Assembly (NCBI RefSeq): GCF_000218625.1
Contig: NC_015672.1
Span: 558,001-622,000, forward strand
DNA length: 64,000 bases
Direction of reading: 5' to 3'
Source of the DNA: Flexistipes sinusarabici DSM 4947
Lineage (GTDB): Bacteria > Chrysiogenota > Deferribacteres > Deferribacterales > Flexistipitaceae
Shown here: one piece after another, positions 1-64,000 of the stretch
How the letters are laid out: every line of letters starts with the position of its first letter
Position numbering within the stretch: position 1 is the first letter of the stretch
Notes under the pieces: generated by a model
What the model was told of the DNA's origin: nothing
What the model saw: only the letters and a program-made list of their open reading frames with translations
The model's database searches: none
Program-made: the position numbers and the translations under genes

Positions 1-1
1 T

Positions 2-178
<177 letters not shown>

Positions 179-181
179 TTT

Positions 182-853
182 ATGAGTCCCAGGCTGTGTG
201 TTGCAGGGATGCCTCTTTCAGTCGGTTTTGACAGAATCGATAAGGAACTTCAGAGTATAATTCAAAATTCGGAAATTATTATCGCTGAAGAGAAAAAAAC
301 GGCACACAGAGTGCTTGCAAGAAGTGGATGCCGGGGGAGAGATTTTTTCCTTCTGAACGAACACACCGATTTGAAATCAAAGCTTTCTATTGTTGATAAA
401 GTAAGCAGTGCAGGATTATCCTGTTTTTTTTCTGATCAGGGAACGCCTTGTGTTGCTGATCCGGGATATGATTTTGTTGATATGTGTTATGACCGCGGTG
501 TAGATGTTTTTTCATTTCCCGGGCCTTCGAGTATTACAACAGCACTTTCACTCAGCGGTTTTTATGCGGAAAAGTTTTACTTTGCAGGTTTCCCCCCAAG
601 GGAAAAATCATCAAGAAAAAAATTTTTTGACAAACTGTTTTCTGCTGAAGATACAATTGTTCTTTTTGAGCGTCCCTATGTTATGAAAAAGCTGGTTGAT
701 GAGCTTGTTGTGTTCAAAAGAAGAATTGCCGTAGTTTATAATCTTGGGATGAAAGATGAGAAAGTTATAAGAGGGCGGTCAAAAGAGATTGCAAATGAGT
801 TGAAAAATATGCCCAAGGCTCCTTTTGTAGTCATTCTGGAAGGGGTAAAATGA
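182..853 (+). CDS. RsmI-like SAM-dependent methyltransferase (tetrapyrrole methylase fold)
   Basis: This 223-residue protein has the tetrapyrrole methylase fold used by RsmI, which 2'-O-methylates C1402 of 16S rRNA. Visible support is the SDQGTPCVADPG loop (residues about 83-94, SAM/GTPxxxDPG type), FPGPSS and the FAGFPPR segment typical of RsmI. It is shorter than classical RsmI (about 280 residues): the N-terminal EDTR-type motif is replaced by AEEKKTAHR and the C-terminal extension is missing. It could therefore be a divergent family member with another target. It starts 3 bases after serS and overlaps the next gene by 4 bases. Confidence 0.75.
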   Translation: MSPRLCVAGMPLSVGFDRIDKELQSIIQNSEIIIAEEKKTAHRVLARSGCRGRDFFLLNEHTDLKSKLSIVDKVSSAGLSCFFSDQGTPCVADPGYDFVDMCYDRGVDVFSFPGPSSITTALSLSGFYAEKFYFAGFPPREKSSRKKFFDKLFSAEDTIVLFERPYVMKKLVDELVVFKRRIAVVYNLGMKDEKVIRGRSKEIANELKNMPKAPFVVILEGVK

Positions 854-2118
854 ACCTGAAACAAGATACTTTAAATATTTTATATGAAGCCGTGAATTCC
901 GTAAAACCGGATAATATTTTTGATGATGTAAATTTTAACGGCGGAAATCTAAATATTTGCGGTGATTCTTATGATTTAAACGATAAGTCAAATGTTTATA
1001 TCCTTGGCAGCGGCAAAGCTTCCGTAAAAATGGCTGAAAAGGTGAAAGAGATTCTGGGAACGAAAATTTCCGGCGGACTTATTGTATCCAATTACCATGA
1101 AGACATTGAAGGCGTTGAAGTGGCAGAGTCATCCCATCCGCTCCCCGATGAAAGCAGCCTGGAGGCCGGAAGTAAGATGTTAGAGTTTGCCAAATCATGC
1201 AAAGAAGATGATTTTATTATTTATCTTCTCAGCGGCGGAACATCCTCTCTTTTGGAATATCCGGCGGAAGGTATTGGTATTTCAGATATAAATACTGCCA
1301 CTGATATTTTAATGAAAGCAGGTGCTGATATTACCGAACTTAATACATTAAGAAAAAAACTGTCAAAAATCAAAGGGGGCAGGCTTGCCTCCTATTTGAA
1401 ATGTGACGGTGTTGTTCTTGTTTTATCTGATGTGGTGGGTGATGATCTGAATTATATCGGTTCCGCTCCCTTGTATTACGATTCATCATCTGACATTTCC
1501 GCTGATATAATTTTTGATAAATACAGTCTTTATGATAAATTACCAAAAAATGTGATTGAAAGGCTGAAATCTGAAAAAGATACAGAAAGCAGAAGATCAT
1601 TAAAACATTATATTCTGGGCAATAATAACAGGGCTCTTTTGAAAGCTGCGGAAAAAGCGGAAAATTTAAGATATAAGCCCGTGATTCTTACTTCTCTGTT
1701 GCAGGGGGAGGCCTCTGCAGCGGCAGGTTTTATTGTTTCTCTTCTGAAGTATCACAGTACTCATGAATTTTTATCTAAGCCCCTTTGTTTTATTGCCGGC
1801 GGTGAAACGACGGTGACAGTTAAAGGTGATGGTAAAGGCGGCAGAAATCAGGAGCTGGCACTGGCTGGTTTGTTAGAAATGAGCGGTTTGGGAAATGTTT
1901 CCCTTGGTTGTATCGGAACAGACGGAATTGACGGAAATTCCGATGCTGCGGGAGCTGTCGTAACGCCGAACCTGCTTGATGATGTTAGTGTTGACGAGTT
2001 AAAAAGTTATCTTAGAAATAATGATTCCAATACTATATTGACAAAATTAGATTCTATTATAAAAACGGGGAATACAGGAACCAATGTATGTGACGTTTAT
2101 GTAGGACTGGTGGGCTGA
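850..2118 (+). CDS. Glycerate 2-kinase (MOFRL/GckA-TtuD family)
   Basis: This 422-residue protein matches the glycerate 2-kinase family, which phosphorylates D-glycerate to 2-phosphoglycerate with ATP. The N-terminal domain shows the GSGKASVKMA nucleotide motif (about residues 52-61), SHPLPDE and LSGGTSSLLEYP. The C-terminal MOFRL domain shows GGETTVTVKGDGKGGRNQE and GTDGIDGNSDAAGA. Length is normal. The ATG overlaps the methylase stop (ATGA), so the genes are translationally coupled. It could feed glycerate from photorespiratory-like or serine pathways into glycolysis; nothing nearby fixes the source. Confidence 0.9.
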   Translation: MNLKQDTLNILYEAVNSVKPDNIFDDVNFNGGNLNICGDSYDLNDKSNVYILGSGKASVKMAEKVKEILGTKISGGLIVSNYHEDIEGVEVAESSHPLPDESSLEAGSKMLEFAKSCKEDDFIIYLLSGGTSSLLEYPAEGIGISDINTATDILMKAGADITELNTLRKKLSKIKGGRLASYLKCDGVVLVLSDVVGDDLNYIGSAPLYYDSSSDISADIIFDKYSLYDKLPKNVIERLKSEKDTESRRSLKHYILGNNNRALLKAAEKAENLRYKPVILTSLLQGEASAAAGFIVSLLKYHSTHEFLSKPLCFIAGGETTVTVKGDGKGGRNQELALAGLLEMSGLGNVSLGCIGTDGIDGNSDAAGAVVTPNLLDDVSVDELKSYLRNNDSNTILTKLDSIIKTGNTGTNVCDVYVGLVG

Positions 2119-2119
2119 C

Positions 2120-2560
2120 ATGTCTAAATATCTCGTTTATGTGCTTCTTGTCGTAGGAGGGACATTTGCTTCTCTTCAGGCTTCCATTAATGCCAGGCTG
2201 GCCAAATCTGTGGGTTTTGTGGAGAGTGTTTTTATCTCATTCACTGTTGGCACAATGGTTCTTGCAGCTGCAGTACTGCTTAAAAACGGAAACGGCTTAA
2301 AACACATTTTTGAAGTTCCTCCTGTATTTTTAACCGGCGGTATGCTAGGAGCCTGCTTTGTTTTTATTATTACCTATTCAGTTCATGTTACAGGCGTAGC
2401 TTCGGCACTTGCTACGGCTATAGGTGTTCAGCTGCTGGCTGGGCTTCTTATCGACAAGTATAATCCGATGAATGTCATAAAGCTGAATGTTCACTGGTAT
2501 AATGTTCTCGGGGTACTTTTTATTATTCTCGGTATAATATTGGTGACAAGGGGTAGATAA
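2120..2560 (+). CDS. Small DMT-type membrane protein (YdcZ/DUF606 family)
   Basis: A 146-residue, strongly hydrophobic protein with about five membrane spans. The N-terminal ASLQASINARLAKSVG and FISFTVGTMVLA match the DUF606 (YdcZ) branch of the drug/metabolite transporter superfamily. The substrate is unknown. It starts one base after the glycerate kinase stop, so it is in the same operon. Length is normal for the single-domain form. Confidence 0.8.
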   Translation: MSKYLVYVLLVVGGTFASLQASINARLAKSVGFVESVFISFTVGTMVLAAAVLLKNGNGLKHIFEVPPVFLTGGMLGACFVFIITYSVHVTGVASALATAIGVQLLAGLLIDKYNPMNVIKLNVHWYNVLGVLFIILGIILVTRGR

Positions 2561-2629
2561 ACTTGACTAAATTGCTGTGTTAATATATATATGCATATAT
2601 GAGAATTGAATAAACAAAGAGAGAAGAAT

Positions 2630-2926
2630 ATGGACAATATGTGGTTGGAAGATTATTCTGAGAAACTTAAAGCTATCGGTCATCCGGTTAGATTGAAGAT
2701 TATTCTCGGTTTAATGGAAAATGAATGTAATGTATCAAAAATCTGCAACGGCCTTCAGGTTCCTCAGGCTACTACGAGTCAGCATTTAAGTATTCTGAAA
2801 AATAAAGGAATCATTGAAGGCAGACGTGAAGGAACAACGGTCTGCTACAAAGTGGTTGATGATGGAGTGGCTGAAATGTTGAAAAAACTTACGGAAGTTT
2901 GCAACGTGGAAGTTGATTGCACTTGA
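2630..2926 (+). CDS. ArsR/SmtB-family winged-helix repressor (first of a tandem pair)
   Basis: A 98-residue DNA-binding protein with the ArsR layout: KLKAIGHPVRLKIILGLM, a helix-turn-helix around VPQATTSQHLSILKNKGII, then the wing GRREGTTVCYKV. Cysteines at CNVSKIC (alpha-3 region) and near the C terminus (EVCNVEVDC) could bind metal, arsenic or persulfide. I chose the ATG at 2630; a TTG at 2606 would add 8 residues but has no better ribosome site. Two ArsR genes lie back to back with no arsenic or metal efflux gene adjacent, so the target is not evident. Confidence 0.86.
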   Translation: MDNMWLEDYSEKLKAIGHPVRLKIILGLMENECNVSKICNGLQVPQATTSQHLSILKNKGIIEGRREGTTVCYKVVDDGVAEMLKKLTEVCNVEVDCT

Positions 2927-2932
2927 TTTGTG

Positions 2933-3265
2933 ATGAGAGAAGTTGCGGCTCTTTTTAAATCGCTCGGTGATGAGAACAGGCTGAGAATTTTTATGATGCT
3001 GGCCGAAAGACCGATGTGTGTATGCGAAATTAACGCAGTTCTTAATGTTGCTTTATCCACTATTTCCGCTCATCTTAAAAATCTCAAATACGCCAGGCTA
3101 ATTGAGGATTCCAAGGAAGGCAGGTGGGTTGTTTACCGCTTGGCCGAAAACGATTTTGCCTTAAGTATTCTCAACCTTTTAAAATCTAAACTTGCTGATG
3201 ACGAAGTCTTTAAAAGTGATATTCAAAAGGTGAGAAAAATCAGCAGAGAAGATCTCGTCTGTTGA
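2933..3265 (+). CDS. ArsR-family repressor with CxC arsenic-type motif (second of pair)
   Basis: A 110-residue ArsR/SmtB regulator: LFKSLGDENRLRIFMMLAERPMCVCEI, helix-turn-helix VALSTISAHLKNLKYARLI, wing EDSKEGRWVVYRL. MCVCEI has the same form as the ELCVCDL metal-sensing helix of E. coli ArsR, where cysteines bind As(III), so arsenite or antimonite sensing is plausible. It starts 6 bases after the first ArsR gene; ATG 2933 follows a GTG at 2930. No arsB, acr3 or arsC follows: the downstream DNA is a repeat and IS scar, so target genes may have been lost or lie elsewhere. Confidence 0.86.
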   Translation: MREVAALFKSLGDENRLRIFMMLAERPMCVCEINAVLNVALSTISAHLKNLKYARLIEDSKEGRWVVYRLAENDFALSILNLLKSKLADDEVFKSDIQKVRKISREDLVC

Positions 3266-3339
3266 CACAGTCCCATCTGCGAGAGATCCTGTAAACGCGA
3301 TATTGTATTGGTAAACTCCCGTTATTTAAAAAGCTGACG

Positions 3340-3421
3340 CAAGTTTCGCACTTCATTTTGCATAGCATTCGCCTATGGCAAATAAATAGAATGATACATA
3401 TTTACTTAGCCTATAAAACTG
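3340..3421 (+). repeat. Interspersed repeat, copy A
   Basis: This stretch aligns, at roughly 75 percent identity by eye, with the reverse complement of 10752-10842. Shared blocks include GCACT, TAGCATTCGC and ATAGAATG. It lies in the non-coding gap after the ArsR pair and has no ORF of its own. Confidence 0.5.
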
Positions 3422-3437
3422 TTGATAGCCAAAGGTA

Positions 3438-3750
3438 TCATTACGAGATTGCTTCGTCGTTGGCACTCCTCGCAATGACGCTGAAAAAAAGCCATTACAA
3501 GGAGCCGAAGGCGGCGCAGTAATCACATGTCTCCATATACGAGATTGCTTCGCTGCGCTCGCAATGACGGACAAACGGCGTCATTACGAGGGACAAAGTC
3601 CCGAAGTAATCTCATGTCCCATAAGGTTGCTTCACTTCGTTCGCAATGACCGCAAACGTCATCGCGATGGCGGCAGCCCGTGGCAATCTCGCATCCCGTA
3701 TGGGAGATTGCTTTGTCTCCGCCCTGCGTCGAATCCCTGCAATGACTTCA
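3438..3750. repeat. REP/BIME-like palindromic repeat array
   Basis: About six to seven diverged units in alternating orientation. The core is GAGATTGCTTCG ... CGCAATGAC and its inverse form CATTACGAG ... GTAATCTC. Clear units lie near 3441-3480, 3492-3528, 3539-3571, 3580-3615, 3618-3650, 3655-3695 and 3700-3750. Each could fold into a hairpin. Similar GCAATGAC/GAAGCAATC palindromes are known as extragenic repeats in many bacteria. Short ORFs through it are by-products of the repeats. A fainter piece recurs near 30830-30870. A RAYT transposase, the family linked to REP spread, is at 59721-60602. Confidence 0.7.
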
Positions 3751-3752
3751 GA

Positions 3753-4014
3753 TTATTTTCTATGCGGCGGTGCCATGAATTCCGGGCCCACCGGATCTTT
3801 AATTTCCTCTGAAAGAATTTTATCTATCTCATTCATACCGCTTTCATCAATATGCCAGCCGTAAATATTTGCTATATTTTCAACCTGATGCGGTTTTCTT
3901 GCACCCAGAAGAGCTGTTCCTATTTTTGTTTTGTCCAGCACCCATCTTATGGCAAGATCCATAATCGTTTTTCCGTAATTTTCCCGGGCAAATTTATCCA
4001 GTTTATCCACTGCG
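3753..4014 (-). pseudogene. Aldo/keto reductase, C-terminal remnant
   Basis: The minus strand encodes about 86 residues of the C-terminal end of an aldo/keto reductase: AVDKLDKFARENYGK, MDLAIRWVLDKTKIGTALLG and the cofactor-binding GARKPHQVENI, ending in PPHRK. The N-terminal barrel with the catalytic Tyr/Lys is absent. The coding frame is cut where the IS1634-family element begins (4019). Since the far side of that element is internal IS5-like sequence, the gene was probably already joined to the IS5 fragment before the second insertion. Confidence 0.85.
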
Positions 4015-4018
4015 CTAA

Positions 4019-6111
4019 CCCAACTTTGCCAAAAAAATGCATAAAGTGCTGGTGTGTAAAGAAGCGGATTTAAAATTATTCACTACAGACTTTTTTATTT
4101 CGTAAAATTTTGCTTGAATACCCCAAGGCCTTATAAATTGACTTTTGGTGTTCTTCAGTCTTAGAAGTCACCCTCTGCATTATCCTTGCATTTTCCTCCG
4201 TATTCATCGAAACCGTCATCCGCATATGATTAGAAAGTTTTTTACGAACTGTACGCCAACTGTAATGTATACCCTCTGATTTCAACTTCCTCCTAAGATT
4301 ATGAACCAAATGATACGCCAAAACACTTATAAAAAGATGACCCTCCACAGCTGATTCCTTGCTGTGATATACAGGCCTTAAACCCAATTCACTCTTCAAT
4401 GTCCTGAATGTGGATTCCACATCATTAAGCATTACATATATATCCCATATCTCCTGCTCACTTAAGTCAGTGAAATTTGTCCGGATTACATAGTGGCCGT
4501 CAAGTGTACCGGAAAGTTTCTCCTCATCAACTCTCCAGCGTATATCTGCTGCATTGCCAGAATCTTCTTTTTTCACAACGTCTATATCATAATATCCCGA
4601 TACCTTGCTGCATTTACTCTTAAGTCTGCCAATACGCTCAAGAACCTTCTCATAACGCTTAACACCATTCTTCTTGAATAATGAAGACCGTATATTCTCA
4701 AGACCTTCTTCAAATCTCTGCCTAAACCTGTCTTTAATACCACCCTCTTTAATCTCCCGCATCTCACTGCTTACACATAAAAAACTCTCACCATCTACAA
4801 TATTCAATTTGCCTTTCACACTATAAGAATCATTCTTTATCCTGATATCCTCTCCGTCTGAATAATCAAGGGCTGTATCCTTCTTCCTGGAGACTGCAAT
4901 ATAATTATACCCGGAATCCTTTATATACCCTAAATTCTCCTCCGAAGCTATTCCGGCATCTATTACTACTGTAGGCTTTACCTGTAAATTAACCTGTGAT
5001 GATAAATCCGTTACTATATCAATTAACGTCTTCGTTTCTGATTGATTGCCCTCATATATCTTGCTGCATATCGGAAAACCTTCCTCATTCAACACTACTC
5101 CCAGTGTCACAAGGGGGCAATCTGAACGCTTCTGCTTTGATTTACCACGCTTAGCCTTTTTGTTATTTTTCTGGATACCTTCAAAATGTGTGTTCGTAAG
5201 ATCATAAAGCAAAATCTTATTTTCAAAGTTAAACAACTGCTGTTCATACTCAAAAAGTTTTTTCTCTATCTCTTCTGAATACTTAAAAAGCTTTTCCGAT
5301 ACACGGTAAAACTGCCTCAGCGATTTCCTGTGATAATTTATTCCAAGTAATTCAAATAAACCCGACTTCTCCTTTAACCATTCATACGTATTAAGTTCAC
5401 TGCCCGGATTAAGCATCCGACCTATTATTAAAGCCCTGGATATATCTATCTCGGATTCCGTGAAACCAAGAGATTTCAGCATATCTCCTATACCAAGCTC
5501 TTTAAATGATTCATTGCATATATACTCTCCGCCTATGCTCCGGGGCTCTGATACTTCTATACTGGATACATCCACTTGCTCGTATTCCGGCTCATGAGAA
5601 TCCTCCTCTGATTCAGGTTGCTTTGAAGACGCTGTGATCATATTCAATTTTGCTTTCTTTGCATAAGTATGGGCAAGCTCTTCCGTCTCCTCATCAGGCT
5701 TGAATACAGGTTCCTCATAACCGTCAAGCAATTGCTCTATACGGTTTGCAAGTTCTTTTAACTGCATGGGAGGAATATGAGACAGATCTCCCATGTCCAT
5801 AACAATACGTTGTCTGGGACCCTTGGGAGTACGGTATGATTACACCAGCTTATAGGCAGTATACTTTTTTCCGGTCTTTTTATTATTGGTTATGTATGAT
5901 CTTATAAACATGGACGCATTATAGCAGAAGTAGAGGCGGTGTCAATACTAAATATTATCTTAGGTCACTACAATCGTATAGCTAGCCTCTTCCTTACATA
6001 TTTACTTAACCCGTGAACGAACTATCAGTATTTTACGGAGGTTGTGTTTAATAATGATTAACCAAAATCAATAAAATAATTATTTTAGAACATCGTGTTG
6101 GCAAATTTGGG
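4019..6111 (-). mobile_element. IS1634-family insertion sequence with inverted ends
   Basis: The left end reads CCCAACTTTGCCAA and the inverted right end CCCAAATTTGCCAA; about 18 of 21 terminal bases match. CTAA flanks both sides (4015-4018 and 6112-6115), giving a 4-bp candidate target duplication (5-6 bp would be more usual for the family). The 2093-bp element holds one transposase gene on the minus strand. It sits exactly between the aldo/keto reductase remnant and the IS5-like fragment. Confidence 0.75.
4076..5800 (-). CDS. IS1634-family transposase, N terminus cut by an in-frame stop
   Basis: A 574-residue DDE transposase of the IS1634 group. Recognisable parts are YDLTNTHFEG with the first catalytic Asp region, VTLGVVLNEEGFPICSKIYEGNQ, VVIDAGIASEEN and the C-terminal VESTFRTLKSELGLRPVYH carrying the Glu. 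Continuing the frame upstream to an ATG at 5911 gives a natural N terminus, MFIRSYITNNKKTGKKYTAY, interrupted by TAA at 5842-5840 where GAA (Glu) would be expected. The full frame would have 611 codons. Translation restarting at 5800 would lose 37 residues, so activity is uncertain. Confidence 0.85.
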   Translation of the reverse strand: MDMGDLSHIPPMQLKELANRIEQLLDGYEEPVFKPDEETEELAHTYAKKAKLNMITASSKQPESEEDSHEPEYEQVDVSSIEVSEPRSIGGEYICNESFKELGIGDMLKSLGFTESEIDISRALIIGRMLNPGSELNTYEWLKEKSGLFELLGINYHRKSLRQFYRVSEKLFKYSEEIEKKLFEYEQQLFNFENKILLYDLTNTHFEGIQKNNKKAKRGKSKQKRSDCPLVTLGVVLNEEGFPICSKIYEGNQSETKTLIDIVTDLSSQVNLQVKPTVVIDAGIASEENLGYIKDSGYNYIAVSRKKDTALDYSDGEDIRIKNDSYSVKGKLNIVDGESFLCVSSEMREIKEGGIKDRFRQRFEEGLENIRSSLFKKNGVKRYEKVLERIGRLKSKCSKVSGYYDIDVVKKEDSGNAADIRWRVDEEKLSGTLDGHYVIRTNFTDLSEQEIWDIYVMLNDVESTFRTLKSELGLRPVYHSKESAVEGHLFISVLAYHLVHNLRRKLKSEGIHYSWRTVRKKLSNHMRMTVSMNTEENARIMQRVTSKTEEHQKSIYKALGYSSKILRNKKVCSE

Positions 6112-6593
6112 CTAAGGGAACGGCAATATATGCAGATAAAGGCTACAGCAGTGAATCTAACCGCAAAGACATATCAGGAACCTATGCAGATATGATAATG
6201 TATAAGGCAGCGCGGAATAAGCCACTTACAGGATTTCAGAAATTTCATAACAAGGCAGTAAGCAAGGTTCGTTATGTCGTTGAGCAGGCAATTGGATTGA
6301 TTAAGCTTCATTTTGGTTATACTCGTAGCCGATTTATAGGTATTGATAAGGTTAGGCTGGAATTGTCTATACATTGTATGGCATATAATCTGAGAAAGGG
6401 TGCTTTAAGAATGATTTGACAAGATTTAACCATACAGGTGTGTCCAAAATTACCTATTTTGGACAATTTGAGGCAATTTAAACAAACAAATACCTTTGTT
6501 TTTGCTGATAATGTTGTTTAAAAAAGTGGTAGTTAACAAATTTAGCTGCAAAATTAATGAAATTTAAAAATATTAGGATGATTCAAAAGTCTC
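6112..6593 (+). mobile_element. 3' fragment of the IS5-like element (transposase remnant inside)
   Basis: These 482 bases match the last 482 bases of the full copies ending at 17824 and 19243, without indels by eye, and end with the same GATTCAAAAGTCTC terminus. The frame through 6419 gives the last part of the transposase, including YADKGYSSESNRKD and the terminal NLRKGALRMI. The 5' two thirds are missing. The CTAA at its left border is also the duplicated target of the IS1634-family element, so the fragment was probably already truncated when that element arrived. Confidence 0.9.
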
Positions 6594-6923
6594 GCAAATG
6601 CTTCCAAGCCCCGCGAATGGGCGATGATTATCGATTTTGTGCTTGAGGAATACAGTGAGAAGCAGGTTGAATATGAATTGATGAGGAACACCGGAGCGGG
6701 CACTCTTGATGCCGCTGGTACCGGCAACAGCCGAATGGCAGCCGGCGGGGGAACAAGTGGTTCAAATACCAGTTCCGGCAGTATTACAAAGAAAAGTCAT
6801 TATTTCCCTCATGGTATGAGGCTTTCTGCCTGGGCTAATCAGATGAACATGAAAAAAGAAGAGGCCCTGCCGCTGCTCAAAAAGCGGACACGGAATGTGG
6901 TAACTAATATTCTTCCTCAATAG
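6594..6923 (+). pseudogene. Unidentified ORF remnant, 5' end removed at IS fragment
   Basis: The frame is open from the IS border to TAG at 6921-6923 and can start at ATG 6624 (99 residues), but it reads back into the IS end without its own start (ANASKPREWAMIIDFVLEE). This looks like a gene that lost its 5' part. The middle is a Gly/Ser/Thr-rich linker; the C terminus, HGMRLSAWANQMNMKKEEA, is amphipathic and basic. I do not recognise the family. A clear terminator follows, which supports this being the end of a real gene. Confidence 0.5.
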
Positions 6924-6943
6924 AGAGCACAAAACGATTTAAT

Positions 6944-6983
6944 AAAAATGCTGCATCCCGTGAACCCGGGGGCAGCATTTTTC
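6944..6983 (+). terminator. Rho-independent terminator
   Basis: AAAAATGCTGC (6944-6954) pairs with GCAGCATTTTT (6972-6982) around a G/C-rich loop, and a T-run follows. It is near symmetrical, so it could stop transcription from both the plus-strand remnant and the minus-strand stress-protein operon. Confidence 0.8.
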
Positions 6984-7097
6984 CCAATTTTTCAACTGTG
7001 TACATTTTATGTGCAACCCGGTAGCTAAAACATAATTTTTGTAAATTCATAAGGTACAGGAACTAAAAGGACAGAAACACTTCTTAGTACTCCTTTT

Positions 7098-8006
7098 TCA
7101 GGAAAACAGCTGTGTGAGTAAATCCTTATTTCCAGAATCTTTGGTAATCATGATAGGAATATAGGTATCCATTCTTCTTAAAGTTTCGGCAATATTGCCC
7201 AGAAGGGACGTTTCGTTGGATGTTTTTCCTGATGCTCCGATAATAATCAGGTCTGCCTTATTTTCATCGGCTGTTTTGTAAAGCTTCTCTGCTTCACTTG
7301 TTAATTGCTCACCTGTACCAATCTTGAGAGGATAATCCTCAGGATTTAAGCTAAATTGAGATAAAAAATCTCTGTGTTCTGTTTTCGCTTTCAACTGTAT
7401 ATAGTTTTCGCTTGTGCTTGTGGTTGCAGGAAAATAGGTGCGGCTGATATCCTGCAGATAGTAACAAATTAAGTCGCTGTTTTTATTTTTATGTAAATAG
7501 AAAGCTTTTGCAAAAGCAGCTTTTGAAACTTCGGAATAATCGATTGCACATAAAACTCTGCTGATTTGTAGTGGAGGATTCTCCGGTACAAACAGCACAT
7601 CACAATCCGATTCTGCAAATGGTTTCCTGCTGTGGAATTTTTGTCTGTATTCACCGTATTTTTGTCCGATCACCAGCATATCCACATTCATATCCTCAAC
7701 ATTTGAAACAATAATTTCCAGTCCCTCATCTTCTGCAATCTGGGTGTAAATATTTATTATCATATTTTCCCCGAGTTCCTTTTTAAGAAAATTTTCAAAT
7801 TCAATCGAGATCATTTCATCTATAGAGTTTTTTACTTCATTGAGGGAATCCTCATCTTTTTTGGGAAGATCGGAAGGTTGTATGATATGGGTAAGGGTTA
7901 TTTTTTCAACACTGAACGATTTAGCGATTACAGCGCTGTAATGGACAATATCCTCATCAATTTCGGATAAATCCAGACAAAGAAGTATGTGATTAATAAT
8001 TTTCAT
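7098..8006 (-). CDS. Tandem-domain universal stress protein
   Basis: A 302-residue protein of two UspA-like domains. Domain 1 (about 1-145) begins INHILLCLDLSE and ends VDMLVIGQKYGE ... DVLFVPE. Domain 2 (about 150-290) begins ISRVLCAIDYSE and carries ADLIIIGASGK followed by SLLGNIAETL, close to the ATP-binding GxxGxxxG(S/T) pattern. USPs bind nucleotides and modulate partners. The gene lies 11 bases downstream of the BCCT carrier on the same strand, so it probably regulates or responds with osmolyte uptake, as TeaD does for the TeaABC ectoine transporter. That link is inference. Confidence 0.88.
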   Translation of the reverse strand: MKIINHILLCLDLSEIDEDIVHYSAVIAKSFSVEKITLTHIIQPSDLPKKDEDSLNEVKNSIDEMISIEFENFLKKELGENMIINIYTQIAEDEGLEIIVSNVEDMNVDMLVIGQKYGEYRQKFHSRKPFAESDCDVLFVPENPPLQISRVLCAIDYSEVSKAAFAKAFYLHKNKNSDLICYYLQDISRTYFPATTSTSENYIQLKAKTEHRDFLSQFSLNPEDYPLKIGTGEQLTSEAEKLYKTADENKADLIIIGASGKTSNETSLLGNIAETLRRMDTYIPIMITKDSGNKDLLTQLFS

Positions 8007-8017
8007 ATAAATTTACC

Positions 8018-9649
8018 TTATTTTTCATTTTTAGATTTATTTTTGATTTTGTCGCTGCTTTCTACCAAATCCCGGATAAGCTGCAGATAATTTTCTCTCT
8101 CCTTGTTTTTCTCTTTAAGCTGTTCACTTTCATATTCTTTTGCAAGTCCCTTTTTTAAACTCCAGACCATTAAAAGGAGAATTATGGAAAAAGGAAGACC
8201 TGTTGTTATTGAGGCGGTTTGCAGGGCACCTAGCCCACCTCCGAAAAGAAGAACGGCTGCCACAACACCCTCCATAACAGCCCAGAATAAACGCTGTGTT
8301 ACCGGAGAAGTCAGTTTACCTCCTGAAGTAAAAGTGTCCACCACAAGAGAGCCGGAATCGGATGAGGTTACAAAAAAGCTAAATACCAGTAATACGGCAA
8401 AAAAATTGGCTACAGTACCCATCGGTAAATTTTTCAAAAGTTCATAAATGGAAACGGCAACATTTCCTTTTACTGCTTTAGAAATCATCCCCGCCTGGTT
8501 TGTTTCAAAAAAGATGGCTGAGCCTCCGAAAGCCGTCAGCCATAAGAATGTCAATAAAGCAGGAAAAAAAAGGACACTCAGCACAAATTCACGAAGAGTA
8601 CGTCCTCTTGAAATCCGGGCAATAAACATCCCAACAAAAGGTGACCATGAAATCCACCATGCCCAGTAAAATATTGTCCAGGAATTCTGCCAATCCGAAC
8701 GGGTGTAACCTTCGGCCCAGAAGCTTATTTTAAAGAAATCGTTAAGGTATGCACCGATATTTTGTACATAAGTCTCAAAGATAAACAGGCTGGGGCCTGC
8801 CGCAATTACAAATACAAGTAAAAGTATACCAAGGCGCATATTTATTTCGGAAAGTTTTTTTACACCGTGGTCAAGACCGGAAATGACTGAAAGGGAAGCC
8901 GCCGATGTGACCACGGCCATAAGTATGATCTGAAAGTAAATGTTAAATGGCATCCCAAACAAGTGGTGAAGACCGGAATTGATTTGCTGTACTCCAAATC
9001 CTAAAGACGTTGCAAGCCCGAAGAGTGTGGCAAGAACCGCCAGTACATCAATTGTGTCCCCAAGTTTTCCGTAAACACGTTTTCCAAGTAAGGGGTAAAA
9101 TATTGATCTTATAGCCAAAGGCATATCCTTGTTGAAAGCAAAAAATGCCAGCGACATACCCACAAGTGCATAAATAGCCCATGGATGAAATCCCCAGTGC
9201 AGAAAAGTTATAAGCATTGCCTGTCTTGCAGCTTCCGTAGTGTTTGGACTGCCTAAAACCGGTTCTGTAAAATGGTAAACTGGTTCAGCAACACTCCAAA
9301 AAAGTATACCTATGCCCATTCCTGCTGAAAAAAGCATCGCAAACCACGATGACTTGGAAAATTCCGGAACGGCAGTTTTACCGCCAAGTCGTATATTGCC
9401 ATATTTACTGAAAGCTATATAAAGCATGAAAAAAAGATAAATATTTACAGATACAATGAGAAACCAGCCTAAATTGTTTGAAATAGCAGTCTGGACTGTG
9501 GTAAAGACTTTGTCCATGGAGTCTTCAAACGTTATTGTAATAATTATAAAATTAAACAACAGTATTGCAGAAGGCCAGAATACGGGAGGATGAATGTCAA
9601 AAAATTTATGATTTTCTTTTTTTTTAGTGCCTGCAGTTTTATTGCTCAA
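8018..9649 (-). CDS. BCCT-family osmolyte transporter (betaine/choline/carnitine/ectoine type)
   Basis: An integral membrane carrier with about 12 spans. Signatures are GMGIGILFWSVAEPVYHF near the first third and the family box WAWWISWSPFVGMFIARISR followed by RTLREFVLSVL. The family imports trimethylammonium or ectoine-type solutes with Na+ or H+. The frame is open to a GTG at 9721, but that extension is hydrophobic and lacks a ribosome site; a TTG at 9649 gives a natural soluble N terminus (SNKTAGTKKKENHKFF). The start is therefore uncertain. The C terminus is a charged helix (LKEKNKERENY), often the osmosensing tail. A salt-adapted organism is implied. Confidence 0.9.
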   Translation of the reverse strand: MSNKTAGTKKKENHKFFDIHPPVFWPSAILLFNFIIITITFEDSMDKVFTTVQTAISNNLGWFLIVSVNIYLFFMLYIAFSKYGNIRLGGKTAVPEFSKSSWFAMLFSAGMGIGILFWSVAEPVYHFTEPVLGSPNTTEAARQAMLITFLHWGFHPWAIYALVGMSLAFFAFNKDMPLAIRSIFYPLLGKRVYGKLGDTIDVLAVLATLFGLATSLGFGVQQINSGLHHLFGMPFNIYFQIILMAVVTSAASLSVISGLDHGVKKLSEINMRLGILLLVFVIAAGPSLFIFETYVQNIGAYLNDFFKISFWAEGYTRSDWQNSWTIFYWAWWISWSPFVGMFIARISRGRTLREFVLSVLFFPALLTFLWLTAFGGSAIFFETNQAGMISKAVKGNVAVSIYELLKNLPMGTVANFFAVLLVFSFFVTSSDSGSLVVDTFTSGGKLTSPVTQRLFWAVMEGVVAAVLLFGGGLGALQTASITTGLPFSIILLLMVWSLKKGLAKEYESEQLKEKNKERENYLQLIRDLVESSDKIKNKSKNEK

Positions 9650-9845
9650 AATAATCAGCCCTAAAATAAATGTACATTTCAAAGTATAATATGTAAAAAT
9701 GAAAAAACAATGAAAATACACGTTGTAAGATTTTGAATAGCTGCGTTATTTTAACTGAAAACTTTTAAAAACATTTTATAGTCAAAGATTGAAATATAAT
9801 TGTGGATAGGTTAAAATTCTAAATAATTATAACAGGATAAATATT

Positions 9846-10640
9846 ATGAGTGAAAAAAAGACTTTAAATGTTAGCACGCTGTCAAAAAGTTTCGATGACG
9901 TCAGCTCATTAATGCAGGGAATTATTGATACTCCACCCGAGAAAATTAAAACGAAGGAACTGAAGCATTGTATCTCGGCATTGGAAAATTTTAAAAAATA
10001 TACAGACCTTCTGATGGATAGCTGTGCATATAAAAATAAAAGCACTATAAACAGCGGTATTGAAAAATATCTGCCGGATTTGAATAATTTGCAGTTGGAG
10101 CTTGAAGTTTACTATGGCGGTAAAAACATAAAAAATCTTTCACAGATAAAACAACTGGCTGAAAAAATTTATGACGACTATTTATTGAAAGTTAAATATG
10201 AGTTGATTCCCTATATTAACAGCAGAATGTTTTCAAGAAAACTTATCACAGGTGTTAGGATTATTGATGCACAGCATAAAGCTTTATTCACTTTTATGGA
10301 TAAATTTGTTTCAAGAGTAATCAATGAATCATCAAATGAAGATTTGGAAAAGGTACAACGGTTTCTGATTAAGTATACCCATATACATTTTAATGAAGAA
10401 GAAAAATTGATGGAAGAATCGGGATATCCGCGTAAAAGGGCTCACAAGAGCGAGCACAAAGATTTTGTTGATATGATAGAAAAAATTGATCGTTTCAAAG
10501 AAGGCGGAAATGAGAGCTCGATTGATGAAATCCTGCGGTATATATATTTTGATTTAAATCAGTGGTTTATTAATCACATTCTTAAATCCGACAGGGACTT
10601 TGTGGAATTTCATAAAAATCGTATGGGTGATGAGGATTAA
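9846..10640 (+). CDS. Bacteriohemerythrin-domain protein
   Basis: A 264-residue protein. The first about 130 residues are helical and of no recognised family. The C-terminal part (about 140-260) is a hemerythrin domain binding a di-iron centre: GVRIIDAQHKALF, HIHFNEEEKLMEE, HKSEHKDF and NHILKSDRDF supply the expected His, Glu and Asp ligands. Such proteins bind oxygen, often as sensors or scavengers in anaerobes and microaerophiles. No methyl-accepting or cyclase domain is attached. It stands alone, preceded by an AT-rich leader. Confidence 0.88.
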   Translation: MSEKKTLNVSTLSKSFDDVSSLMQGIIDTPPEKIKTKELKHCISALENFKKYTDLLMDSCAYKNKSTINSGIEKYLPDLNNLQLELEVYYGGKNIKNLSQIKQLAEKIYDDYLLKVKYELIPYINSRMFSRKLITGVRIIDAQHKALFTFMDKFVSRVINESSNEDLEKVQRFLIKYTHIHFNEEEKLMEESGYPRKRAHKSEHKDFVDMIEKIDRFKEGGNESSIDEILRYIYFDLNQWFINHILKSDRDFVEFHKNRMGDED

Positions 10641-10938
10641 TTAAAAAAAGCTTTAGTTTAGAGCTTACAATAATTAAATCAAGCTTCACACTTCCACTGT
10701 TTTCACGTCTTTGTTTACCCTGTTAAATATCAGCTTCGCTGATTGCCTGTGGCTAGTACCAGTCTTTTAGACTGGTAAGTATGTTTAACATTCTATATGT
10801 TCGCTAAAAGCGAATGCTAGACAAAACGGAGTGCGGAACTTGAAATTAAACTTTAAATCTTAAGCATATCTAATAACCTCTAAATATTCCACTTTGCATT
10901 TTTGGAAAATATTTTTATTTTTGCACAATAAATGGAAC
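10641..10938. other. Intergenic region with REP-like hairpins and repeat copy B
   Basis: No gene seen. 10729-10745 holds a short palindrome (ATCAGC TTC GCTGAT) that recurs near 44620. 10752-10842 is the inverted copy of the 3340-3421 repeat and contains ACCAGTCTTTTAGACTGGT, a palindrome that recurs in variant form at about 16461-16480 next to an IS. The remainder is AT-rich. Confidence 0.6.
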
Positions 10939-10967
10939 TTGATTAAAAATGTTATAAATTGTACAAT
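10939..10967 (+). promoter_or_regulatory. Candidate sigma-70 promoter of the hydrogenase/c-di-GMP operon
   Basis: TTGATT (10939-10944) and TACAAT (10962-10967) are separated by 17 bases, in an AT-rich stretch 49 bases before the large-subunit start. No sigma-54 (GG-N10-GC) element was seen here. Confidence 0.5.
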
Positions 10968-11015
10968 TTCCTTATTGTTTGAGTCATATTTTGTTTTGCC
11001 AAAAGGTAAGATTTT

Positions 11016-12452
11016 ATGTCAAAAAATTTGAAAATAGATCCTCTCACCCGCATTGAGGGGCATCTGAAAATCAGTGTGGAAGAGGAAGCCGGTACAGTCA
11101 TAGATGCGAAAGTTCATGGCGAAATGTACCGCGGTTTTGAAAAAATTCTCCATGGCAGGCACCCCTTTGACGCTGCGAGGATTACCCAGAGGGTATGCGG
11201 TATATGCCACGAAGTGCACGGGGTTGCTTCGGTAAAAGCTATTGAAAACTTGTACAATGTGGGTGTACCGTTTAACGGTCTGATTCTCAGAGATTTGATT
11301 CTCGGTCTGCACGTTATTACCGATCATATCATTCATTTTTATAATCTGTGTTTGCCTGACTATGTTGATTTTAATGTTATCAGTGAATATTCGGGCTCGG
11401 ACAGAAATCTCCTTAAAATAAAAGAGCTGATAACCCGTCCTTCCAATCCGTTCTTGAAAAGAAAAGAGAATGCAAAATTTATACAGGATAGGGATTTGTG
11501 TATCAGAATGGTTCGTAATTATTTTAAAGCCATTGATGTGAGGTCTAAAGCCGCTTCCGGGCTTGCAATACTCGGAGCAAAAACACCTTTTTGCCAGGCG
11601 TTGCTGCCGGGCGGTATCACAACCGATGTTACACTGGATTCTTTGTATAAATATCATAAGGTATTAGAAGAAACCGCTGATTTTGTGATTCAGGATTATT
11701 ACGGTGATGTGCAGATATTGTGCGAATATTTTCCGGAATATTTTAATATCGGCTCAACTTACGATCGTTTTTTCGGTTATGAATCACTGTCAATGAATGG
11801 TGAGCCGCTTTTTAAAGAGGGTGTTTTACATGGCAGCAAGCTGTATCCTCTGGATTATAGCAAAATAAGTGAAAGACTCGTCTCCTCATATTATGATGAT
11901 GAAGGAAAACCGCATTATGGTAAAAACAATGCTTATTCGTGGATAAAGGCGCCGAGATATGACGGGCTTCCTATGGAGACCGGCCCTATCGCAAGGCTGT
12001 TGATAAACCACAATAAAACAATCTCGGCCGAAACTGCAAAATATTATAAAGGTGATATTCTTTCTTCAACAATGTCCAGATTGCTGGCAAGAGTTGTGGA
12101 ATGTAAAATAATTTTGAGGTATTTGTTTGATCTGGTTTCAAAATACAGACCCGGTGATGATAATATCATAACTGTGGATCCTAACCAAAAAATTACAGGT
12201 TCAGCTTTTGCAACCTCAATAGCTGCCAGAGGGGATCTGATGCATAAAATTTCAACGGTGGATGGCAGGATTGATGAGTATAATATGGTAATGCCCTCCA
12301 CATGGAATTTCGGGCCTTCTACGGGGAATTTGAAAGGTATTGTGGAAAAAGCACTTATCGGTGTAAAATCTTCCGATGAAGCCTCAATAAAGTTGCATAC
12401 GGAAAGGATTGTTAGGAGTTTTGATCCGTGTACGGCATGCTCAATACATTAG
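11016..12452 (+). CDS. NiFe hydrogenase large subunit without C-terminal extension
   Basis: A 478-residue catalytic subunit. The N terminus KIDPLTRIEGHL and the L1 motif RVCGICHEVH (about residues 63-72) supply two Ni ligands; the L2 motif DPCTACSIH supplies the other two. The family oxidises or produces H2 at a NiFe(CN)2CO site. The GEMYRGFEKILHGRHP region resembles group 1 enzymes. Oddly, the protein stops directly after the L2 histidine, at TAG 12450-12452, so there is no peptide for a HyaD/HybD-type protease to remove. That is known for regulatory (HoxC/HupV) subunits. It precedes the small subunit, the reverse of the usual order. No hyp maturation genes are in the window. Confidence 0.95.
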   Translation: MSKNLKIDPLTRIEGHLKISVEEEAGTVIDAKVHGEMYRGFEKILHGRHPFDAARITQRVCGICHEVHGVASVKAIENLYNVGVPFNGLILRDLILGLHVITDHIIHFYNLCLPDYVDFNVISEYSGSDRNLLKIKELITRPSNPFLKRKENAKFIQDRDLCIRMVRNYFKAIDVRSKAASGLAILGAKTPFCQALLPGGITTDVTLDSLYKYHKVLEETADFVIQDYYGDVQILCEYFPEYFNIGSTYDRFFGYESLSMNGEPLFKEGVLHGSKLYPLDYSKISERLVSSYYDDEGKPHYGKNNAYSWIKAPRYDGLPMETGPIARLLINHNKTISAETAKYYKGDILSSTMSRLLARVVECKIILRYLFDLVSKYRPGDDNIITVDPNQKITGSAFATSIAARGDLMHKISTVDGRIDEYNMVMPSTWNFGPSTGNLKGIVEKALIGVKSSDEASIKLHTERIVRSFDPCTACSIH

Positions 12453-12459
12453 GTGGCTT

Positions 12460-13425
12460 ATGTTAACAAGAAGGCAGCTGCTGAAACACAGTGCAAAACT
12501 TTCCATGCTATTGTTCGGCAGTAAAGCTTTTGCAGCTGATATTTTTGACGGCTTTATCAGGCTTAAAGAGGAAAGAGTAAAAGTCATTTTTATTCAGGGG
12601 CAGGTTTGTGCCGGTTGTTCAATTTCCATGATGTATGGCAATGAAACGAACTTTCTGCAGTTTATCAGGCATATTATTTCTCTTCAGGTGCATCCCATGC
12701 TTTCCTTTGAAAGTTCGGATGATTACCTCGAAATGCTTGAAAAAACTGTAAAAAACGGTGACTATATTCTTGTCTTTGAAGGAAGCATTCCAATGGGTAT
12801 TCCCTATGCATGCAATATAGGGGGGATACCTTTAAAAAAATTTATAAAACCTGCGGTTAAGAATGCTTCTATAATTGTGGCTTCCGGCACATGCTCTTCA
12901 CACGGCGGTATACCTGCAGCTGTGAATAATGAAACCGGAGCCGTATCCCTTATAGAATACCTTGATATGCAGAATATTCACAAACCGTATTTACGTATTC
13001 CCGGTTGTCCCGTACACCCTGACTGGCTTATGGGCAGTATCTCCTATGTTGCATCCACCGGGGAAATTCCAAAAGTAACGGAACTGAAAACGCCGAAAAC
13101 ATATTATAAAGACACTATTCATAACCATTGCAATAGGTTTCAGCATTTCAGCCAGGACTTATACTTATCTGATTATGCACAGGATAAAACCAACTGTCTC
13201 CTTAAAAAAGGCTGCCGGGGCCCTGTCACATATTCAGACTGCCCGATTCGAAACTGGAACGGCAATACGAATTTTTGTATTAAAAGTAATGCCCCCTGTG
13301 TGGGATGTGTTCACCCGGACTGGCCGTTTGAGAGTGATATGTATATTACTGCTGAAAAGGCGGAGGATATCACCTGGTGGGAAATGCAGGAAAAAGTGAG
13401 GAACAGGGAAAAAGATAAAAAATGA
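12460..13425 (+). CDS. NiFe hydrogenase small subunit, Tat-exported
   Basis: I chose ATG 12460, preceded by AGGTGG. This gives 321 residues beginning with a twin-arginine signal (LTRRQLLKHSAK, then a hydrophobic run to FAADIF), so the enzyme is predicted to be periplasmic. Proximal cluster ligands are in QVCAGC, GTCSSHG and PGCPVHPDW. Distal and medial ligands are in HNHCNRF, NCLLKKGC, SDCPIRNW, NFC and PCVGC. All three iron-sulfur clusters therefore look intact. The C terminus (WWEMQEKVRNREKDKK) is soluble, with no membrane anchor, and no cytochrome b gene follows. The electron acceptor is then likely a soluble or neighbouring haem protein. It overlaps the next gene by 4 bases. Confidence 0.95.
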   Translation: MLTRRQLLKHSAKLSMLLFGSKAFAADIFDGFIRLKEERVKVIFIQGQVCAGCSISMMYGNETNFLQFIRHIISLQVHPMLSFESSDDYLEMLEKTVKNGDYILVFEGSIPMGIPYACNIGGIPLKKFIKPAVKNASIIVASGTCSSHGGIPAAVNNETGAVSLIEYLDMQNIHKPYLRIPGCPVHPDWLMGSISYVASTGEIPKVTELKTPKTYYKDTIHNHCNRFQHFSQDLYLSDYAQDKTNCLLKKGCRGPVTYSDCPIRNWNGNTNFCIKSNAPCVGCVHPDWPFESDMYITAEKAEDITWWEMQEKVRNREKDKK

Positions 13426-16088
13426 TGAAGCGGATAAAAAAATTTTTCAGACAACTTTCCGTTGATTTGCATTTTCTTGTACCTGTGACATTAATAGTCT
13501 TTTTCTTGTGTCTCATTATAATCATTGCCAAGGACAAGATGGTAAGTGATGTGGAAAGCTCTTTCAACCGTTATATGGGTTATCTGAAAGATACGGTTTT
13601 TTTATCAACTTATGATTCCCTGAAAAAGGGAAATATGAAAGTTTTTGAAGACATATTGACACAAATAGGTACATATGAGCAGGTGAAGGAATTTTCGCTT
13701 ATAAATAAAAACGGCAAAGTTGTGTACTCCACAAACAAGAAATTTTTGAAAACCAAAGATCCTAAAGCGGCAGAAATCAGCAAACCTTTGACGGAAGCCG
13801 GACGTGATAAAATTACTTATTATTTTCCTGTAGTTACAGTGGATTACTGTACCCGGTGTCACAGGCAGTGGGAAAGCGGTGAAATAAACTCGGTGTACAG
13901 GATTTCGTTAAATAATTCTTCTTTTGTCAATTTGGTGAATATTTCAAGTTTTTCCAATAAAGCTATTTTTATCGGCGGATTCATTGCCGTTCTTCTTATT
14001 TATATTCTTTATTCATATATTAAGCAGCTGAGATTCAGTGAAATTATTTCCGAAAGTGAAAAGAAATACAGGTCATTGTTTGAAAATATTATGGATGTTC
14101 AGTTCTGTATCAATGAAAAAGGTGAACTTATTCTTATAAGTCCTTCCGGTGTTGGTTTACTTAACTACAGAGATAAAAATGAAATTCTTTATAAGAACTT
14201 TTCTTCTAAACTTCTGTATGACGAACAAGCTTATCAGGATTTGGTAAAAAAAGTTTATTCCGAAAAGGAAGTTTACGGCTATGAGATGATTCTTAAGAAA
14301 AAGAATGGAGAACCGTTAATTGCCGAGGCCAATATGCGTCTTGTGGAAAAGGGCGGAGAAAAGATTATAGAAGGTATTTTCAGAGATATCACTGAGCGTA
14401 AAAACAATGAGAAACAGCTTCAGCTTCTTGCGAGTGTATTTGAAAATACCATAGAATCAATTATGATTGTCAGTTCTGACGGAAAAATTCAAAAAATTAA
14501 CCAAGCTTTTCTTGATTCCACGGGTTATTCCGAAGAAGAGATTGTGGATTTCTCACCTTTGGAAATTCAACCGTTTAATGAAAACAGAAGATATCTGTTA
14601 AAAGTGGCGGCTGAAGTGAGAAAAAATGACAGATGGAAAGGAGAGATATGGTGCCGTAAAAAAACCGGTGAAATCTTCCCCCAATGGATGTCGGTGAGTG
14701 TATTGAAAGATGATAGCGGCAATGTGATGAATTATATTCTACTTCTGCATGATATAACTTCCCTGAAAAAAAGTGAAGAAGAACTGAGGCATCAGGCGAC
14801 CCACGATATGCTCACAGGTCTTCCCAACAGACAGCTGTTTGAAGACAGATTAAAAAGGGCGGTTGCTCATCATGAAAGATACGGCGGCAAGTTTGCACTT
14901 CTTTTCATAGATCTGGATAACTTTAAAAATATTAACGACACACTGGGACATAAAATCGGTGATCTTTTACTTGTAAAGGCGGGTGAAACCCTGCTGGAAT
15001 GCTGCAGAGAATCGGATACCGTAGCCAGGCTGGGTGGTGATGAGTTTACCATTATTTTGAATGATATCGAAGATGAAAACGGCATTGTTGCTGTTACAGA
15101 AAAGATATTAAAGGCCGTTGCTTCTGCAAAAAAAGTCGGGGGACATGAGGTGTATACAAGTGCAAGTATCGGAATAGCCGTTTACCCTGCAGACGGCAGG
15201 AATTCTGTATCCTTAATAAAAAATGCGGACATGGCTATGTACAAAGCAAAAGAGCTGGGAGCCAATGATTATTATTTTTACAACAGCGATCTTAAAGTCA
15301 GGCTGGAAAGAAAGATTTCTCTTACTACAAAACTGGCCAAGGCTCTGGAAGAAAATGATATAAAAGTGTATTTCCAGCCACTGATCGATTTGAAAAGTGG
15401 AAAGATAACAGGTGCCGAAGCTCTGGCAAGGTGGCAGACGGATACATCCCGTTTTATACGCCCGGATGAATTTATAGAAGCGGCTGAAGAAAGCGGACTG
15501 ATAGGTACTCTGGGAGATCATGTGCTGAATAAAAGTTGTGAGAATTTGAGAAAATGGCACGATGCAGGTTTTGAAAATTTGACAATGTCGGTAAACCTGT
15601 CGGTGAAACAGATGAACGATCAGAATCTTGTGACAAAAACCAAGAATGCCTTGAAAAAATATTCGCTGAAACCAACTGATCTTGTTTATGAGATTACGGA
15701 AAATGTGGCAATGAAGGATTTTGATGCTACGCTTGCTCTTTTTAAAGAATTGAGCGGACTTGGTGTAAAAATATCTATGGATGATTTCGGTACCGGCTAT
15801 TCCTCTCTTGCCTATCTGAAACAATTTCCATTGAATTCTATAAAGATAGACAAGGTATTTTTGCAGAATATTCCTGAAAATGAAAAGGATAATAACCTTA
15901 TAAAGGGTATAGTTTGGATGGCTAAAAGTTTGGGATTGAATGTTGTTGCAGAAGGAGTGGAAAATAAATTCCAATCCGAGTTCCTGCGGGAAATCGGATG
16001 CAACGGGTGCCAGGGGTATTATTACAGCCGGCCTCTACCGGAAGATGAGTTTTTTGACTATTTAAAGGCCGTAAGGCGTGACGAGTGA
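13422..16088 (+). CDS. Membrane GGDEF-EAL c-di-GMP enzyme with periplasmic CxxCH haem sensor
   Basis: An 888-residue protein. TM1 is at about 17-37 and TM2 at about 180-201, enclosing a periplasmic domain of about 140 residues that carries CTRCH (143-147), a c-type haem site, just after YYFPVVTVDY. Two PAS domains follow (about 215-330 and 335-455). The GGDEF domain has an intact LGGDEF (about 536) and an RESD inhibitory site five residues upstream. The EAL domain has AEALAR (about 663), DDFGTGYSS, EGVE and QGYYYSRPL. Both synthesis and hydrolysis of c-di-GMP look possible. The ATGA overlap with the hydrogenase small subunit shows translational coupling, so haem reduction by the hydrogenase may be the input (inference). 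Confidence 0.93.
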   Translation: MMKRIKKFFRQLSVDLHFLVPVTLIVFFLCLIIIIAKDKMVSDVESSFNRYMGYLKDTVFLSTYDSLKKGNMKVFEDILTQIGTYEQVKEFSLINKNGKVVYSTNKKFLKTKDPKAAEISKPLTEAGRDKITYYFPVVTVDYCTRCHRQWESGEINSVYRISLNNSSFVNLVNISSFSNKAIFIGGFIAVLLIYILYSYIKQLRFSEIISESEKKYRSLFENIMDVQFCINEKGELILISPSGVGLLNYRDKNEILYKNFSSKLLYDEQAYQDLVKKVYSEKEVYGYEMILKKKNGEPLIAEANMRLVEKGGEKIIEGIFRDITERKNNEKQLQLLASVFENTIESIMIVSSDGKIQKINQAFLDSTGYSEEEIVDFSPLEIQPFNENRRYLLKVAAEVRKNDRWKGEIWCRKKTGEIFPQWMSVSVLKDDSGNVMNYILLLHDITSLKKSEEELRHQATHDMLTGLPNRQLFEDRLKRAVAHHERYGGKFALLFIDLDNFKNINDTLGHKIGDLLLVKAGETLLECCRESDTVARLGGDEFTIILNDIEDENGIVAVTEKILKAVASAKKVGGHEVYTSASIGIAVYPADGRNSVSLIKNADMAMYKAKELGANDYYFYNSDLKVRLERKISLTTKLAKALEENDIKVYFQPLIDLKSGKITGAEALARWQTDTSRFIRPDEFIEAAEESGLIGTLGDHVLNKSCENLRKWHDAGFENLTMSVNLSVKQMNDQNLVTKTKNALKKYSLKPTDLVYEITENVAMKDFDATLALFKELSGLGVKISMDDFGTGYSSLAYLKQFPLNSIKIDKVFLQNIPENEKDNNLIKGIVWMAKSLGLNVVAEGVENKFQSEFLREIGCNGCQGYYYSRPLPEDEFFDYLKAVRRDE

Positions 16089-16488
16089 GGTAGATAGATG
16101 GTGAAGTGGGGAAGTAGGTAGAGGTAAAGGAAAAGACGTGAACGTGAGCGTGAGCGTGAGAGCAAGTTGAACTGGTTGATGGGGCCTGCCCCGTGAAATG
16201 TGAAAGCCTATTTCACCGGGGTTGAAATGATATAATAAACATATATACGGGTATACTTGTTCAGATATCTGGCGCCCTTCCATTTTTTTAATAGCTATGC
16301 CAATAAGGGGATTTTCACTCATATTCGAGATCGAAACTCGTAACTACTGTTAGTAACCGCCTATACCCTATTCTCATAATTTCTTTCATTAGCAAATATT
16401 TACTCAGTTACAACTTTTATCCACAGGGTATGATCGGTAACTAACAGTACGTTCCTCTAGCACCAGCCCTTTAGGCTGGTAAATATGT
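16089..16488. other. Intergenic region with low-complexity runs and a long inverted repeat
   Basis: No credible gene. 16140-16162 is a short GTGAGC tandem repeat. 16347-16369 and 16425-16447 are imperfect inverted copies (about 19 of 23 bases) that could form a hairpin with a 55-base loop. 16459-16488 is a variant of the CTAG-ACCAG palindrome block seen at 10752-10785, cut by the IS5-like element starting at 16489. Confidence 0.6.
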
Positions 16489-26902: not shown

Positions 26903-27421
26903 TCAACAGTCTTTTAGAGTCTTATTTTGCAGCTTTAAAATATTGACAATTTTATTTTCAAGTTCATCCAGAGTGCCGTTATTTTCTATAACAAAATCAC
27001 ATTGATTTCTCAATTGTTCGATTTCTTTTTCTGCCGGGTGGTCTTCTCTGAAATCCAGTCCAAGTTTTTCGGCTCTTTTCCTTCTGATACCTTCATCGGC
27101 ATCAACATAGATGGTTGTAAAGCCGGCAGATTTTAAAGTATCAAATTCAATCTGTTTGCGCATGTCATCCGTTACAAAAGAGCAGCCGCTTTGCTTCACC
27201 CTCGATGCCAAATCTTTTACAAAGTAATCTTCACCGAAATATTTTCTTATCGATTCCCCCAGATCCTGCATGAATCCGCGGTTCCTTGGAACGCCCAACA
27301 ACTTATTTATTTGATAAATCTTGTCTATTACTTTACAGAGCTTAGCTCCGTTATGCTTTGATATTATTTCCGCCAGTGTTGATTTTCCTGCACACTGCTT
27401 TCCTGAAATGGCAATATTCAT
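26903..27421 (-). CDS. P-loop nucleotide kinase (dephospho-CoA kinase/dNMP kinase-like)
   Basis: A 172-residue NMP kinase-type ATPase with a P-loop at the extreme N terminus (ISGKQCAGKST), a DD motif in SFVTDDMRKQ, the lid-like RRKRAEKLGLDFREDHPAE and the terminal FVIENNGTLDELE seen in deoxynucleotide monophosphate and dephospho-CoA kinases. The exact substrate cannot be read. A strong ribosome site (GGAGGG) precedes the ATG. It is monocistronic; the 70 bases after 26832 are a low-complexity GTTGAGTAG-type stretch. Confidence 0.75.
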   Translation of the reverse strand: MNIAISGKQCAGKSTLAEIISKHNGAKLCKVIDKIYQINKLLGVPRNRGFMQDLGESIRKYFGEDYFVKDLASRVKQSGCSFVTDDMRKQIEFDTLKSAGFTTIYVDADEGIRRKRAEKLGLDFREDHPAEKEIEQLRNQCDFVIENNGTLDELENKIVNILKLQNKTLKDC

Positions 27422-27546
27422 AAAATCCCTCCAAGCCTGTCCAATTATAATTGAATTATCCGATTATACAACTAAAGTTTTATACTGAGGTTGTTAGATT
27501 AAGCTAAATATATTATATTAAAGTAAAAACATGAAGGAGGTAGGCA

Positions 27547-28059
27547 ATGCAGCTGCTTGAAGGAATTTTTAAAAGACGAAGTATAAGAAGTTTTATTAAA
27601 GACAAACCTGTGGAAACCGAAAAGATAGAAACACTGTTGAAAGCCGCAATGAGCGCTCCTTCAGCAGGTAACCAGCAGCCGTGGCACTTTATAGTAATCG
27701 ATGAAAGAAAAATCCTGGATGAAATCCCTGAAATACACCCTTACGCCGGCATGAGCACCTCGGCCCCGCTTGCAATACTGGTGTGCGGTGATGTTTCTCT
27801 TGAAAAGCATAAAGGTTTTTGGGTTCAGGATTGTGCCGCATCAATTGAAAATATGCTTCTTGCAACCCAGGAAATAGACCTGGAAGCTGTTTGGTGTGGA
27901 ATTTATCCAAATGAATCGCGGGCGGAAGCTTTTAAAGAAAAATTTAATCTGCCGAAAAGTGTGTATCCGCTTGGCCTGGTAGTAATCGGATACTCTGATA
28001 AATCAGGTTTTAAAGTGGACAGATACAGAAAAGACAGAATACACAGCAACAGGTGGTAA
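27547..28059 (+). CDS. Nitroreductase-family flavoprotein
   Basis: A 170-residue FMN-dependent reductase. The FMN-binding N terminus FKRRSIRSFIKDKPV, then SAPSAGNQQPWHFIVI and the C-terminal YPLGLVVIGYSD are characteristic. Such enzymes reduce nitroaromatics, quinones or other acceptors with NAD(P)H. AAGGAGG lies 8 bases before the ATG. It is on its own, convergent with the broken MFS gene. Confidence 0.9.
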   Translation: MQLLEGIFKRRSIRSFIKDKPVETEKIETLLKAAMSAPSAGNQQPWHFIVIDERKILDEIPEIHPYAGMSTSAPLAILVCGDVSLEKHKGFWVQDCAASIENMLLATQEIDLEAVWCGIYPNESRAEAFKEKFNLPKSVYPLGLVVIGYSDKSGFKVDRYRKDRIHSNRW

Positions 28060-28061
28060 TA

Positions 28062-29202
28062 TTATTTTACCACTTCTCTGTCTATCATCTGCACAAAGAC
28101 GAATGAGATAAGGCTGAGAGCGCTTCCCATTATAAACGGAATTTTATAATTGTATATCCAAAGTATCCCGCCGAATACGGGCAGGATAACGGCAGCGATA
28201 TGATTTATTGTAAATCCGACAGCCATACTCGGTGCAATGTCACCGGGGTCGGCCATTTTTTGGAAAAACGTCCTGATTGCCAGTGCAAAATTGAAAAATA
28301 TGTGATCCAGTATATACATGATACCCACCAGAACTTTACTTTCTGAGAACGCATAAACGAGAAAAATTACAATAAGGCTGCCGTACTCCAGAGAAAGCAC
28401 TTTTCTTTCACCGAAACGGTTTACTGCTTTGCCGATTTGCGGGCTTATAAAAAAGTTTATCAGATTATTAAGTACAAAAAGGGCGGAAACAGTAGTTACA
28501 CTGTAGTCAAACTTTTTAACAAGCAAAAAAAACTGAGAAAGCTACGAAAATCTGTCTTCTGGCACCTGCAAAAAATGTCAGTACATAGAAAAGCCAGTAT
28601 TTTTTTCTGAAAATCATTTTTTTATGCTGAGCCGGCATGTCTTTTTTGGTGGGGTCCATGAAGATTGTTATAAAACCCAGCAAAGCAACAAATATCCCTG
28701 CAAACAGAAAAATAGTTTTGTATGTTAAAAAATTGACAACAAAGAATATAACTATACCTATTCCGATACTTGTAATTGCAGCCAAAGAGCGCAGTTTTCC
28801 GAAGACAACAGGAGCTTCGGAAGTGGTAAAGTACTGTAAAGTGAGGGACTGGTTCAGCGTTTCATAGTAATGAAAACCGAAGGACATAAGAATCGTTGTG
28901 AAGATAACTCCATGAAAATTGGGTAAGAATCCTGTCATACCGATACCGACGCCAAGTAGAATTATTGACAGGGATGCCAGCCTGTGCTCACTGACGAAGA
29001 GCAAAATGTAAATCACCAGAAGTGCTAAAAAGCCGGGAACTTCTCTGACAGATTGTATTACACCAATGTTGAAACCGTTCAGATGTGCCGTTTCCACAGC
29101 GAAGTTGTTGAATATTGTGCGCCACCCCTGCAAGCCGGAAAAAGCGGCAATGGTGAGAATCATCAAAAATATATACATTTTTGTGCTTTCTGTTTTGAAC
29201 AT
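28062..29202 (-). pseudogene. MFS transporter interrupted by a frameshift in an A8 run
   Basis: Two adjacent frames make one major facilitator. The first (29202-28516, 228 residues) has about six spans and ends at VAFSVFFAC; the second (28526-28062) resumes LVKKFDYSVTTVSALFVLNN. The break is at the A8 run 28525-28532 on the plus strand. With seven bases the frame reads FSVFLLVKKFDY without interruption and gives about 380 residues, a full 12-span transporter. This is either a real pseudogene, a slippage-prone switch or a sequencing error. The substrate is not evident. Confidence 0.85.
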
Positions 29203-29276
29203 AAGAATATGTTTTTAAATCTAATTTGTTTTCGGTGCAACAAAAAAGTTGTATGAAAAAGAAATGTGGAGATTGC

Positions 29277-29345
29277 GGGCAGTGAGATGGTGAAGTAGAG
29301 AGATAGTGAGATAGTGAAATAGGGAGATAGTGAGATAGGGAAGAA
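29277..29345. repeat. Low-complexity GATAGTGA-type tandem stretch
   Basis: Degenerate tandem units of 8-16 bases (AGATAGTGAGATAGTGAAAT-like) fill the gap before yitT. Similar stretches of other composition lie at about 16085-16165 and 26830-26895, always between genes. Confidence 0.6.
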
Positions 29346-29429
29346 AAGGCAGAGACAGAGGAAAACTCTTGAATTAAACATGTTAAAAATATACGTTTAC
29401 ATTCCTGTATAAATTGTTTTGGAGGCGGT

Positions 29430-30383
29430 ATGTTAAGACTCAGAAGCTTTATAGAGCTTTATGGACTTCCCAGGATTATTAATAACCAAATCTGGATTGC
29501 AGCGGGTTCGATAATTGCAGCATTGGGTTATGCGTTGTTCCAGGTACCGTTTAATATCGTGGCAGGCGGCATAGGCGGCATAGGTATTATCATTAATCAC
29601 TTCACCGGTCTTCCGGTGGGGGTTTTGTATTTTGTTCTTAACATACCTTTACTTGTAGTGGGTTTTCGCCATCTGGGGAGGTGGCAGTTTTTATTTTCTA
29701 CACTTTCATCTGTTATAGTTTTTTCTGTTTTTGCGGATTACTTTGGTTATATACTTCCCGTTACGCTTGAGAAATTTCCCATAACCAATGATCTTCTTCT
29801 TAACGCACTTTATGGCGGGATTATTTTTGGTATTGGATCAGGTATAATTTTTCGTTTCGGCGGGACAATAGGCGGTACGAGCATAATCGGCAGGATTATC
29901 AATAACAAAACGGGTTTTCCGCTGAGTCAATCCTATTTTTTCGCTGACGGGTTGATAATATTGACCGCCGGGTTTGTTTTCGGCTGGGAGCTTGCTATGC
30001 TTGCTCTGATAACATTGTTTTTTGTAGGATTTGCCAATGATTTTGTTATGGAAGGGGTGAGCCAGGCAAGGACTGTTACCATTATTACTAATAAACCCAA
30101 TGAACTAAAACATGAAATGATGCATAAACTGCGCAGAGGTATCAGCCAATGGGATGTGACAGGAGGGTATTCCGATAAAGAGTTTACTATGATTTTTTGC
30201 ACGGTGAGCAGGTCTCAGGTTCAGGAAGTGAAAACAATAGTTGCTGAAGTGAATCCAGAAGCTTTTCTGGTAATCGGAGTTGCGCAGCAGGCGCGAAACG
30301 GGCACGGTTTTAAATTGCTGAAAGGCAAAAAGAAGAGTGAGAAGAAAATAAATGTTGAAGAAACAGCCGAAGAGTCTGGGTAA
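29430..30383 (+). CDS. YitT-family membrane protein (DUF161-DUF2179)
   Basis: A 317-residue protein. Five or six membrane spans with the glycine-rich GGIGGIGIIINHFTG lead into a cytoplasmic DUF2179 domain (about 215-290; RTVTIITNKPNELKHEMMHKL, VTGGYSDKEFTMIFCTVSR). The lysine/glutamate-rich tail is non-conserved. The family's function is unknown (often annotated as a membrane protein of transporter type). GGAGGCGGT precedes the ATG. Confidence 0.88.
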   Translation: MLRLRSFIELYGLPRIINNQIWIAAGSIIAALGYALFQVPFNIVAGGIGGIGIIINHFTGLPVGVLYFVLNIPLLVVGFRHLGRWQFLFSTLSSVIVFSVFADYFGYILPVTLEKFPITNDLLLNALYGGIIFGIGSGIIFRFGGTIGGTSIIGRIINNKTGFPLSQSYFFADGLIILTAGFVFGWELAMLALITLFFVGFANDFVMEGVSQARTVTIITNKPNELKHEMMHKLRRGISQWDVTGGYSDKEFTMIFCTVSRSQVQEVKTIVAEVNPEAFLVIGVAQQARNGHGFKLLKGKKKSEKKINVEETAEESG

Positions 30384-30388
30384 TAGAG

Positions 30389-30637
30389 CTATTTATAAAG
30401 TATACTGTTAATCGTTTTTTTAATGTCCTCAGGTGAAGTAGCATCTTTGCAGCACCCTGCCTCAGCATATGGGTCGTAGTCGGACAACTGGAATATAAGT
30501 GATTCGATCAACTCCTTTTTGGACTCCATCAGTTCAGGTTCTTCCATAATTATTTCAATTTCTCTTGCCAGAAAATTGGTGAATTCCAGATTATCTTGAG
30601 AATATTGAAGAGATTCTTTCAGTTTATCAGCTAACAT
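30389..30637 (-). CDS. Small conserved-looking hypothetical protein
   Basis: An 82-residue acidic, helical protein with the pattern FTNFLAREIEIIMEEPELME ... LIESLIFQLSDYDPYAEAG. A CC pair occurs near residue 61. A good ribosome site (AGAGGAGCG) precedes its ATG, which supports coding. No family recognised. It is convergent with yitT, with 5 bases between stops. Confidence 0.6.
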   Translation of the reverse strand: MLADKLKESLQYSQDNLEFTNFLAREIEIIMEEPELMESKKELIESLIFQLSDYDPYAEAGCCKDATSPEDIKKTINSILYK

Positions 30638-30702
30638 CGCTCCTCTGCCTCTTTAGTTTATTAAATATGACCTTTGAATAATGTGTTTTTTTCAGTTTTA
30701 GG

Positions 30703-30730
30703 CCGAGGACTTAACGCCTTAAGTGCTCGG
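30703..30730. repeat. Hairpin in the gap between two minus-strand genes
   Basis: CCGAGGACTTAA and TTAAGTGCTCGG form an 11 of 12 bp stem around CGCC. There is no T-run on either side, so it looks more like a REP-type palindrome than a terminator. The rest of 30638-30917 has REP-like scraps (GAAGCAATCTC) and no gene. Confidence 0.5.
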
Positions 30731-30917
30731 TCAGTCCCACATGATTGACAACACTGAGTTCCAAAATAAACTTTGCCCGGCTAAAGCCGCGTTTCCTGAA
30801 TTATTCAAAGCTCTCGAGGAGTGAAAACGACGAAGCAATCTCCCTACTTTTCTTACTATGAGATTGCAAAAACGAACTGCGAAACTTGAATAAAATATTG
30901 TATGCGCGGCTGACACC

Positions 30918-31658
30918 TCAACAACCCCCCATTGTGACTGTTTTTCTCATCAGACCCGGATTGTTTGTTGTGAGATAGTCCAGCCCAATTTTATGATATT
31001 TCGCAGCGGTTTCAGTGTCATCCACCGTCCACACGTTTGTTTGTAGCCCGGCACTTTTAGCCAAAATTACCATTTGTCTGCACCTGTAAAAATCCCCGGA
31101 AATTCCCAGACCGGTTATCCCGTTTTTTACGGCTTCGTTTACTGCGCTCAGGTAATTCATACTCGGATTGCGGTCAAGGTCTATAAGTTTATAGGTTTTT
31201 ATTTCATGGAAACTGCTCCATATATTTATCAATACCTCCGGCAGAAAACTGATGATGTTAAGCTTCTTCTTATCAAACGGAAAAATATCAGCTAATTTTT
31301 CCCTCAGAGGCTTGAGTATTTCCTTTCCACATTTTATCTCCAAAAAGAGTTCTTTTTCATCTTCGGTTGCAGCTATAATTTCTTCAATTTCCGGTATTTT
31401 ATCAGATATATTTTCAGAATCTTTCTGAAGGATGCAGTCCAGATTTCTCAAAAAATTAAAAGAGTATTTGTTTATTTCGCATTCCGTACCTGTTAGTCTT
31501 TTAGTATTTTCATCGTGGAAAGCCACCACATTTTTATCCGAAGTAAGCCTTACATCAAGCTCTACTCCGTCAGCACAGTCAAGCCATGCCTGCTTTATAG
31601 CTGAAACTGTATTTTCCGGAGCTTTCAGATTCGAACCCCGGTGTGCAATTATTTTCAT
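30918..31658 (-). CDS. Glycerophosphodiester phosphodiesterase
   Basis: A GDPD-fold enzyme of 246 residues from ATG 31658, which has GGGGGAGA upstream. Catalytic features are the N-terminal AHRG, APENT, the metal ligands GVELDVRL and the second His in VAFHDENT. It hydrolyses glycerophosphodiesters from phospholipid turnover to glycerol-3-phosphate and alcohol. There is no signal peptide, so it acts in the cytoplasm. The C-terminal GLQTNVWTVDD is the standard final strand. A start 5 codons upstream is possible. Confidence 0.92.
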   Translation of the reverse strand: MKIIAHRGSNLKAPENTVSAIKQAWLDCADGVELDVRLTSDKNVVAFHDENTKRLTGTECEINKYSFNFLRNLDCILQKDSENISDKIPEIEEIIAATEDEKELFLEIKCGKEILKPLREKLADIFPFDKKKLNIISFLPEVLINIWSSFHEIKTYKLIDLDRNPSMNYLSAVNEAVKNGITGLGISGDFYRCRQMVILAKSAGLQTNVWTVDDTETAAKYHKIGLDYLTTNNPGLMRKTVTMGGC

Positions 31659-31743
31659 GAGTATCTCCCCCATACAGGAACTAACAGATTATAGAGCTTT
31701 GAATAAGTACCTCATCTATCCTCCCCTAAGTTAGGAGAGAAAC

Positions 31744-33009
31744 TTATCTCTTAAATTTTGAATCCTCGTTAAGTAATTCCTTTCTCATTGCCGTTCTGAC
31801 GCGGTTCATCCCATCATAAAATTCGCTTATCATAAGAGATATGATAAATTGACCCTGTGGTGTCAGTTTGTAATAGCCATTTTTATTTTGTACACATTCT
31901 GACAGTTTTAAAAGAGAAAATTCAGGCTCGGGAAACGCTTTGTTGTTAAGGTTAAAGCCAAAAAGATCCACTACCATTCTGTATTGTTTTACAGCGTGTT
32001 TGCCAAATCTGATATTTTTAACGGCTGAAATTTTGTTTTCCTCAATCAGTTTGCCGTATTCTTTCAGAGAAAAGGAATTTATATACAGAGTATCACCGAT
32101 AAAGCCAAATGCCCCAGAACCTAGCCCGATATATTCGTCGTTATCGACTACGTATTCGTCTATAATATCGCCTGTATCTTTGGAGAATGCCCATTGTGTA
32201 CGCTGCTCGTATTTTTTAGTATCCATATTTGTGAGAATAAGCTGAAACAGTTCACTTTCACGCTTATAGCTTTTTGAGCCCTCTCTGTTTTTTATCCCCC
32301 AGTCGCTGTTGGAGGAAAACATCAATGGATAAAAAGTTATCTGCTGCGAGCCGGTGGAAAGCACTTTGGAGATATCATTGAGCAGTTCCTCCTTTTTCTG
32401 GTCGGGATAGTTATAAATCATATCTATGTTGACTATCGGAAAATGAGGCATGAGATTTTTAACTTTCTCCAACTGTGATTCACCTGAGCCGAACTTATCA
32501 TACCGGCCTATCAGCTTCAGATAATTATCATTAAAAGTTTGAATTCCCACTGATAATCTGTCTATTCTATCAACAGTGTTTTCAAGAATTGGTGAGGAAA
32601 CATGATCAGGGTCACTTTCACAGGATACCTCTTTTATATCGAAAAGTTCTTTTGCATAATCGATGAGTCCGGCAAGTTCAGCGGGTAAAACCGTCGGAGT
32701 TCCGCCGCCGATGTACATGGCTGCAAAATTATAACCTTTTTTCCTGATCAGCTGCATCTCCTTTTTTAATAACCTGAAATAAGTTTCTGCGGTTTTCTGG
32801 TCAAATATAAACTTGTGAAATGTGCAATATGCGCAGAAGGAAAAGCAAAAAGGAATATGCAGATATAAAAGCCTCTTTTTATTATCGGTGCATTCGGGAA
32901 AATCTGCATTAAATTTCTTTGGTTTTAGATAATAACTGCAGGCACTTTTCATAATTTTTGATGCAAAACGGGCCCGAAGATCCATGCGGATTGTATTGTT
33001 GTCAAACAA
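31744..33009 (-). CDS. HemN/HemW-like radical SAM protein
   Basis: A radical SAM enzyme with the cluster motif CFSFCAYC (Cx3Cx2C) in LHIPFCFSFCAYC, then MYIGGGTPTVLP and DRLSVGIQTFND, all typical of the coproporphyrinogen dehydrogenase/HemW family. Its C-terminal HemN-like winged region (SLKEYGKLIEENK ... ALKQYRM-like) is present. Whether it is an oxidase or a haem chaperone cannot be told by eye. I chose a TTG start at 33009 because AGGAGG lies 6 bases before it; an upstream TTG at 33024 would overlap that site. Confidence 0.8.
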   Translation of the reverse strand: MFDNNTIRMDLRARFASKIMKSACSYYLKPKKFNADFPECTDNKKRLLYLHIPFCFSFCAYCTFHKFIFDQKTAETYFRLLKKEMQLIRKKGYNFAAMYIGGGTPTVLPAELAGLIDYAKELFDIKEVSCESDPDHVSSPILENTVDRIDRLSVGIQTFNDNYLKLIGRYDKFGSGESQLEKVKNLMPHFPIVNIDMIYNYPDQKKEELLNDISKVLSTGSQQITFYPLMFSSNSDWGIKNREGSKSYKRESELFQLILTNMDTKKYEQRTQWAFSKDTGDIIDEYVVDNDEYIGLGSGAFGFIGDTLYINSFSLKEYGKLIEENKISAVKNIRFGKHAVKQYRMVVDLFGFNLNNKAFPEPEFSLLKLSECVQNKNGYYKLTPQGQFIISLMISEFYDGMNRVRTAMRKELLNEDSKFKR

Positions 33010-33024
33010 TATTTTCCTCCTCAA

Positions 33025-33446
33025 AATAACGCTAATTAATTATACCTCAGCAGGTAATATTATTCAAATCCAGAAAACATTAAATAATTATCATAAAAAC
33101 TGAGGGATCTTTTTGAAACACAACATTTTTATATCCCCCATCCTACCCTTCTCCTATTTTAGGGGAAGGAACGGGTTTCTCCCCCTAAATTAGGGAGAGA
33201 TCGAGAGGGGGTATTTTCTATTATATCAAATATATCTGCGTATCTGCTTATTAGTTTTAAGTGCTAAGTAACCTTGAACATTGAACCTTGAACCCATCAC
33301 GCATTACGTTCCACTTATTGCGCATCAAGGTTTTATAAATGCAAAAATTTTGAGAAGTAGCCGTAAAAGGAATGTCTTGACAAAGTGGAGTTTTGAGGGA
33401 AAATATAAAAGACTATACAATCAATTGTTGGGCGGTAAATGGCACC
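33025..33446. other. Intergenic region with repeat scraps
   Basis: No intact gene. 33150-33220 has a CCCCTAAATTAGGGAGAG-type palindromic repeat, also seen near 31720 and 60640. 33270-33300 has TTGAAC-type tandem repeats like those near 44530. A TTGACA at about 33377 with a downstream AT-rich box could be a promoter for the two-component genes. Confidence 0.5.
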
Positions 33447-33575
33447 GGGATAGCAGGTATTTTCAGTCAGCTGAATGAGGAAGGTTACACTGTTGTCATG
33501 GTGACACACGACAGCAGCATTGCTGATTTCGCCCGGAGAAAAATTGTGATGAAGGACGGACAGATTGTCGCTTGA
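33447..33575 (+). pseudogene. C-terminal scrap of a MacB/LolD-type ABC ATPase
   Basis: About 42 codons encode only the last part of an ABC ATPase: IFSQLNEEGYTVVMVTHDSS with the switch His, then IADFARRKIVMKDGQIVA. Walker A, signature and Walker B are gone. Upstream DNA does not continue the family. The TGA overlaps the start of the kinase gene, as expected if an ABC transporter operon once preceded it. Confidence 0.8.
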
Positions 33576-34671
33576 AAAGTATTATATACCCGGCAGTAAA
33601 ACGGCAGCTTTAATCTCCATTATTTCTATTTCCGTAATAACCTATCTGCATTTATCCACGCCGGCCGGTTTTCATATAATTCATATAATACACTATTATA
33701 TGCTTTATCTGGCAGTTATTTACACTGCAATGAAATTCGGGTTTTTGGGAGGTTTGATTTCAGCATTTATAATCACTGTTTTTTATGCTCCCGGGGTTTA
33801 TCTTAGTCTTTTGGATTTGCAGCATTATCAGGTTAGAAGTTTTGTTGAGATACTTATGATGTATACTTTGGGATTATTTGCCGGGTTATATTCCCAAAGA
33901 ATCTATTTACAGAACAGCAAGTTGAAACAGACCTATGAACAGCTGGAAAAAAGTATTGAAGAAAAGATAAAAATGGAAAAAGAAATCGCCAAATCTGAAA
34001 AATTGAGGGTAATGGGGCAGCTCTCCGCTGGGATTGCCCATGAAATAAGAAATCCTCTTGCCTCTTTGAAATCTGCCTCAAGAATGCTTAAAGACGGCAG
34101 GAATTCGCCCCAGATTCTTGATATTATGACTTCAGAGATAGACAGGCTTAACGCTTTTGTGGAAAGGTTTCTGCAATATGCCAATTTTGGGAAAATTGAG
34201 AATGAAAAAATAAAAGTCTCGTCTTTTTTTGATGAGCTGGCTGAGCTGCTCAGACTTCTCTGTAAAAGTACTGACGATATAGATTTGAAAATACGGAGTT
34301 ACTTGGCTGAAGAATGCTTTATGGAAGGTGATGTTAACAATCTGAAACAGGTTTTCCTGAATATATTTTCCAACAGTGTAGAGGAACTGAAAGGGCAAAT
34401 TGGGGAGAAAAAACTTTTTTTTGAAGTGGATTGTGAAGATGAATATGTGGTCTTTAAAATAAAAGATACAGGCAGTGGAATCCCGGATGATATAAAAGAA
34501 AGGATATACGAACCTTTTTTTACAACTAAAGAGACAGGCACCGGTCTCGGTTTGACAATAACTGCCAAAATTATAAAAGATCATGACGGCATTTTGCAAA
34601 TTGAAAATGACAACGGGGCACATTTTACTATAAAATTTAAAAGGGTGAGTGATGAATATACTTCTGATTGA
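33565..34671 (+). CDS. Membrane sensor histidine kinase (NtrB/AtoS type)
   Basis: A 368-residue kinase. Three or four N-terminal membrane spans (about 10-115) and no large periplasmic domain are followed by a coiled-coil linker (KLKQTYEQLEKSIEEKIKM). HisKA has SAGIAHEIRNPLASLK, with His about 159. The HATPase has NIFSNSVEEL, IKDTGSGIPDD and TGTGLGLTI. It starts at TTG 33565 inside the ABC scrap. It overlaps the response regulator by 20 bases, so they form a pair. The input could be membrane-borne. Confidence 0.9.
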   Translation: MSLEKYYIPGSKTAALISIISISVITYLHLSTPAGFHIIHIIHYYMLYLAVIYTAMKFGFLGGLISAFIITVFYAPGVYLSLLDLQHYQVRSFVEILMMYTLGLFAGLYSQRIYLQNSKLKQTYEQLEKSIEEKIKMEKEIAKSEKLRVMGQLSAGIAHEIRNPLASLKSASRMLKDGRNSPQILDIMTSEIDRLNAFVERFLQYANFGKIENEKIKVSSFFDELAELLRLLCKSTDDIDLKIRSYLAEECFMEGDVNNLKQVFLNIFSNSVEELKGQIGEKKLFFEVDCEDEYVVFKIKDTGSGIPDDIKERIYEPFFTTKETGTGLGLTITAKIIKDHDGILQIENDNGAHFTIKFKRVSDEYTSD

Positions 34672-35989
34672 AGATAATGAATCATTGGCGATGCTTATCA
34701 GGATGATGCTTGAGGATGAAGGCTATGACATCACCTACTGCTCCCGGGGAGACAGTGCTCTTGAAACGTTTGAAAAAGGTAAGTTTGATATTATAATTAC
34801 TGACGTAAAGCTGCCCGGGGTGAACGGTCATGAAATACTGCATCGTGTTTTATCTGACGATCCGGACGCTTTGGTTATAGTGATAACGGCTTACGGGAAT
34901 ATTTCAGATGCCGTAAAGTCTATAAAAGCAGGTGCTTTTGATTATATTGCAAAGCCTTTTGAAAATGAAGATCTGCTGCACACTGTAAATAAAGCCGCCA
35001 GATATAAAGAACTTAAACAGGAAAATACGAGCCTGAAGAATTATGTGAGGGACTCTCTCAAGCCTCAGATTATAGGGAACAGCAGAAAAATGCAGGAAGT
35101 TCTGAATCTCGTTGGCAAGGTGGCAAATACCGAAGCTCCTGTGCTGCTGCTGGGCGAAAGCGGTACTGGCAAAGAGCTTATTGCCAGAGAAATTCACTTC
35201 AGGAGCATGAGAAACAACAATCCTTTTGTGTCAATAAATTGTGCAGCTATACCTGAAAATTTATTTGAAAGTGAGTTGTTTGGTCACAAAAAAGGTGCTT
35301 TTACAGGTGCTGACAGAGATAAAAAGGGGAAAATCAGTCAGGCCAACAGGGGAACTATCTTTCTGGATGAAATAGGGGAGCTGCCTATGGATTCACTGCA
35401 GGCGAAGCTTCTTCGTTTTCTGCAGGAAAAAGAGATAGAACCGGTGGGCTCAAGCAGTGTGGAAAAGGTTGATGTTCGCGTTATTGCAGCAACGAACAGA
35501 AACCTTGCTGAAATGGTGCGGAAAAATACATTCAGAGAGGATCTGTATTACAGGTTAAACGTTTTTCCTTTGGAAATACCGCCTTTGAGAGAGCGGAAAG
35601 ATGATTTGCAGAGTTTATGTGAATTTTTTCTGAAAAAGTACGGTTTTAAAAATGCTGTATTAGATAAAGAAATTTTGCAAAAGCTGTCAGCATACAGCTG
35701 GCCGGGTAACGTGCGTGAGCTTGACAATATCATTTACAGAATGACGATTCTTTCAAAAAACGGACAGCTGGATCCTTCCGTTATTCCGGGGAGTGAAAAC
35801 TATGATATAAGAAGCTGTCTTAATCTTGATCTGCCTGATGACTATTTTGATCTGGTAAATTTCGAAAAAAATATTATTCTCAGAGCGCTTGAAAAATTCG
35901 ACGGGAATAAAACCCAGGTGGCAAAATACCTCTGCATTCCAAGACATGTTCTTTTGTACAGACTGGAAAAATACGGGATAAAAGATTGA
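34652..35989 (+). CDS. NtrC-family sigma-54 response regulator
   Basis: A 445-residue regulator. The receiver (1-120) has DDE-like acidic residues (LIEDNE), phospho-acceptor Asp in IIITDVKLPG and KPF. The AAA+ domain has Walker A GESGTGKE, the sigma-54 contact loop GAFTGAD, Walker B FLDEIGELP and the arginine finger region FREDLYYRLNVFPL. The C-terminal Fis-type helix-turn-helix is LEKFDGNKTQVAKYLCIPRH. All motifs are intact, so it should activate sigma-54 promoters when phosphorylated by the kinase it overlaps. Targets are not visible nearby. ATG 34652 is preferred over GTG 34649. Confidence 0.93.
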   Translation: MNILLIEDNESLAMLIRMMLEDEGYDITYCSRGDSALETFEKGKFDIIITDVKLPGVNGHEILHRVLSDDPDALVIVITAYGNISDAVKSIKAGAFDYIAKPFENEDLLHTVNKAARYKELKQENTSLKNYVRDSLKPQIIGNSRKMQEVLNLVGKVANTEAPVLLLGESGTGKELIAREIHFRSMRNNNPFVSINCAAIPENLFESELFGHKKGAFTGADRDKKGKISQANRGTIFLDEIGELPMDSLQAKLLRFLQEKEIEPVGSSSVEKVDVRVIAATNRNLAEMVRKNTFREDLYYRLNVFPLEIPPLRERKDDLQSLCEFFLKKYGFKNAVLDKEILQKLSAYSWPGNVRELDNIIYRMTILSKNGQLDPSVIPGSENYDIRSCLNLDLPDDYFDLVNFEKNIILRALEKFDGNKTQVAKYLCIPRHVLLYRLEKYGIKD

Positions 35990-36191
35990 TATTCAGAGAA
36001 CGTTGAATAGTGTAGTGGTGCATTTGTTATTTGTTTGCATGGGATGACAACTTGTTATGTTTTGTCATTTCGGCCGGAAGCGAGTACTAAATAGTGCTCG
36101 GTGGAGTGGAGAAATCTCTACCTTAAGAAACGATATAGCGAACAAATATGCAAGTCTGCTTAACAACCCTTGCCCACCAGTGATCGGTCGA

Positions 36192-36617
36192 TTAAATTAT
36201 AAAATTTACAACTTTTCTGTCATCCTCAAGCATTTTCAATATATCTTCAAAAGTCATGTTTTTTAAAATATTTGCTATTTCCGAGTTGAGGCTGTTGAAT
36301 ATGGATTTCAAAAGACAGTTCTCATTTTCAATGTATTTCTCACAGTTGAAGATTTCCACATTGCTTTCGGTTATTTTGATTATATCATACATGGATATAT
36401 CTTCTACATTTTTCGAGAGAAAAAATCCCCCCTTTGCTCCCTTCTTTGAAACCACAATCCCCGATGATCTGAGCTCCGACAGCGAAATTTCAAGAAACCT
36501 TTTGGGGATACCGTGCTTTTCCGCAATTTTGGATACTTTTACGGCTTCTCCCTTCGGAGAATTAGCCAGCTCAACAATTGCCATTATAGAATAAACTGTT
36601 TTGGCTGTGGCATTCAT
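36192..36617 (-). CDS. Rrf2-family transcriptional regulator
   Basis: A 141-residue Rrf2 regulator: ATAKTVYSIMAIVELANSPK, helix-turn-helix KVSKIAEKHGIPKRFLEISL, wing GIVVSKKGAKGGFFLSK. It has only two cysteines (FNCEKYIENENC), not the three-cysteine cluster set of IscR/NsrR. This is more like CymR-type regulators, which control cysteine and sulfur genes. It is divergent from the sulfur assimilation operon that starts 476 bases away, so it is a good candidate for that operon's regulator. The preceding 200 bases (35990-36190) show no gene. Confidence 0.88.
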   Translation of the reverse strand: MNATAKTVYSIMAIVELANSPKGEAVKVSKIAEKHGIPKRFLEISLSELRSSGIVVSKKGAKGGFFLSKNVEDISMYDIIKITESNVEIFNCEKYIENENCLLKSIFNSLNSEIANILKNMTFEDILKMLEDDRKVVNFII

Positions 36618-36900
36618 TCAGCGCTCCTTTGTTAAATCTTATTAAAATAATGATAATTACATTTTTGTAAAAAAACAAGGAAAAAGTAATAAAAAAGACG
36701 CACATCTAACTGAGAGATTTTTTAATTTTCTTATAAACAAGTTAGAGCTGAACAGGCATAATTGACTGGATTTGATAGGAAAGCTTTAGTTGTATTATAT
36801 TTTTTTATAGCATCAGGCTTTTTTGTCGTAAAAAATCATATTGTTAATGATTGATATATCGTAAAAATGCAATAAAATATCATATAAATCATGTTTTTAA
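36618..36900. other. AT-rich divergent regulatory region
   Basis: No ORF. It is extremely AT-rich with several near-palindromic A/T tracts, such as GATTGATATATCG around 36850. It likely contains the Rrf2 gene promoter and operator sites for the divergent sulfur operon, but no site can be assigned firmly. Confidence 0.4.
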
Positions 36901-36928
36901 TTGACAAAGAGTTGGTTTTGTATATACT
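36901..36928 (+). promoter_or_regulatory. Promoter of the sulfur assimilation operon
   Basis: TTGACA (36901-36906) and TATACT (36923-36928) with a 16-base spacer fit sigma-70 well. Transcription would begin near 36935, about ten bases before the MITE inserted at 36945, so the mobile sequence is part of the mRNA leader. Confidence 0.65.
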
Positions 36929-36944
36929 GATTCTATAGTAAGTC

Positions 36945-37064
36945 GAGACTTTTGAATAACTCTATTTGTCATGCTGAATTTATTTCAGCATCTTGTATTA
37001 TCAATAAGTTATGAGACCCTGAAACAAGTTCAGGGTGACAATATCTCAAATATTCAAAAGTCTC
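36945..37064. mobile_element. 120-bp MITE related to the IS5-like elements
   Basis: Perfect 14-bp inverted ends GAGACTTTTGAATA/TATTCAAAAGTCTC nearly match the right end of the IS5-like elements (GAGACTTTTGAATC). AAGTC is duplicated on both sides (36940-36944 and 37065-37069), 5 bp like the full IS copies. Inside are two hairpins with 8-bp stems, ATGCTGAA/TTCAGCAT and ACCCTGAA/TTCAGGGT. It has no ORF and was probably mobilised in trans by the IS5-like transposase. Confidence 0.88.
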
Positions 37065-37092
37065 AAGTCTGAAAATCCTTAGGAGGAATAAG

Positions 37093-37800
37093 TTGGAATA
37101 TTTAAGAAATATTTTCGAAGATCTAATCTCTTATGATGAAAATACGTTGCTTGAGAATTTACTGAAGAACTATTCGGGATGTATAGCTTTTTCAAACGGT
37201 TTTAATCCGGAGGGGCAGGTTATTCTTCATTTGCTTTCAAAATATCCTGATTTTAAACAAATACATGTTTTTACGATAGATACAGGCAGGTTGTTTGAAG
37301 AGACTTACAGGTTAATTGAAGAGAGTGAAAAATTTTTTGGCATAAAAATAAGAAAATATTTTCCTGATTACAGAGAGCTGGAAGAATTTATTACAAAAGA
37401 GGGTGTGAACTGTTTTTATAAAAGCCGTGAACTGCGTAAAGAATGCTGCAGAATAAGAAAAGTGGAACCGATGAAAAGAGCTGTACAAGGAAAAAGTATA
37501 TGGATCAGCGGTCTTAGAAAGCAGCAATCATCTTTTCGTAAAAATCTGGAAATGGTGAGCATAGACGATAAAAACCATGTTGTGAAAGTTAATCCCCTTA
37601 TTAACTGGAGCCGCGAAGAAGTATGGGATTACATAAAAAAACACAATATTCCATATAATGAGCTGCATACAAAAGCATACCTGAGCATCGGTTGTGCCTG
37701 TTGTACAAGAGCTGTTCAGGCAGGTGAAAGTGAAAGGGACGGAAGATGGTGGTGGGAAAAGGACTCTAAAAAAGAATGTGGTCTTCATTACCAAATATGA
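37093..37800 (+). CDS. cysH: APS/PAPS reductase
   Basis: A 235-residue reductase converting activated sulfate (APS or PAPS) to sulfite. Visible are the adenylyl-sulfate pocket (IAFSNGFNPEGQVILHLL), the cysteine pairs ECCRIRKVEP and GCACCTRA that bind a 4Fe-4S cluster in APS-type enzymes, ISGLRKQQS and the catalytic ECGLH tail. The cluster cysteines favour APS as substrate. It starts at TTG 37093 with a strong AGGAGG (37081-37086). First gene of the sulfur assimilation operon. No sat or cysC is in the window, so APS is made elsewhere. Confidence 0.93.
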   Translation: MEYLRNIFEDLISYDENTLLENLLKNYSGCIAFSNGFNPEGQVILHLLSKYPDFKQIHVFTIDTGRLFEETYRLIEESEKFFGIKIRKYFPDYRELEEFITKEGVNCFYKSRELRKECCRIRKVEPMKRAVQGKSIWISGLRKQQSSFRKNLEMVSIDDKNHVVKVNPLINWSREEVWDYIKKHNIPYNELHTKAYLSIGCACCTRAVQAGESERDGRWWWEKDSKKECGLHYQI

Positions 37801-37834
37801 TTTTCAAATGAATATAATAATAGTGAGGTGAAAT

Positions 37835-38062
37835 ATGAAGCTATTTGTTAACGACGAAGAAAAGCATATAGAGAAGGATGCGCTTCTTTTGCTCGATTTG
37901 TTGTTAGAGAGTGGCGTAGAGAATCCGGATACAGTTGTTGTTCAGCTGAACGGTGAATTTGTAGAAAAAAACAGCTATCAGAAAACCTATGTTAAAGAGA
38001 ATGATAAAGTAGACTTTCTCTATTTTGTAGGTGGAGGAATTTATGAAAGATTTAACTACTAA
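37835..38062 (+). CDS. hcyS: ThiS-like sulfur carrier with C-terminal extension (HcyS type)
   Basis: A 75-residue ubiquitin-like sulfur carrier: MKLFVNDEEKHIEK, VVVQLNGEFVEKNSYQKTYV, DKVDFLYFVGGG. Unlike mature ThiS it does not end at Gly-Gly; after GGG (66-68) come seven more residues, IYERFNY. Such a precursor must be trimmed before adenylation, which is the job known for the JAMM protease HcyD in Wolinella succinogenes. hcyD, the activating enzyme and metY all follow in this operon. The tail codons also hold the metY ribosome site. AGGTGAAAT precedes its ATG. Confidence 0.85.
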   Translation: MKLFVNDEEKHIEKDALLLLDLLLESGVENPDTVVVQLNGEFVEKNSYQKTYVKENDKVDFLYFVGGGIYERFNY

Positions 38063-39296
38063 AATATTTAATACGGATTTCCCGCGCAAAGATCCATATG
38101 GCTCTATACATTTTCCGGTATATGATAATGTGGCTTTTGAGTTTGAAAACTCCGAAGAGCTGGCAAGGACTTTTGCCGGGAAAACAGACAGGCATGTTTA
38201 TTCGAGAATTACCAATCCCACTGTCGCACATTTGGAAAACCGCATCAAAAATTTAACCGGCTCACTAAATGTGATTGCCACATCTTCTGGAATGGCAGCT
38301 ATTGCCAATACGGTACTTGCTCTGGTTCAAAACGGAGACAACATTGTATGCAGTAAATATATATTTGGTAATACTTATTCGCTGTTGAATAAAACCATAA
38401 AAAAATTCGGAGTGGAAACCCGTTTTGTGGATCCATGTGATGTTGATGAAATATCTGAAAAAACGGATGATAAAACAAGAATTATTTTTATGGAAACAAT
38501 TACCAACCCTCAGATGGTGGTTTGTGATGTGGAAAAAATTTCTGAGATTGCAGGCAATTCCGGAGCAGTTTTTGTAATGGACACAACTGCAACACCCCCT
38601 CCTGTGTTTGAAGCGTTAGAATATGGTGTTGATATAGAGATAATTTCCTCAACCAAATATATTTCCGGCGGGGCAACATCTGTAGGAGGATTGATAATAG
38701 ATTACGGTACTTTTGACTGGTCACAAAATCCCTGTCTTGAAAATGACTACAGGAAATTTGGCCCGTATACTTTTACAGCTTATATGAAAAATGAAGTGCA
38801 CAGAAATTTGGGAACGTGTCTTTCTCCTCACAACGCTTATCTGCAGAATCTCGGATTAGAAACAATGCAGCTGAGAATCGAAAAATCCTGCAGTAATGCG
38901 GTAAAAATTGCTAAGTCCCTTCTTGATATGAAAAGGGTGAAAAAAGTAAATTATCCTGGTCTGTATGACGGGAATTCGAAGGATATGACGAAAAAATACT
39001 TTAATGGAAACCCCGGTTCCATCATTACATTCGAGTTGGAATCGCGCGAGACGTGTTTTGGCTTTATGGATAATCTAAATCTGATAAAAAAATCCACCAA
39101 TATACATGACAATAGGACTCTGATAATTCATCCTGCCTCTACTATTTTTACCGAATATCCGGCAAAAGAGAGAGAAAATCTCGGTGTCAGCGATTCTTTG
39201 ATAAGATTGTCTGTGGGGATAGAAAGTTTTGACGATTTAACCAATGATATCAAACAGGCATTAGATAAAGAGGAGGTAGTGCGGAATGTTAAGTGA
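38043..39296 (+). CDS. metY: O-acetylhomoserine sulfhydrylase (PLP-dependent)
   Basis: A 417-residue enzyme of the Cys/Met metabolism PLP family. Lys is in ISSTKYISGGATS, with YSRITNPTVAHLENR, TSSGMAAIANTVLA and MDTTATPPPV. It replaces the acetyl group of O-acetylhomoserine with sulfur; in the HcyS system the donor is the carrier thiocarboxylate, not free sulfide. It starts at ATG 38043, 20 bases inside hcyS, with GGAGG provided by the hcyS glycine codons. It overlaps hcyF by 11 bases. Confidence 0.9.
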   Translation: MKDLTTKIFNTDFPRKDPYGSIHFPVYDNVAFEFENSEELARTFAGKTDRHVYSRITNPTVAHLENRIKNLTGSLNVIATSSGMAAIANTVLALVQNGDNIVCSKYIFGNTYSLLNKTIKKFGVETRFVDPCDVDEISEKTDDKTRIIFMETITNPQMVVCDVEKISEIAGNSGAVFVMDTTATPPPVFEALEYGVDIEIISSTKYISGGATSVGGLIIDYGTFDWSQNPCLENDYRKFGPYTFTAYMKNEVHRNLGTCLSPHNAYLQNLGLETMQLRIEKSCSNAVKIAKSLLDMKRVKKVNYPGLYDGNSKDMTKKYFNGNPGSIITFELESRETCFGFMDNLNLIKKSTNIHDNRTLIIHPASTIFTEYPAKERENLGVSDSLIRLSVGIESFDDLTNDIKQALDKEEVVRNVK

Positions 39297-40095
39297 ACAT
39301 GAGATAGAACGCTACAGCAGACATTTGATTCTGCAAAATATTGGTGTTGAAGGACAGATGAAAATAAAAGAGTCAAAAATATCTATTGTCGGCATGGGCG
39401 GTTTGGGTTCACCTGCTGCTCTTTATCTTGCTGCAGCAGGGGTGGGCAAGCTGGGAATTGCCGATATGGATGAGGTGGATATCAGTAATCTGGGAAGACA
39501 GATTATTCACTTTACGGATGATGTCGGCAGATTAAAAGTTGACTCCGCCGAAGAAAAAATAAAATCTATAAATCCCAATGTCGATATTGACAAATATACA
39601 CGCAAACTTAACTCGAACAATATTCTCGATTGCTTAAAAGATTACGATTTCGTAATAGACGGTACAGATAATTTTTCTTCAAAATTCCTTATTAACGATG
39701 CATGTGTGAAATTGGGCAAACCGTATTCCCACGGCGGGATACTTCGATTTACCGGACAGACTATGACCATATTGCCTGGACAAAGTGCCTGTTACAGATG
39801 TATATTTAAAACGCCGCCTCCGCCTGATGCCGTGCCCACATGTGCTTCTGCGGGTGTTCTCGGTTCTGTTGCCGGTATGCTGGGTACAATACAGGCGACA
39901 GAAGCCCTTAAATTTTTAACAGACACGGGGAAACTGCTAAAAAATTGCATATTGCACTTTGATTCCGGAGAGATGGAATTCAGAAAAGTTAATGTTAAAA
40001 AGAATGAAAAATGTACAGTGTGCAGTAAAGATGCCGAATCAATACAGCTTAGAGATGAGGAAGAGACGGTGTGTGAATACAAACCGGAGGTATGA
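39286..40095 (+). CDS. hcyF: E1-like sulfur carrier activating enzyme (HcyF/ThiF/MoeB family)
   Basis: A 269-residue ThiF/MoeB-type adenylyltransferase. ATP site GMGGLGSPAALYLAAAGVG, DMDEVDISNLGRQI, DGTDNFSSKFLINDAC, SHGGILRFTGQ, and zinc cysteines CYRC and CTVC. The crossover-loop PTCASAGVLG carries a possible catalytic Cys. It would adenylate the C terminus of the trimmed HcyS so that sulfur can be loaded. The position between metY and the JAMM protease matches that role rather than thiamin or molybdopterin synthesis, as no thiG or moaE is present. Confidence 0.9.
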   Translation: MLSEHEIERYSRHLILQNIGVEGQMKIKESKISIVGMGGLGSPAALYLAAAGVGKLGIADMDEVDISNLGRQIIHFTDDVGRLKVDSAEEKIKSINPNVDIDKYTRKLNSNNILDCLKDYDFVIDGTDNFSSKFLINDACVKLGKPYSHGGILRFTGQTMTILPGQSACYRCIFKTPPPPDAVPTCASAGVLGSVAGMLGTIQATEALKFLTDTGKLLKNCILHFDSGEMEFRKVNVKKNEKCTVCSKDAESIQLRDEEETVCEYKPEV

Positions 40096-40098
40096 GTT

Positions 40099-40494
40099 GT
40101 GCTTAAAATTTATAATACCGTATATGAAGAAATTATAGGACATGCCGGCCGGGATGTTCCTTATGAGGCCTGCGGATACCTTTTGGGGAGAAATGACACT
40201 ATTTCTATAGCTTACAAAATGACCAATGTGGATAAAAGTGCGGAGCATTTTACTTTTGATCCGGCCGAGCAGTTTAATGCTATAAAATTTGCCAGGGAAA
40301 ATAAACTTGAAATAGCAGGGGTGTATCATTCCCATCCTGATACACCAGCAAGACCTTCTGAAGAGGATATAAGACTGGCCTACGATCCGGATATTTATCA
40401 TTTTATTGTTTCCTTGGTGAGCAATCCTCCAGAATTAAAATGTTTCAGTATCTCAGACGGTAAGGTGGAAAGAGTGGATTATGAGGTGGTGTAA
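40099..40494 (+). CDS. hcyD: JAMM metalloprotease (HcyD/Mec+ family)
   Basis: A 131-residue JAB1/MPN domain. The JAMM motif is complete: Glu23 in YEACGYLLG, His77 and His79 in YHSHPDTPARPSEED, Ser87 and Asp90, with the standard Hx-H-x7-S-x2-D spacing. In Wolinella the counterpart trims HcyS and later releases homocysteine from the carrier; actinobacterial Mec+ does the same for CysO-cysteine. It starts at GTG 40099 after GGAGGT. One base separates its stop from the sulfite reductase start. Confidence 0.88.
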   Translation: MLKIYNTVYEEIIGHAGRDVPYEACGYLLGRNDTISIAYKMTNVDKSAEHFTFDPAEQFNAIKFARENKLEIAGVYHSHPDTPARPSEEDIRLAYDPDIYHFIVSLVSNPPELKCFSISDGKVERVDYEVV

Positions 40495-40495
40495 T

Positions 40496-42793
40496 ATGTT
40501 GACTTATCAATTACCTGAAACGATAAATGATGATATTGGATATTATGAAAAAACTGTAAAAGATTATCTGAGCGGTAAAACGGAAGCTATTAAAATGAAG
40601 GGGATAAGAGTTCCCTTAGGAATATATGAACAGCGCCGGGAAAACACATTTATGGTAAGAATCAGAATTGCCGGCGGTATCATAACTCCGGCACAGTTGA
40701 AGGAAGTCAGCCAGCTGGCTTTAAGATTCGGTTCCGGCATGCTTCATGTTACCACAAGACAGGATCTGCAGATACATGACGTTAGTATACAGGATACGGT
40801 AGATGTGATGAAAGCACTTGTTAAATGCGGTCTCAGTGCAAAAGGCGGCGGTGGCAATACTGTAAGAAATATTGTTATGAGCCATGATACGGGATTTTGT
40901 GATGATGAGACTTTTGATTTTACTCCTGTGGTTTTGAGACTTACAAGTGATATGATAAATGAAGAGGATTCTTTTAAACTGCCCCGGAAATTTAAAATCA
41001 GTTTCTCCAATAACGGTGAAGATACAGGCTATGCAATGATTTCTGATCTGGGGCTGTTTGCCAAAGAAAATAATGGGGTAAAAGGATTCGAAGTATATGT
41101 GGCAGGCGGTTTGGGGAGGAAATCCAGACCGGGCGAGCTTTTGTATGATTTCATTGATCTGAATGACCTGTACAGAACGGTGAATGCTGTAAAGGCTGTG
41201 TTTTACAAATACGGAAACAGAAAAAATAAACACAGAGCCAGACTTAGGTTTCTCTTTGATGATTTGGGAAAAGAGAAATTTCTGAGTATGGTGGAAGAGG
41301 AAAAGGAAAGATTTAAAAAGCGTGACTATGTTTCTCTTATCGGTAATGAACAGATAAAAGCGGAGAATTATAATAAAAAAATGCCTGTGGTGGCTAACAA
41401 AGTATGGCTTGATAGATTTGTCAGAAGACAGGAAAACGGTTTGTATAATATAATGATACCCCTAAAGAATGGTGATATCGAAGCTGATACGGCAAAAAAG
41501 CTTTCTTTAAGCCTCGAAAACTTTGGTGATGATACAATAAGGCTTTCAAACACGCAGAATGTTTTTTTGGTTAATATACCTTTTAAAGGAGTGCAAGAGA
41601 TATACGACTTTTTAGTCGATAAAGGATTATACGAGGACACCCCTAATATTATAGGCAAGATTGTTTCATGCAAGGGAGCTGATACGTGCAAACTGGGTAT
41701 ATGCAAAACAAGAGGAGCAGTTAAAAAAATTTATGAACTGATTGAATCTGAAAAAGCTGTTTTTGCAGACATAGAGAATGTTAACGTTCATATTTCAGGC
41801 TGTCCCAATGCCTGTGGAAAACATTTGGTGGGTGATATCGGTTTTTTCGGCAGAGCTAAACAGAAAAATGGGAGTTTTTACCCCTCTTATACGGTTATGA
41901 CCGGTGGTTTTACTAAAAAAGGCCATGCCGTGTTCGGACATGAAAAGGGTGAAATTAGTGCAAAAAATATGCCGCATTTTTTGACGGACGTTTTAAAGGA
42001 TTATGCCGGGTCAAGCAATTCTTCGTTTCATGAGTATTTGAAAAATGGTGGAGAAGATAATATTAATAAGATACTGTCGAACTACAGTTATGTCCCTTCT
42101 GCTGATGAAGATATTTCCTTTTATTACGACTGGGGTGCCGATGAAATGTTCAGTACCGAGGATATAGGCCAGGGGGAATGCTCTGCAAGTCTCATGGATT
42201 TAATAGATTCATATCTAAAATCCATCAGCCAAACAAAACAGCTTTTAAAAAAGGGTGAAGAAAACAAACCTGAAGAGGAATATTTGTACGACATATTACT
42301 TAAATCGGTGAATATCTTTGTTCTACTTAAAGGATACGACACAGACAGCGTTAATAAACTGGTGGATATTTATAAAAAAGAGTATCATAATATTTTAAAT
42401 GATGAACAGTTGAATACTGCCGAATTATTGCTGCAAGACACGTTTTCCGGAAAAGATACAAAAAAAAGGATACTGGAATTGTCAGATTATGCGCTCACTT
42501 ATTACAAAAGTCTCGATGATAATCTCGGTTTTGCTGCTGCAGAGGTCAGTGGAAGTGACAGTAAAAGTGAAAGTATAAATTTCAAGGATTACCGTGGAGT
42601 GGCCTGCCCCATGAATTTTGTGCGGATTAAAGTTGATTTGTCGGCAATGAAGAAAGGTGAAATTCTGGAGGTGTATTTGGATGATGGTGCTCCTATTGCA
42701 AATGTTCCAAGATCAGTTGAAAGTGAAGGACATGAAATAGTAGATAAGCGAAAAATAGATAATTACTGGTCGTTGAAAATAAAGAAAAAATAA
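40496..42793 (+). CDS. Sulfite reductase fused to a C-terminal TusA domain
   Basis: A 765-residue protein from ATG 40496 (GAGGTGG upstream). Residues about 10-500 form a ferredoxin-type nitrite/sulfite reductase: TTRQDLQIHD, then 4Fe-4S/sirohaem cysteines in CKGADTCKLGIC and SGCPNACGKH. About 505-680 is a helical region containing FSTEDIGQGECSAS. About 693-765 is a TusA-like domain with YRGVACPMNFVRIKVDL, its sulfur-carrying Cys in CPMN where TusA has CPxP. It would reduce sulfite to sulfide; the TusA part could pass sulfur on as a persulfide. The context points to sulfite, not nitrite. Confidence 0.9.
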   Translation: MLTYQLPETINDDIGYYEKTVKDYLSGKTEAIKMKGIRVPLGIYEQRRENTFMVRIRIAGGIITPAQLKEVSQLALRFGSGMLHVTTRQDLQIHDVSIQDTVDVMKALVKCGLSAKGGGGNTVRNIVMSHDTGFCDDETFDFTPVVLRLTSDMINEEDSFKLPRKFKISFSNNGEDTGYAMISDLGLFAKENNGVKGFEVYVAGGLGRKSRPGELLYDFIDLNDLYRTVNAVKAVFYKYGNRKNKHRARLRFLFDDLGKEKFLSMVEEEKERFKKRDYVSLIGNEQIKAENYNKKMPVVANKVWLDRFVRRQENGLYNIMIPLKNGDIEADTAKKLSLSLENFGDDTIRLSNTQNVFLVNIPFKGVQEIYDFLVDKGLYEDTPNIIGKIVSCKGADTCKLGICKTRGAVKKIYELIESEKAVFADIENVNVHISGCPNACGKHLVGDIGFFGRAKQKNGSFYPSYTVMTGGFTKKGHAVFGHEKGEISAKNMPHFLTDVLKDYAGSSNSSFHEYLKNGGEDNINKILSNYSYVPSADEDISFYYDWGADEMFSTEDIGQGECSASLMDLIDSYLKSISQTKQLLKKGEENKPEEEYLYDILLKSVNIFVLLKGYDTDSVNKLVDIYKKEYHNILNDEQLNTAELLLQDTFSGKDTKKRILELSDYALTYYKSLDDNLGFAAAEVSGSDSKSESINFKDYRGVACPMNFVRIKVDLSAMKKGEILEVYLDDGAPIANVPRSVESEGHEIVDKRKIDNYWSLKIKKK

Positions 42794-42804
42794 AGGCGGG
42801 TTAA

Positions 42805-43572
42805 ATGGGTAAATTAATACTGATAGGTGCCGGAAACAGCAGTGATCTGATAACTCTGCGTGGACTTGATCGGTTGAAAAAGGCTGATGTCATTTTGTAT
42901 GACAGACTTATTGATATCGCCATACTTGAAAAAGTTTCAGGATCCAAGATAAATGTCGGAAAGATTCCTTATGAAAACCGGCACAATCAGAAATATATAA
43001 ATCAGCTGATCAGAAAATATCTTTTGATGGATTTTAATGTTGCAAGGTTGAAAAGCGGCGATGTTTCCATTTTTTCAAGAGCTGCCGAAGAAATTGAAAC
43101 GGCCGAAAACTGCGGCGCTGCTGTTGAGATTGTTCCCGGAATCACCACAGCTTCAACCTTTTCCGCGAAAATCAAGGCTTCGTTGACTAAACGCAATGTT
43201 TCTCCGGGGGTGGTGTTTATCACAGGTCATAAATGTTCCGAAGATATAGATAACTGTTATAACTGGAAGGCTCTAGTGGAGCTTGGTATGACTATCGCAG
43301 TCTATATGGGTGTAAAGAATATGAAATATATTGCGGCCAGACTTATAGAGCATGGTCTTTCTGCCGATACTCCTGTTGTTGTTGGTGAGAATATTGAGAA
43401 TAAAGGAGAAAGAATACTTTTTGACAGCCTTTCTTCTTTTTGTGAAAATTTCGGCAGTTATGATATATCGTTCCCGGCGATCGTGTTTATAGGTAAAGCA
43501 CTGAGCCCCGCCGAATCAACGTTGAAATCTTCGGGGGATGTTTTCAGTTCAGCAGAGCCTTTACTCGCTTAA
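42805..43572 (+). CDS. cobA: Uroporphyrinogen-III C-methyltransferase
   Basis: A 255-residue SUMT enzyme making precorrin-2, the first step to sirohaem. It has the N-terminal LILIGAGNSSDLITLRG, YDRLID, the Gln-rich HNQKYINQLI, LKSGDVSIFSRAAEE (GDxxxxGRxxEE-like), EIVPGITTA, and VYMGVKNM. It lies 11 bases after sulfite reductase, the enzyme that needs the cofactor, and overlaps convergently with the precorrin-2 dehydrogenase gene by 12 bases. Confidence 0.9.
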   Translation: MGKLILIGAGNSSDLITLRGLDRLKKADVILYDRLIDIAILEKVSGSKINVGKIPYENRHNQKYINQLIRKYLLMDFNVARLKSGDVSIFSRAAEEIETAENCGAAVEIVPGITTASTFSAKIKASLTKRNVSPGVVFITGHKCSEDIDNCYNWKALVELGMTIAVYMGVKNMKYIAARLIEHGLSADTPVVVGENIENKGERILFDSLSSFCENFGSYDISFPAIVFIGKALSPAESTLKSSGDVFSSAEPLLA

Positions 43573-44010
43573 TGTTTTTTCTATTAGATTTTTGATTTTT
43601 TTTGCATAGGCCGGATCACTGCCTGATGTAGTTACGGCTAACATTGCATTTTCAAATTTTGTGACAGCAGGCATAAAAAAAGTCGATTTTTCTTTATTAT
43701 CACATATGTTTATTTCTTTTTGAAAACTAATAAAAAAATCTGCAGCTTTTTCGTTTATTTCCCTTTTATCGGTGCAAATAAAAATATAGTCGAATGACAA
43801 AAATTCTTTTTTCTGAACAAATGTTTCTTTTTTCCACTCAATTTTGTTGTCATTACAAAGATTTTTTAACGTTTTAGTGATCTGAGGAGCCACAATTTTT
43901 ATAAAAGGTTTCGAAAAAGAAAACAGAGAAAGTATTTTTCTTTCTGCTACCTTTCCGCCTCCAATGAACAGCATTTTTTTGTTCTCTATCTTAAAGACAA
44001 AAGGAAACAT
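43561..44010 (-). CDS. Precorrin-2 dehydrogenase (SirC/Met8/CysG-N type)
   Basis: A 149-residue NAD-binding protein: FIGGGKVAERKILSLF (Rossmann loop), FDYIFICTDKREIN, INICDNKEKSTFFMPAVTK and TTSGSDPAYAKKIK match the N-terminal domain of CysG and the SirC/Met8 family. It oxidises precorrin-2 to sirohydrochlorin and, in some members, also inserts iron. No separate chelatase is nearby. It is convergent with cobA, so the sirohaem pair lies on opposite strands. Confidence 0.88.
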   Translation of the reverse strand: MFPFVFKIENKKMLFIGGGKVAERKILSLFSFSKPFIKIVAPQITKTLKNLCNDNKIEWKKETFVQKKEFLSFDYIFICTDKREINEKAADFFISFQKEINICDNKEKSTFFMPAVTKFENAMLAVTTSGSDPAYAKKIKNLIEKTLSE

Positions 44011-44025
44011 CCCGAAAGCACCATC

Positions 44026-44511
44026 TTAAAGTAGGTTTTTGAACTTTTCGCTATAATTTTCATTAACCGGACCGATTGTTTTATTTACAAGTTTTCCTTT
44101 TTTATCATAGAGAAACGTTTCAGGCACACCGGTTACTTTTAAGTGTTTCATAAGGTCGTCAGCACCAAGATATATGGGGAAATCGACATTGTATTCCTTT
44201 ATAAATTTACTCAGATCATTCATTTTTTTGTCAATTGAGAGACCAATCATCACAAAATTCTCCCCTTTAAAATCCGAGTAAATGTTATTTAACAACGGCA
44301 TTTCATACTGACAGGATGGGCACCAGGATGCAAAAACATTTACCAGCACCACTTTGCCTTTATTCTTTTCAAGAAAATGGATATAGCCTGTTTTATTCAT
44401 TGTTGTAAAATTTCCGGTTTCGACATCAGTCTTATCAGTGCAGGCTGTAATATAGAATGCGCCTGCTATCAAAATAGGTAAAATCAGCCATCTGAAGTTA
44501 GTTTTTTTCAT
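44026..44511 (-). CDS. TlpA/ResA-like thioredoxin lipoprotein
   Basis: A 161-residue protein with an N-terminal lipoprotein signal (lipobox ITAC near residue 24) and a thioredoxin fold with the active site FASWCPSCQYEMPLL. A cis-Pro is expected at TGVPETFLYD. ResA-like proteins reduce apocytochrome c or other disulfides on the outer face of the membrane. It lies 15 bases upstream of the precorrin-2 dehydrogenase on the same strand. Confidence 0.9.
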   Translation of the reverse strand: MKKTNFRWLILPILIAGAFYITACTDKTDVETGNFTTMNKTGYIHFLEKNKGKVVLVNVFASWCPSCQYEMPLLNNIYSDFKGENFVMIGLSIDKKMNDLSKFIKEYNVDFPIYLGADDLMKHLKVTGVPETFLYDKKGKLVNKTIGPVNENYSEKFKNLL

Positions 44512-44608
44512 ATATACTCCTTTTTTAGTTCAACGTTCAATGTTCAAAGTTCAATGTTTCAAAACCGTCTCTAACCTAAGTTTATCAACCGCTTCAACTT
44601 CCTCAACC

Positions 44609-44656
44609 ACCCTGTTGAATATCAGCTTAGCTGATTGCTTACGTATTCAACAGGGT
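44609..44656. repeat. REP-like inverted repeat with 12-bp arms
   Basis: ACCCTGTTGAAT (44609-44620) and ATTCAACAGGGT (44645-44656) are perfect inverted repeats around a small ATCAGC/GCTGAT hairpin. The left part recurs at about 10717-10745. The neighbouring 44525-44560 is a degenerate GTTCAATGTTCAA tandem. No gene in 44512-44703. Confidence 0.65.
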
Positions 44657-44703
44657 AAACATCTAACAACCTATAAATATCTCAACAACCTCTAACTACC
44701 TTT

Positions 44704-45423
44704 TTAACTATCTCCAAACTCCACATTTTCAAAAAATTTTCTCACAACATTCTCTATTATTTCTCTGTCAAGCCTGGTTAAATGTTTTATAATCTTGAAT
44801 TCTATTTTGGCCGTTTCTCCGTAGTCCCTGACGCGTATGCCGGGATAATTGTATCTGAGTTTGTCTTCGATTTTTTCAATTTTTTCAAGCCTTGCTTCGG
44901 TAATCCGGCCGGTTTTGATACGGGTGGCAGCGCACGATTCAGTATTAAAGAAAATTTCTGCGTTACAGATTTTTCCTGCAATCGTTTCGGCATCTTTTTT
45001 TCCCATTTCTGCTTCAAGCAGAGGTGAAAAGACACCGTATTCGTTTAATATTTTCATGCCCGGCCTGTAGTCATCGAGATCGTCTTTGTTGCTTCCGTCG
45101 CAGACGGCTTGATATCCGTATTTCTCTGCGATTTTGAAGATTTCAGCTATGACCGATTTCTTGCAATAGTAGCATTTGTCGGCGACATTTTCGAAAAATT
45201 CTTCTGAGGGAGTTGATGTGAATGTATACCATTTTACCCCAAGGGTATTTGCTATTAGCTCGGCATTTTTGATTTCATAATTAAAAACGTGGGAATTTAT
45301 GCAGGTAGCCGCTGCAACATTGTCCGCTCCCATTTCGTCCACTGCAAGTTTCAGTACCGCAGCGCTGTCTATTCCTCCGCTTAAAGCGACAATACAGCTC
45401 TTATAATTTTTAAAATACTTCAT
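44704..45423 (-). CDS. larE: ATP-dependent sacrificial sulfur transferase LarE-like
   Basis: A 239-residue PP-loop protein: ALSGGIDSAAVLKLA (PP-loop), ADKCYYCKKSV, VCDGSNKDDLDDYRPG and ESCAATRIKTGRIT, the last aligning with the sulfur-donating Cys of LarE. LarE builds the nickel-pincer cofactor by giving up sulfur to pyridinium dithio-precursors. No larB, larC or larA is in the window, so it may serve another sulfur insertion. It overlaps mnmA by 14 bases, so two PP-loop sulfur enzymes are coupled. Confidence 0.85.
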   Translation of the reverse strand: MKYFKNYKSCIVALSGGIDSAAVLKLAVDEMGADNVAAATCINSHVFNYEIKNAELIANTLGVKWYTFTSTPSEEFFENVADKCYYCKKSVIAEIFKIAEKYGYQAVCDGSNKDDLDDYRPGMKILNEYGVFSPLLEAEMGKKDAETIAGKICNAEIFFNTESCAATRIKTGRITEARLEKIEKIEDKLRYNYPGIRVRDYGETAKIEFKIIKHLTRLDREIIENVVRKFFENVEFGDS

Positions 45424-46438
45424 TTATAAATCCGCCTCCAAGTACATAGTCCCCGTCGTATATACTCAGTATCTGTCCGGGAGCAGGTGCAAACCTTTCT
45501 TCCTCAAATTCTACAAAAGCAGTGTTGTTTTCTCTGATCTCGACTGAGCAGTTTTGTTCTGTCATTCTGTATCTTATTTTGGCTTTGGCGGTGAATCTTT
45601 CAGGTGGAGTTGTTACAAAATTGCAGTTTACTGCTTTGATATTTTTGAAAAATACGTTTTGTCTTGATGCAAGCTCAATATTGCAGGTGTGAGGATCGAT
45701 ATTTTTTACATAGAGAGGTTCGTGATAGCTTATGCCGAGCCCTTTTCTTTGCCCTACTGTGTAATTAAGTATTCCTTTGTGTTCGCCGATAATCAGGCCG
45801 TTAAGAATAAAATTTCCTTTACCGTAATCCAGCGGAACAAATTTTGAGAGATAATCTCTATAATCTCCGCCTTCCAGAAAGCACACCTCCTGACTGTCTT
45901 TTTTATTACTGACCTGCAGGCCGTATTTACCGGCAATCCTTCTAACTTCAATTTTTGTTCTATGAGCATGGGGGAAGTGCAGGTATTTTATCTGATCTGC
46001 CGTCAGCAATGATAAAAAATATGATTGATCTTTTTTGGGATCGGCAGCCTTTTTTATGTGCATGGTACCGTAAAGTTCAGCGGTATCCGCGTAGTGGCCT
46101 GTCACTACCATTTCCGCATCGATTTTTTTCATTTCACTTATCAGATAACTGAATTTTGAATAACGGTTGCAGTAGGCACAGGGATTCGGAGTTTGCCCTT
46201 GCTTGTATGTGTTTGTAAAGTAGCTGATAACATTATTTTTAAAGTCTTCTGAATAATCTGCCATATACCAACGTATTCCAAGATAATCCGCCATTCTTGA
46301 GGCATCTTCCAGATATTTCTCCTGTCCGTCGAACAGTTTAAGGGTAATGCCTGTAACATCATACCCTTTGTCTTTCATCAGCGCGGCTGCAAGAGAGCTG
46401 TCAACTCCACCGCTCATTGCCACAATAACTTTTTTCAA
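45410..46438 (-). CDS. mnmA: tRNA-specific 2-thiouridylase
   Basis: A 342-residue enzyme inserting sulfur at C2 of wobble uridine in tRNA Lys/Glu/Gln. It has the PP-loop AMSGGVDSSLAAALM, the catalytic cysteines in PNPCAYCNR and SQEVCFLEGGDYRDYL, DQSYFLSLL, YTVGQRKGLGIS and a C-terminal beta-barrel ending in YVLGGGFI. The two Cys allow the persulfide relay. It is the first gene of a small minus-strand operon with larE. Confidence 0.94.
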   Translation of the reverse strand: MKKVIVAMSGGVDSSLAAALMKDKGYDVTGITLKLFDGQEKYLEDASRMADYLGIRWYMADYSEDFKNNVISYFTNTYKQGQTPNPCAYCNRYSKFSYLISEMKKIDAEMVVTGHYADTAELYGTMHIKKAADPKKDQSYFLSLLTADQIKYLHFPHAHRTKIEVRRIAGKYGLQVSNKKDSQEVCFLEGGDYRDYLSKFVPLDYGKGNFILNGLIIGEHKGILNYTVGQRKGLGISYHEPLYVKNIDPHTCNIELASRQNVFFKNIKAVNCNFVTTPPERFTAKAKIRYRMTEQNCSVEIRENNTAFVEFEEERFAPAPGQILSIYDGDYVLGGGFINEVF

Positions 46439-46512
46439 CGACTCACCTCTTTTATCATTAATACGATGATTTAGATGCTATTTTATCAGCTTTTATCGTA
46501 TTTTCAAGTGTT

Positions 46513-46965
46513 TTATCCGCAGTGGCTGCAGCCCTGGACATTTTTTCTGCCGGGTCTTTGAAGCACTAATTCTGATTTTTTATTTTTATAAATCAGATGC
46601 AGTATTGAAAAATACATAATAATTGACGCAACTGCCGTTACCGGTGTAATAAATCCCGTTCCCAGCTTTTTATCGAAGAAATTACCTATACCGGCTGATA
46701 TCAATATAACGATTAAAGGGAGAATATATACTATAAACCCGTTTTTGTACGTGCTTTTTACAGAGGATGCAACTTCAACCGTCTCTCCAACTTTTGCGTC
46801 TATGGTGTTCTCAAGTTCAACAAACATGTAATCCTCACCTTCACTGCTGCAGGAATCTTTGTGATCGCAATGAGAACAGGCGGATGTTTTTGCAAACCTC
46901 ACTGTCACTTTGTCACCGTCTATTTTAACGACTTTTCCTGTTTCTGTATTTGTTTTTCCAGCCAT
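46513..46965 (-). CDS. RseC/MucC-family membrane protein
   Basis: A 150-residue protein. The N-terminal domain has a cysteine cluster (SACSHCDHKDSC) and GETVEVASS; two membrane spans follow (about 75-95 and 103-122). This is the RseC/MucC layout (SoxR-reducing and sigma-E-linked family). The C terminus adds CSHC. GGAGGT precedes the ATG. No rnf or rpoE genes are adjacent, so the partner is unknown. Confidence 0.82.
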   Translation of the reverse strand: MAGKTNTETGKVVKIDGDKVTVRFAKTSACSHCDHKDSCSSEGEDYMFVELENTIDAKVGETVEVASSVKSTYKNGFIVYILPLIVILISAGIGNFFDKKLGTGFITPVTAVASIIMYFSILHLIYKNKKSELVLQRPGRKNVQGCSHCG

Positions 46966-47006
46966 TTCTATACCTCCTTATTTGGCACCCAAAATACTTA
47001 AACAAC

Positions 47007-47035
47007 CCCGCCCTTAATCTTTGATTAAGGGCGGG
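47007..47035 (-). terminator. Strong hairpin terminator downstream of the polyferredoxin gene
   Basis: CCCGCCCTTAAT (47007-47018) and ATTAAGGGCGGG (47024-47035) form a perfect 12-bp stem with a 5-base loop. Read on the minus strand it lies 22 bases after the stop at 47057 and is followed by GTTGTTTAAG, a weak T-run. It separates that gene from the rseC-like gene. Confidence 0.75.
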
Positions 47036-47056
47036 ATAAACCTCAAATCACCTCCA

Positions 47057-49681
47057 CTAATGTACATGCCCCCCGGCCATGGGCAAGCTTAAAACATACA
47101 CAAGAAGTATACTAAGCAATATGAAACAGGCTGCAATGAATATTCTGCCGGACTTGTTAACCAGATTCCGTTTTTTCAGTACATAAATTGAAACGGAAGT
47201 AAATCCTGCCATAAAAACACTCTGAAGAGAGAAAACAGACGCTGCACTTGAAATTGCCGGAGTAACATTAAAATCAGCATATAAACTGCTTAGAGCGCCC
47301 AATTTCTGCAGACCTGTTATGATGCCGGGGACAACCAGTCCTATCTCTTCTACAAGATGCGAGAAATTATGGGATAAATGCAATCCCAGACTGAGGGGGA
47401 TAAGTGCTATTGCAGATTCTCCCGATAATTTAGAGAGAATTTCTTTTTTACTTTTTGTGTTACGTGAAAACAGACTGATTGTACCGAAAATCAACAATGC
47501 CGACAGCAACGGTGTTAAAACGGTGAGAAAGAAGAACGTTTCAAAAGCCCATTGGCTTCCGATAATGGATGATATGAATTTTTCAAAAGTCGTTTTTACA
47601 GAGGTCATGGAAAGTGTCTGCACGAGTACCACTCCGAAAAGAAGGTAGGAACCGACCGTTTCCGAGGAAGAAAGAGTTGTTTTTAAGGCGCTTCCCACTC
47701 CAAACCTTTTTTTGGAAAGCTGCAGATTGTTTTTCTCACAGGCAGTAAAACATTTCATGCAGTAATCGCAATAGACACTGTTTTGCATTTTAACGGGATT
47801 TTCAAACGTCCGGCATGCAGGTATACAGGATTTTTGATTATGAGAACTGCATGTACTGTCGGATTCTCTTTCTATCTGTACCGGGCTTATAACAGAATAA
47901 ATTCCAAGGGCTCCGCCTATGGGACATACGTATCTGCAGAATGTCCGTCTTTTATAAATCATAGAAAACAGGCCGGCAGTGACTGTAAAAACAATAAGCA
48001 GAACTGCCGTATAAAAAGGACTCTTGTCTATACCAAATCTGACAAATATATAAGTTAATATAACAAAAAGCGTAATTTGCAGATAATAATTTCTGAAAAT
48101 TTTGGGCGGTTTTTTGTTAAAACAGTGCAGTTTTTGAATCATGTCTCCGAAAAGTGCAAACGGACAGATTCTGCACCAAAGGCGCCCTGCCAAAATAATG
48201 CTGAAAACAAGAAGATTCCACCATATGATCCATGTGATTACAGTTGCCAGATTTTCTCTGGGCAGCTGTTCACCGAAAAATCCCGTAAACCCTATCAGCA
48301 GAAAAATCAGAACAGTAGGAAGAGTAAAAATAAGATGAAAGTATCTGCTTCTTAAAATTTTCTCGTAAAAGAAAGATCTGCCGGTTTTCTCTTTTTTAAA
48401 GAGTAAAAAAATAAAGGATCCTGTTAATATGATAAAAAATGAGGTAATGCCGGCTGAGAATTTTTTGGCAGTATCTGTGTAGGAAAGCTGTGTGTAACGC
48501 TTGGCAGGGTTATAGCTTGATAAAAAACTTGATTTGAGCATATTTGCATTGACAGCAATATTCTCACCGAAGAGATTTTTATCCGGAAGCCCCCCTATCC
48601 TGAAAATTTCCTCTGAAGAAGCCTGAACATTTACGTGGTTTTTATTTGCCTTGGAATGTTCATGGTCTTTATGAGCATCATCAAGGGTGAATAGTCCGTA
48701 GTGTTCTTTGGTATTGCCCATCATAAGTACCGCAGAATAATCATTGTTTTTTGCAAAAGAGACATCTTCATCGTTGTCATCAGGATTCAGCCTGATTTTG
48801 AACTCATAGGTATACAAACCGTTTTGTGATGCTGAATAATCCTCAATTCTGCTTTTGGTGTCTCTTTTTAAATAATATGATTCATCCTTTTTCTGAGCAA
48901 AATGAGCGTCCGTGACAGAACCGTCGGATTTCATGAGAAAAGCATCTTTGTATTCCCACATCATCCCCATATTGGGGTCTTCCTTGAAAAGGAGAGAAAG
49001 CCAGTAGGGTGAATCCGTTTTAACACCGAAGTAGAGGGAAGTGTTATCATAATATGATTTTACCTCGGTATAAAATCTATTTTTTCCTTTGCCTGTATAA
49101 AAGTATTGTGTCATGGCGTTTTCCCATGCTTTTTCGTTGAGACGGCCATCGATATTTATCTGTTTATTCAGTGGAAATGAAATAAAGCCGGTATTATTCT
49201 GGATGAAAGGTTTTTTGTAGATATTCCCGAAATCTATATATTTCTCAAATCGGGTGGGTGTATAGACTTTTTGAGATGGAGCACCACCGCATCCGGAAGC
49301 AAGATAAACATTACCTGTCATTGCATCCACATCGATTCGTATCTTATGATTGTTTTGGTTAACAGGGCCGAAATGGTATTTTACATTTACATCTTCAAAA
49401 TATTTTTTGCTTTCGAATTGATAGACAAGCTTGCCATGTACGTATTCGGCTTTTCTGAAGACAAACTCTTCACCTTTAAATCGTGAATTTTGTAGTGCTT
49501 TTAACAAAATACCGAAAGCATCTTCCGGCATAAAATTTACATCGGTATAGTTTAATGAATTTCTGATTTTTTTGTTTAAAATCTTTCCGCTGTCATTCAA
49601 AAACGTATCTTCGCCGCCGCAAGCAAAAACAGTGATTGGAACAAGGATAAGAAAACATGTTATTAAGTGTCTAAAATTCAT
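47057..49681 (-). CDS. NapH/NosR-like polyferredoxin membrane protein with fused periplasmic domain
   Basis: An 874-residue protein from ATG 49681 (GCAGGAG upstream). It has a lipoprotein-like signal (VFAC at about 20), a PepSY-like stretch (KIRIDVDAMTGNVYLASG, about 120-140), a DOMON/ethylbenzene dehydrogenase gamma-like domain (about 175-375; INIDGRLNEKAWENA, SLYFGVKTDSPYW, MWEYKDAFLMKSDG), then about ten membrane spans. Redox cysteines are CRICPFA, CRYVCPIGG and CDYCMKCFTACEKNN. The last binds one 4Fe-4S cluster. It probably carries electrons between the membrane and a periplasmic acceptor. The partner enzyme is not adjacent. A hypothetical longer start at 49723 is unlikely. Confidence 0.8.
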   Translation of the reverse strand: MNFRHLITCFLILVPITVFACGGEDTFLNDSGKILNKKIRNSLNYTDVNFMPEDAFGILLKALQNSRFKGEEFVFRKAEYVHGKLVYQFESKKYFEDVNVKYHFGPVNQNNHKIRIDVDAMTGNVYLASGCGGAPSQKVYTPTRFEKYIDFGNIYKKPFIQNNTGFISFPLNKQINIDGRLNEKAWENAMTQYFYTGKGKNRFYTEVKSYYDNTSLYFGVKTDSPYWLSLLFKEDPNMGMMWEYKDAFLMKSDGSVTDAHFAQKKDESYYLKRDTKSRIEDYSASQNGLYTYEFKIRLNPDDNDEDVSFAKNNDYSAVLMMGNTKEHYGLFTLDDAHKDHEHSKANKNHVNVQASSEEIFRIGGLPDKNLFGENIAVNANMLKSSFLSSYNPAKRYTQLSYTDTAKKFSAGITSFFIILTGSFIFLLFKKEKTGRSFFYEKILRSRYFHLIFTLPTVLIFLLIGFTGFFGEQLPRENLATVITWIIWWNLLVFSIILAGRLWCRICPFALFGDMIQKLHCFNKKPPKIFRNYYLQITLFVILTYIFVRFGIDKSPFYTAVLLIVFTVTAGLFSMIYKRRTFCRYVCPIGGALGIYSVISPVQIERESDSTCSSHNQKSCIPACRTFENPVKMQNSVYCDYCMKCFTACEKNNLQLSKKRFGVGSALKTTLSSSETVGSYLLFGVVLVQTLSMTSVKTTFEKFISSIIGSQWAFETFFFLTVLTPLLSALLIFGTISLFSRNTKSKKEILSKLSGESAIALIPLSLGLHLSHNFSHLVEEIGLVVPGIITGLQKLGALSSLYADFNVTPAISSAASVFSLQSVFMAGFTSVSIYVLKKRNLVNKSGRIFIAACFILLSILLVYVLSLPMAGGHVH

Positions 49682-49960
49682 ATCAACTCCTGCTGCTTTT
49701 TTCATATTACATACAAAAATCATGCCAAACCAACGATTAATATTAAAAAAGTCTTATACACTGTTTTAACAGAGATAATTAAGCAGAGACACGTCTTGAC
49801 CAAATTTGTTTAACGGATTTTTTGTACAATATTCTGTAGCCAGCTGAATAATATTCTACACCGGTTTCTGAGTATGTCATGTAAGTGTCTGTTAAATATA
49901 GAAAGATGAAAGTGGCATATCAATTGTTATCCGTTCTGTAAAAAGAGATGGAGGCACTGT

Positions 49961-50860
49961 ATGAATGTAATCAAGAAATTATTTATTGCTGCAATCATTG
50001 TCATGGCTGCATCTGCTGCCTTTGCTCAGGATTCCATGACAATGAAACAACTGAGGTATTCTATATGGCCGGAGTATGATAAATCCGACGTACTGATTAT
50101 TTATTCCGGCAAATTTGTTAACGATACCGGTAAGCCTTTTAACGGAAAACTGGCTTATTACATTCCGAAAGGAGCAAAGATAAATATGCTCTGTGAAACG
50201 GAGAAGGGTATGCTGTGCCAGCGGTATATCGTGGAAGATGCCGGTAAATACTCAAGAGTTGTCTGGCGACCCTCAAGAACAATTGCTCCCGGTGAGGAAT
50301 TTCCCGTGATGTTTGAGTATTATGTCGATTATTTTGATGAAACGGTTTCACAAAGGAGCTTCACCGATATTTTCCGGGCACCGTTTCCTGTTAAAAATTT
50401 AACAGTTGAAGTCAAGAAACCGGCAGGCGCTGAAAATTTCAGGATGAATCCTGCATCACAATGGTCTCAAGCAAACGGAGATTTTGAAAATTTTTATGTC
50501 AGTTATCAAAATGTCGCTGTATCTGAAGAGATACCTATACAGGTCAAATATACAAGAAGCTCTTCCTCTCCTTCTGTTCAGAAGACGGCCGGTGGTAATT
50601 CACAAGCTGTACAAACGAGCAGTGCTGCAAGTGTTAACAATAAAATGATAGTGGTAGTTGCGTTGTTTTTTACGGCAATGGCAGCAGTTATAATATTTAT
50701 AACAAGAAAACCTTCCACAGCTAAAGATCCGCAGAAATCCCGGGACACACAGAGTAACAAGCAGGTAAAAAAGGAAAAAGAAAGAATTAGAAAGATGCTT
50801 CTGGATGGTAAAATTTCCGAAGATACCTATAAACAGCTGATGAAAGATCTGGAGGGTTGA
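49961..50860 (+). CDS. Periplasmic membrane-anchored protein with SHOCT-like tail (paralogue 1)
   Basis: A 299-residue protein. A signal peptide (ASAAFA near 22) is followed by a beta-rich domain (about 25-200), a Ser/Thr-rich linker, one membrane span (about 225-245) and a short helical tail RIRKMLLDGKISEDTYKQLM like SHOCT domains. No named family. Its architecture is repeated by the protein at 53666. It starts the cytochrome c maturation operon, 3 bases before ccmF. GGAGGC precedes the ATG. Confidence 0.75.
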   Translation: MNVIKKLFIAAIIVMAASAAFAQDSMTMKQLRYSIWPEYDKSDVLIIYSGKFVNDTGKPFNGKLAYYIPKGAKINMLCETEKGMLCQRYIVEDAGKYSRVVWRPSRTIAPGEEFPVMFEYYVDYFDETVSQRSFTDIFRAPFPVKNLTVEVKKPAGAENFRMNPASQWSQANGDFENFYVSYQNVAVSEEIPIQVKYTRSSSSPSVQKTAGGNSQAVQTSSAASVNNKMIVVVALFFTAMAAVIIFITRKPSTAKDPQKSRDTQSNKQVKKEKERIRKMLLDGKISEDTYKQLMKDLEG

Positions 50861-50863
50861 TTT

Positions 50864-52843
50864 ATGGAAGTTATCGGACAGTTAAGCATTTTACTCGCTT
50901 TCGGTTTTTCCATATATGCCACAATTATTTATACTGCCGGTATAAACAGAAGAAATTCAGCCCTCATACTCAGCGGCAGGGGGGCTGCATTCTCTGTGGC
51001 TTTTCTGGTGGTTCTTTCTTCCGTTTTGCTGTGGTACGGATTTCTGGACGGTGCTTATAACATAAAATATGTGTACGGATATTCCAGCGATGATCTGCCG
51101 CTTATTTACAAACTTACAGCATTCTGGGCAGGTAACAAAGGCTCTCTTCTTTTATGGGAGCTTCTTTTAGCGATTTACACGGCCATAATAGCTTTAAAAC
51201 TCAGAAAAATTTACAATAAATATATTGCGAATGCCACAGTGGTACTTCTTATTATAAATATTTTTTTCCTGGGTCTTCTGGCGTTTATAGCCAATCCATT
51301 TGAAACTTACAATTTTATGCCTCCTGACGGTTCCGGCCTTAACCCGATGCTCCAGAACCCCGGCATGGTTTTTCATCCGCTTACCCTTTATCTCGGATAT
51401 GTGGGGATAAGTGTGCCTTTTGCTTTTGCAATTTCAGCACTTATTACAAAAAAAACGGATGACTGGTGGATTAGAAACACAAGGAAATGGGCTGTTTGGG
51501 CATGGGTTTTCCTGAGCCTGGGTAATATTCTCGGCGGGATATGGGCCTATGTGGAGCTCGGCTGGGGCGGATACTGGGCATGGGATCCGGTTGAAAATTC
51601 TTCGTTTATCCCGTGGCTTATTCTGACAGCTTATATTCATTCCGTCATTATTCAGGAGAGAAAGAACATGCTGAAAATATGGAATGTGTCACTGATTATT
51701 TTTGCTTTCCTGGCAACGCTGTTCGGCACATTTTTAACCCGCAGCGGAGTTTTTGCGTCCGTTCATTCTTTTTCTGACTCCCCTCTCGGCTTTTATTTTC
51801 TCATGTTCATGTTCCTTGTTCTGGTTGTTTCACTGGGACTTATGTTTAGCCGTATGGGGCAGCTTACATCCGGTAAGGAGTTTGAATCTTATATTTCCAA
51901 AGAAAGCAGTTTCCTTTTTAACAATTTGTTTCTTGTTGGCGGGGCTTTTGCAGTATTTCTCGGAACCGTTTTTCCCATCATTTCCGAAGCACTAAGGGGG
52001 GTCAAAGTCTCAGTAAGTGTTCCGTGGTACAATCAGATTATGGCGCCCATCCTGCTTGGAGTGGTTCTTTTAATGGGTATATGTCCTTTAATTGCTTGGC
52101 ATAAATCATCAAAAAGGAATTTCAAGGTTAATTTTCTGGTCCCGGTGGTGCTGTCTCTGATTTTTTTCGGCGTAATTTTTTATCTGCTGAATGGAGAAAA
52201 CCTTTATGCTGCAATCGGTTTTACAATATGCTTTTTTGCATTATTCACAACTGTTCAGGAGTTTGTAAAGGGGATGTTTGCCCGTAGTAAAATAACCGGT
52301 GAGATGCTCTTAAAATCGTTAGCCCTTATGGTTATGAAAAACAGACGCCGTTACGGCGGTTATATAGTTCATATAGGCATTATTTTAATTACTTTTGGTA
52401 TAATCGGTTCCCAGGTGTTCAATCAGGAAATGAAAACACGCCTTGCTGTTGGACAGAAAGCTGAAATAGGTGGTTATGAAGTTTTGTACAAAGGGCTGGA
52501 AAAGACAGAAATACAAAACGGCACAGCAATCTATGCAAATCTTGCCGTATTTAAAAATAATAAATTTATCACAACTGCCAGGCCGGAGAAAGTTTTCTAT
52601 TCCAACAGCGAAAGGCCCTTTTCGGAAGTTTCCATACATTCCACATTAAAAGAGGATTTGTATATTGTTCTTCAAAACTGGCTTGATGGCGGCAGAGCAG
52701 CGGATTTTATGTTTAAGATTAATCCTCTGGTTATATGGATGTGGATTGGCAGTTTTATCCTTACTTTCGGTGGTTTGCTTGCTTTGTGGCCGGGAAAGGG
52801 AAGTCAGCTTAACCCCAAAATGTACGAAGAGGTTTCATCATGA
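50864..52843 (+). CDS. ccmF: Cytochrome c haem lyase CcmF
   Basis: A 659-residue membrane protein with about 15 spans. The haem-handling WWD loop is GWGGYWAWDPVENSSFIPWL (about 228-247) and conserved histidines are in FHPLTLYLGYVG and HSFSDSPLG. CcmF/CcmH ligate haem to CxxCH apocytochromes in the periplasm. ccmA-E and ccmG are not in the window, apart from the TlpA-like protein at 44026. It overlaps ccmH by 4 bases. Confidence 0.94.
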   Translation: MEVIGQLSILLAFGFSIYATIIYTAGINRRNSALILSGRGAAFSVAFLVVLSSVLLWYGFLDGAYNIKYVYGYSSDDLPLIYKLTAFWAGNKGSLLLWELLLAIYTAIIALKLRKIYNKYIANATVVLLIINIFFLGLLAFIANPFETYNFMPPDGSGLNPMLQNPGMVFHPLTLYLGYVGISVPFAFAISALITKKTDDWWIRNTRKWAVWAWVFLSLGNILGGIWAYVELGWGGYWAWDPVENSSFIPWLILTAYIHSVIIQERKNMLKIWNVSLIIFAFLATLFGTFLTRSGVFASVHSFSDSPLGFYFLMFMFLVLVVSLGLMFSRMGQLTSGKEFESYISKESSFLFNNLFLVGGAFAVFLGTVFPIISEALRGVKVSVSVPWYNQIMAPILLGVVLLMGICPLIAWHKSSKRNFKVNFLVPVVLSLIFFGVIFYLLNGENLYAAIGFTICFFALFTTVQEFVKGMFARSKITGEMLLKSLALMVMKNRRRYGGYIVHIGIILITFGIIGSQVFNQEMKTRLAVGQKAEIGGYEVLYKGLEKTEIQNGTAIYANLAVFKNNKFITTARPEKVFYSNSERPFSEVSIHSTLKEDLYIVLQNWLDGGRAADFMFKINPLVIWMWIGSFILTFGGLLALWPGKGSQLNPKMYEEVSS

Positions 52844-53325
52844 ATATTATGCGAAAAAGCTCTCTGATCATTCTGACTGTTCTGTTTCTTCTCTCTCTCT
52901 TTTACAGCATTTCCTATGCCGAGAGATTGGACAGAGCGTTGTTTAAAAAAATTGAAGCCAACCTTATGTGTACTGACGGCTGCGGTATGTATCTTAAAAC
53001 GTGTGAAAATGCCACAGCCCAGAAAATGCGTAAGGATATAATTTCCATGCTGACCAAGGGAATGAATGAAAAGGAGATATACGGCAGGATGATTTCCGTT
53101 TACGGAGAGGAAGTGATGGCGGCTCCGCCTGTAAGCAGCAAGTTTAATATAATTGCCTGGGCGGGTCCTTTTGTGGCTATAATTATCGGTTTTATCGTGA
53201 TTTATATCTGTCTTGACCGCTGGATATTTAACAGCAGAAAAGCAGAAGCCGGTACAGATATAAATGAGAAGGAAATTGAACAGTACGAGGATTATCTGGA
53301 TGAGGAAATTAAGAAACATTATTAG
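52840..53325 (+). CDS. ccmH: CcmH-like apocytochrome c thioreductase subunit
   Basis: A 161-residue protein. A signal/membrane segment (1-27), then EANLMCTDGCGMYLKTC, then EVMAAPP (the EEVLAAPP-like box), then a membrane span (about 105-125) and a charged tail. Canonical CcmH has LRCxxC; here the first pair is Cys44-x3-Cys48, with Cys55 further on. It probably still exchanges disulfides with apocytochrome c. AAGAGG is present before the ATG. Confidence 0.88.
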   Translation: MNIMRKSSLIILTVLFLLSLFYSISYAERLDRALFKKIEANLMCTDGCGMYLKTCENATAQKMRKDIISMLTKGMNEKEIYGRMISVYGEEVMAAPPVSSKFNIIAWAGPFVAIIIGFIVIYICLDRWIFNSRKAEAGTDINEKEIEQYEDYLDEEIKKHY

Positions 53326-53337
53326 GAGGAAGATAAT

Positions 53338-53673
53338 ATGATATATATAGCTCTTGTGATTGTGATGATTGTTGCTGTGTTGATAACGGTCTTGCCGGTG
53401 GTGAGAAAAGAAGATTTGATATTTTTGGACGACATGTCCGACAAATCCATACCTCTGGAAGAGAGAAAACGTTCTGTATATAAGACACTTGGTGAAATTG
53501 AATTTGATTATAAGATGAATAAGTTAAGTGAGAAAGATTATAAAAGACTCAATAACTTATACAGGCAGAAAGCTGTAAATCTCCTGAAAGAAGAGAAGGA
53601 AAAATCCGGAGATATAGATCAGGAAATTGAGTACAAACTGAGCCGGCTGAAAAAAGGGGAAATGTATGAGTAG
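53338..53673 (+). CDS. CcmI-like membrane-anchored protein
   Basis: An 111-residue protein with one N-terminal membrane span (about 3-22) and a helical region: ERKRSVYKTLGEIEFDYKMN, KLSEKDYKRLNNLYRQKAV. This matches the N-terminal stretch of CcmI/CcmH-fusion proteins without their TPR domain. Strong AGGAGG before ATG 53338. It overlaps the next gene by 8 bases. Confidence 0.72.
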   Translation: MIYIALVIVMIVAVLITVLPVVRKEDLIFLDDMSDKSIPLEERKRSVYKTLGEIEFDYKMNKLSEKDYKRLNNLYRQKAVNLLKEEKEKSGDIDQEIEYKLSRLKKGEMYE

Positions 53674-54559
53674 ATTTTCGTTTGTTTTTACAGCGTTTCT
53701 GGCGTGTTTTGTTTTTTTGTCGTTTTCTGCAGCAACGGCATTTGAAAAAGTGGAAATTGATAAAAACACATTTGTAGAGCAGGAAGAAATATTTGTTCAT
53801 AAAGGATTTAACGGGTTCGTTTCTGTAACCCATGCTCTGTTTATTATCAATGAATCAGGGGAAACTGTTAACAAATCATTAAAATTCTCACCCGGCAGAT
53901 ATAGGCATTTGAAATTGCTGGGCAATACCGCAGGAGAAGTAAAGAATGAAAATCCAGCTCAAGTGCAGCTTAGACTTCAGCCGGGCAAAAATGAAGTGGT
54001 TTTGAGTTACGCATTTTCATCCCGAAATAACAGAATTTTAATGGATCTCAGCAAAAATATACTTGTCAAAAGATCCTATCTACTGGTTCCTGCCGACAGA
54101 TTTGAAGTAACAGGGGATGATGTCAGCAAAGTACAGGAAATGAATATGAAAGACGTATTGTACAGTGTTTACATGAGTGGAAGTACAATACCGTATGCAG
54201 AGAAAAATATTTATATAGTACAAACATCCGGCACTGCTACTGCAGGAACTGCGGACACAGATGTAAGCTTTCACCCCCAATGGCTTGTGCGCTTTTGGTA
54301 TCAGTCCCCTTTCGCAGGATTAAACCCTCATATTATTCTTATCGTAATTGCAGCCGCCGCATTATTCCTTCTGTATCTGAGATGGAAAAACAAAAAGGAA
54401 GGCGGTGACACCGTAAATTATGCCGGTCAGACGAAAAAAGATCAAATAATCCTGGATATCCATCTGCTCGATGAAAAATTTAAAAACGGTGAGATAGGTG
54501 AAGAGGCTTACAAAATTGCAAGGGATGAGTTGAAAAGGGCATATGCTGAAGAAAAGTAA
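53666..54559 (+). CDS. Periplasmic membrane-anchored protein with SHOCT-like tail (paralogue 2)
   Basis: A 297-residue protein with the same architecture as the one at 49961: signal peptide (ending near AATAFE), periplasmic beta-rich domain (LFIINESGETVNKSLKFSPG), one membrane span near 228-245 and a C-terminal helical tail KFKNGEIGEEAYKIARDELK. The two flank the haem-lyase genes, which suggests a shared role in cytochrome c maturation or export. Function unknown. Confidence 0.75.
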   Translation: MSRFSFVFTAFLACFVFLSFSAATAFEKVEIDKNTFVEQEEIFVHKGFNGFVSVTHALFIINESGETVNKSLKFSPGRYRHLKLLGNTAGEVKNENPAQVQLRLQPGKNEVVLSYAFSSRNNRILMDLSKNILVKRSYLLVPADRFEVTGDDVSKVQEMNMKDVLYSVYMSGSTIPYAEKNIYIVQTSGTATAGTADTDVSFHPQWLVRFWYQSPFAGLNPHIILIVIAAAALFLLYLRWKNKKEGGDTVNYAGQTKKDQIILDIHLLDEKFKNGEIGEEAYKIARDELKRAYAEEK

Positions 54560-54574
54560 ACCGGAGCATTCTAA

Positions 54575-55087
54575 ATGTTAAGAAAAATATTGTCACTGTT
54601 TAAGTCGGAAGACAAGGTTCTTTTGGTGTTTCTGATTCTACTGCTTTTGCTGGCATTTAATTTTAGGAATTTGTCTATCTGGGAAAAAACTCTTCCGGCA
54701 AAACTGGGGGGGCTGCCGCTGAATTCATTCATTCTAGGAGATGAAGCGGAAAATAAAATTTCCAGACTTATGGAAAATGCAGATGTGGAGACCTCTTCCA
54801 GTGTCATTGCTGAATATACTGACGGCCGCGATTTTATACAGATTGTTTCTGTCAGAGCGCAGGAATCCGGCCATATTAAGTTGATTAACATTTTAGGAAA
54901 TAAGCTTCATTTTTACAAAAGTGCATACAGGATAAAAAATGCCTCTGTGGAGGTTTTTGAGGGAAATATGGGTGACCGGAACTTCTATGCCCTGAGCGGC
55001 AAATCCAGGGTAATTTTAATAAATTCATCCGTAAAGCTTAACGAAGGAAGTATTCTCAATATTTACGGATTTCTTAGGAGGCTTTAA
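54575..55087 (+). CDS. Hypothetical single-span membrane protein
   Basis: A 170-residue protein with one N-terminal membrane segment (about 15-32) and a soluble region carrying NADVETSSSVIAEYTDG and VILINSSVKLNEGSILNIYG. No family recognised. It is 15 bases after the preceding gene and adjoins the DUF2318 gene with no gap, so it belongs to the same operon. Confidence 0.65.
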   Translation: MLRKILSLFKSEDKVLLVFLILLLLLAFNFRNLSIWEKTLPAKLGGLPLNSFILGDEAENKISRLMENADVETSSSVIAEYTDGRDFIQIVSVRAQESGHIKLINILGNKLHFYKSAYRIKNASVEVFEGNMGDRNFYALSGKSRVILINSSVKLNEGSILNIYGFLRRL

Positions 55088-55669
55088 ATGAAGAAAAGTG
55101 AAGCAAAAAACAAATTTGAAGAGGATAAATTCCGATACAAGGGGCCGAATAAGCTGATTATTGCAAGCACATTTTTTGTTATATTGGCAGTCATCGGGGT
55201 TTTTTACGTTAAATCGTCAAACAGTAATCAGATTGTTTCAAGGTATGAAGGAGGGGACTACAGACTAAATGAGACGTTTGAATATGAAAATTCACCGATA
55301 AGTATGACCAATATAAAGAGTGAAATTGTTGGGGATAAAATAAAAATTTCTTTGGAAAAAATCAAGAAAAACAAGCTTGTTTATATAGAGGTGGAGGGTA
55401 GTGAGAATGCATTAACCGCTTTTATTACAAATGCCGGAAGACTTGTTGTGGCTGTGGCAATGTGCGAGCCCTGCAGATCCAAACGCTTCAGAATTGAGGA
55501 GTACAACCTGGTATGCGAAACGTGTGGAACGAGATGGAACCTGAACGATTTAACGGGGCTTTCCGGCGGCTGTCCTCAATATGCCCCTGAGAATCTGCCC
55601 TATGAGGTTAAGGGCAATTATGTTTACGTAGACAAAAATGTTGTATATGAATGGAGACCGAGGATTTAA
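55088..55669 (+). CDS. DUF2318 Fe-S/metal-binding membrane protein
   Basis: A 193-residue protein. One membrane span (about 24-44) then a periplasmic domain with metal-binding cysteines CEPCRSKRF, VCETCGTRW and SGGCPQYAPENLPYEVKG. This is the DUF2318 pattern found in iron uptake loci with FTR1 and P19 proteins. In Campylobacter the gene sits next to two FtsX-like permeases and an ATPase, as here, but P19 and FTR1 are missing from this window. It could bind a metal or haem during transfer. Confidence 0.85.
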   Translation: MKKSEAKNKFEEDKFRYKGPNKLIIASTFFVILAVIGVFYVKSSNSNQIVSRYEGGDYRLNETFEYENSPISMTNIKSEIVGDKIKISLEKIKKNKLVYIEVEGSENALTAFITNAGRLVVAVAMCEPCRSKRFRIEEYNLVCETCGTRWNLNDLTGLSGGCPQYAPENLPYEVKGNYVYVDKNVVYEWRPRI

Positions 55670-55671
55670 GG

Positions 55672-56781
55672 GTGAAACTTGAAAATATTATTATAAGAAA
55701 TCTTACAGTCAGAAAGTTCAAAACTTTTCTGTCGATAATATGCATTTTGACAGCTGTAGCGAGTATTTTCTCTGTATATAAAATAAGTACCAAACTGGAA
55801 AATGAGGTTTCAAAAAGTTTTGATGAAATCGGTGCAAATCTTGTCATTACACCTGATTATAAAAACAAGGCAGTATTGACGGCGGATGATATTATAAAAA
55901 TTAACTCTATTAAAAATAAAGAAAACGTAGCCGTGATAGCTCCAAAATTAATAAAAAGTCTGGAAGTTAATGGTAATACAGTACCGGTTGTGGGAGTGGA
56001 CTTTCCCTATGAATTACAATTGAACAAAAAATTGTGGAAACTCCGGGGGGAAAAGCCCTCGGCTGTAAATGATGCGGTTGCCGGTGCAGCTGTCGCAGAA
56101 GAACTTAATCTTACCACAGGGGACACAGTAAACATACAGGGGAAAAGATTTAACATTAAAGCGGTATTGGAGCCTACAGGAACCGCCGATGACAGGATAA
56201 TGTTTGTCAATCTGCTGACATTGCAGCAGCTTGCCGGGAGCAAGTATCAACTTAACCTGATCGAGGTGGCTGCTTACTGCTTTACGTGTCCCCTGCCTCA
56301 AATATCTTCCCAGATTCAGAATAAACTCCCCTATGCAAACGTTTTTAAAGTTTCAGATGCGCTAAAAACACGGGAAGCGACTGTGGAAAAATTCTCTCTG
56401 TATTCAAGGGTGATTGAGGGTTTTATAATTATCACAGTATCATTCCTGCTGTTTTTGATAAATATATCCCTTGTGAATGAGCGAATGAAGGAGTTTGGGA
56501 TATTGAGGGCACTGGGTTACAGAAAGTTTCAGATAATAGAAATGCTTTTGAGTGAAAATATAATCAAAGGACTGGCGGGTGCTGTGTCCGGCTATCTACT
56601 GGCAGTGTACACTGCTAAATTGTGGCTGTCTAATCTGCAAATTTTTTCAGTAACGACTTCGTTTAATATTTCCGAGCTGTTCATCGCCTGTGTTTTTTCT
56701 TATCTGATTGTGGTTATGTCATCAATAATTCCGGCTTTTAGAGCGGCACGGGTGGACCCGCTTGTGGTTATAAATGAATAG
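55672..56781 (+). CDS. FtsX/MacB-type ABC transporter permease 1
   Basis: A permease of 369 residues from GTG 55672, with GAGGA 7 bases upstream; an ATG at 55651 lacks such a site. An N-terminal span (about 14-34), a MacB-like periplasmic domain, and three C-terminal spans with the conserved REFGILRALGYR-like box (KEFGILRALGYRKFQI). The tail AARVDPLVVINE is typical. It works with the ATPase at 56799 and permease at 57499. Confidence 0.88.
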   Translation: MKLENIIIRNLTVRKFKTFLSIICILTAVASIFSVYKISTKLENEVSKSFDEIGANLVITPDYKNKAVLTADDIIKINSIKNKENVAVIAPKLIKSLEVNGNTVPVVGVDFPYELQLNKKLWKLRGEKPSAVNDAVAGAAVAEELNLTTGDTVNIQGKRFNIKAVLEPTGTADDRIMFVNLLTLQQLAGSKYQLNLIEVAAYCFTCPLPQISSQIQNKLPYANVFKVSDALKTREATVEKFSLYSRVIEGFIIITVSFLLFLINISLVNERMKEFGILRALGYRKFQIIEMLLSENIIKGLAGAVSGYLLAVYTAKLWLSNLQIFSVTTSFNISELFIACVFSYLIVVMSSIIPAFRAARVDPLVVINE

Positions 56782-56798
56782 ATTATGAGGTATGTGAT

Positions 56799-57506
56799 AT
56801 GAATGATTTTATTAAAATCGACGGATTGAAGAAATGGTACAAATCAAAAGGTGTAACTTATGAAGCCTTAAAAGATGTAACGTTAAATTTGCGTAAAGGG
56901 GAATTCGTGGCAATTAAGGGGCCTTCAGGCTCCGGGAAAACCACACTGCTGAGTATTTTGGGAACACTCCTCTCTCCTGATGAAGGGAATATCCGTATTG
57001 ACGGTATAGATATCACAAAACTCTCCCAGGAGCGGAAAGCTGATTTCAGAGCTTTTTATATCGGTTTTATTTTCCAGCATTTCCACCTGCTCCCCTTTTT
57101 ATCCGTTTATGAAAATACAATGCTGCCTCTTTCTACTATTAAAAAAGAGAAGGAGTATAAGAAGAATCTTGTTGAGAAAGCTTTGTCGACAGTGGGGATG
57201 CTTGAAAAAAAGAATAAATTACCTTCTGAAATTTCCGGCGGTGAGCAGCAGAGAACGGCAATAGCAAGAGCAATTGTTAATGAGCCTCCTCTGATTCTGG
57301 CTGATGAGCCCACCGGCAATTTGGATTCGGTAAATTCTACTGTGATAATGGAACATTTCCAGATTCTTCATGAGCAGGGACACACGATAGTTTTTGTTAC
57401 ACACGATATGAAAATGAGTGAATACGCCGACAGAGTCATACATGTTGAAGACGGATTGGTAAAAGAGGACGAAATATTTGCAAAAGAGGATACAATTCAT
57501 GTTTGA
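56799..57506 (+). CDS. MacB/LolD-type ABC ATPase
   Basis: A 235-residue ATPase: Walker [12 protein letters not shown]-loop IFQHFHLLP, signature [13 protein letters not shown], Walker [13 protein letters not shown], switch VTHD. It is of the LolD/MacB class that drives FtsX-like permeases by mechanotransmission. It lies between the two permease genes and overlaps the second by 8 bases. Confidence 0.93.
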
Positions 57507-58605
57507 TATTGCCTTTAAAAGGATGAAATCGAGCAGAAAAAATACACTTTTCCTGATTTTTGTGATAGGGCTTCCTGTTTTTATTCTTTCCAGTCTTATT
57601 ATTGTTTCAAATGCTCTGAAAAGAGAAATAAACGGTTTTGTTAAAGACAGTGAAATAATTGTCAAAGTAAAATCTGCTGCAGAGAGCTCTGTTTTGAATT
57701 ACAAGGGCGTGACTATCACAACCGGCAGTACCGGCGGGTTTTTTGACGGAAATTTTATGGATGATGTTTCCGGTATGGAGAATTTCTCTGTAAACAATAT
57801 TATCTCAAAAAATATCACATTCAGAGGAAGAGAAATCAATATTAGCGGGATGAATATTTATCCTGATGGAAAAAAGAATATATCCGAAAATGGTATCATC
57901 ATGGGCAGCCGGATTGCTGAGGAATTAGATATAAAAGAAAAAGATAGAATAGATATAAAAGGTTTAAGATTGCAGGTGGAATCAATCCTGAAAGACAACC
58001 CCGCCTATGCAGGCAGTATGATAGCACCATTAAAAACTGCACAAAATATACTGAACATGGATAGTATGGTTAGTGAAATCAACATTTATGTTCCGTATAA
58101 AATCTATCTGAATAAAAAGCTGGATTCATTTCTGGCAGCTCTCAAAAAGCAACTCCCTTCAGGTTTGGAAGCATATTATGTGAAAGATGCAAAGTTGCAG
58201 AGGTTGAATTTTCTGGATTCCATGAGAGGTTTTTATGCAATGTTTATAATGACAATATTTGTTTCTGTGGTTTTCATAGTTTTTAATTATCTGTTGAATA
58301 ATATCAAAAATCAAAAGATTGAAGCAGGAGTAATGAGTGCTGTCGGTTTCAGAATGAAAAATATAATCGGCATTGTTTCTGCCGAAAATCTTATGGTTGC
58401 GGTTGCAGCTATATTTGCTGGATTTTTGCTGTCTGTTTTGAGTTCATTTATTATTACCGAGTATTTTATAGAGGTGGATTTTACAATGCCGGTATCCGCT
58501 TTTTACATCTGGGGTGTAATGATAGCGGTGGTTGCATCGGCTGTTTTAGCTCAGACGAAAAACTGGATTAAAACAGATCCGGTTAAATTAATAAAAAATA
58601 TTTAA
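57499..58605 (+). CDS. FtsX/MacB-type ABC transporter permease 2
   Basis: A permease of 368 residues from ATG 57499 (GAGGA upstream), overlapping the ATPase. N-terminal span (about 16-36), periplasmic core (GMNIYPDGKKNISENGIIMG), three C-terminal spans and the KIEAGVMSAVGFRMKNIIG box. It ends WIKTDPVKLIKN. It completes a heterodimeric transporter of the DUF2318-linked type. Confidence 0.87.
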   Translation: MFDIAFKRMKSSRKNTLFLIFVIGLPVFILSSLIIVSNALKREINGFVKDSEIIVKVKSAAESSVLNYKGVTITTGSTGGFFDGNFMDDVSGMENFSVNNIISKNITFRGREINISGMNIYPDGKKNISENGIIMGSRIAEELDIKEKDRIDIKGLRLQVESILKDNPAYAGSMIAPLKTAQNILNMDSMVSEINIYVPYKIYLNKKLDSFLAALKKQLPSGLEAYYVKDAKLQRLNFLDSMRGFYAMFIMTIFVSVVFIVFNYLLNNIKNQKIEAGVMSAVGFRMKNIIGIVSAENLMVAVAAIFAGFLLSVLSSFIITEYFIEVDFTMPVSAFYIWGVMIAVVASAVLAQTKNWIKTDPVKLIKNI

Positions 58606-58615
58606 GGAGGTTAGT

Positions 58616-58683
58616 ATGAAAAAATAATATTATATATTTGAATGATAATATTAGGAGTAACAGCTTCAGTTGTTTTGGTTTAA
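58616..58683 (+). pseudogene. Decayed leader copy before the disulfide isomerase gene
   Basis: AAGGAGG precedes ATGAAAAAATAA, which stops after three codons. Adding one A makes a frame that reads a signal-peptide-like KKIILYI, a TGA, then MIILGVTASVVLV, similar in style to the signal of the following gene (MKKIVLATLVIMLGVAVYA). This looks like a ruined duplicate of a small exported protein or signal sequence. Confidence 0.4.
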
Positions 58684-58742
58684 GGGAAAAATTGGGGGAA
58701 ATTAACTCAATGGAACTAATAAAAGATTAAAGGAGAGTCAGT

Positions 58743-59597
58743 ATGAAAAAAATTGTTTTGGCAACATTGGTAATTATGCTTGGAGTGGCTGTTTATGCTG
58801 CAACGGCAGGTATCAAAGAAGATATTGCAGACAAAGTCTCACAGAATTTCGAAAATAACGGGGTCAAGAACCCAAATGTTGAGGTTAAGGTTGTAAAGAA
58901 GTTGGAAAGATCGGATGTATATCTTGTAAAGTTAAAAGTTACAGGCAGTAACCTTAAAAGAGAAATAGAAAATTATGTGTTATCGGATGGTAATTATATC
59001 TATCCGGAAGCTATTGATATGGTGAGCGGAAAAAAAATTCTGGAGACTTACAAAACAGAGATTTCGAAGGTTAATTTTACTGCTGAAGAACTGGAGAAGA
59101 TGGTTTTCACCAAGGGTACAAAAGGGGCTGAGAATACAATCGTTGTAGCGGATGATTTTGAGTGTCCTTATTGCAGAAAGGCTCACTTTTTCATGAATGA
59201 CATTTTAAAGGATATACCGGAAGAAAATTATGCATTTTATGTCATGAACTATCCTTTGCAGATGCATAAACAAGCAAAAGTTTTTGCCAGGATTCACTAT
59301 GCTGCAGCTGAAATGGGATATGATTTAATGGATGAAATATTCCGTTATGTTGGAAAAGGGGATTACAAAAATTTAAATGACGAAGATATTATCGATTACT
59401 TTGCTAAAAAGACGGAAAACGAAAAACAGTTCAAGAAGATTGTAGCCAGCAAAGAGGCTGAAAAAAATCTTGAATGGAATATAAATAAAGGCAAAAGCCT
59501 GAATATAAGCGGGACACCGGCAATTTTTGTTAATGGTAAAAGAATTGACGGGTTTAACAGGCAGAAAATCAGCGAATATCTGAATCAACTCAAGTAA
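58743..59597 (+). CDS. DsbC/DsbG-like periplasmic thiol:disulfide protein
   Basis: A 284-residue secreted protein. Signal peptide (1-20, ending VYA/ATA), an N-terminal dimerisation-like domain with NVEVKVVKKLERSDVYLVKL, then a thioredoxin fold with the active site FECPYCRKAHFF and the cis-Pro SGTPAIFVNG. It likely keeps cysteines of apocytochromes or periplasmic proteins correct and ends the cytochrome maturation operon. A ribosome site AAAGGAG lies before the ATG. Confidence 0.88.
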   Translation: MKKIVLATLVIMLGVAVYAATAGIKEDIADKVSQNFENNGVKNPNVEVKVVKKLERSDVYLVKLKVTGSNLKREIENYVLSDGNYIYPEAIDMVSGKKILETYKTEISKVNFTAEELEKMVFTKGTKGAENTIVVADDFECPYCRKAHFFMNDILKDIPEENYAFYVMNYPLQMHKQAKVFARIHYAAAEMGYDLMDEIFRYVGKGDYKNLNDEDIIDYFAKKTENEKQFKKIVASKEAEKNLEWNINKGKSLNISGTPAIFVNGKRIDGFNRQKISEYLNQLK

Positions 59598-59720
59598 TTT
59601 CAAATTATAACTCAGCGGTAGACGGAAAGAAAAATGGGTAAAATGGGGACAGGTAAATTATGCTTGACTTGTTAGTCACTCTTTTGTTATAGTTTGTATA
59701 TACATATTAGGGAGGGTCGT

Positions 59721-60602
59721 ATGCCCAGGACAAAACGTTTTAAAATTAACGGAGATGTTGGATACTACCATGTGATCTCCCGGACAGTGGGCGGAGAGTT
59801 TTTGTTGGGAGATGTCGAAAAAGAAAAGCTTCTATCTGTTATAAAACAGTTCAGTTCACTGTATTTTGTAAGTGTTATTGGATATTGTATTATGGACAAT
59901 CACTTTCATCTTCTTGTGAAAACATCATCCATATTGGATGTGAATGATGATGAGTTAAAACAACAATTATCAAAGCATAACAAAATTGATTCCGAAAATA
60001 TATCAGAGGCTGAGTTGTTAAAATACAAAGAGAAGCTAACGGATATTTCCGAGTATGTAAAATCGATAAAAATGACGTTTTCCAGATGGTATAATAAAAG
60101 AAATAACCGCAAGGGCTATTTCTGGGGAGACAGGTTTAAAAGTGTTTTGGTGGAAAACGGTGAGAGTCTTTTGAATATGCTTGCTTACATTGATTTAAAC
60201 CCTATACGAGCAGGAATCTGCAGTAAACCGGAGGAATACAGATGGTGCAGTTTTTCAAACAGACTGGCAAAAACGAGAGATGATTTTCTGAGTTTTGAGG
60301 GCACTGAGATTGATAAAATTGAAGATTATCTGTCATTTGTATATGGTGTGGGCAAACTGGAAAGGAAAAGTGAAGAAGGAGCAAAAGGTAAAATTCCAGA
60401 TGATTCTCGCCCTGAAATAAATTTGTGGCAGCACAGGATCAGGTATTTTTCCGATACACTTGTAATAGGCTCCAAAGGCTTCATAGAATATGCATACAAA
60501 GCATTTGAGGATAAAATAACGAAGAAAGAACGAAAGGCGCATAAAATCCCAATCGATCTGCCGAGCGATTTATATTCCATCCGGCGGCTGAATAGTATTT
60601 GA
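59721..60602 (+). CDS. REP-associated tyrosine (Y1) transposase, RAYT
   Basis: A 293-residue protein from ATG 59721 with AGGGAGG upstream. The Y1 HUH core shows YHVISRTVGGEF, the metal-binding pair in CIMDNHFHLLVK, the RWYNKRNNRKGYFWGDRF box and the helix with the nucleophile in NMLAYIDLNPIRAGI. The C-terminal about 100 residues are a separate domain. The family cleaves ssDNA hairpins and is linked to REP spread. The TTGACT/TATAGT pair at 59664-59693 may be its promoter. Confidence 0.9.
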   Translation: MPRTKRFKINGDVGYYHVISRTVGGEFLLGDVEKEKLLSVIKQFSSLYFVSVIGYCIMDNHFHLLVKTSSILDVNDDELKQQLSKHNKIDSENISEAELLKYKEKLTDISEYVKSIKMTFSRWYNKRNNRKGYFWGDRFKSVLVENGESLLNMLAYIDLNPIRAGICSKPEEYRWCSFSNRLAKTRDDFLSFEGTEIDKIEDYLSFVYGVGKLERKSEEGAKGKIPDDSRPEINLWQHRIRYFSDTLVIGSKGFIEYAYKAFEDKITKKERKAHKIPIDLPSDLYSIRRLNSI

Positions 60603-60696
60603 AATATTTAATGTTTGATTGGAAAAAAGTACCCCCTCTGTATTTCCCCTGAAGACAGGGGAGAAAAAATCCGTTCCCCCTATCCTGTCAAACTTT

Positions 60697-60881
60697 TTAT
60701 CCCAAAATTTTACCGTCGTAAGGGTATCCTCTTGTTGTCCAGAAACCGGGAACTTTAATATCAGAAAATTCTATTTTTTTATCCACTTTGCACTTTTATA
60801 ATCATACCTGACCGGATAAAAAAGTCTTACAAGGAACCCGTGCTTTGGCTCCAACTTTTCACCCTTTACTTTTAAAAGCAT
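60697..60881 (-). pseudogene. Molybdopterin (sulfite oxidase-type) oxidoreductase relic
   Basis: The minus strand encodes about 60 residues from the end of a sulfite oxidase/YedY-family enzyme: GEKLEPKHGFLVRLFYPVRY, AKWIKKIEFSD, then PGFWTTRGYPYDG and a stop. The conserved HGFxLRL and KWxxxIE patterns are clear. Catalytic Cys and cofactor loops are missing. The frame is broken at the degenerate RAYT-element end (about 60877), so the element probably removed the rest. The other parts of 60603-61062 hold no gene. Confidence 0.75.
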
Positions 60882-61062
60882 AATTTACCAGACCCTATTT
60901 ATTATAGAAATACACCCTCCATTTAATGATTATTGTCAATCTATTGAGGATTTTATTGAGTTTTATTCGGTCTTTGAAAAACTAATAATTGAATAAAGCA
61001 TAGTTTACCTGTCCCCATATATTCCCATATATTTAAATAGTTATTTATAAACACATTTGTCG

Positions 61063-61818
61063 CTATTTAAAAAGTCCCCTTACCAGCTTTAGGTTTTCAC
61101 AGGATATTTTTAAAATATCAGCTAAAATCTGCCATCTGTCCAAGCTTTTTCCCGTTAAACTGTAAATACTTTCCACTGTACTTGAGCAATTTGTAAGATA
61201 GATTCCTACTCCAATTATTATAAATTTACTTCTATTCCCTTCTGAAAATTGCTCTTCCAGAATTCCTCCAATTTTTCTGTTTGTTGTTAGTATATCATTT
61301 CCCAAGAAGTCGATATTAATATGATAATTATTAAAAGCATGTTTAACAGCATATTTAAATATATTGACCATTTTATTTAAATCTGAAAGAAATAGTCTGA
61401 AAGGAGAAAATCCAACTGAAAAATATATTCCCCCTTCCGGTGATAGCCACTCAGAATTTTCATGCCCCCTCCCGCTGATTTGTCTATCGGCAAAAACAAG
61501 AATATTTTCTTTTTCATTGAAAAGATGTTTAATAGCTTCTTGCTGCGTAGAATTAGTCACTTTATGGCAGATTATTTTATCATAGCACGAAGATATATTA
61601 TTTAAAATTTTTACTACAGGATGCATTTCACTAAGTTTGACCAATTTATAACCTTTTTTTCTCGTGGAATCTATTCCATAACCCAGGTTCTCAAACTTTT
61701 TGATATATTTCCATACAGCCGTTCTGGAAATTTTTAAATGTTCAGCCAGGATCTCCCCGGAAACCCAGTCTTCCTTCTCTAACGTGTTTAGAATGCTAAG
61801 TTCATTTTCATTAAGCAT
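61063..61818 (-). CDS. birA: Biotin-protein ligase and repressor BirA
   Basis: A 251-residue bifunctional BirA. The N-terminal winged helix-turn-helix is WVSGEILAEHLKISRTAVWK. The ligase domain has SGRGHENSEWLSPEGG (adenylate loop) and NRKIGGILEE (biotin-binding Lys). Two departures from the family are visible: GRGH where GRGR is usual (E. coli Arg118), and FLGND where KWPND is usual. The protein is divergent from bioA with an operator between, so autoregulation by biotinyl-AMP is expected. No ribosome site; the promoter sits right against the start. Confidence 0.9.
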   Translation of the reverse strand: MLNENELSILNTLEKEDWVSGEILAEHLKISRTAVWKYIKKFENLGYGIDSTRKKGYKLVKLSEMHPVVKILNNISSCYDKIICHKVTNSTQQEAIKHLFNEKENILVFADRQISGRGHENSEWLSPEGGIYFSVGFSPFRLFLSDLNKMVNIFKYAVKHAFNNYHINIDFLGNDILTTNRKIGGILEEQFSEGNRSKFIIIGVGIYLTNCSSTVESIYSLTGKSLDRWQILADILKISCENLKLVRGLFK

Positions 61819-61823
61819 ACAAA

Positions 61824-61851
61824 ATTATACACTTAAAAAATTTTATTTCAA
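61824..61851 (-). promoter_or_regulatory. birA promoter, probably leaderless
   Basis: On the minus strand TTGAAA (61851-61846) and TATAAT (61829-61824) are 16 bases apart. The start of transcription would fall at about 61818, the birA ATG itself. There is no Shine-Dalgarno sequence in between. Confidence 0.65.
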
Positions 61852-61860
61852 AATGTTTAA

Positions 61861-61891
61861 TTGTTAACCTTGGTTGAGAAATGGTTGACAA
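61861..61891. promoter_or_regulatory. BirA operator
   Basis: TTGTTAACC (61861-61869) and GGTTGACAA (61883-61891) form an inverted repeat with a 13-base spacer, close to the known BirA box TTGTAAACC-N14-16-GGTTTACAA. It overlaps the -35 of the bioA promoter and lies just upstream of the birA -35. Confidence 0.75.
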
Positions 61892-61912
61892 ATATTCTGA
61901 GTATGGTAATTA
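61885..61912 (+). promoter_or_regulatory. bioA promoter, probably leaderless
   Basis: TTGACA (61885-61890) overlaps the right operator half. TAATTA (61907-61912), with a 16-base spacer, is the best -10. Transcription would start at about 61919, on the bioA ATG at 61920. No Shine-Dalgarno sequence is present. Confidence 0.5.
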
Positions 61913-61919
61913 CTAAAAT

Positions 61920-63212
61920 ATGGAATTTAATGCCCAACTAAAAAATGACAAAAAGCTATTGCAACATCCTTATGACTCGTCAATCAAACCTATGGATGCC
62001 TTTTTGATTAAAAAAGCTGAAAGGGAGTTCCTTTATCTTTATGACAACACATCGCTTATTGATGGAATGTCATCATGGTGGTCCGTAATTCATGGTTATA
62101 ATAATACATTTATAAATAATGCTTTAAAAGAGCAGATTGATAAAGTTTCTCATGTTATGTTCGGAGGTCTCACCCACGAGCCGGCAATTAATCTGGGAGT
62201 AAACCTTAATAACATTCTTTCAGGGAATTTTGATAGATTCTTTTATTGTGATTCCGGCTCTGTTGCCGTTGAAGTAGCAGTTAAAATGGCATTCCAGTAT
62301 TATATGGGAAAAGGGCTCAATAATAAAAACAAAATACTTTCTTTTGAAGGTGCATACCACGGAGATACTTTTATGGCAATGTCTCTCTGCGATCCTGTGA
62401 ACAGTATGCATAAAGATTTTGGAAATATCCTGCATACCAATATTTTTGCACCAAAACCAAAATCGGGCTTTTTCGAGAGTTATGAGGATGATCATCTTGA
62501 TATAGCTTATCTTTTGGAAAAATATGCCGAAGACATTGCAGCTATAATAATTGAGCCTGTCGTACAGGGCGCAGGCGGTATGTGGTTTTATCATCCTGAA
62601 TTTTTAAATAAACTCAAAAATATGTGTGCTTATTACGATATCCTCCTGATATTTGACGAAATTGCTACAGGTTTTGGAAGAACAGGTAAAATGTTTGCAT
62701 TTGAGTATTCGGACATTGCTCCGGACATTATATGCCTCGGGAAAGCTATAACAGGAGGTTATATGAGCTTTGCTGCGGTAGGTACTACCAAAAATATAAT
62801 GGACGTAATATGCAATTCCAAGAGTGTGGGTGCATTTATGCATGGCCCCACATTTATGGCTAATCCATTGGCTTGCGAATGTGCCAATGCCTCCATTAAC
62901 CTGCTTCAAAAGACTGATCTTACTAAAACATTGATCGGCATTCAAAAAATAATTTCAGATTATTTTGCAGAGGCGGCCGAATTTCCTTTTGTAAAAGATG
63001 TGCGTGTGTTAGGCGGAATAGGAGTAATTGAAACCTTCAATAATGTAGATTCAAACTCTTTAACCGATAAATTTGTTAAAAAAGGTGTCTGGGTTCGTCC
63101 GTTTAAAAACCTGATATATATTATGCCTCCCTATATTATTTCAGAAGAATCGTTAAGAAAGCTTTGCAAGGCTGTTTTGGAAGGATTATGGGAAGAATTG
63201 TCGAAAAAATAA
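61920..63212 (+). CDS. bioA: Adenosylmethionine-8-amino-7-oxononanoate aminotransferase
   Basis: A 430-residue class III PLP aminotransferase for the third biotin step. Signatures are SSWWSVIHGY, DSGSVAVEVAVKMA, YHGDTFMAMS, IIEPVVQGAGGMWFY, FDEIATGFGRTG and the PLP Lys in LGKAITGGYMS. It starts the bio operon and overlaps bioD by 25 bases. No ribosome site precedes the ATG. Confidence 0.95.
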   Translation: MEFNAQLKNDKKLLQHPYDSSIKPMDAFLIKKAEREFLYLYDNTSLIDGMSSWWSVIHGYNNTFINNALKEQIDKVSHVMFGGLTHEPAINLGVNLNNILSGNFDRFFYCDSGSVAVEVAVKMAFQYYMGKGLNNKNKILSFEGAYHGDTFMAMSLCDPVNSMHKDFGNILHTNIFAPKPKSGFFESYEDDHLDIAYLLEKYAEDIAAIIIEPVVQGAGGMWFYHPEFLNKLKNMCAYYDILLIFDEIATGFGRTGKMFAFEYSDIAPDIICLGKAITGGYMSFAAVGTTKNIMDVICNSKSVGAFMHGPTFMANPLACECANASINLLQKTDLTKTLIGIQKIISDYFAEAAEFPFVKDVRVLGGIGVIETFNNVDSNSLTDKFVKKGVWVRPFKNLIYIMPPYIISEESLRKLCKAVLEGLWEELSKK

Positions 63213-63826
63213 TAAATTCTTCAGGCGGGTTTTTTATAACAGGTACAGGTACAGATGTAGGCAAAACCTATGTCTCTGCAATACTTTTGAAATATACTGA
63301 AGGATTATATTTCAAACCGATACAAACAGGGAGAGGTGATATTGCCGCAGTAAAAGAGATGACAAAATTAGGCGAAAATCATTTTTCAAATAAGTTCTAC
63401 CATTTTAAGGAGCCTGTATCACCTAATATAGCTGCAGAAATGGAAAACAGGGCAATAGAAATCGATAAAATTAATTTACCGCATTCCAGAAATCATAGGT
63501 TCTTGATAGTGGAAGGAGCCGGTGGTGTGTATACGCCGTTATCCAATAAACATTTTATGCTCGATCTTATACAAAAGCTTTCATTGCCTGTGGTGATAGT
63601 AGCAGAAGACGTTCTCGGAACATTGAATCATACCCTCCTCACATATAAAACTTTAGTTGAAAAAGGGTGTGAAATTGCCTTCATCGTACTCAATAAATAT
63701 AAACCAGCGGGATACAATGTTAGATGTCTCCATGAAATCGTAAATAAACCTATTTTAAGGCTTCCTTATTATAGCAATTTTCCAAATACAAATAGAATAA
63801 AAGGGGTAATAAATGAATCAATTTGA
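63188..63826 (+). CDS. bioD: Dethiobiotin synthetase
   Basis: A P-loop enzyme of 212 residues from ATG 63188 (GGAAGGA upstream), adding CO2 to diaminononanoate to form the ureido ring. P-loop ITGTGTDVGKTYVS, FKPIQTG, VEGAGGVYTPL and VIVAEDVLGTLNHTLLT are typical. A start 8 codons upstream is open but worse placed. It overlaps bioB by 14 bases. Confidence 0.93.
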   Translation: MGRIVEKIINSSGGFFITGTGTDVGKTYVSAILLKYTEGLYFKPIQTGRGDIAAVKEMTKLGENHFSNKFYHFKEPVSPNIAAEMENRAIEIDKINLPHSRNHRFLIVEGAGGVYTPLSNKHFMLDLIQKLSLPVVIVAEDVLGTLNHTLLTYKTLVEKGCEIAFIVLNKYKPAGYNVRCLHEIVNKPILRLPYYSNFPNTNRIKGVINESI

Positions 63827-64000
63827 AATATTGGCTGATAATATATTAAATAACAAAATGCCTGATGAAGAAGAGTTTTTATCAATTTTAAGAACCGAGG
63901 ATTTAGAGGATTTGTTGAAAGCTTCTTGTGAACTAAGAAAACATTTTTTTGATAATACAGTGCATCTCTGCGGTATTTTAAATACGAAATCCGGTATGTG
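63813..64000 (+). CDS. bioB: Biotin synthase, N-terminal part (cut by window end)
   Basis: The frame from ATG 63813 runs open to the window edge for 62 codons. The N-terminal helix LLKASCELRKHFFDNTVHLC and GILNTKSGM are conserved just before the radical SAM CxxxCxxC box of BioB, which lies beyond the window. BioB inserts sulfur into dethiobiotin. AAAAGGGG precedes the ATG. Last visible gene of the bio operon. Confidence 0.9.
   Translation, partial: MNQFEILADNILNNKMPDEEEFLSILRTEDLEDLLKASCELRKHFFDNTVHLCGILNTKSGM

Follow-up and report, generated by a model that had tools for sequence, protein, structure and literature searches.

In Flexistipes sinusarabici DSM 4947, three genes lie on the forward strand of the window, that is, the whole 64,000-nucleotide stretch of DNA that was analyzed: those for a [NiFe]-hydrogenase large subunit (11016–12452), its small subunit (12460–13425), and a membrane receptor with GGDEF and EAL domains (13422–16088). 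The first two are separated by 7 bases, the start of the small-subunit gene being taken as the ATG at 12460 in preference to the TTG that the mechanical open reading frame has further upstream, and the last two overlap by four bases (ATGA). No protease gene is found within the triad and no cytochrome b gene downstream of it; beyond the receptor gene, about 430 gene-free bases precede a transposase. A preliminary description had recognized this layout, including the overlap and the lack of a cytochrome b gene, together with a Tat-exported small subunit free of a membrane anchor and a GGDEF-EAL protein carrying a periplasmic heme c motif, and all of these features are borne out by the analysis presented here.

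The large subunit (478 aa) matches PF00374 (E = 5e-94; 316 bits against a cut-off of 25.8) and contains the nickel ligands of [NiFe] hydrogenases in the L1 motif CGIC (residues 61–64) and the L2 motif DPCTACSIH, which begins at residue 470 and is followed directly by the stop codon. It has no hydrophobic C-terminal segment and, in a comparison that included HoxC as a control, no cleavable C-terminal extension. In fact, DPCxxCxxH is the terminus of every complete sensor-linked large subunit, whereas the conventional large subunits of the same genomes are approximately 15 residues longer at this end. The two ordinary hydrogenases of F. sinusarabici carry such extensions and have partners of their own, and the same genome offers a contrast to the triad in loci L099 and L100, which display conventional hydrogenase features. 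Extension-free hydrogenases are known to include the H2-sensing groups 2b and 2d (PMC7294309); the identity of the large subunit to HoxC is 29%.

The small subunit (321 aa) matches PF14720 (E = 6e-27) and PF01058 (E = 3.5e-21), starts with the Tat-type twin-arginine sequence MLTRRQLL, and has no hydrophobic C-terminal segment, hence no membrane anchor. It contains the ligands for three Fe–S clusters; across 39 small subunits, the 12 ligand positions are kept, with one cysteine replaced by Asp or Glu in three of the proteins, and the fourth ligand position of the medial cluster is occupied by Cys. The closest solved structures of the hydrogenase subunits are Desulfovibrio-type [NiFeSe] enzymes, which are periplasmic uptake hydrogenases.

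The receptor (888 aa) is composed of a transmembrane helix, a periplasmic heme c Cache domain, a second transmembrane helix, two PAS domains (14067–14759, from the domain search), a GGDEF domain (14796–15266; GGDEF motif at 538 and RxxD I-site at 529), and an EAL domain (15330–16034; EAL at 666 and DDFG at 787). Its two hydrophobic segments span approximately residues 18–40 and 180–202, and between them lies YCTRCH, of which CTRCH (residues 143–147; 13848–13862) is a heme c attachment motif; on the strength of this motif, heme c is predicted to be covalently attached. Both CxxCH and Met72 (codon at 13635–13637), the latter comparable to Met60 of GSU0935 and proposed to be the distal heme ligand, are invariant among 35 receptors. 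Neither single-sequence nor profile searches of the PDB with the sensor retrieved a heme-sensor structure, and the sensor profile gave no sequence match to known heme c Cache sensors at E ≤ 1. The fold search alone found one: with an AlphaFold model, which adopts a Cache-like fold (pLDDT 90.9) with a helix at 141–146 preceding a strand at 155–164, Foldseek matched the Cache domain of WalK and, at lower rank, the structures 3b47 and 3b42. As modeled, the receptor thus has the sCache_heme architecture, namely a Cache fold, CxxCH ahead of the last strand, and two flanking transmembrane helices. The heme-Cache family itself is already known (sCache_heme/DUF3365; GSU0582, GSU0935, and Tll0287), and the triad receptor shares its fold and motif but differs in having a hydrogenase partner, of which there is no mention for these sensors in PMC12889525.

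Conserved linkage of the three genes, which had been chosen beforehand as the test that the proposal must survive, is evident. When the search started from the hydrogenase, with no selection for receptors, the top tier of matches (E ≤ 6e-106) comprised 17 small subunits from 13 genomes, all Deferribacterota, and each was followed by a CxxCH Cache receptor: 16 directly, most with gaps between −4 and +16 nt, and one with 1.6 kb of interrupting sequence in between. The large–small–receptor order recurs in all 17 of these close relatives and in diverse Desulfobacterota loci, and because every close relative repeats it, the order is far beyond chance. The distances of the linked genes also match one another, as would be expected from common descent alone. 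When the search started from the sensor domain and covered the phylum to which a Desulfuromonas MAG belongs (395 genomes), large and small genes were found directly upstream in 11 of 12 matches. A scan of genome contigs with the single small-subunit sequence gave no match, while the sensor alignment gave 16 loci, the last of which (L062) is a chance match, and searches of two further phyla, each that of an unrelated genome and one of them represented by a single genome, gave none. Triads are found in Deferribacterota, Desulfobacterota, and the family of G048–G050, whose enzymes are receptor-linked too.

Characterized [NiFe] H2 sensors, HoxBC and HupUV, are cytoplasmic and signal via histidine kinases. 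Like these group 2b enzymes, which work with HoxJ and HupT, the triad hydrogenase has a large subunit without an extension and, by inference, a role in H2 sensing. In contrast, HoxB starts with MNAPVCTG and lacks a Tat signal, the HoxBC/HupUV genes run small–large and not large–small, and the partner is a cytoplasmic histidine kinase and not a membrane heme receptor. The triad enzyme is accordingly not a member of group 2b, an assignment rejected because the export signal and the heme-Cache GGDEF-EAL partner do not fit. To our knowledge, group 2 enzymes carry no export signal, and the Tat-exported triad enzyme probably lies outside group 2c as well. HydDB lists [NiFe] group 2c as 'Diguanylate cyclase-linked (putative)', a tie to c-di-GMP signaling that resembles the triad, and [FeFe] group C2 as 'Chemotactic (putative)', with an MCP link like that of MCP-type triads in an unrelated enzyme class (PMC5037454). 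The novelty initially claimed for a hydrogenase coupled to c-di-GMP has to be tempered, given that a putative link of this kind is on record.

Conventional periplasmic group 1 [NiFe]/[NiFeSe] hydrogenases (NF033181 and NF045518; E. coli Hyd-1/2) share the Tat-exported small subunit and include the nearest structures, and group 1-type models score best for the triad enzyme. In tree building, HoxC was the sole representative of group 2, on a long branch. However, the triad enzyme falls below the curated cut-offs of NF033181 and NF045518 (430 versus 600) and lies on the opposite side of the tree; an ordinary uptake hydrogenase was rejected on account of the lack of an extension, an anchor, a protease, and a cytochrome partner. 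In a tree built without HoxC, with G048–G050 counted as receptor-linked, one branch separated 32 receptor-linked from 22 conventional enzymes in 200 of 200 bootstrap trees. When HoxC was included and G048–G050 were labeled 'other', the sensor-linked enzymes fell into more than one group, because the receptor-linked G048–G050 carried that label and HoxC forms a long branch. The best reading of the triad hydrogenase is a periplasmic, group 1-like H2 sensor.

Among relatives, the input domain of the receptor is conserved while the output is swapped between MCP, HisKA-HATPase, and GGDEF/EAL, MCP being the commonest. In a comparison of ten genomes, flagellins are absent from the two with GGDEF-EAL receptors (G000, which is F. 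sinusarabici, and its congener G001) and from the two with kinase receptors (G060 and G061, both MAGs), whereas six MCP-type genomes have 3–6. Similarly, G000 has a single MCP gene, compared with 18–35 in three MCP-type genomes. The swapped outputs, the extension-free large subunit, and the match between output and flagellation all argue for sensing, not energy metabolism. The H2-sensing part of the original proposal is supported in this way, but its restriction to a c-di-GMP operon proves too narrow.

It is probable that the three genes form a periplasmic H2 sensor in which electrons from H2 pass to the receptor heme and alter c-di-GMP; complex formation, electron transfer, the response to H2, and the direction of the c-di-GMP change are what we infer. 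Assembly of the heterodimer would take place in the cytoplasm and involve no C-terminal proteolysis; guided by the small-subunit signal, the folded enzyme would then cross the membrane via Tat and either remain soluble in the periplasm or bind the receptor. Upon H2 oxidation, electrons would travel via the proximal, medial, and distal Fe–S clusters to heme c of the Cache domain, whose reduction, probably with a change of ligation at His147 and Met72, would shift the domain; the shift would pass through the second transmembrane helix to the PAS-GGDEF-EAL region, changing its balance and hence c-di-GMP. Relatives would connect the same input to MCP or histidine kinase outputs. For heme-Cache domains of Geobacter, potentials of −156 and −251 mV are described, along with His/Met ligation linked to the redox state (PMC8396549); by analogy, such potentials would place the receptor heme within the reach of H2.

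Alternatively, the receptor heme may sense NO, another diatomic gas, or the ambient redox state, a role already proposed for heme-Cache proteins in signaling, with the hydrogenase keeping it in the ferrous, NO-binding form or being merely co-regulated. A signaling heme-Cache protein of P. azotoformans binds NO tightly and releases it slowly (PMC12889525), GSU0582 and GSU0935 bind CO and NO (PMC8396549), and unlinked heme-Cache receptors are common, two further ones residing in this genome away from hydrogenases. Nevertheless, we regard this as improbable: neither the constant hydrogenase–receptor link across three output types nor the missing C-terminal extension is explained, and the invariant Met72 suits a redox-switched six-coordinate heme at least equally well.

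There is also little likelihood that the enzyme is metabolic, feeding H2 electrons into a periplasmic cytochrome pool while the receptor monitors turnover as a form of energy sensing. The complete electron path in the small subunits and the uptake hydrogenases among the nearest structures would suit such a role, but the triad has no cytochrome or protease gene, its large subunits lack the extension, and F. sinusarabici is already equipped with two conventional hydrogenases, which have partners of their own. Regulatory hydrogenase-type sensors signal to their kinase via a complex, and the tight coupling of the triad could likewise mean that a docked hydrogenase signals by H2-dependent conformational change and not by electrons, the heme being structural. 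With CxxCH and Met72 invariant and every distal Fe–S ligand kept, this is very improbable compared with electron transfer to the heme.

H2 is a main currency of anaerobic communities, and bacteria that seek it out or settle near it must sense it. In many distantly related bacteria, the gene for a hydrogenase that is exported across the inner membrane to its outer side lies directly beside that for a heme receptor, which suggests a little-noticed way of sensing and responding to H2. We lean, with some reserve, toward the view that these are extracytoplasmic H2 receptors of a widespread class not yet described, in which Tat-exported, extension-free [NiFe] hydrogenases deliver electrons from H2 to heme c Cache receptors with exchangeable outputs, serving H2 taxis in flagellated hosts and H2-controlled c-di-GMP or kinase signaling in non-flagellated ones. 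If so, a periplasmic enzyme signaling through reduction of a receptor heme would represent a different sensing principle, a gas would be converted into a c-di-GMP signal, and a candidate receptor would be at hand for bacterial chemotaxis toward H2; H2 taxis has been reported for a methanogen, according to a citation in PMC4266047. For annotation, where a group 1-like large subunit ends in DPCxxCxxH and the genes after it encode a small subunit and a CxxCH receptor, the hydrogenase is probably a sensor and not an uptake enzyme. That the heme-Cache domain alone implies a hydrogenase can be ruled out, since, within one class, the broad profile finds matches in 86 of 98 genomes and most copies are unlinked. 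For example, the GGDEF-EAL receptor L054 adjoins a pyruvate kinase-like gene and no hydrogenase, whereas its relative in another MAG, L061, does have a hydrogenase at that place.

The three genes of the operon lie where the preliminary description had placed them, all on the + strand: the large (11016-12452) and small (12460-13425) subunits of a [NiFe] hydrogenase are recognized by Pfam, the latter through two domains, as are the PAS-PAS-GGDEF-EAL modules of the receptor (13422-16088), whose N-terminus gives a weak Cache match. Likewise borne out are the Tat-type start of the small subunit (MLTRRQLL), the lack of a membrane anchor (no hydrophobic segment occurs at its C-terminus) and the 4-base overlap of its stop with the receptor start. 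It is proposed that this triad signals from H2 to haem, with electrons from the periplasmic hydrogenase passing to the haem c of the receptor. The genome holding the window is closed (2,526,590 bases), and the named relatives belong to Deferribacterota.

Conservation of the gene order in relatives, the check called for by that description, was examined with the small subunit alone as query against 60 relatives, the receptors playing no part in selection. The top tier comprises 17 matches in 13 genomes (E<=6e-106; identity 93% in the congener and 46-50% in one other family) and is clearly separate from the next (E>=3e-49). In 17/17 top-tier matches the large subunit comes first, then the small subunit, then a receptor whose periplasmic domain carries CxxCH; the gap between the last two is mostly -4 to +16 nt, exactly -4 in nine, and only locus L044 has a triad broken by a 1.6 kb interruption. 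In 395 genomes from the phylum to which a Desulfuromonas MAG belongs, a search with the sensor domain (A1) only gave 12 places at E<=1e-10. In 11 of them both subunit genes immediately precede the sensor gene; the twelfth, L086, has a short sensor, and its genome carries a triad elsewhere. Hydrogenase searches yielded additional triads (L134-L136, L159, L162-L165). Because the flanking genes vary between lineages, long conserved synteny does not account for the linkage. Across 34 loci the three proteins show strongly correlated pairwise distances (r=0.92-0.96), which weighs little since linked genes would correlate regardless. The triad at L165 (4893-8932 and onward) is divergent and has a HypF-like gene immediately after it, together with other apparent hyp genes, indicating that maturation genes can accompany the travelling sensor.

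All complete sensor-linked large subunits end exactly at DPCxxCxxH. The regulatory HoxC of group 2b likewise lacks a C-terminal extension, which is present in E. coli HyaB and HybC, in C. necator HoxG and in the conventional hydrogenases that share a genome with the sensor-linked enzymes. Groups without it include the H2-sensing 2b and 2d as well as 4c, 4e and 4g, group 1 not being listed (PMC7294309). The two other hydrogenases of the window genome have the extension, and protease-like and membrane-protein genes adjoin them. In the small subunits, the ligands for three Fe-S clusters are all kept. Enzymes with a [3Fe-4S] medial cluster have Pro where these small subunits have a Cys (residue 273 in the window protein), so the medial cluster is likely [4Fe-4S], judging from sequence. 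The nearest solved enzymes by sequence are [NiFeSe] hydrogenases, and the window enzyme scores under the cut-offs of curated large-subunit models. In a 56-row tree, one branch parts 32 receptor-linked from 22 conventional enzymes in 200/200 bootstrap trees, although the tree is unrooted and the clade may be either side. Another kind of [NiFe] hydrogenase, also Tat-type and lacking the extension, occurs at L160 (6532-10134) and L161; its genes are in the order small-large, and its small subunit bears a Cys-rich tail. A membrane HD-GYP-like protein follows 9 bases after it in L160 but does not follow it in L161.

A confident AlphaFold model of the receptor sensor domain, built with 35 homologues (pLDDT 90.9), has a long first helix, a Cache core and the second TM helix, with CxxCH on a short helix (141-146) ahead of the last strand. 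Its Foldseek matches are WalK-type Cache domains and, ranking lower, two haem sensors of Geobacter (3b47 and 3b42); the domain belongs to the haem-Cache family of a 2026 preprint, which makes no mention of hydrogenases (PMC12889525). G70, M72, F75, E90, L93, G98, C143, C146 and H147 are invariant. Given that the haem of the Geobacter sensor GSU0935 is ligated by His144 and, in the reduced state, by Met60 (PMC8396549), Met72 is a candidate ligand by analogy. Two Geobacter haem-Cache domains have potentials of -156 and -251 mV (PMC8396549), and standard potentials suggest that such haems would be reducible by H2 at natural concentrations. The MCP receptors in the triads of genomes G048-G050 carry two CxxCH motifs (L134 9301-11145, L135 9128-10954, L136 6550-8397), possibly a di-haem version of the sensor.

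While the periplasmic domain is common to triad receptors, the cytoplasmic part differs. Most Deferribacterota relatives (a CZB-like tail is added in some) and most Desulfobacterota have MCP; Desulfuromonas-type MAGs have HisKA-HATPase, and the window genome, its congener and Denitrovibrio MAGs have PAS-PAS-GGDEF-EAL. The large-subunit tree groups the GGDEF-linked enzymes together (96/94) and, separately, the kinase-linked ones (100/100). Output type fits lifestyle in the genomes compared: flagellins are absent from the window genome, the congener and two kinase-type genomes and number 3-6 in each of six MCP-type genomes, and the window genome carries one MCP gene, whereas three MCP-type genomes carry 18, 33 and 35. 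A kept input with an output tracking the available means of response is as expected of dedicated sensing.

The haem-Cache domain alone is not an H2 sensor, since a broad profile matches in 86/98 genomes of one class, mostly receptors without an adjoining hydrogenase match, and the window genome has two further genes of this kind; one signalling member of the family binds NO. At L054 (9860-12538), a GGDEF-EAL haem receptor lies beside a pyruvate-kinase-like gene with no hydrogenase, where its relative L061 has a complete triad. Probably either the hydrogenase genes were lost or the receptor borrows the MCP-linked enzyme of L041 in the same MAG. The L061 receptor (9860-12544) is itself in two pieces, a GGDEF part of 638 aa and an EAL part of 243 aa with an in-frame stop between them, L054 being full length; this reflects a nonsense mutation, a MAG error or a real split. 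L156 (15696-17555) encodes a haem-Cache MCP akin to the triad receptors (40% match to L096); a conventional hydrogenase cluster is nearby, and the genome has a triad as well.

HydDB lists [NiFe] 2c as 'Diguanylate cyclase-linked (putative)' and [FeFe] C2 as 'Chemotactic (putative)' (PMC5037454). Among the clusters that a 2025 neighbourhood survey tabulates around [NiFe] large subunits are MCP (87 genes) and EAL-GGDEF (50 genes), for which a term search of its text returned no discussion (PMC12727194). Within the open-access literature searched, no publication was found that describes signalling from a periplasmic hydrogenase to a haem receptor.

Around the operon, a hemerythrin-domain protein is encoded just 5' on the same strand (9846-10640); the gene is not retained next to triads of relatives. 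Two identical 376-aa transposase-like genes stand in tandem directly 3' (16520-17650 and 17939-19069), and additional transposase-like genes occur at 4076-5800 and 19539-20858. A 26-base palindromic repeat (ACCAGYCYWTTARRCTGGTAARTATG) has one copy on each side of the operon (10758-10783 and 16462-16487) and no further copies in the window (0 in 100 shuffles); it may be a REP-like element or a remnant left by a mobile unit.

Follow-up and report, generated by a model that had tools for sequence, protein, structure and literature searches.

A peptide-less, Tat-type [NiFe]-hydrogenase encoded beside a heme-Cache receptor in Flexistipes sinusarabici points to an undescribed form of bacterial H2 sensing

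Described hydrogenases and heme receptors closest to the locus

The sensory [NiFe]-hydrogenases of group 2b (HoxBC/HupUV) are cytosolic (PMC6978683, PMC5665086). Natural large subunits without a C-terminal peptide, as listed in the papers surveyed, are only those of groups 2b, 2d, 4c and 4e (PMC12134894) and 4g (PMC7294309), with none in group 1. Peptide-free maturation works in RH and in an engineered, cut HoxG, both of which receive the cofactor; engineered removal of the peptide left Hyd-2 and SH nickel-free (PMC7294309). HydDB lists group 2c as "diguanylate cyclase-linked (putative)" and [FeFe] group C2 as "chemotactic (putative)" (PMC5037454). For group 2c the L2 consensus is given as SFDxCLVCTVH, and group 2 enzymes are placed in the cytosol (PMC4853749).

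Among receptors with a c-type heme in a Cache or PAS domain, GSU0935 holds one heme through His144 and Met60, the Met being thought to leave on oxidation, and two Geobacter heme domains have potentials of -156 and -251 mV (PMC8396549). A 2026 preprint places the CxxCH of sCache_heme in a short helix preceding the last strand and assigns signalling-linked heme-Cache domains to NO sensing; the word hydrogenase is absent from its available text (PMC12889525). No dedicated electron donor for c-heme Cache/PAS receptors is described in the literature surveyed. In these mostly open-access papers, neither a hydrogenase linked with a heme-Cache receptor nor a sensory [NiFe]-hydrogenase that is exported was found.

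We analysed a stretch of 64,000 nucleotides from F. sinusarabici DSM 4947 (contig NC_015672.1, positions 558,001 to 622,000; here called the window), which carries genes for a hydrogenase large subunit, a small subunit and a membrane receptor in that order. The pair resembles group 2b in lacking a C-terminal peptide, in having two subunits beside a signalling gene and in the Ala before the canopy Arg, but the 2b enzymes are cytosolic and distant in the large-subunit tree, whereas the window enzyme has a Tat signal and a partner with a predicted periplasmic heme. With HydDB group 2c it shares a link to c-di-GMP enzymes. It departs from group 2c as described, which is cytosolic with L2 SFDxCLVCTVH, whereas the window enzyme has SFDPCTACSIH and a Tat signal and its clade is mostly chemoreceptor-linked. 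The periplasmic [NiFe] and [NiFeSe] enzymes of group 1 (HysAB type) are nearest by sequence and tree and share the Tat-type small subunit, but they carry a peptide (60/60 of the next-nearest loci) and usually lie near a protease gene, and the window enzyme has neither. The receptor is like the c-heme Cache/PAS receptors (GSU0582, GSU0935, DcrA and the Tll0287 family) in its periplasmic Cache-like fold with a CxxCH helix, its candidate His/Met ligation and its MCP, kinase or GGDEF outputs; it differs in that it has no sequence match to PF11845 or to PDB members and in that a hydrogenase is present in the operon. The [FeFe] enzymes of group C2 share a link between hydrogenase and chemoreceptor, but belong to an unrelated enzyme class.

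The hydrogenase subunits and their maturation

A sequence-only reading of the window had proposed that the large subunit of an exported hydrogenase ends exactly at the L2 histidine, DPCTACSIH being followed by TAG, and this was confirmed in the frame of 11016-12452. The features of the large subunit are as follows.

11016..12452, + strand: [NiFe]-hydrogenase large subunit, 478 aa, without C-terminal peptide, the L2 His being the last residue (PF00374, E 5.3e-94; alignment of 17)
11190..11222, + strand: L1 motif RVCGICHEVHG (Cys61, Cys64; Cys invariant in 25/25 peptide-less rows)
12417..12452, + strand: L2 motif and stop, SFDPCTACSIH-TAG (read from the sequence, in frame of ORF 11016-12452)

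The best PDB relatives of this subunit are periplasmic NiFeSe large subunits. Selenocysteine at L2, as found in NiFeSe enzymes, was ruled out: the L2 codons specify plain Cys, and the stop lies 3' of the His. The metal-binding residues of L1 and L2 (Cys61, 64, 472 and 475) and the canopy Arg405 are intact in 25/25 peptide-less rows, L090, with 10% of alignment columns filled, being left out of these column counts. The residue preceding the canopy Arg is Ala, Gly or Ser in 20/20 peptide-less loci and Thr in the distant members G001-G003; in the peptide-bearing loci it is mostly Pro (56 of 60, with 54 recognised by pattern and L080 and L083 by eye). The same position is Ala in HoxC and in a 2d-like subunit and Pro in HoxG. 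A residue other than Pro before the canopy Arg may be a mark of sensory enzymes, or it may be an old state.

The missing peptide extends well beyond this strain. In 50 genomes of the phylum, 17 loci in 13 genomes fall in the window's clade (at least 46% identity), and 17/17 end at the L2 His. Wider relatives, from named genomes, were taken as the best 80 of 152 confirmed; all 20 at 41% identity or more end at the His, whereas an extension is present in each of the 60 whose identity is 36% or lower. Ten of these 20 were already in the phylum set, as judged from the lengths of their contigs, so that 10 from other lineages were added; with the three distant loci (G001-G003) this makes 30 distinct loci, every one of which ends at the L2 His. 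A frameshift that other strains would lack, restoring a normal extension, had been named as the result that would overturn the reading; it was looked for and not found in any of the 30, among them a same-genus copy (G016, 94% identical). In the 21 peptide-less loci checked, the stop codon was TAA in 8, TGA in 7 and TAG in 6, and reading through it gave unrelated peptides. Read-through was rejected because three different stop codons are used and no downstream peptide is conserved.

The small subunit was said in the same reading to carry a Tat signal, and it does.

12460..13425, + strand: hydrogenase small subunit, 321 aa, with Fe-S chain and without C-terminal membrane helix (PF01058, PF14720 and TIGR00391 over cut-off; Cys conservation)
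12460..12537, + strand: twin-arginine (Tat) signal region, TRRQLLK...AFA (33/33 small subunits have a twin Arg close to the N-terminus)

Its start was placed at ATG 12460, 7 nt after the large subunit, the listed TTG 12409 overlapping the large subunit; the N-terminus read from this ATG is MLTRRQLLKHSAKLSMLLFGSKAFAAD, a twin-arginine signal. The twin Arg is present in all 33 small-subunit rows, which count the window twice and include two duplicates, and across these rows the 12 cluster Cys are largely conserved. In the L069-L075 group (6/33 rows), Asp replaces the second Cys of the proximal-cluster CxxC. The small subunit of G017 (L043) has a C-terminus unlike all others.

The sequence-only reading had also raised an unusual maturation route and called for a search for hyp genes and a protease. 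The genome (2,526,590 bases) encodes three large subunits by PF00374, that of the window and two with C-terminal extensions, VHVYDSKGDMKSKVKVL and VHAVDPDGGDIVKVKVL. HypD is present, and the only HycI-type proteases are two, one beside each of the peptide-bearing hydrogenases. With no peptide in 30/30 loci and both proteases of the genome placed beside the other two enzymes, an unusual route gains support. Examination of the flanks revealed a protease near 1 of the 30 peptide-less loci (0/17, 1/10 and 0/3 for the phylum, other-lineage and distant sets), compared with 47/60 peptide-bearing loci; in the single case, L070, the protease lies within an opposite-strand hyp block. Across 16 genomes, no PF01750 match on the contig of a peptide-less subunit was closer than about 85 kb (G017). 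Proteases are present in all 16 cassette genomes tested, with 33 matches; other hydrogenases are present there too, and for this reason the protease need of the peptide-less subunit cannot be judged in them. In two of the 10 other-lineage genomes (G054 and G057, both MAGs of uncertain completeness), the peptide-less subunit is the only strong PF00374 match and no protease was found. HypD is present in G057 and absent in G054, which may therefore be incomplete.

In two genomes (G025 and G028; L179 3063-5552 and L181 3020-5509) a further hydrogenase pair was found that has no twin-Arg signal. It lies among response-regulator and kinase-like genes, and its L2 motif SFDPCLVCAVH is followed by the extension RLDSGKKIFIC. 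Judged by these features, it looks like a sensory enzyme of the cytosol that has kept its peptide, and so is the opposite of the cassette.

A comparison with HoxC and group 1 subunits had likewise been called for. A maximum-likelihood tree was built from 59 large subunits, each truncated after L2. In it the 25 peptide-less rows form one clade (99/98), set among group 1-like rows with nine peptide-bearing rows as its sister and apart from HoxC (2b) and the 2d-like row; the tree holds 27 of the 60 peptide-bearing loci, one 2b reference and no 2c sequence, and its two outgroup rows are long branches that make the root position less sure than the clade. Membership in HoxC/HupV (group 2b) was ruled out by the tree and the Tat signal. 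Of the traits of group 1, the Tat signal is present in this clade, and the peptide with its linked protease and the respiratory cytochrome b or c partner are absent; of those of group 2b, the absence of the peptide is shared, but the cytosolic, Tat-less state and the grouping with HoxC are not. By these comparisons the clade is a separate lineage inside the exported group 1-like hydrogenases. Since this lineage is separate from group 2b, the peptide seems to have been lost a second time, together with the appearance of a sensory context.

The heme-Cache receptor and the conserved cassette

The third gene, which the sequence-only reading had not mentioned, overlaps the small-subunit gene by 4 nt and encodes a signalling protein of the membrane, whose periplasmic Cache domain contains a CxxCH. 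As the constant neighbour of the hydrogenase, it supports the sensory role that the reading had suggested.

13422..16088, + strand: membrane receptor, 888 aa, ordered TM, heme-Cache, TM, PAS, PAS, GGDEF, EAL (Pfam; TM and CxxCH positions)
13554..13940, + strand: periplasmic heme-Cache sensor domain, about aa 45-173 (model pLDDT 87; Cache fold, including heme protein Tll0287)
13635..13637, + strand: Met72, candidate distal heme ligand (Met in 35/38 rows; role suggested by GSU0935)
13848..13862, + strand: c-heme motif CTRCH, aa 143-147 (CxxCH in 38/38 rows; cytochrome c assembly genes in the genome)
14796..15266, + strand: GGDEF domain with intact GGDEF motif (PF00990, E 3.2e-50)
15330..16034, + strand: EAL domain with EAL and DDFGTG motifs (PF00563, E 5.9e-71)

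In all 38 sensor rows, which include 10 duplicates, the CxxCH lies between two predicted membrane helices, so the heme and the exported enzyme would share a compartment. A covalent c-type heme on the sensor domain is predicted from this motif. Met72 is replaced only in G001-G003, by Arg; the receptors of these distant members (L051-L053) have two CxxCH motifs in the periplasmic domain. The model of the sensor domain, built from a 16-row alignment (pLDDT 87), has a Cache fold with the CxxCH in a short helix (141-146) preceding the last strand (155-164). Its best single-domain matches are Cache domains of the WalK type (4ywz, Z 11.1, 2.5 A over 127); it also matches the heme-Cache protein Tll0287 (Z 9.0, 2.6 A over 111) and, by Foldseek, the heme chemoreceptor domains of GSU0582 (E 2.5e-3) and GSU0935 (E 3.3e-3). 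For the window sensor domain, PF11845 (sCache_heme) did not appear among the Pfam matches with E values up to 1, and a sequence-level search of the PDB with the sensor matched no heme-domain members. Assignment of the sensor to PF11845 by sequence was thus unsupported, and its resemblance to sCache_heme is one of fold only.

After the small subunit, 28 of the 30 peptide-less loci have a gene for the CxxCH sensor (profile search, E 6e-14 or better); in the remaining two the contigs stop 351 and 469 nt past the large subunit. The domain was found in 0/60 next-nearest peptide-bearing stretches, at least 8 of which continue for less than 1.2 kb beyond the right end of the large subunit. The outputs vary. 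Among the 28 receptors, assigned by Pfam for 15 third genes and by motifs in the translations for the other 13, 22 are MCPs, 3 are PAS-histidine kinases (L064, L065 and L067) and 3 have GGDEF or GGDEF-EAL outputs (the window, G016 and G018:C23). A constant input with exchangeable outputs is the look of a sensor cassette. F. sinusarabici is described as non-motile and without cheB, cheR, cheV and cheW (PMC3236037), which fits a c-di-GMP output instead of an MCP. Because all peptide-less loci share one ancestor, the co-occurrence of missing peptide and sensor is deep conservation and not repeated independent evidence.

Searched against the 50 phylum genomes, the sensor profile was found at 21 places (E 1e-10 or better): 18 cassettes (the 17 and that of G002) and 3 receptors without a hydrogenase. 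One of the latter, G019:C5 (L143 6628-9306), is a GGDEF-EAL receptor of 892 aa. It shares the heme-Cache domain (E 1.5e-66) and adjoins pyruvate kinase, at a locus where G018:C23 has the full cassette. Here the enzyme half was lost or gained; the receptor can outlive or precede the hydrogenase, or use another copy. In G018:C23 (L049 6367-8283 and downstream) the GGDEF (638 aa) and EAL (243 aa) parts are in separate ORFs, where G019 has a single 892-aa ORF; either the gene or its assembly is broken here. Several of the MAGs come from one isolate series (BM numbers), and cross-binning is possible. In G017 (L043 5533-6954) a transposase ORF lies between the small subunit and the MCP gene. In the window, a gene for a hemerythrin-domain protein (9846-10640) precedes the cassette in the same orientation at a distance of 375 nt, and two tandem identical 376-aa transposase ORFs (16520-17650 and 17939-19069) lie just downstream. 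A promoter and terminator scan of 10500-16600 gave nothing usable above shuffles.

Hydrogen sensing and competing explanations

We hypothesize that the cassette is a periplasmic H2 sensor, in which the hydrogenase passes electrons from H2 to the heme-Cache receptor and the protease checkpoint is dispensed with, and we hold this to be probable. Maturation of the heterodimer would rely on the general Hyp machinery and involve neither a C-terminal peptide nor its protease, and the small-subunit signal would direct Tat export of the pair. In the periplasm the enzyme would oxidise H2, and the electrons would run through the Fe-S chain directly to the Cache c-heme of the co-encoded receptor. H2 is a reductant strong enough for hemes of the -156/-251 mV kind, and we infer that the hydrogenase reduces the sensor heme. 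Reduction would change the receptor output in one direction or the other, probably by a His/Met ligand switch as in the Geobacter heme receptors; the output would be c-di-GMP turnover in the window and chemotaxis or kinase activity in relatives. Counting against such a relay are the three orphan receptors, the lack of a sequence match to PF11845 or the PDB, the Arg in place of Met72 in G001-G003 and the preprint on NO sensing.

The last of these points is also compatible with signalling by contact, in which H2 turnover reshapes the hydrogenase, the hydrogenase touches the receptor, and the heme either reports NO or ambient redox or adjusts the response. For HoxBC, signalling is proposed to run through its interaction with HoxJ, and signalling-linked heme-Cache domains can bind NO (PMC12889525). 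However, the heme motif is kept in 38/38 rows while the outputs vary, and the 12 small-subunit cluster Cys are largely conserved, as expected of an electron path. We regard contact sensing as unlikely.

Less likely still, the enzyme would be a plain periplasmic uptake hydrogenase delivering electrons to soluble cytochromes, and a general redox sensor would share its operon by chance. The closest solved relatives are indeed periplasmic NiFeSe enzymes, and general heme redox chemoreceptors exist without hydrogenases, both in the literature (PMC8396549) and as the orphan receptors found here. But the receptor is the sole membrane or cytochrome partner encoded downstream of the small subunit, and the pairing persists over large divergence and through changes of output domain.

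That the large subunit is no working enzyme, being nickel-free or a pseudo-enzyme, and serves as a structural co-receptor would agree with the nickel-free Hyd-2 and SH obtained by peptide removal. RH and engineered HoxG nevertheless mature peptide-free (PMC7294309), and the metal-binding Cys and the canopy Arg are kept in 25/25 rows each, which makes a dead enzyme very improbable. A sequencing or annotation artefact, with a frameshift or read-through hiding a normal extension, found no supporting point and can practically be dismissed, given the identical end in 30/30 loci, the differing stop codons and the unconserved downstream peptide.

Returning to the electron relay, its features suggest that the peptide-less hydrogenase works like an H2 sensor and belongs to a lineage of its own. 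It appears somewhat probable that the cassette represents an undescribed class of periplasmic H2 sensor, in which a hydrogenase derived from group 1, exported without passing the peptide/protease checkpoint, would be dedicated to supplying electrons to a c-heme Cache receptor, and chemoreceptors, kinases and c-di-GMP enzymes would take H2 as their direct input. According to the checkpoint model, the peptide/protease step restrains unfinished large subunits before export, and a whole Tat-type clade without the peptide is a natural test of that model. For heme receptors, whose inputs are mostly unknown, the hydrogenase is a possible electron donor. The cassette is also a concrete candidate receptor for behaviour towards H2. 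A sulfate reducer is suspected of such behaviour, and no receptor for it is known. If the proposal is true, H2 taxis would gain a molecular receptor, and loss of the peptide would have accompanied the change from energy-converting to sensory hydrogenase more than once. The cassette points to an undescribed form of bacterial H2 sensing that feeds into movement or second-messenger signals.
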